Positions 1 to 21,767 of a DNA stretch of 21,767 nt are shown here, piece by piece (position 1 is the stretch's first letter; every line of letters starts with the position of its first letter). The notes beneath the pieces are model-generated. The model was not told the DNA's origin. It searched no databases and saw only the letters and a list, made by a program, of their open reading frames with translations. The translations under genes and the position numbers were made by a program. Source of the stretch: a virus; the IMG/VR virus record IMGVR_UViG_3300021512_000013, positions 1-21,767 of that record. The stretch is one strand, 5' to 3'.

Positions 1-170
1 CTGCCGAGATTGTGGCGTTGCGCTTAGATCTAGCCTGGGCATTAGCTCAGATACCACCCCGCTGCTCGACTGTCCGCCTCTGCCCCGACTGCGAGAAGCC
101 GACCAGTAAGGTGAGGCCGAGTTTGAGATGTGGGTGTGAGCAGCCAGCGGAGGCCACCCCCGATGCCTAA
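1..170 (+). CDS. Cys-rich small protein, 3' end only (putative zinc-binding)
   Basis: The frame entering from the left edge (codons in phase with position 3) is open to a TAA at 168-170, giving at least 55 codons. Its C-terminal half has an RC, a CPDC pair and an RCGC pair within about 25 residues, which is the spacing of a small zinc ribbon; zinc binding is inferred. The stop overlaps the start of the next gene by 8 nt (ATG at 163), so the two look translationally coupled. The N-terminus lies outside the window and I do not recognise the family. Confidence 0.5.
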   Translation, partial: AEIVALRLDLAWALAQIPPRCSTVRLCPDCEKPTSKVRPSLRCGCEQPAEATPDA

Positions 171-693
171 CCCCCCGCCCCCAGAGATTAGTAGGGAGAG
201 GCTTGATATCGCGGTAGGTAAGCTGTTCGCCGCTGTTGTCCAGAGGCCCGACGACAAGGATGGGAGTTGGCTTAAATGGTGCAACGAGCAAGCCGCCACA
301 ATCCACACCTACGCCGACTCCCTGGAAGCCGAGCTTAAAATTGCAGATGATGGCCTACTCGCCGCGCACCTGGACGGATTCCAGAAAGGGAAGGCAGCGC
401 GATACATGCGACAAGATACCGACCTGCGCGAAATGGAAGCCTGGATTGGCGACCTGCTCGGCGACGACCCCTCTTACATGGCGACAGCGGCAGCGGCTAA
501 CATCAGCCACCAACTCCGCGAAATGGAAAAGCGGATGCTGAGGGCGGAGATTGAGATTCTGGACTCGGCCAGGGACTACGAGGGCTTAGACGACCACGAC
601 CTAGCAGAACTCAAAGCCAAACGCGCACGGCTGGCAGAGTTGGAGGCCGAACCATTGCCAAAATGGAAAGGGTTGGGGGAAGATGGGGCGTGA
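163..693 (+). CDS. Hypothetical helical/coiled-coil phage protein
   Basis: A 176-residue protein of unknown function. I chose the ATG at 163 over the upstream in-frame GTG at 130 because GGAGG at 149-153 lies 9 nt before it and because it overlaps the stop of the preceding gene by 8 nt, a coupling arrangement. The N-terminus is proline-rich (PNPPPP). The rest is charged and helical, with long heptad-like stretches (for example LREMEKRMLRAEIEILDS, then LAELKAKRARLAELEAE), suggesting a coiled coil. There is no membrane segment or signal peptide. It is the last full gene of the plus-strand unit and is followed by a structured RNA stretch and an intrinsic terminator at 807-838. No family can be named. 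Confidence 0.65.
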   Translation: MPNPPPPEISRERLDIAVGKLFAAVVQRPDDKDGSWLKWCNEQAATIHTYADSLEAELKIADDGLLAAHLDGFQKGKAARYMRQDTDLREMEAWIGDLLGDDPSYMATAAAANISHQLREMEKRMLRAEIEILDSARDYEGLDDHDLAELKAKRARLAELEAEPLPKWKGLGEDGA

Positions 694-806
694 TTACGTC
701 GCCGTGATACACTCTCGGCATAGAGTAAGTTGGGAGTGGTCTTGTTAGCAATAACTGCAAACACTAATCAACTGGCGATGGCTGCCTAACGGCTTGACCT
801 TCGCAG
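685..806 (+). ncRNA. tmRNA-tag-like RNA segment (candidate, incomplete)
   Basis: The stretch AATAACTGCAAACACTAAT (750-768) closely resembles the resume-codon region of bacterial tmRNAs. Read from GCA at 757 it encodes ANTNQLAMAA and ends with TAA at 787-789; known tags such as ANTNYALAA (Thermus) and ANDENYALAA (E. coli) have the same form. The segment begins near GGGGCGTGATT (685-695), which loosely resembles a tmRNA 5' end, and a small ACTCT/AGAGT hairpin follows. Against this, the conserved GGNTTCGAC D-loop is degenerate, no T-arm or CCA-type acceptor strand is seen on either side, and a terminator follows within 20 nt. The frame is also open back to 721, so it could instead be a short leader peptide. 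Treat it as a candidate. Confidence 0.33.
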
Positions 807-838
807 CAGGGCTTCGGAAAACCGTCGCCCTGTTTTTT
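807..838 (+). terminator. Intrinsic terminator of the plus-strand unit
   Basis: CAGGGC (807-812) pairs with GCCCTG (827-832), and an inner CGG (815-817) pairs with CCG (822-824) around an AAAA loop. Six T residues follow at 833-838. It ends the left-hand plus-strand unit just before the convergent minus-strand operon. Confidence 0.88.
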
Positions 839-966
839 CTGTATACTGTCGGAGCCTTGGAACGCGGGAGACATCCTTTGCCTTTTGGAGCGAGACTAGG
901 AACCAGTCGGATAGCGACCGACATAGTTCTCTTGCGGCAAACTCGATGGGGTGCGTTCCCTGGCTT

Positions 967-1548
967 CTACCCGTGGATCCAGCCAGAGATGGCCCAACGG
1001 CCATGCAGGAACTCAGACGACCAGCACTCAACACGGCGCGTTCGGTGCTGCTGGTCAGGCGCGTAAACAACCAGGCGGTTATGCTCGGCCTCCACCATCG
1101 TCCCATCTAGGAACTCAAGCTCTCCGCCCGAAAACATTTTGGGGTCAGCGTGCAGGTAGAGGCAGAACGCAAGGCGGCGCGTTTTGTCGGTCGCGGTGTC
1201 TGTGTGCCACGCGAAATGGCTCCCGTGGTGGTACAGCGTCGCATGGCACTCGATGCGGCCTAGATCGAAGTCCTGGATTCCGACCTTCTTAACGGCTTCA
1301 TCTAAGAGCTTGACGACCTTCGTTTTAAGCTCCGCGAGTGGCGGGTAAATGTCGTCAACGTCTAAGAGCTCGTAGTTGAATCGGCCCTGGCCGTCGTCCC
1401 CGCCACGGCAAAAATACCCACGCTGTGAATGCAACCACTCGCCTGCTGCGGCCAGCCACTCGTTGGACATGATGCCCTCGTAGGTCGCGAACTGCGCTGA
1501 ACGATACCGCTCAGGGAGTTTGGTTTCGTCTGGTTCTGGTATTGCCAC
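967..1548 (-). CDS. 2-oxoglutarate/Fe(II)-dependent oxygenase (prolyl-4-hydroxylase-like)
   Basis: A 193-residue double-stranded beta-helix dioxygenase. The HTD iron motif is at H115 and D117, the distal histidine is probably H168 (PDQQHRTRRVE), and R184 in GRWAISGW fits the 2-oxoglutarate-binding arginine. GGELEF at 141-146 is typical of this family. These enzymes couple 2-oxoglutarate decarboxylation to hydroxylation of a protein, nucleic acid or small substrate; the substrate here is unknown. The start is a GTG with GGTGAGG upstream, 13 nt after the preceding gene, so the two probably form a pair. It lies beyond the terminator of the structural operon, at the end of the minus-strand genes, which fits an accessory gene. 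The catalytic set looks complete. Confidence 0.85.
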   Translation of the reverse strand: MAIPEPDETKLPERYRSAQFATYEGIMSNEWLAAAGEWLHSQRGYFCRGGDDGQGRFNYELLDVDDIYPPLAELKTKVVKLLDEAVKKVGIQDFDLGRIECHATLYHHGSHFAWHTDTATDKTRRLAFCLYLHADPKMFSGGELEFLDGTMVEAEHNRLVVYAPDQQHRTRRVECWSSEFLHGRWAISGWIHG

Positions 1549-1561
1549 GGTCTTACCTCAC

Positions 1562-1819
1562 CTACGCCAGCGGTAGGATTCCGTAAGTCGCGGTGATTTG
1601 CACCTTGTCCCCTGCGACACCAACGGGTTCGATGGCCGACGGGTCGATGCGCGGCATGATGCAACAGCGGTGCTGTGCGAGTGCTTCATCGATTTGGGCT
1701 GCGCAGGCTTGCGCGCGCTGTCGAGCGTCATCGCGAGCCGGTTGTGGGGCATCGATTAGCTCGGTGACTTCGTCTGTGGTGACTTCTTCTGTGGGGTCTG
1801 CGGTTGGTTCTTCGGCCAT
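1562..1819 (-). CDS. Hypothetical small acidic protein
   Basis: An 85-residue protein with an acidic, Thr/Glu-rich N-terminus (about residues 1-30). The C-terminal half is more structured, with a CC pair (HRCCIMP) and a beta-like end (DKVQITATYGILPLA). There is no signal peptide or membrane segment. The start is an ATG 17 nt beyond the T-tract of the operon terminator, with no strong SD. It ends 13 nt before the oxygenase start and is probably co-transcribed with it. The role is unknown. Confidence 0.6.
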   Translation of the reverse strand: MAEEPTADPTEEVTTDEVTELIDAPQPARDDARQRAQACAAQIDEALAQHRCCIMPRIDPSAIEPVGVAGDKVQITATYGILPLA

Positions 1820-1835
1820 GCGCGGAGTCTAACAG

Positions 1836-1863
1836 AAAACCCCGCTCACCGAAGTGGGCGGGG
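1836..1863 (-). terminator. Intrinsic terminator closing the structural/membrane operon
   Basis: Read on the minus strand, CCCCGC (1863-1858) pairs with GCGGGG (1845-1840) and CAC pairs with GTG around a TTCG loop, a C(UUCG)G tetraloop. TTTT (1839-1836) follows, then CTGTT. There is one interior mismatch in this orientation. The loop and T-tract make this a classic rho-independent terminator. Confidence 0.88.
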
Positions 1864-1906
1864 TAGGTGGGGCCTTGCGGCACGCAACCCAATGTAGAGA
1901 GTTGCC

Positions 1907-1936
1907 AGTATAGCTAGGCGCACTTGTCTAAGACAA
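1907..1936 (-). promoter_or_regulatory. Candidate sigma70-type promoter
   Basis: On the minus strand, TTGTCT (1936-1931) and TATACT (1912-1907) are separated by 18 nt and match the -35 and -10 consensus at 4/6 and 5/6 positions. Transcription would start near 1900 and meet the terminator at 1863-1836. It could give a short leader RNA and, by read-through, express the genes at 1819 and 1548. This is a sequence match only. Confidence 0.3.
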
Positions 1937-2027
1937 CGCCCAAGACTGCGACAACTAGAGCGATTGACGTGCCTATCAGCTGCTTACGGTATTTGCGGAG
2001 GAACTTCATGAATGCAAGGTTAAACAT
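1914..2027 (-). CDS. Small single-span membrane protein (37 residues)
   Basis: A short frame that begins with ATG at 2027 and overlaps the stop of the preceding gene by 8 nt, the same coupling pattern as at 163-170. A second in-frame ATG at 2009 would give 31 residues. The product has a basic segment (KFLRKYRKQ), then a hydrophobic stretch (LIGTSIALVVAVLGVVL) and ends DKCA. That fits a single transmembrane helix with a positive N-terminal flank. No good SD is visible, so expression would depend on coupling. It is the last gene before the terminator. A holin-like or small accessory membrane role is possible from position but not shown. Confidence 0.5.
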   Translation of the reverse strand: MFNLAFMKFLRKYRKQLIGTSIALVVAVLGVVLDKCA

Positions 2028-2664
2028 TTTTAGCTGGTAGGAGTTTGATGAAGCGTAAAAAGTTTACGACATCCTTGTAGTGCCTCAGTGCGTAGAATGC
2101 CAGCCAGCCGAAGCCGCCGACCTTGAGCCAGAACCAGATATCGTCAACGATGACCTGGAAGGTGCTGCGCTCGGCTTCAAGGGCCTTGGCTTGAGCCGCC
2201 ATGCCTTCCTTGAGGATTTCACCCTTGAGCTTGGGCGCCGCTTCATCAAGTAAGCGTTGCAGGATTTCAGCGTTGCTCTCCTTTAGCTCTTCGACCTCGT
2301 CCTCGGCTTCGCCCACATCCCAGACCGTAACAACGGCACCGGCGGTGAACGCTGCTACTAACGGGTTGACCAGCGACGCGGCCATCCACGTCAGGCCACC
2401 CACGGTGAGAGGTTTGGTTGATGCCTTTGCAGCGTCGTAGACGGGCTGAAACATCGAACAGCTCATCATCAGCACGAGCGAAGCCGCAGCCAACCGCTTG
2501 CGTTTCTTCCGGGCGTTCCTGCACCGGGCATCCAGCTCCCGCTGGCACTGCTTGCATTGCCGACGCGCACCGCCGCCAGCCGCCTCAGACTGCTTGCCGA
2601 TGTGGGTGTTCGCCTCATCGTATGGGTGGTCTTTAGGGCAGCGCGTTTTGTCGGCGTTTCTCAT
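2020..2664 (-). CDS. Zinc-knuckle plus membrane-domain protein
   Basis: A 214-residue protein of two unlike parts. Residues 9-40 carry CPKDHP, an NT pair and RRQCKQC (C9, H13, C37, C40), a zinc-binding pattern common in phage HNH-type and related small DNA-binding proteins, followed by a very basic stretch (RKKRKR, about 52-57). Next comes a hydrophobic segment ending in a relaxed lipobox (LVLMMSC, C69), a second hydrophobic stretch (about 90-118), a charged coiled-coil segment, and a third (IWFWLKVGGFGWLAFYAL). The start overlaps the previous stop as ATGA, with AAGGA upstream. It may be a true fusion, or the membrane part may also be made from an internal start near residue 58. A holin or other envelope role is inferred only from position. 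Confidence 0.7.
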   Translation of the reverse strand: MRNADKTRCPKDHPYDEANTHIGKQSEAAGGGARRQCKQCQRELDARCRNARKKRKRLAAASLVLMMSCSMFQPVYDAAKASTKPLTVGGLTWMAASLVNPLVAAFTAGAVVTVWDVGEAEDEVEELKESNAEILQRLLDEAAPKLKGEILKEGMAAQAKALEAERSTFQVIVDDIWFWLKVGGFGWLAFYALRHYKDVVNFLRFIKLLPAKNV

Positions 2665-2948
2665 GCGTCCTTGGGGAACTCAGCGAGCAACGCGGCTACC
2701 TTGTCCTTGTGGATTGTTGCTGTTTGTGCGAGCGTGTCGCCATCCTTCTGGTAGGTGGTAACGGTCATCTTCATGCCGCCGGATAGGTAAGTGGTTTTGA
2801 AGTCAGGTTCCATTTCTAATGCCTCTGCGATTTCGATTGTTGTTGGTAGTTGGGAGCGGGAAGCCTTGATAGCGGTTCCAGCGCAAAAGATTGCAGCAAT
2901 GAGGGTTGCAACTTTCCATAGGTCATGGTGTTTCCTCACCGTTTGCAT
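2661..2948 (-). CDS. Small exported or membrane-anchored protein
   Basis: A 95-residue protein with a basic N-terminus (RKHHDLWK) and one hydrophobic segment (VATLIAAIFCAGTAIKA), then a soluble domain of about 60 residues. It fits a signal anchor with a periplasmic domain. The annotated ATG at 2948 overlaps the previous gene by 26 nt and has no clear SD; an in-frame GTG at 2939 is an alternative. The best SD here (GAGGAAACACC before an ATG at 2926) opens a different, 36-codon frame, so the true start is unsure. It ends in an ATGA junction with the next gene. Position after the fibre suggests a lysis-related role, for example a spanin-like protein, but no family motif is seen. Confidence 0.65.
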   Translation of the reverse strand: MQTVRKHHDLWKVATLIAAIFCAGTAIKASRSQLPTTIEIAEALEMEPDFKTTYLSGGMKMTVTTYQKDGDTLAQTATIHKDKVAALLAEFPKDA

Positions 2949-3138
2949 GTTCGGACTTTATCACAGCCAAAGCAATATCGTGTGCTGCTGATTTTTCTTC
3001 GAGCTTTTCAAACCGTTCGATGAAAGCTTCATGCTCTGCGGTTCGCTGCATCCCCGTGGTAGTGAAGATGTATCCTGCCAGCACCAGCAGGAGCGTGGTC
3101 GCTTTGTTCAAGAGATTGTTAGTTTTCGATTCACTCAT
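2923..3138 (-). CDS. Small membrane protein with C-terminal coiled coil
   Basis: A 71-residue protein with one hydrophobic helix near the N-terminus (ATTLLLVLAGYIFTT, about 13-27) and a charged helical tail (AFIERFEKLEEKSAAHD). Its ATG shares one base with the stop of the giant fibre gene (TGATG) and has no SD, so it is probably translated by coupling. It is the first of a run of small membrane proteins in the place where many phages keep holin and spanin genes. No endolysin lies nearby. The function is inferred only from size, topology and position. Confidence 0.65.
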   Translation of the reverse strand: MSESKTNNLLNKATTLLLVLAGYIFTTTGMQRTAEHEAFIERFEKLEEKSAAHDIALAVIKSEHANGEETP

Positions 3139-6100
3139 CAGATGTTTGTGATTGTTATTTCCAGGGCATCGGCGGCGTTTGACGCTGCGCCCGTACCGTC
3201 GCGGATAATGAACCTAACGACGGTGGCGGTCTTTGAAAGGATGTTCCAGAGTTTGATCCCGCCAGCGTTGCCAGTCGCGTCCATCACGTCAACGTGGAAA
3301 ACGTAATCCTTGCCCGCCGAGTCAGTGTTCGGGAGGGTCGATGGCATGGTTGCCTCGTACACGCCCGTTGTCGCCGTTTTGGTGAGGGTGAGGTTTTTAG
3401 CTTTATCCAGCGTTGGCGCAGAGGAACCATTGAGCGTCCAATAACCCTTGGCCATTGCGTGTTCGCAGCGCCAGTCGGCACTCGATGCCGTGCCGTAAGC
3501 CTCGAATTTGAGCTTATCGGTGGTCTGGTGGTAAATATCACCGATGGTCGCGGGCGTGGTCGTAGGGTTCGCGCTGCCGCTGGATACCACAGGGAAACCC
3601 TGCATGGTCTTCACTTCGGCAGGAGTCAGGCTCATCGGTGCGCCCCCGACTCCCGAGTTGTTGCCAACCATCGTGTCATCAGCAATCACGTCGATGTTGT
3701 CGGCCATCGTCTTGTGGGCGACGGTCATTGCGAACCGCGCCGTTCCGTTGGATACATCGTCCAGGTCAAGCAGCACTGCGCCGGTCTTGCCCGCAACCGA
3801 GTCCACGGTGTTCACTTCGGCGAGTGCTTCGATGCCGCTAAGTTTGGACAGCTCTGCCGCAGTGATGAACTTATTAGTGGTCGATGAATCGTCCAGGTCG
3901 TCAGGGTCTAAGACGACTACACCAGTCTGCCCGTTCACGGAGTCCACTGCACCGCCACCCCCGCCGGGGGTTAAGACCTGCCACGCACCGGCGGCGTAAT
4001 ACTCAAGAGCGGTCAACGTCGTGTTTACACGGAGCATAGACACCACGGGCGTACTTGGCCGCTTCCCGGTTGTACCGCTCGGGATCTTGACAGCGCCAGT
4101 TCCTTCTAGCTCAAGGTACCCTTCGCTGTCCAATAGTGACATCTTGAGAATATCAGTCGTGGCCCCAACTGCTCCGACGACCTCCGAGACTACGACCTCA
4201 CCGGCTGCGGTGTCTTGGCGGATGATTTTCGCACCTGCCGCGAGAATACCCCCCGTGGTAGGCTTGCCGAAAGCAACGGCAACTGTTGGTGCAAAAGTCA
4301 CAAATGTAGCCGCCGCAGGATTATCAGTATCAGCATTGCTGTTGATGCCGAGGTAATCCTCCATTTCAAACTCAGAGGGTGCGAACAAGAGACCACCATT
4401 GACGCTGCCGCCCCTGGCCCGCGACGACGCCGGGGATTCTATGTAATCCCAATCTCCACTCTGACTCTGTGCGCCCCACGCTCTCAGGGTGAGAACGGAT
4501 GGACGTGTACGCTCTTCCGCACGGTAAGCCCTGGCACTGAGTAAGGGGTTGTGCTCAAAGTTTGGAGCGCCCTTAATCTGTAGCTGAGGCCTGAACGAAA
4601 TGGCCGCAAACCCCGTATTGAACGGGTGCAGGATTGAGTAGAGGCCAACGTCACGGCCACTCGCGGAACCGCCAACGGTCGCAACGACTCCCGCAGGACC
4701 CTTCTGTGTGCGTACAGTTGTAGCCGTAGATTCTAGACCACGGAAATCGGTGCCGCGTCCCGAAAACACCGAGACCCCTGGGTCTACAGGCATGACCGGC
4801 TGCGGACGCTGAGTGCCTTCTGGGTAGGTTACGGGGCGTCCAGGCGGCTCGTTGGGCGGCTTGGCAGGGTGCGGGTTGTCAGGAGGCGCGACAGGCTTGC
4901 GCGGACGCAGGGGCGTAACGGCGCGACCTGGGCCGCTAGGCTTGATGATATCGTTCGGCGTCGCCGGACTCGCAGGCTTAATGATGTCGTTCGGCGTTGC
5001 GGGGCCGTACGGCGAAGCTGGCGCGGTAGGCGCTCCGGGGCTGTCCGGGGCAACAGGCGCGTTTGGACTGCCAGCCCCAGGCGTAGTTGGACTGCTAGGG
5101 GTGCTAGGGGTTCCCGTGGTAGGGCCAGACGGCCCACTCGGTGTACTCGGAGTGCTGGGCGTGGTCGGCGTCTCAGGTGGCTCCTTCTCTTCTTCCTCAT
5201 CGTCGTCCTCGGATTCAACGTAGGGCACCGTCGTCCACCAACGCCACTTGCCCGGACGGTTTCCGCCAATAAATCCATGAGTGGCCTTTTCATCCCATGA
5301 GAGGTGAACCAGTGATGGGATTGAGTGATCGCCGACGTTATCGGGGAACCTACCTTCAAACATAAGCGGGCCGTCTCTATCGCCGCTATCGTAGAAGTAC
5401 GCGCCCGACGCGATGTGCGCCGAGGTCATGGGGTGTCCGTCTTTATCAGTACCTACGCGGTGCTTGCCGCAGCCAAACATAATCGGCCCCGACGCGCTGG
5501 CGGACATGAACCCAACAGCGTGTCCGCCCTGAGCTTCCGACTGGAACGAGCCGAAATTGGCAACCGAGGTCTCTATGCCTGCGTTGGGGCCTTCGGGCCC
5601 GTTCGAGTCAAACGACCCGCCTCCCGGCCCAGCGAAACTGCCACCGCCAGGGTTTTCGGGTGGGGGTGGCGCTCCGGGACCAGCACCGCGTCCCATGTCG
5701 TTAGGAGTGATGGCGCGGTTCGGGCCAGTTTGCCCGGTCGTTGGACCACCGCCACCTCCGCCGCCTCCACCACCAATAGCGGGGCCATAGACCATGCCAT
5801 GGCCGAGGATGCCGTCTTGCTGAGATGCTCCGTAGTTGATTGCGATGCTGTTGAGGGGCGAACCTCCGAGCAGGGGTGCCGAGCCTTGCGTTAGGGCGAT
5901 GACGCGCACAAGCCCCTGCAAACGCGCGTGACGACCTCCCATGCCTGGGGTGTTGCTTCCGTCCATGCAAAGCACTCCCTCTGGCTGCATGTCAACGATG
6001 GTGGTTCCAGCTTGCCCCGGCCCGCTTACGTTTGCCGCTACGAGCCGCCGGTCGCCGTTGAGCATGACCGAGCTTGGCTTGGCTTCGTCGGTGGTCGGCA

Positions 6101-6533
6101 TGACCATTGCGAGCATTCCCTCTGGCTGCCACGGTAACACGCCCTGCCAAGCAGGTTGAAGCACCCGGTATCGGATGTCATTGACTTGGTGCGCTCCATT
6201 GCGCGTGAGCGGTTGGACACCCGCAGACCCCCCGTACCGCACGTCCGCCGAGTCGGTAACGATTCCGCCCCACGCCATTGACCATGACCCCATCGCGCGT
6301 TTATCGCGGTCTTTAGTCTGCCAGAAAAGCCAGGGGTGTACGTCGCCTAGAGTGCCGAGGCTGTGCTCACGAGCGTATTCGGTAACTTTTGATCTTCCAC
6401 CCTCGCCTGGTTGCGGGCGCACCTTGACCCGGCCACCAACGAGAGCCATACGCATACCAATCGGGACGCCATCCTCCACGTCTTGGAGCGGAAAGAATCC
6501 GAGGTCGGGCCAGTCGGTGAAGCCTTTGCTCAA
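3138..6533 (-). CDS. Giant tail fibre/receptor-binding-type protein
   Basis: A 1131-residue virion protein. Residues 1 to about 250 form a globular region. A Gly run (about 253-263) and collagen-like Gly/Pro segments follow, then another globular part. An acidic stretch (DDDEEEEKE, about 440) leads into a Pro/Thr/Ser-rich linker to about 580, with repeats such as TPSTPSTPSGPSGP and two copies of TPNDIIKP. The C-terminal third has two fibre-shaft repeats (VDSVNGQTGVVVLDPDDL, about 861; VDSVAGKTGAVLLDLDDV, about 908) and a terminal domain likely to bind the host. I chose a TTG start because it forms a TTGA overlap with the previous stop and no upstream in-frame start fits. The fibre role is inferred from repeats and position. 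Confidence 0.78.
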   Translation of the reverse strand: MSKGFTDWPDLGFFPLQDVEDGVPIGMRMALVGGRVKVRPQPGEGGRSKVTEYAREHSLGTLGDVHPWLFWQTKDRDKRAMGSWSMAWGGIVTDSADVRYGGSAGVQPLTRNGAHQVNDIRYRVLQPAWQGVLPWQPEGMLAMVMPTTDEAKPSSVMLNGDRRLVAANVSGPGQAGTTIVDMQPEGVLCMDGSNTPGMGGRHARLQGLVRVIALTQGSAPLLGGSPLNSIAINYGASQQDGILGHGMVYGPAIGGGGGGGGGGPTTGQTGPNRAITPNDMGRGAGPGAPPPPENPGGGSFAGPGGGSFDSNGPEGPNAGIETSVANFGSFQSEAQGGHAVGFMSASASGPIMFGCGKHRVGTDKDGHPMTSAHIASGAYFYDSGDRDGPLMFEGRFPDNVGDHSIPSLVHLSWDEKATHGFIGGNRPGKWRWWTTVPYVESEDDDEEEEKEPPETPTTPSTPSTPSGPSGPTTGTPSTPSSPTTPGAGSPNAPVAPDSPGAPTAPASPYGPATPNDIIKPASPATPNDIIKPSGPGRAVTPLRPRKPVAPPDNPHPAKPPNEPPGRPVTYPEGTQRPQPVMPVDPGVSVFSGRGTDFRGLESTATTVRTQKGPAGVVATVGGSASGRDVGLYSILHPFNTGFAAISFRPQLQIKGAPNFEHNPLLSARAYRAEERTRPSVLTLRAWGAQSQSGDWDYIESPASSRARGGSVNGGLLFAPSEFEMEDYLGINSNADTDNPAAATFVTFAPTVAVAFGKPTTGGILAAGAKIIRQDTAAGEVVVSEVVGAVGATTDILKMSLLDSEGYLELEGTGAVKIPSGTTGKRPSTPVVSMLRVNTTLTALEYYAAGAWQVLTPGGGGGAVDSVNGQTGVVVLDPDDLDDSSTTNKFITAAELSKLSGIEALAEVNTVDSVAGKTGAVLLDLDDVSNGTARFAMTVAHKTMADNIDVIADDTMVGNNSGVGGAPMSLTPAEVKTMQGFPVVSSGSANPTTTPATIGDIYHQTTDKLKFEAYGTASSADWRCEHAMAKGYWTLNGSSAPTLDKAKNLTLTKTATTGVYEATMPSTLPNTDSAGKDYVFHVDVMDATGNAGGIKLWNILSKTATVVRFIIRDGTGAASNAADALEITITNI
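4939..5000 (-). repeat. Two 26-nt imperfect direct repeats, 36 nt apart, in the fibre gene
   Basis: Copies at 4939-4964 and 4975-5000 differ at only a few bases and encode the repeated TPNDIIKP in the Pro-rich linker. A third, shorter relative (ITPND) lies upstream in the protein. The flanking 5080-5175 also has short tandem repeats encoding Thr/Pro/Ser. Confidence 0.75.
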
Positions 6534-8785
6534 GAGTCGCCCCCCGAGAATCGCACGATGCCGAGTACAACCTGGCGCGCGCCCTCGTTCATAAGAGCGA
6601 GGCGTGAAATTGGTTTCTGCATACCAGAGAACTCGTGCATGGCTGATACTTTACCAGACGGCGCGGCTGCTGCCTGTACGGTTGCCCCGCTCATGTTGCC
6701 AACGATTTTGAGGCCGTCTTCCGGCACGATGGTTGCCACGCGGCCCTGGATGCTGTCGGCAAAGTTGACGTACAATTCGGATGCGACCGACCGAGAGTGC
6801 GAAGCCAGCTCGCGGTTCTCGTTGGCGAGCGTGTAACCTGGAAGATTGTTGTCTGGAAGGCCGCTTTCGACTGGGTCATCAACATCAATGCCAAGCAGCC
6901 TGCCAACGGTTGCCGATGCTTCGGAATCGCTCGTCCAGGCGAATCGTGCGGTGGCCTCGGTGGGTGCTACAAACACCTCAAGGGGTGGCCCTTCGCCGTT
7001 ACCTATTCGCCAGTCCCCCTGCGTGAAGGCTTCGACTTCTGATCCGTCAATCTCCACGCGATGAAACTGCTGCTTATTGTTCGGCGCGCCTGGAATGATG
7101 GTTAGCAGAACGCGATAGCTCATGCCGTCGGCTAAGAAGATGCCGTTGCTGCCTCCCTCAACGACCACGCCCCCGCCCATCGGCTCGTCGTCCTGTCTGG
7201 CGAGGTTCCTTTGCGGCACTTTATAGCTACCGTCCTCTCCCACAAGCAAGCAGGGAAGGAATGCCTGATCGGTTCCGTAGGGAGACAGAACCCATTCGAG
7301 GCGGAAGATGCCTAAGTCGCGGTCGAGGATGTTCACCTTCGTAGGCCCATGCGGAGCCTCCACAGTGCGGTTCGAGAACTGGCCTTGTGTCGGTGCAAAG
7401 TAATCGACGTTGCGATACAGGTATGCCTCGCTCTCTTCCTTGCGCCGCGTCATGCGCTCGCCCTTCTTCGATGGGATGATTGTTGCCTGTCCCCAGACTC
7501 GCGCCGGAGCGCGGGTTCCCGTGTATGGGTCGAGCAGCATCGCGCTCACATTCAGAATGTCCCGCGTTCTATCCATGAGGCGACGGTTGATGCGGAAGCT
7601 CTGGCGGAAGTGCTGTTTGATAGCCTGAATCCGCATGGAGATATTCGCGGTGGTGTCGTGGTCTTTGCCGCCCGCACCCAGAGCGCCATCCAAATCGCCA
7701 TGCAGCCAGTGCATCGCAATCGTTTCAAAAGTCCATGGGTCAGAGTACGGCGGGCGCTGTGCATCCATCGCCTCAAGCCATGGGCGGAACTCTACCCAAG
7801 TTCCAGGCGGAAGGTTTGCCTTGGTGATTCTCCTTTTCAGAATCGGGTCGTACTCCGTAACGGTGGTGGAATCGTCCACGGTCTGGATCACGTTCTCGAT
7901 GTATGGCCTCGAATAGGACGGCTGTGAAATTGTCCCCCCGCTGTAGTTGTCTGAGTATTCAAGGAGGACTTCTACCTCACGCTGGTAGTGAACGACGATT
8001 TTGCTTGGCCGTATCGCCTTTCGGTTCACCACGACGGCCTTATCGCCGTCCCAGGTTGCCATAGGCAGCGAGTTAAAGTACGCCTCTGCTGCCGCGAGGT
8101 CTGCGCCGTTGATGATTTTGACGACACCTTCCGCCGTAACCCATAGCGTCGCTCCCGGAATGTAGGCGAGAAGGCGTGAAAGGGCTACGTCGCCCTGGTC
8201 GCGCAAGATGACGTTCTGCATCGTAAAGCTGCGCGTGCCACCCCCTCCCCCCTCGTTGATGGGGAAGCTCTCAATCACATAGGGAAAGCCGCCCGTCTCC
8301 TGTTGGAGTTGTTGCAACACATCCTCAAGAGCTGCGCGGGCGCTCCAAACCGTGTCGCCACCTTCGAGTGAATACCCTTTGTAATCGTATTGATCGGTCG
8401 TGACGAACCCTGGGAACGGCACATTGACCTGCGCGGTGCGGTCGCCTGTTTTCTTAGGGACGTTGTAGTCGCGTGAAATAAGCGGGTACTGCCATTTCCA
8501 GCGGCGGTCAGCCAGAACGAAACTTCTCCGCTTGGGGCCAGAGCTTGGTACAAGGTGCAGCAATGTGATATTGCTGATGGTGAGCTTCACCCCTCTCGCG
8601 TCAGTGATTACGAGGTCTGCCTCTTGCCCCAACTTGGGCGCGAGTTTCCCGAACCAGTCTCGGTGATAAACCGAGAAGGTTGCCATATAAGGACGCGGCC
8701 CTGTAGTGAACCTCCACGCACTCGTTGCCGTCGCTGCAAGCACGACACCCGCGTATGTGATTGTCGGTTTAGAGAGGTCGGGCAT
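6530..8785 (-). CDS. Tail hub/baseplate-like structural protein
   Basis: A 751-residue protein with no signal peptide or membrane span. Its N-terminal part is beta-rich (ITYAGVVLAATATSAWRFTT) and the middle has alternating beta and short helical segments, as in phage hub proteins of the gp27 type; a Gly run (NEGGGGGTRS) sits near residue 175. No lysozyme or peptidase motif is visible. The ATG follows the previous stop directly (TAGATG). Its place between the distal-tail candidate and the fibre supports a hub or minor tail role, where it would attach fibres and close the tube. I cannot assign a family from the sequence alone. Confidence 0.65.
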   Translation of the reverse strand: MPDLSKPTITYAGVVLAATATSAWRFTTGPRPYMATFSVYHRDWFGKLAPKLGQEADLVITDARGVKLTISNITLLHLVPSSGPKRRSFVLADRRWKWQYPLISRDYNVPKKTGDRTAQVNVPFPGFVTTDQYDYKGYSLEGGDTVWSARAALEDVLQQLQQETGGFPYVIESFPINEGGGGGTRSFTMQNVILRDQGDVALSRLLAYIPGATLWVTAEGVVKIINGADLAAAEAYFNSLPMATWDGDKAVVVNRKAIRPSKIVVHYQREVEVLLEYSDNYSGGTISQPSYSRPYIENVIQTVDDSTTVTEYDPILKRRITKANLPPGTWVEFRPWLEAMDAQRPPYSDPWTFETIAMHWLHGDLDGALGAGGKDHDTTANISMRIQAIKQHFRQSFRINRRLMDRTRDILNVSAMLLDPYTGTRAPARVWGQATIIPSKKGERMTRRKEESEAYLYRNVDYFAPTQGQFSNRTVEAPHGPTKVNILDRDLGIFRLEWVLSPYGTDQAFLPCLLVGEDGSYKVPQRNLARQDDEPMGGGVVVEGGSNGIFLADGMSYRVLLTIIPGAPNNKQQFHRVEIDGSEVEAFTQGDWRIGNGEGPPLEVFVAPTEATARFAWTSDSEASATVGRLLGIDVDDPVESGLPDNNLPGYTLANENRELASHSRSVASELYVNFADSIQGRVATIVPEDGLKIVGNMSGATVQAAAAPSGKVSAMHEFSGMQKPISRLALMNEGARQVVLGIVRFSGGDS

Positions 8786-10165
8786 CTATGTACCTGTTCC
8801 GCCTGGGCTTTCGTGGAGGCGTTCTACAACCGTTTCCGTCAGCGATGCCAGCTTGAGTTGGCCCTCGGCAGTTGGGTCGCCAATCCACCGCTCTTGAACT
8901 GCGCTTGTGTTACTCACAATATTCCACCCGTCGCTGACAATGTTTGCCCGCCCTTCGATGCGCAGCCCGCCCACAGGGTCGAAGTCGCCAGCGGCTCCGT
9001 AGCTTGGGGTTACGCCAATCCTCCTCTGCGGTATTGCGTTACCCAACACCACAACCGTTCGAGTCCAAACGCGCTCCACGACCGCCCACCCTGGGTCAGC
9101 GTAGGCTTCGACTTCGCTTCGTCCACCATGAACAGGCGTGTAGTCAATCGTTCGATTCTCTCGATAGGCGACGCTCTGCGAAACCTCAACAACCGCCTCG
9201 CCGCCATCCTTCTGGTAAAGGAATTGCAGGGTTGACGTGAGCCGCTTAGTCGTTTCGTCGTAAGAGATATTGCGGTCTTCAAGGCAGAAAACGATGGGAC
9301 TGAAATTGTCCTGGAAGGACTGCAAGATGAGCGGCCTCACCTTGTCCTCAAAGGTGGCGTACAGGTCGGTCGTCTCTTCGGTGTTGATGGCGCAATCATA
9401 GGACCCAACCACCCTACGAAGCCTTTGGATGCCCTCGCGGGAGTCGGCTGGATGCTGCGAGAGATCAGTAAATACCACCCGGTGGTCTCGGATGTCTGGG
9501 TCATCTAGGGCGCCGGTTACTTGGTCGGTAAGCAGCTCAACGTACTGGCGCTGGAAGTTGGTGTTAGCGGTGTTACGGTCCTGGTCGTAATCCTCCTCGA
9601 CAAGTTCCCATGTTGCCGAGCCGTCGATGCCAGAAAGGATTGACGTGAGGTAGGAGTCAGCGTTGGCGGTGTAGTTGCTGGTCGAAGTTGAACCACTCGT
9701 AGCGGTGTAGCTTCCCTGGAAGGTAACGCTCTTTTGGCGGCTCGGAGAAAATCCGACGTTGGTTGCGATTTCGAGGAGGCCGTTGTCACCGGAGGAATCG
9801 CTTGGCAGCTCTGCCTCGATTGTGATGGTGTAAGCCCTCGACAAGCCACGGTCGGTTTCGCTATCTCCACTCTTGGCAATGCTCGAAACAACATTGAAGT
9901 AATGGGTGCCAGAAGTCCAGCCCCACACCGTCGAGCCAGTATCTATTTCGAGGTCTTTGTCGCGTTCGCGGAACTTGGTTTCGAGCGTGTCGCTCAGGCT
10001 ACGCAAGGTGGCAGCACTCGTTGCGACAACAATCACATCGAAGATAACGCGGATGATGCGGTAGCTTTTGTCGATAACGTACGGCCCGTTAAGCTGGTAT
10101 GAGCTTGAGCTGCCGCCGATAGCCGTGCTGTTGTAGGTTATCTTGAAAGGATTGGTTACTGACAT
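8786..10165 (-). CDS. Putative distal tail/baseplate structural protein
   Basis: A 459-residue Ser/Thr-rich, beta-strand-rich protein. The N-terminus (NPFKITYNSTAIGG, then a strand-like RIIRVIFDVIVVAT) looks like a tail-tube or distal-tail beta-sandwich. A low-complexity SGSTSTSNYT stretch near residue 155 may separate two domains. The start has GGAG about 7 nt upstream and lies 4 nt after the previous gene; the stop abuts the hub-like gene. Position after the tape-measure-like genes and before the hub fits a distal tail protein. A baseplate or minor tail protein is equally possible. Confidence 0.55.
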   Translation of the reverse strand: MSVTNPFKITYNSTAIGGSSSSYQLNGPYVIDKSYRIIRVIFDVIVVATSAATLRSLSDTLETKFRERDKDLEIDTGSTVWGWTSGTHYFNVVSSIAKSGDSETDRGLSRAYTITIEAELPSDSSGDNGLLEIATNVGFSPSRQKSVTFQGSYTATSGSTSTSNYTANADSYLTSILSGIDGSATWELVEEDYDQDRNTANTNFQRQYVELLTDQVTGALDDPDIRDHRVVFTDLSQHPADSREGIQRLRRVVGSYDCAINTEETTDLYATFEDKVRPLILQSFQDNFSPIVFCLEDRNISYDETTKRLTSTLQFLYQKDGGEAVVEVSQSVAYRENRTIDYTPVHGGRSEVEAYADPGWAVVERVWTRTVVVLGNAIPQRRIGVTPSYGAAGDFDPVGGLRIEGRANIVSDGWNIVSNTSAVQERWIGDPTAEGQLKLASLTETVVERLHESPGGTGT

Positions 10166-10169
10166 GCTC

Positions 10170-10760
10170 TTACTCCGCCTCTAGGCCTTCGACGAAATAG
10201 TCTAAGGCTGCGACAAGCCCTCGGGCCGGGTTGGATTGATTGAGGTTGGTTAGGAAGACTTTGAGGTTTCCCTTGAGGGCAGTCTTCGTTGTCTCTCCTG
10301 GTTCGGCTCCAATAAATCGGGGGTCCTGCCGAATAAGGTTCCGCCCGCTTTCGACATCGTTTTGCATATCGTTGGCGATGTTGAAGAAGTCCATCATTCC
10401 TGCGGTTTCGCCAGTCTTTCCCACGTGGTAGTTGAATGCAGCCCTCGTTTGTTCACGCGCCGAGCGGTGAGCCTTGGCGGAGTAGCCAAGCTGTTCGTCC
10501 ACCATCTGTTTCGCTTTTGCGTAATATGGCGACAGGGCTTCGGCGAACATATCGACGTTGGCGGTCGGCTCGTTGTTCTTGAACTTGCCGATGGCTGAGG
10601 CGGCACCAGTAAAGGCGAAGGCGCGAGTCGCCATCCTTGAGGTTCTCTTGATTGCCGCCGAAGCTCGCTTGCGTGCGCGTACCTTGTGGTCGTTGAGTTC
10701 ACGCAGGTCAGCCTTCGCTTGGCGCGTGTCGGTATCGACGGGGATTTTGGCACTCGCCAT
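10170..10760 (-). CDS. Small tape-measure-like protein, paralogue A
   Basis: A 196-residue protein. The N-terminus (KIPVDTDTRQAKADLRELND) resembles the start of many tape-measure proteins. A basic region (RARKRASAAIKR) and a short Gly/Ala hydrophobic segment (about 44-58) follow, then a helical C-terminal half. It shares RSAREQT (99-105), a FFN/YFN triplet and a KTA segment with the upstream gene in the same register, so the two are paralogues. The ATG shares one base with the previous stop (TAATG) and has GGAGG upstream. It occupies the tape-measure position but is far shorter than usual (commonly 600 to over 1000 residues). It could also be an injected or tail-internal protein. Confidence 0.6.
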   Translation of the reverse strand: MASAKIPVDTDTRQAKADLRELNDHKVRARKRASAAIKRTSRMATRAFAFTGAASAIGKFKNNEPTANVDMFAEALSPYYAKAKQMVDEQLGYSAKAHRSAREQTRAAFNYHVGKTGETAGMMDFFNIANDMQNDVESGRNLIRQDPRFIGAEPGETTKTALKGNLKVFLTNLNQSNPARGLVAALDYFVEGLEAE

Positions 10761-11305
10761 TACTTGCCTCCGATTGGAAGAGCCTCGACAATGCGGTCGA
10801 AGCCTCCGGTGATGGTTTCGACAAGCGACTCGAACGCCGTCTTGACCGCCTCGCCGCCTAGCTCTTGATCGACGACCGAATTACCTCGTTCCGTTATTTC
10901 CCGGAGGCCTTTGACGTTGTTGAAGTAGTTTTTGATTCCAGGCGTTATGCTCGGTTCCTTCATGCGACCAATGATTTCGCTGTAAGCCGATTTTGTCTGT
11001 TCGCGCGCACTTCTCGTTGCCCTCGCTTCGGGGCCTCCAAGCATGTCGTCGATACCAGCGCGAAAGCCGACCGTGCCTTCTGAGATGACGTCAGGCATAA
11101 ATCCTCCGACGCGGGAAGCGGCTCGTTGAGCTAAACCAAATCCGGCACCTGCCAGCCCACCAAGGGCGGCGGATTGTCCAAGGCCACCAGTGAGGGAGTC
11201 GTTGACTTTACCTGCACTTTTCTCTGCCTCCTTGACCAGCTTCTTAAGTTCCCTTTTGCTGAGGGATGTGTCTATTTCAACCTTTACGCGAGCCTTCTCG
11301 GTCAT
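10760..11305 (-). CDS. Small tape-measure-like protein, paralogue B
   Basis: A 181-residue protein with the tape-measure-like start VKVEIDTSLSKRELKKLVKE, a long Gly/Ala hydrophobic stretch (LGGLAGAGFGLAQRAA, about 49-64) and a helical C-terminal half. RSAREQT at 98-104 and the following YFN (127-129) and KTA positions match paralogue A. The start is an ATGA overlap with the previous gene, with only a weak SD. It is too short to be a conventional tape measure alone. The Gly/Ala segment could be a membrane-active part delivered with the tail tip; this is inference. Confidence 0.6.
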   Translation of the reverse strand: MTEKARVKVEIDTSLSKRELKKLVKEAEKSAGKVNDSLTGGLGQSAALGGLAGAGFGLAQRAASRVGGFMPDVISEGTVGFRAGIDDMLGGPEARATRSAREQTKSAYSEIIGRMKEPSITPGIKNYFNNVKGLREITERGNSVVDQELGGEAVKTAFESLVETITGGFDRIVEALPIGGK

Positions 11306-11976
11306 CGGACTAGAGGCCCCTTACCTGCAAAGGAACGGATGGCATTGATTGCTTCATCAGCTCCAACCTTCAGCGCGTTCATGCTTCCTGCGATTGCCTT
11401 GTCTGCGATGCTTTCCAGGTGGTCGAAGGATGGCTCACGCTCGATGAGGTCCGAGCCGATTGCCCGTGCAATCTCGCGTTCCTTGAACCAGGCTCCGAGT
11501 TGTCCAACCTGCGAGTTGACCCGGTCTTGGATGCCGATGATTTTGAGTAGGTCTTCGTTCCCTTCGATGCCTTCTCGCGCACGAGCTGTACCCGTCGCAA
11601 TCTCATCGGTCTGCCCATAGATGGTGTTCTGGTCCATCGCTTCCAGGAGCCTCCCAGAGATTCCGCCTTCGGCGCGTCTTGAAACTGAACCAACTGCATT
11701 GACAACGTCCATCGCCAGTAGTGCAATGCCGACCGGCCCAGCAAGGCGGCTGCCTGCTTTGGCTGCAACTTTCCTGCCTAACCCGGACGCCTTGATAGCC
11801 CTCGCCGACTGCACTCCGCGAATGATTCTGGCCTTCCGCAGCTTGGAGACGATGGTGGACTTCTTTCGTTTAGCCCGCGCCAGCTTACGCTCTTCCACGG
11901 CCTTACGTCGCGGCGCGGAATCACCCTTCTGGGTGGCTCCTGGCGTAAATACCATGCTGTCGCGGTCTTTGCTCAT
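11302..11976 (-). CDS. Small tape-measure-like protein C (possible paralogue)
   Basis: A 224-residue protein with a strongly basic N-terminus (KLARAKRKKS and RKARIIRG), a hydrophobic segment (LAGPVGIALLAMDVVNAVG, about 78-96) and a helical C-terminal half. TARAREGIEGNEDLL (130-144) lies where the next two proteins carry RSAREQT, and resembles it weakly. The layout of basic N-terminus, central hydrophobic part and helical tail is the same as theirs. The start overlaps the previous stop as ATGA. It may be a diverged third member of the set; homology is less certain than between the other two. The basic region suggests DNA contact inside the virion. Confidence 0.55.
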   Translation of the reverse strand: MSKDRDSMVFTPGATQKGDSAPRRKAVEERKLARAKRKKSTIVSKLRKARIIRGVQSARAIKASGLGRKVAAKAGSRLAGPVGIALLAMDVVNAVGSVSRRAEGGISGRLLEAMDQNTIYGQTDEIATGTARAREGIEGNEDLLKIIGIQDRVNSQVGQLGAWFKEREIARAIGSDLIEREPSFDHLESIADKAIAGSMNALKVGADEAINAIRSFAGKGPLVR

Positions 11977-12761
11977 GTCGCCAAGTTAGCCCCCAGTTCG
12001 CGTCCGTTGCTAGAACCTTCAATGGCAGTTCCGCCACGGGTTCCGTAGTCTGCAAAAATGGAATACGCCTTGCCAGCCACGGGTGCGACGGTCGTGAGCG
12101 CAGCGGTTCCGGTGTAGACAACCGTGTCTAAGTCGTCGGGGGTTTCTGCTGGCGTGGTTCCATCGACGTAGCCGAGGCGGTAACGGATGAAGTCGAATCT
12201 CGCCGAGCACTGGTCGCCCTTCCACGTCCAATCACTTCCAGACTTAGCAAGCCGCGTCGGGTGCGTGTAGCTCGGTGCCGCCGTAACCCAACCCGCGAAG
12301 GTCGATTCACCAATTGCAAGGTGGCGACCACGGCCAAGGCGTACGGGCGAACCCGCTGATGTGGCGTTAAGTTGCAGTGCAGCCCCGTCGATTCCTCTCA
12401 GGTCTTTGAGCGCATCGCGTACGCGGTCGTTGAGTTCCAGTACGCCACGGTTCGCCGACGTTCCGAGGGAACTTTTCGCGCCCCCGGTAAGTGCGCGCTC
12501 GCCCATTCTTCCGCCCGACACGTCGGCAACTGTGAGCACGTCGAAGGTTTGATCGAACAGGTTTGGGTCGTCTGGGTCGCCTGTTCCGCCGCCGATGTTT
12601 ATCTGTGCGAACGGAAAAGAACCAGGCAGCTCATCCTCATCTGGGAGGCCAGCCACAACGAACACCATCCTCTCCCCAAAAACGAGGTTGTTAGGACTCT
12701 CCGGCCAGACCGCCGCCTCCAAGACGTGCTTAATCTGCTGCGCCATTTGCCGCGAGTTCAT
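11973..12761 (-). CDS. Tail-terminator-like protein with C-terminal extension
   Basis: A 262-residue protein. I chose the ATG at 12761 over one 27 nt upstream because it forms an ATGA overlap with the previous stop and has GAGGAGG about 7 nt before it. The first 140 residues follow the tail-terminator pattern: an N-terminal helix (MAQQIKHVLEA), a core strand (SFPFAQINIGGG), another strand (FDVLTVADV) and a helix (LELNDRVRDALKDL). About 120 further residues include an Ig-like looking C-terminus (DTVVYTGTAALTTVAPVAG). Terminators usually lie before the tube gene; this one lies after it, so a different neck or tail role is possible. Confidence 0.5.
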   Translation of the reverse strand: MNSRQMAQQIKHVLEAAVWPESPNNLVFGERMVFVVAGLPDEDELPGSFPFAQINIGGGTGDPDDPNLFDQTFDVLTVADVSGGRMGERALTGGAKSSLGTSANRGVLELNDRVRDALKDLRGIDGAALQLNATSAGSPVRLGRGRHLAIGESTFAGWVTAAPSYTHPTRLAKSGSDWTWKGDQCSARFDFIRYRLGYVDGTTPAETPDDLDTVVYTGTAALTTVAPVAGKAYSIFADYGTRGGTAIEGSSNGRELGANLAT

Positions 12762-13207
12762 GCTTTGACCTCCTCGGCACCGAAGCAAGAGGGGTGCACC
12801 TTGCCAGCCTCGCGCACAGCGGAGGTCTCTGCGCGGCGTTTACCCACCCCACCCATCGACAGGCTATCTGACTGCGTCGCCCCGCACGGGTCGCCCTGTG
12901 CAATCCTACGGCCAACCTCTTCGGCAAGAGCTACGGCGTTAAGACCTTCGAGGGTCGCCTCGGCATCCTCATCGCCATCTTCCGCAGCCAACCCCAGCAG
13001 TGTTCGCTCAGGGTCAAGGACGGCGAAGCCTGCTGCCACGGTGAGGTCTTCGAGCCAAGCGTCGCGGCGGAGCGCGATTGCTTCCTGCACGTCCGGCGAC
13101 TGTTGCAAAAACCAGCCGAGTTCAAACTGAACGCCAGCGCGGATAGCACGGTCGAGGGAGTCTTCGGTGAGCGTGACTTCTTTGGGTTTGTTCCACGGGA
13201 ATCTCAT
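12758..13207 (-). CDS. Small protein at the tail-assembly-chaperone position
   Basis: A 149-residue protein. The ATG at 13207 is preferred to the in-frame one 60 nt upstream because it gives an ATGA overlap with the tube gene. Its N-terminus is RFPWNKPKEV, followed by acidic helical segments (LDRAIRAGVQFELGWFLQQ and others); the C-terminal third is more basic with GGVGKRR. The place just after the tube gene is typical of tail assembly chaperones, which often show a programmed -1 frameshift. I see no clear slippery site or extended second frame, so the chaperone call rests on position only. Confidence 0.5.
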   Translation of the reverse strand: MRFPWNKPKEVTLTEDSLDRAIRAGVQFELGWFLQQSPDVQEAIALRRDAWLEDLTVAAGFAVLDPERTLLGLAAEDGDEDAEATLEGLNAVALAEEVGRRIAQGDPCGATQSDSLSMGGVGKRRAETSAVREAGKVHPSCFGAEEVKA

Positions 13208-13770
13208 AGCGTCAAGTCCTCCATGTGGCCCATGTCTAGAATCTGGTTGCTGGAATTGCGCAGGCACTCAATCGATATGCCAAGGCCTAGCTCCTCGCTG
13301 CGTTGGAAGGCCAACTCTGCACCGTCGGAAAAGTCCGGGATGCCCGCACGAATGATTAGGGCCGGGTGGTTGTGCGTGTCATCTGGTGCGAAGAGCCAAA
13401 CGAGCGCGCGTCCTGTGGAACTCTGCCCCGGCGTTTTAGTGCCTGGCTCTGTCCACACGGCATTCTGGGTCGTTGCGCCCTCCGCATACCCACCGGCCAA
13501 GAGGCTAGATACAGCGCCCTGGTCCCAACCGCGAAGGAAAAACTGAGCGATATAACGGTTGTTGCCTTCAAGCACGTCGGAGGCTTCGCCGAGGCCTTCG
13601 CACTCGATGCGGTACGGAGTACCCAAGGGCAGGAGCACCACGGCCCTAGTTGAGCCGATGATTTTGCCGCCGTACTCGCCGGTCCCCGCCGCGTCTCCGA
13701 GATCGGTCGGCGAAGCGATGATTGTGCCCGGTGCGCGGATGACACGGGTTGAGTTCTTAAACGTCGTCAT
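13204..13770 (-). CDS. Putative major tail tube protein
   Basis: A 188-residue beta-rich protein starting TTFKNSTRVIRAPGTI, with a GGKIIGSTRAVVLLPLGTPY segment and a long loop, as in many siphophage tube proteins. The start shares a base with the previous stop (TGATG) and has GGAGG about 8 nt upstream, a good signal suited to a highly expressed protein. Its neighbours (tail completion before, chaperone-position gene after) fit. No sheath gene is nearby, so the tail should be non-contractile. The family call is from pattern and position and is not certain. Confidence 0.65.
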   Translation of the reverse strand: MTTFKNSTRVIRAPGTIIASPTDLGDAAGTGEYGGKIIGSTRAVVLLPLGTPYRIECEGLGEASDVLEGNNRYIAQFFLRGWDQGAVSSLLAGGYAEGATTQNAVWTEPGTKTPGQSSTGRALVWLFAPDDTHNHPALIIRAGIPDFSDGAELAFQRSEELGLGISIECLRNSSNQILDMGHMEDLTL

Positions 13771-14357
13771 CAGCGAACCTCCATGATTGCAACCTTGACG
13801 GTAGCGAGAACGTCGTTAATCGTCTGCTTTGTGATGCCCACAAACGGACGCGCAGGCACTTCGCCCGTGAGCTTGGTGTCTGTGAACTTCTTATTCAGGA
13901 GCCACCCGAGCTGGTCCTTGAACCCTACGCCTTTCTTTGTTTTCAACCACTTCCCTAGCGATTTCTGCACCTCAGGGGTGATTGTCTCGCTCTCAATCTT
14001 CCCGCCGTGGTGGAGTACCGCGGCGTATTCAAGGTTCGACCCGACCTCGACCGCCTTGCGCCCCAGAACCCTAAAGGCGATTGACGCCGAAAGCCGACCC
14101 GTATCTCGGAGGGTCTTGGAGTTCTCGAACCTTCGCGCAGGCGGCTTACTGCCCTTGGCGAAGTCTGCGATGATTCCGTATACGTTTACGGGAGCGCGAG
14201 GCTCCCACTTGTCCCTTCCGTGCTTCTGGTCACGAAACGACCGCTGCGACTCGGCAACCATAAGGACGCCGACTTGCTTCAACGCTACGCGCGGGTCGTC
14301 GAGGTTGGACTCCCACCGCTCAATCTTCGCGCCTTTCTTGAAAGTCGCCTTAGTCAT
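13770..14357 (-). CDS. Tail completion/virion morphogenesis protein (Mu gpG-like)
   Basis: A 195-residue protein with the landmarks of the Mu gpG/P2 gpS family: a W in KWEPRAP (W51), LRDTGRLSASI (83-93), then VEVGSNLEYAAVLHHGG (103-119), with its near-invariant VGSN, YA and H/G positions. Family members act at the head-tail junction to finish or attach the tail. A basic C-terminal part (KWLKTKKGVGFKDQLGWLL) extends it. The start follows the previous stop by 5 nt. Its position between the connector candidate and the tube agrees. Confidence 0.82.
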   Translation of the reverse strand: MTKATFKKGAKIERWESNLDDPRVALKQVGVLMVAESQRSFRDQKHGRDKWEPRAPVNVYGIIADFAKGSKPPARRFENSKTLRDTGRLSASIAFRVLGRKAVEVGSNLEYAAVLHHGGKIESETITPEVQKSLGKWLKTKKGVGFKDQLGWLLNKKFTDTKLTGEVPARPFVGITKQTINDVLATVKVAIMEVR

Positions 14358-14362
14358 GGCAC

Positions 14363-14839
14363 CTAGTCTACAAAGGTTCGGCGAGTCATGTAGCCCCTGC
14401 CGCCAGGTAAGGAGTCTGGATCAGACCATCCTCGCGCCCTACGCCCGTCGCTGTTGAGCTCACTCTTCTGGCTAACACCAGAGTTGGACTTCGGGCCTTG
14501 ACGCGCGCGCGCACTTGTGCGCTTGAGCTTCGTCAGAAGGCCGTCATCGCCAAAGACCTCCTTCCACTCAACCTCGGCAATGGTCGAAGACGTACCGCCA
14601 CGCTGATACAGCACTGCGAGTACGGCGCGCCTGCCGACTGCGACATGCTGCGAGTCGGTTGAGACGTAAACAACCTGCCCGTAGAGCGGAAACAGGTCAA
14701 TGACTTCCTGTGCCGCACTCTCTCCGTAGGTCGTGTCCACGACCGTCGCGTTGGGGTCGCGAGGGTTTGTCAGATTCAGCAACCCCTCACTTTCGTTGTT
14801 AGCGACGACGGAGGCCCAGAGTTCGGTGGCGTCGGTCAT
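14363..14839 (-). CDS. Putative head-tail connector protein
   Basis: A 158-residue protein with a helical N-terminus (TDATELWASVVANN) and a central helix/strand region (AAQEVIDLFPLYGQVVYVS). The C-terminal 50 residues are basic and probably flexible (LKRTSARARQGPK). It lies where Mu-type phages carry the gp36-like connector, just before the gpG-like gene, and has similar size. Sequence similarity to that family is weak by eye. The start is 3 nt after the preceding stop. An adaptor between portal and tail is the likeliest role. Confidence 0.5.
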   Translation of the reverse strand: MTDATELWASVVANNESEGLLNLTNPRDPNATVVDTTYGESAAQEVIDLFPLYGQVVYVSTDSQHVAVGRRAVLAVLYQRGGTSSTIAEVEWKEVFGDDGLLTKLKRTSARARQGPKSNSGVSQKSELNSDGRRARGWSDPDSLPGGRGYMTRRTFVD

Positions 14840-14842
14840 TGC

Positions 14843-16207
14843 TTAGGTTGGGTCGGTGATGGTTGGGGTTCCCGAGCTAGGTAAGTAGCCGAGACCTGAA
14901 ATCCAGCACCAGTATTGCAGGATGCCTGTGCCTGGGGCGCCGCCCGTGTCGTTGACGTAGTATTCGTCTTCAACAAGGCTTGCAACGGGGGTTCCCGCGT
15001 TTTGGTGGGCGAGCCAGTAAGTGCCATCAACCAAGTCCCATGGGCAGAAGATGGCATCGTCGAAGAGGATGTACCCCCCCGTGCCGCCAGCCCATGCGAT
15101 TTCGATGTCGAAGGTGTCCTCACCGAACTCTTCCAGCCAGCAGGTCTTGTCGAACGGAATCAGAAGCTCTTGCCAGCCAGACTGTGCAGAGACTGCAACC
15201 GATACCGTAGCGTTGCCACCGAGCTTAACCGACACCGTACCGCTGGCCCCTGAGCCAATTGAACGGTTCCACATGACCCGCAGGAAGTGTGGTTTGTTCG
15301 GAGCGATGCTGTTGGTGCGCATACTGCTCATCGACTGCTTTACAGTGATGGAGTCGCCTGCGTTATCCATTGCGAACTTCATGCTCGCGTTGGTGCTCGC
15401 GTTCGGGTGCTCGCGGTAGTAGTTGGCGGTGTCCCGCGTGATGTCCGTGGTCGCCGCAGCACCAGTCAGGGTTTCGGACCAGTTGGCGAATTGCGAACCC
15501 GAACTGGTTGACGCCGTGAAGTCAGAAAAACTCGAGTTGTTGAGCAGCGAACCACCGCCGCCACTGCCAGCATGTTTTGCCTTGAGGTTGGTACGGGATG
15601 CTTCACCGCTGCCACCTACGCCACGGCGCAAGCCGTCGAAGCTCGCGGCCATGCCGATGATTTCAAACGTCTCAGCCCACCGACGCACACCGCTGTTTTG
15701 ATCTGCGGTGCATTTCAGCATTTTCTTCTCGGCGTGGCACGACTCTAAATCGTAGCCGTATTTGTCAACGGTGAGTCGAGATATCCCGATGTTGCCGGTG
15801 TTTGACCCGTTCGCTGAGACGGAAGCGTAAGTGATTGCACGACTCGCAACGGTGTCGCTGTTGTCGTGTAGCCACTGGTAGAGCGCGCCGAAGATGTCAA
15901 CTGCGCTCCGATACCCCGAGCCGTAGCCTAGTCCACTACTGCCTGCAAGGACGGTTGTGTACTCAAAGAGTATGGGTTCGAGCGCGGCGAGGGCTTGCCT
16001 CGAATCAACCGCGCTCGATAAAAGTGCCCGAATGCGCGTAGCGAAAGCCGCACCATCGACAGGGATGTACTCACCTTCGAAGCTCTGGTAGAGCACGTCG
16101 ATGTACCCACCAATGCTGACTAGGTCTGCGTCGGCGTACGCCCTCGTTTTTTCGAGGATGTTGGTGATGTTCTTCCACTGCGTTTGAATTTCGGCTTCGG
16201 TCGGCAT
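14843..16207 (-). CDS. Virion protein with carbohydrate-binding-like jelly-roll domain
   Basis: A 454-residue protein. Residues 1 to about 200 form a helical then mixed domain of unknown family. A Gly linker (HAGSGGGGSLL) leads to a domain at about 220-388 with the layout of a CBM_4_9-type jelly roll: LLNNSSFSDF, then NWSETLTG, a strand GTVSVKLGGNATVSV, and YILFDDAIF near its end. About 65 aromatic-rich residues follow. Such domains often bind glycans on phage heads or tails. It lies between the capsid and connector genes, where head decoration or fibre proteins occur. The ATG has no SD and follows a TGATAA double stop by 6 nt. Sugar binding is inferred. Confidence 0.65.
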   Translation of the reverse strand: MPTEAEIQTQWKNITNILEKTRAYADADLVSIGGYIDVLYQSFEGEYIPVDGAAFATRIRALLSSAVDSRQALAALEPILFEYTTVLAGSSGLGYGSGYRSAVDIFGALYQWLHDNSDTVASRAITYASVSANGSNTGNIGISRLTVDKYGYDLESCHAEKKMLKCTADQNSGVRRWAETFEIIGMAASFDGLRRGVGGSGEASRTNLKAKHAGSGGGGSLLNNSSFSDFTASTSSGSQFANWSETLTGAAATTDITRDTANYYREHPNASTNASMKFAMDNAGDSITVKQSMSSMRTNSIAPNKPHFLRVMWNRSIGSGASGTVSVKLGGNATVSVAVSAQSGWQELLIPFDKTCWLEEFGEDTFDIEIAWAGGTGGYILFDDAIFCPWDLVDGTYWLAHQNAGTPVASLVEDEYYVNDTGGAPGTGILQYWCWISGLGYLPSSGTPTITDPT

Positions 16208-16219
16208 GATTCTATTTTA

Positions 16220-16891
16220 TCAAAATGGGGCATCCGGCGCAGGTGCGGCCTGCTGTTCGTTCCCTTTGGGGGCATCCGGCGCAGGCTTACTCTGCTTTAC
16301 CTTCGACTTCGACTTCGGTTTCACAACCACGTCGTCGCCAAACGGCCACTCGATGCCAGCTTCGGAAATCGTCTGGAACTCATGGCCACGTCTGCCACTC
16401 GGAGCATGAACGAAATACATGAACTCGGTGGCTGGCCGGTCGCCCGGACGCTTGACGTAAGGCTTCAACACGCGGCCACTTTCAGAGGCATCGGCCTTGG
16501 CCTTCGCGTCTGGGATTTTGATCAGATGGCCCTTGGCGCGCTGGTCTTCGGTAGCGACTCGCTCAACCCGCACAACCAGGCGCGGTAACAAGCGCACCAG
16601 TTCATCGAAGTTGTGGCGCGTAATCGTTTTGTTTACCGTTCCAATCTTGGGCACACGAACCTGCTTGCCAGCATCGTTGATGATGATGCTTTCTTCGTTT
16701 TTAGGGAAGTGCAAGCCAGCAACGTCAATCTGCCCGCGTGGGTAGTCTGCCGTAACGCCGAGCCAGAAGGGGTGTTCGTCGGCGACTAGCTCGCCGGAAA
16801 TGTTTTCGAAGTCCGGCGCGAGAGCCGATGGATTGACCTTCGCCGGAGCGACGGTCTGGGTAGTTTGTTCTTTTGTTGACATCGAGGTCAT
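16220..16891 (-). CDS. Hypothetical head-region protein
   Basis: A 223-residue soluble protein, not recognised. The first 25 residues are Thr/Gln/Ala-rich and probably flexible. A folded middle includes HPFWLGVTADYPRGQIDVAG and TRHNFDELVRLLPRLVVRVE. The C-terminus is basic (KPKSKSKVKQSKP) and carries two PAPDAP repeats. An ATG three codons in (16882) is an equal alternative; neither has a clear SD. It is the first gene after the capsid terminator, so it would be expressed by read-through. A scaffold- or connector-like role is possible, but nothing specific supports one. Confidence 0.55.
   Translation of the reverse strand: MTSMSTKEQTTQTVAPAKVNPSALAPDFENISGELVADEHPFWLGVTADYPRGQIDVAGLHFPKNEESIIINDAGKQVRVPKIGTVNKTITRHNFDELVRLLPRLVVRVERVATEDQRAKGHLIKIPDAKAKADASESGRVLKPYVKRPGDRPATEFMYFVHAPSGRRGHEFQTISEAGIEWPFGDDVVVKPKSKSKVKQSKPAPDAPKGNEQQAAPAPDAPF
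16227..16285 (-). repeat. 17-nt direct repeat encoding PAPDAP
   Basis: GGGGCATCCGGCGCAGG occurs at 16227-16243 and 16269-16285 (plus-strand reading), 42 nt apart. On the minus strand both copies encode PAPDAP at the C-terminus of the hypothetical head-region protein. Confidence 0.85.
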
Positions 16892-16931
16892 GGCCGCTCG
16901 CAGCGGGCCTCACTGGTTGATGTTGTTAAGG

Positions 16932-16965
16932 AAAAGACCGCCGCCTCAAAATCGAGTCGGCGGTC
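16932..16965 (-). terminator. Intrinsic terminator after the major capsid gene
   Basis: GACCGCCG (16965-16958 on the minus strand) pairs perfectly with CGGCGGTC (16943-16936), with an inner three-pair stem (CTC with GAG), and TTTT (16935-16932) follows. It sits 43 nt after the capsid stop and inside the operon, so it probably lowers expression of downstream genes relative to the capsid. The T-tract is short, and read-through is expected. Confidence 0.78.
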
Positions 16966-17007
16966 AAGATGTTAGACCAGGAGAAGTCTAAAGAATCACG
17001 ACCAGAC

Positions 17008-17994
17008 TTAGGTGTTGGTCGTCTTGATTGCGCCGTAAGGCAGGGCGATACCTGCACCAGAACGGAGCCACCACTGGATTGACTCTTCGGCAGTGCTACG
17101 AGTGCGGTCGCTGTTGTTGTCCTCCATTAAAGAAGACTCTTCCTGCACGCCCTCGCGGTCGAGGTAGAAAGTAGCCTGCTTCGGTGGGTCTCCGATGAAA
17201 GCGTACCAGTCGTTCGCATCAGTCAAGCGTGGGCTTGCCCACAACGTTACGTTCTTAGCAGTATCCGAAATCAGGTTAGACTTCGAACCACCGACAGAGG
17301 TATCGCCGAGTTGCTGCTTCTGACGGAACGCCGTCTCCATCGCCTCGGTCAGTTCGACCGGGTGAATGATGACGACCGGACGTTGAAGGATGCTGTCGCC
17401 CAAAAGCGGCTGGCCCTCAGTATCCTGGAACTTCATAAACTGCATCAGAACGTCGTAGTAGTCCGACAAGATCTGACCTGACGTGGCACCAGAGCCAGTC
17501 AGCAGGTTTCCGTTTGACGCGCCAAATCGAGCCGCGCCACCAGCGGTGGTTGCAAACATTGCAGCACCGTCAGGGGCGGTCGGGATGGACGGCAACAGAC
17601 CCGCGTTGTTCTGAACCAAGTCGAAGAACATGCGCTCAGGAAGCAGTGCAGCAGACTCAGCAGTCTGTCGAGCAACCTCAAGCAACGAACCAGTCTGGTC
17701 GTCATCGCGGTCCCACTTGAGCCATGGGATACGGCGACCCCATTCGTGTACGGTTGCAGTGAACTGTACCGAATTCATGCCCTTCGAGGTAATCTCGTCG
17801 CCGCGTCGCCAATGAACGATATTCGGAGCCGACTCGAAGTATGCGAACTCGTGTTCACGGTTGGTTGCGCCAACACTCAAATCCATGACTTGAGCTAGGC
17901 GAGAATCAGCCAGCCGGTTCTTGATGGCCGAGTAAGTGTCAACAAACTCGGTACGCAGACCGTTAGCTAGGACTTGTGAAGAGTTTACTTGCAT
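17008..17994 (-). CDS. Major capsid protein (Mu gpT-like)
   Basis: A 328-residue protein of the size and layout of the Mu gpT major head family (about 300 residues). The region FTATVHEWGRRIPWLKWDRD with DRDDDQTG (95-102) matches the family's conserved acidic segment, and LLPERMFFDLV (117-127) fits the helix after it. A Gly/Ala-rich segment (DGAAMFATTAGGAARFGA) follows. The protein forms the HK97-fold shell. The ATG lies 3 nt after the decoration gene and has no clear SD, odd for such an abundant product. A hairpin terminator follows the gene. Neighbours (gpI-like protease, decoration protein, gp29-like portal) agree with the call. Confidence 0.82.
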   Translation of the reverse strand: MQVNSSQVLANGLRTEFVDTYSAIKNRLADSRLAQVMDLSVGATNREHEFAYFESAPNIVHWRRGDEITSKGMNSVQFTATVHEWGRRIPWLKWDRDDDQTGSLLEVARQTAESAALLPERMFFDLVQNNAGLLPSIPTAPDGAAMFATTAGGAARFGASNGNLLTGSGATSGQILSDYYDVLMQFMKFQDTEGQPLLGDSILQRPVVIIHPVELTEAMETAFRQKQQLGDTSVGGSKSNLISDTAKNVTLWASPRLTDANDWYAFIGDPPKQATFYLDREGVQEESSLMEDNNSDRTRSTAEESIQWWLRSGAGIALPYGAIKTTNT

Positions 17995-17997
17995 GGT

Positions 17998-18471
17998 TTA
18001 TACCCAGTCAGCGTGTGCGGTTGCGACGCCAATCATGTGCTGGGCGGCGGTGAAGAGTTGAACGTCGGCATCTGTTGCCGAACGCCACCCGATGACGTAC
18101 CCGATAGGTGCGTCAGTAGTCGGCTGCGTTACGGTTGCATTGTCGAGGTTGGAGTCGTTGCAGTAGACAAGCTCGCCCACCACCGTCGAACCCGTTACGG
18201 GAATACCGACGACGACAGTACCGCTCGCGTCAACACGAACCGTAGGGTCTGGTGAGAGCGAAGTGTCGCCAACAGGCTCACCATCGGAGTTAGTGTTCTC
18301 ACCACCGATGACGATGCCGAGCAAAGTGTTCGTGCCGTCGTAGTGGTTAGCGAACCCGCTCTCGGCTTGTACGAGAGTACCTGTCGGGAGGGTGATACCG
18401 TTAGCGATTGGAACGGCAAGACGGCGAGCGTCTTTGGTAACGTACTGTGTATTTGTGCTGCGGTCAGCCAT
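17998..18471 (-). CDS. Capsid cement/decoration protein (DUF2190-like)
   Basis: A 157-residue beta-rich protein with ADRSTNTQYVTKDARRL at the start, then NGITLPTGTLVQAESG and later VRVDASGTVVVGIPVTGST. That is the small repeated-strand layout of phage cement proteins encoded beside the major capsid gene. Such proteins bind and stabilise the expanded shell. The start has AAGG about 9 nt upstream and is 14 nt after the protease gene. The capsid gene follows by 3 nt. The call is from pattern and context. Confidence 0.68.
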   Translation of the reverse strand: MADRSTNTQYVTKDARRLAVPIANGITLPTGTLVQAESGFANHYDGTNTLLGIVIGGENTNSDGEPVGDTSLSPDPTVRVDASGTVVVGIPVTGSTVVGELVYCNDSNLDNATVTQPTTDAPIGYVIGWRSATDADVQLFTAAQHMIGVATAHADWV

Positions 18472-18485
18472 GATTTTTTACCTTG

Positions 18486-19202
18486 TTAGGACTCGTCCTC
18501 GATGGTGAAGCCAGCGCGCGCCATGTTGATCTTGACGTAGGACTCTTCCGATGCACGAATCTGACTCTTCATCTGGGCGTGCTCGCGAGCGAAGCCAGCG
18601 GCCTTGTCAACCGCTTCGCCGCCGAGAGACTGGAATGCCATCGCTGACTTCGGAGTCTTGGGGTGTGCTGCAAAATCAGCACCACTGTTATCGGCGGGCA
18701 TGTTGCCAGCCACCTTCGCCATGGTGTCCACATACTCCTTGAACAACTCAGAGTTGCCGTTGGCCTTGATGTGGAAGTTTGTCAGGCGGGTCTCAAGGTC
18801 AGCGCCAAGAGGCTTGCCGTCCAAGAGAGTCATTGCCTCGGCCACTTCGGTACGCCGTTTGTCGGTCGCATCGCGCAAGGCATCCTTGGCTTCGAGAGCG
18901 TCAATCTTGCCCTGTTGTCGAGCAAAGAGTTTGGCGGAGTCGCTGTTCCCTTTCAGGATGTCTGCTCCGGGAGCAGGTGACTGAGCGGGCTCGTCCTTGT
19001 CAGCTTCGGGCTCTTCCTCGGTCGAGCCTTGGCTCTGGATGGCCTCTAGGATTGAGTCCATGTCAGCAATGCTGATTTGACCGCTCTTGATGGATTCACA
19101 AAGGGCCGAAACATCAAGCTCGCCACCCTCCATGTTTTCAGGGTCTTTGTCCTTGTCGTCCTTGCCGTCGGCAAAGTTGTTTGATTTGTTTTTGTCGTTC
19201 AT
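18486..19202 (-). CDS. Nested in-frame scaffold protein (candidate)
   Basis: ATG at codon 212 of the protease gene is preceded by GAGGAAGAC, a good SD at proper distance. It opens exactly where the protein changes from the protease/linker part to an acidic, low-complexity then helical region. The product would be 238 residues. This is the arrangement known for Mu (gpI and nested gpZ) and lambda (C and nested Nu3). The start signal is seen in the sequence; use in vivo is inferred. Confidence 0.6.
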   Translation of the reverse strand: MNDKNKSNNFADGKDDKDKDPENMEGGELDVSALCESIKSGQISIADMDSILEAIQSQGSTEEEPEADKDEPAQSPAPGADILKGNSDSAKLFARQQGKIDALEAKDALRDATDKRRTEVAEAMTLLDGKPLGADLETRLTNFHIKANGNSELFKEYVDTMAKVAGNMPADNSGADFAAHPKTPKSAMAFQSLGGEAVDKAAGFAREHAQMKSQIRASEESYVKINMARAGFTIEDES

Positions 19203-19835
19203 GTCTTCCTCGTCTGGAAACTTGAAGAGCAGCACCGCGCGTTTACCGCTCAGCACTGAACCCAACATAGGGTTATTGGGCACGTTTGCATAGTTAAGCG
19301 AGAATGTATTCGCAAGTGCGACAGATTCCCCCTCTACGCCGTTTCGCTTATCGGCCACTTCGCCAGCGAATAGCATCGGTAACTCAAGATATGGAGCCTC
19401 GTGGTCAAGCAGCGCGAGGCCGTTGATCTTCGGCTCGCCGTCTGGCTCGAAAATCTCAACCGAGCGATAGGGATACCGCATCATGGCGACTTCTTCGGCT
19501 AAGAATTCATCAGTGATTATCAGGTCGGCGAAGATTGCGGTGATGCGGTTGCCCTTGAATGACAACGGGCCAGCATCGGTAATCCTAAAGACCCCGGCGG
19601 CTCGTACCGAATCAGTATGTTCGGTCGCAGGCTCGTGATGACGAATATGGAGCGGGGGCAAATACCCGTCGCGCTCCTGCTGTTTGGCCTCAGCGACGGC
19701 GGCTGCCATCCACTTGGCATCAAAGTTCAACTCGCCACGCGAACAGACAGCAAAAATAGGCACCCTATGATAGATGGTTTGACCATCAAGTTTCGTTACC
19801 TGGAATCCAGGCGGCAAGTGAGTTGCTGTCGTCAT
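18486..19835 (-). CDS. Prohead protease with scaffold domain (Mu gpI-like)
   Basis: A 449-residue protein. Residues 1 to about 165 match the Mu-type head maturation protease: LPPLHIRHHEP (H63/H66/H67 candidates for the catalytic His), SVRAAGVFRITD, a strand RITAIFADLIIT, then MRYPYRSVEIFE with S125 as the likely nucleophile. A linker follows, then an acidic, charged scaffold-like region from about 212 (DGKDDKDKDPEN, then helical segments). The enzyme would process the scaffold and other head proteins during assembly. The start is an ATGA overlap with the HTH gene, with AAGG upstream. A nested in-frame start at 19202 probably gives the scaffold alone. The catalytic residues are assigned by pattern. 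Confidence 0.8.
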   Translation of the reverse strand: MTTATHLPPGFQVTKLDGQTIYHRVPIFAVCSRGELNFDAKWMAAAVAEAKQQERDGYLPPLHIRHHEPATEHTDSVRAAGVFRITDAGPLSFKGNRITAIFADLIITDEFLAEEVAMMRYPYRSVEIFEPDGEPKINGLALLDHEAPYLELPMLFAGEVADKRNGVEGESVALANTFSLNYANVPNNPMLGSVLSGKRAVLLFKFPDEEDMNDKNKSNNFADGKDDKDKDPENMEGGELDVSALCESIKSGQISIADMDSILEAIQSQGSTEEEPEADKDEPAQSPAPGADILKGNSDSAKLFARQQGKIDALEAKDALRDATDKRRTEVAEAMTLLDGKPLGADLETRLTNFHIKANGNSELFKEYVDTMAKVAGNMPADNSGADFAAHPKTPKSAMAFQSLGGEAVDKAAGFAREHAQMKSQIRASEESYVKINMARAGFTIEDES

Positions 19836-20047
19836 CGAGCCTTGACTTTATCCTCGGGAGAGGTTGCATCCGCAACAACTTTCTCGACCGCAGCTCGCAA
19901 GGGGCCGCTCGGTCGGCGGGTGTCGCCATTCACAAGGCGGTACACGGTCGTCCTATGCGTCGAGAGTCGCCGTGCCACTTCGGTCACCCCGTCGCGGAAA
20001 ACAACGGTCTCAAAGTCCCGCCGCAAATCGTCCCATCGGCGATTCAA
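19832..20047 (-). CDS. Small helix-turn-helix DNA-binding protein
   Basis: A 71-residue protein with a helix-turn-helix at about 21-42 (GVTEVARRLSTHRTTVYRLV, then NGDTRRPS), of the general XRE/Fis-like small regulator type, and helical ends. The start is a TTG in a TTGA overlap with the MuF stop, with GGAGG about 7 nt upstream, and the stop overlaps the protease start as ATGA, so it is embedded in the head operon. A DNA-binding regulator here is unusual. It may regulate late genes, be a structural DNA-contact protein, or be an inserted extra gene. The target is unknown. Confidence 0.68.
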   Translation of the reverse strand: MNRRWDDLRRDFETVVFRDGVTEVARRLSTHRTTVYRLVNGDTRRPSGPLRAAVEKVVADATSPEDKVKAR

Positions 20048-20982
20048 CCCGAACCTCCAGGGCGGAATCCTTTGTCCGGCCTTGCCGCTGCGGGTATTCT
20101 CGACTCGATGACCTTGCCTGCGGAGTCTATTCTGCCCATCCGCTGCAACTCAGGCCGAGAAACGTGGTCGAGCTGGCACCGGCAGTTGTAGCCAAACGGG
20201 GGACGCATGTACCGCCACGCTGGATTGTCCACTGATAGGATCACATCGTCCGCTGCCTCGTGATTCTTGCGCGTATCGCCATCGCCAACCGCCGTAAACC
20301 GGAAGGCTGGGACGGCTTTCTTGATGTCTGGGTCACGCGCCATACGCATTCTTCCCTTCGTAACGGCATCGTTAAGGTTGGTGCGGAACGCCATGCGAGC
20401 GTACCCCTCAGTCCACGCCTCTGTTTCGGTGCGGATTCGGTTCACGTCGAAGGCAATCGTGCGGCCAATGTCGCGCTCGGGTATGCCCTGCCGCATTGCG
20501 CTGGCGATTAACTCTTGGGCGCGCTGTGTTACCTGAGCCTCGGCGGAATGTGCGAAAGCAATAACATTGTTATCGGCGGCGTATATCTCAGCAATCCGGC
20601 GTGCGTTCCTTTCGGCTACGTTACGCAGCGTGATTGGGACACGGTTAACGAGGTCGTCTACAGCTTCGGATAGCGTGACATTCGACAGAATCTTCGATGC
20701 CGACGAATCAGCGAACGCCATCATCACGGCGCGGTCGGCCTTGAATTTCTCCCCTGGCGCAATCACCCCCGAAGCCTTACGCAGCGTTGAGAATGCGCCC
20801 AGGATTTCCGCGCTCCCCATTGATTCTCTGACCACCTCCTCAAGTTTTAATCGAGCCGCCCGTATCTGCGGCTTGTCTTTCAGGACGACAGCAACCAAGT
20901 AATCCTGAAACGACGTGACGTAATTATTCGCCAAGCGGTTGTTGATGTCCTCAAGAATCACGTCAACGTCGAACTCGGCCAC
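20044..20982 (-). CDS. MuF-type head morphogenesis protein
   Basis: A 312-residue protein. The C-terminal MuF domain is clear: DTRKNHEAADD with H241, then WRYMRPPFGYNCRC with the PP (261-262), N266 and C267/C269. The N-terminal two thirds are helical. MuF proteins are minor head proteins near the portal, needed for head assembly; some carry extra C-terminal toxin domains, but this one ends soon after the motif. I chose the GTG at 20982, 2 nt after the portal stop and with AAGGGGG upstream. The next gene overlaps it as TTGA. Confidence 0.88.
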   Translation of the reverse strand: MAEFDVDVILEDINNRLANNYVTSFQDYLVAVVLKDKPQIRAARLKLEEVVRESMGSAEILGAFSTLRKASGVIAPGEKFKADRAVMMAFADSSASKILSNVTLSEAVDDLVNRVPITLRNVAERNARRIAEIYAADNNVIAFAHSAEAQVTQRAQELIASAMRQGIPERDIGRTIAFDVNRIRTETEAWTEGYARMAFRTNLNDAVTKGRMRMARDPDIKKAVPAFRFTAVGDGDTRKNHEAADDVILSVDNPAWRYMRPPFGYNCRCQLDHVSRPELQRMGRIDSAGKVIESRIPAAARPDKGFRPGGSG

Positions 20983-20984
20983 GG

Positions 20985-21767
20985 CTACGCCCCCTTGAAT
21001 GGGAGACCACCGGCAGGCACAGCGGACCCGCCCTCGATAATAGGCTCTCCGGCCTCGGGCACAGAGAACCCGGTCTGTTCTAGGACTTCCGTGAGCGACA
21101 GGTCAATACCCATTGCAGACAACGCAGTCGCCACCTCTGCACGCTCTTTCGGGTCTTGGCGCTTCTCTTGGGTTACATTGAAGAACGGCATTTCGTCCTC
21201 AATCCCAAGCTCCACGAGGTTTGCGTGGTTGCGATACCACAGGCAACCCAGCAGCGATTTGGTGAGCGTTTCCTGCAACGTCTCGCGATCAAACTGAATC
21301 AGAGCTTCGGTACTGTTCTCCTGGATTTCAGCGAGCGCGTAGCTTCCACCATCGGTAGCCGACGTGGGCAGGTTTGCCCCCATGACCAGCGTGTAGATTG
21401 TGTTCCTCAACGAGTCAGCCATGTTCTGCAACATCTGCCAGCCCTCGCCGCCACCAGATATGACTTCAACCTCATCGGCCTTGTCGAATACCAGGACGTG
21501 TCGAGCGCGTAGGTCTTCGAGTATCGAAGTCCACTCAGCGATTAGATCCTCGTTTGGGAGGCCGGTTTCAGCATCCCGCGCACCGTCAACCCTCGCAGTG
21601 ATGATGCCTTGTGCGAACTTCTCGACTGCGGCGAGGGATTCCTGGAAGACGTGCTCCTTCGCATACCACCACCATCCCAGGGCTTCACGCAATGCAGAGC
21701 CGTAGCCCAGCGTTGCCTCATCGTCCTGGTAAACGTGCTTGATGGTGTGTGCAGCATCCCATCGAGA
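20985..21767 (-). CDS. Portal protein, C-terminal part (Mu gp29/DUF935-like)
   Basis: The frame is open from the right edge of the window to TAG at 20987-20985, about 260 codons, so the N-terminal part is outside. Near the edge YGSALREALGWWWYAKEHV, followed by a helical segment, matches the GxALLRxLxWxWxxK region of Mu gp29-type portals. The C-terminal tail is typical (TQEKRQDPKERAEVATALSA, then GLPFKGA). The portal forms the ring through which DNA enters and leaves the head. The MuF gene follows by 2 nt, the usual order. Apparent starts inside the window are internal codons. Confidence 0.8.
   Translation of the reverse strand, partial: SRWDAAHTIKHVYQDDEATLGYGSALREALGWWWYAKEHVFQESLAAVEKFAQGIITARVDGARDAETGLPNEDLIAEWTSILEDLRARHVLVFDKADEVEVISGGGEGWQMLQNMADSLRNTIYTLVMGANLPTSATDGGSYALAEIQENSTEALIQFDRETLQETLTKSLLGCLWYRNHANLVELGIEDEMPFFNVTQEKRQDPKERAEVATALSAMGIDLSLTEVLEQTGFSVPEAGEPIIEGGSAVPAGGLPFKGA

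Follow-up and report, generated by a model that had tools for sequence, protein, structure and literature searches.

The question raised by this locus is what measures the tail of a virus that carries three short genes at the place where a single tape-measure gene would be expected. The usual view of a tape measure is of one long protein that determines, by its own length, how long the tail becomes, and the classical siphophage tape-measure genes are usually several times longer than any of the three genes concerned. The stretch of DNA analysed (the window, 21,767 bases of an IMG/VR viral record) is probably a fragment of a longer genome, and carries a head module of Mu-like type with a tail module after it, both on the minus strand. 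The initial annotation had described three consecutive products of 224, 181 and 196 residues, and the corresponding reading frames (here named A, B and C) were confirmed at that place and with those sizes. Judging from sequence, they probably represent a tape-measure and pilot module that is short, heteromeric and encoded by several genes. The features of the tail region, in the order of transcription, are:

13770-14357 (-): neck/tail-completion protein, 195 aa (Pfam Phage_tail_S, E 1.3e-11; PHROG 26, E 5e-22)
13204-13770 (-): predicted tail tube protein, 188 aa (AlphaFold2 fold and Foldseek)
12758-13267 (-): small gene between the tube and terminator-like genes, putative chaperone from its position only
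11973-12788 (-): terminator-like protein, 271 aa, putative role (PHROG tail terminator only at E 0.65)
11302-11976 (-): paralogue A, mini tape-measure-like protein, 224 aa (profile comparison, tree)
10760-11305 (-): paralogue B, mini tape-measure-like protein, 181 aa (profile comparison, tree)
10170-10760 (-): paralogue C, mini tape-measure-like protein, 196 aa (profile comparison, tree)
8786-10165 (-): conserved protein at the Dit position, 459 aa, putative role from position
6530-8785 (-): conserved protein at the tail-hub/Tal position, 751 aa, putative role from position
3138-6533 (-): fibre-like protein, 1131 aa (PHROG families of unknown function, best E 1.6e-10, residues 793-862)

A, B and C fill the slot between the terminator-like gene and the tail-tip genes. 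The A and B genes overlap by ATGA, and B and C by TAATG; as read from these overlaps, the three are translationally coupled. The Dit, hub and terminator identities are putative assignments made by position. Family and PDB searches with the 459-aa and 751-aa proteins returned no match, and a PHROG scan of the small gene upstream of the terminator-like gene gave no family match. In two relatives, the counterpart of the 1131-aa fibre-like gene is matched by tail-fibre families. A further minus-strand gene (967-1548), which lies at the edge of the tail/lysis region, specifies a product resembling a 2-oxoglutarate/iron prolyl-hydroxylase (HxD...H pattern recognised by eye), and a similar gene is found in another contig (L014, 10554-11129).

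The tail tube could be recognised by its fold. The 188-aa protein was modelled with AlphaFold2 using an alignment of 24 sequences (pLDDT 82, pTM 0.77), and a Foldseek search with the model returned tail tube proteins as the top PDB matches, the best being 9jgh (E 7.6e-6), with others to Bxb1, Douge, YSD1, JBD30 and lambda gpV. Tail tube matches were again obtained when the model was compared with the BFVD viral library. The protein is accordingly modelled as having the fold of a tail tube protein. With a tail tube present, the virion would have a tube whose lumen must be filled, and within the slot no candidates other than the mini-proteins are present. No sheath gene was recognised. One related contig (L070) shows two matches to the tail tube gene (5517-6063 and 17474-18008) that lie about 12 kb apart, and these may represent a second tube, a second phage or an assembly artefact.

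That A, B and C are genes and not chance reading frames is indicated by the recurrence of the A-B-C order, with the same neighbours, in seven other IMG/VR contigs representing six lineages (L006, L002, L003/L004, L007, L008 and L025; L003 and L004 are near-identical), and by pN/pS values of 0.26-0.49, which are rough because synonymous sites are near saturation. Among the close contigs, identity to the window is 46-62% for A, 61-72% for B and 45-57% for C, and all three diverge faster than the neighbouring tube and Dit-like proteins.

The initial annotation considered two of the proteins (B and C) to be paralogues and the third (A) to be a weaker match. The relationship of B and C is borne out by hhalign (E 5e-14 over 136 columns, six sequences on each side) and by deeper alignments, which scored 147 against a shuffle maximum of 19.4. 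For A, the weaker match describes what is seen with the six closest sequences alone, where no kinship to B/C was detected, but not what is seen once distant relatives are added; A and B then scored 83.9, compared with maxima of 14.9 in 59 column shuffles and 15.8 with a reversed alignment. Profile HMM searches gave the same picture, as the A profile retrieved B of a distant contig (L030, E 1.6e-12) and the B/C profile retrieved A of the same contig (E 1e-9). The comparison of A with C alone is non-significant (score 23, controls 17-18), so the two are linked by way of B. In a tree of 44 rows, A forms one clade (support 99/97, 17 contigs), while C forms another (support 100/100) that groups with B and occurs only in the three-copy group; B is paraphyletic to C. 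By these profile comparisons A, B and C are one protein family, with B and C linked directly and A and B through intermediate relatives. As all three share the same conserved C-terminal region, they would have arisen by tandem duplication and not by fission. The suggestion of a split tape measure, in the sense of a gene cut into pieces, is ruled out because A, B and C align with one another over the same region, and copy number varies from one to three among relatives.

Several features of the three proteins resemble those of tape measures. The N-terminal third of A is very basic (net charge +18) and a hydrophobic segment spans residues 78-96. B starts with VKVEIDTSLSKRELKKLVKE, followed by a Gly/Ala segment and a conserved C-terminal region (REQT...GR...ERG), and C starts with IPVDTDTRQAKADLRELN and includes RSAREQT... 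and ESGRNLIRQDPRF. A start motif, V-x-V-x-L-D-T-x-x-A-K-x-x-L, which we take to resemble the starts of tape measures, is present in B, C and three orthologues of A; A of the window does not begin in this way. The membrane-type hydrophobic segment of tape measures is present and is clearest in A, the 19-residue hydropathy values in the window being 1.68 for A (up to 2.5 in its relatives), 1.05 for B and 0.54 for C, the last two weak.

Further contigs were recruited by searches with tube and hub alignments, and about 40 related loci were compared. The slot between the terminator-like and Dit-like genes measures 639 bp where it holds one copy (L041/L077), 1217-1465 bp where it holds two (about 30 loci, some near-identical) and 1808-1914 bp where it holds three, and so steps in units of one gene. 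Most loci hold two or three paralogous genes, and a long tape-measure gene is absent from the slot in all of the approximately 40. The mini-proteins are 180-293 aa in length. The single copy of L041 (210 aa) clearly belongs to the A/B/C family and is of the B type. The most distant loci (L054/L099 and L098) carry a single slot gene of about 260 aa; these genes are related to each other (E 1e-5), and no kinship to A, B or C was detected. A is adjacent to B in nearly all loci. One contig (L087:7363-10001) shows a changed order, in which the Dit-like gene precedes B and A. Across the approximately 40 loci, the mini-proteins occupy the position of a siphophage tape measure, as defined by a tube assigned by fold and by terminator and Dit genes assigned putatively.

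The lack of a long tape measure, as first described for the window, holds for its 21.8 kb (a fragment of its genome) and also for two contigs of relatives (44.7 and 46.2 kb). The large products of these two comprise a portal, a DNA polymerase, a helicase or primase, a fibre, an esterase-like protein and, in the 44.7 kb contig, a terminase recognised by Pfam; none was identified as a tape measure by Pfam or PHROG, although a few received no assignment. The 44,659 bp contig also carries a 1085-aa frame (L055:9654-12911, plus strand) that combines a Mu-type portal (E 4e-36) with a C-terminal zeta-toxin/AAA kinase (E 8e-26), a fusion that would be unusual. A protein of about 670 aa is encoded upstream of the portal in two contigs (L055:6611-8641 and L059:7802-9808), the first of which has a weak match to acetylesterase (SASA, E 0.004). 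In a more remote contig of 42.8 kb (L005/G004), the sole part in common with the group is about 106 residues of the hub N-terminus (31% identity). This contig specifies a possible tape measure of 544 aa (L019:15433-17067) in which no kinship to the group was recognised; the contig could represent an outgroup that has one longer ruler.

When A, B, C and their orthologues were scanned against Pfam and PHROG, no tape-measure family was matched significantly, and the profile matches that point towards tape measures are weak. PHROG 1204 ('tail protein', a profile of 1483 positions) matches B of a relative (E 1.4e-5), and in three contigs its matches lie only at or beside the B gene. PHROG 8927 (tape measure) weakly matches one relative (E 0.008), and the B/C profile finds its closest PDB match in 8h2m, a chain named 'Tape tail measure protein' (weak, E 0.05). 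These signals agree with one another but are individually weak. A match of B to the TrbC/VirB2 pilin family of Pfam (E 0.0018, below the curated cut-off) is likely to be an artefact of the Gly/Ala segment. Because a significant family match is absent, we infer a tape-measure function from position, start motif, hydrophobic segment and the weak profile matches. The earlier proposal of a multi-subunit tape measure agrees with the finding of paralogues in the tape-measure slot together with a tail tube gene, and its functional part stands at the level of that inference. Searches of INPHARED (tblastn) with the capsid, tube, Dit-like, hub and mini-tape-measure proteins, and with two N-terminal 50-mers, returned no match, and thus no cultured relative. 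Scans of bacterial and archaeal genomes with the Dit-like and hub alignments found no relatives, and hence no host.

We lean towards the view that A, B and C, as tandem paralogues, jointly take the place of the single long tape measure of a siphophage-type tail (tube, no sheath). The copies would lie side by side in the lumen of the tube as a hetero-oligomer, the simplest form of which would be a trimer comparable to the RcGTA homotrimer, with their shared C-terminal region anchored on the Dit/hub complex. The tube would polymerise around them until capped by the terminator-like protein, and on infection they would exit first. A could then act as an inner-membrane channel or pilot, as it has a hydrophobic segment of membrane length after a strongly basic N-terminus. 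Relatives would use A and B, or a single copy. At 0.15 nm per residue, the tail predicted for a parallel bundle of proteins of about 180-250 residues each is short, about 27-38 nm. The more specific picture, of a siphophage lineage with a heteromeric tape measure made of duplicated and subfunctionalised mini-proteins, each contributing one strand and encoded by one to three genes, is plausible and is put forward tentatively.

The differences between the copies allow another reading, in which only one of them is the ruler (most likely B, the least variable in length) while A and C are separate pilot or ejection proteins of common ancestry. The strong hydrophobic segment and basic N-terminus of A, the weak segment of C, the retention of only a B-type copy in L041 and the displacement of B and A behind the Dit-like gene in L087 would all suit such a division of labour. 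We nevertheless regard it as unlikely, given that A is kept beside B in nearly all loci and that the conserved C-terminal region is common to all copies. It is more doubtful still that the trio are assembly chaperones or other tail proteins, with the true tape measure elsewhere or absent. In its favour, the window is a fragment and no tape-measure family is matched significantly, but the chaperone place is already taken by the gene at 12758-13267, A, unlike chaperones, has a membrane-length hydrophobic segment, and the 44.7 and 46.2 kb relatives offer no long tape-measure candidate. The three may also be injected tip proteins of a virus with a very short tail.

Improbable as well is an end-to-end arrangement in the lumen, where the lengths of the copies would add to give tails of about 31 nm (one copy), 66 nm (two) and 90 nm (three) at 0.15 nm per residue. 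The summed lengths (210, about 450 and about 610 residues) do form a graded series, but the start motif common to B, C and three A orthologues, and the C-terminal region common to all, suit side-by-side anchoring better. A parallel arrangement is also preferred because B stays at 180-204 aa in both two- and three-copy loci and the single copy of L041 is of similar size. We know of no mechanism that would order tape-measure copies end to end.

If A, B and C do form a parallel, heteromeric tape measure, the nearest single-gene analogue would be the tape measure of RcGTA (Rcc01694, g11; Rhodobacter capsulatus), which has about 216 residues (113 + 83 + 20) and forms a trimer; the RcGTA tail contains five tube hexamers (PMC7296036). 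Compared by description, it is likewise short, belongs to a tube without a sheath and fills the lumen of the tube and distal tail. It is the product of one gene, a homotrimer with a long N-terminal helix and a beta-rich C-terminal part, whereas the loci described here carry one to three paralogous genes, and most of them two or three. The tape measure of roseophage R4C has also been discussed as a trimer, the membrane segments of which may form a DNA channel (PMC10276861). Lambda gpH, TP901-1 and SPP1 gp18 are alike in their slot before the distal tail gene, in their hydrophobic segment and in a presumed lumen location and ejection role, which we presume for the trio also. They are single genes, while the proteins here measure 180-293 aa and have been multiplied through duplication of their genes. 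Where duplications are known in tape measures, they consist of repeats within a single gene (PMC3271669), and multiple paralogous or split tape-measure genes were not found to be reported in the open-licence part of PubMed Central. The ejection proteins of podoviruses (T7 gp14-gp16; P22 gp7, gp16 and gp20) are similar in forming a set of distinct proteins presumed to exit ahead of the DNA; they come from phages without a long tail tube, and are ruled out here by the tail-tube fold of the product of 13204-13770. The head module (portal, MuF, protease, capsid) is Mu-like, and Portal_Mu matches the portal of a related contig. It differs from Mu-like systems in that no sheath gene was recognised and in the lack of INPHARED matches to the capsid and tail proteins.

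The group of relatives with one, two and three copies provides a natural experiment on how tail length is set. Tails of equal length would indicate copies lying side by side, and additive lengths copies lying end to end. Comparison across the copy series would also separate the ruler role from the membrane-channel role, two functions that are normally combined in one protein.
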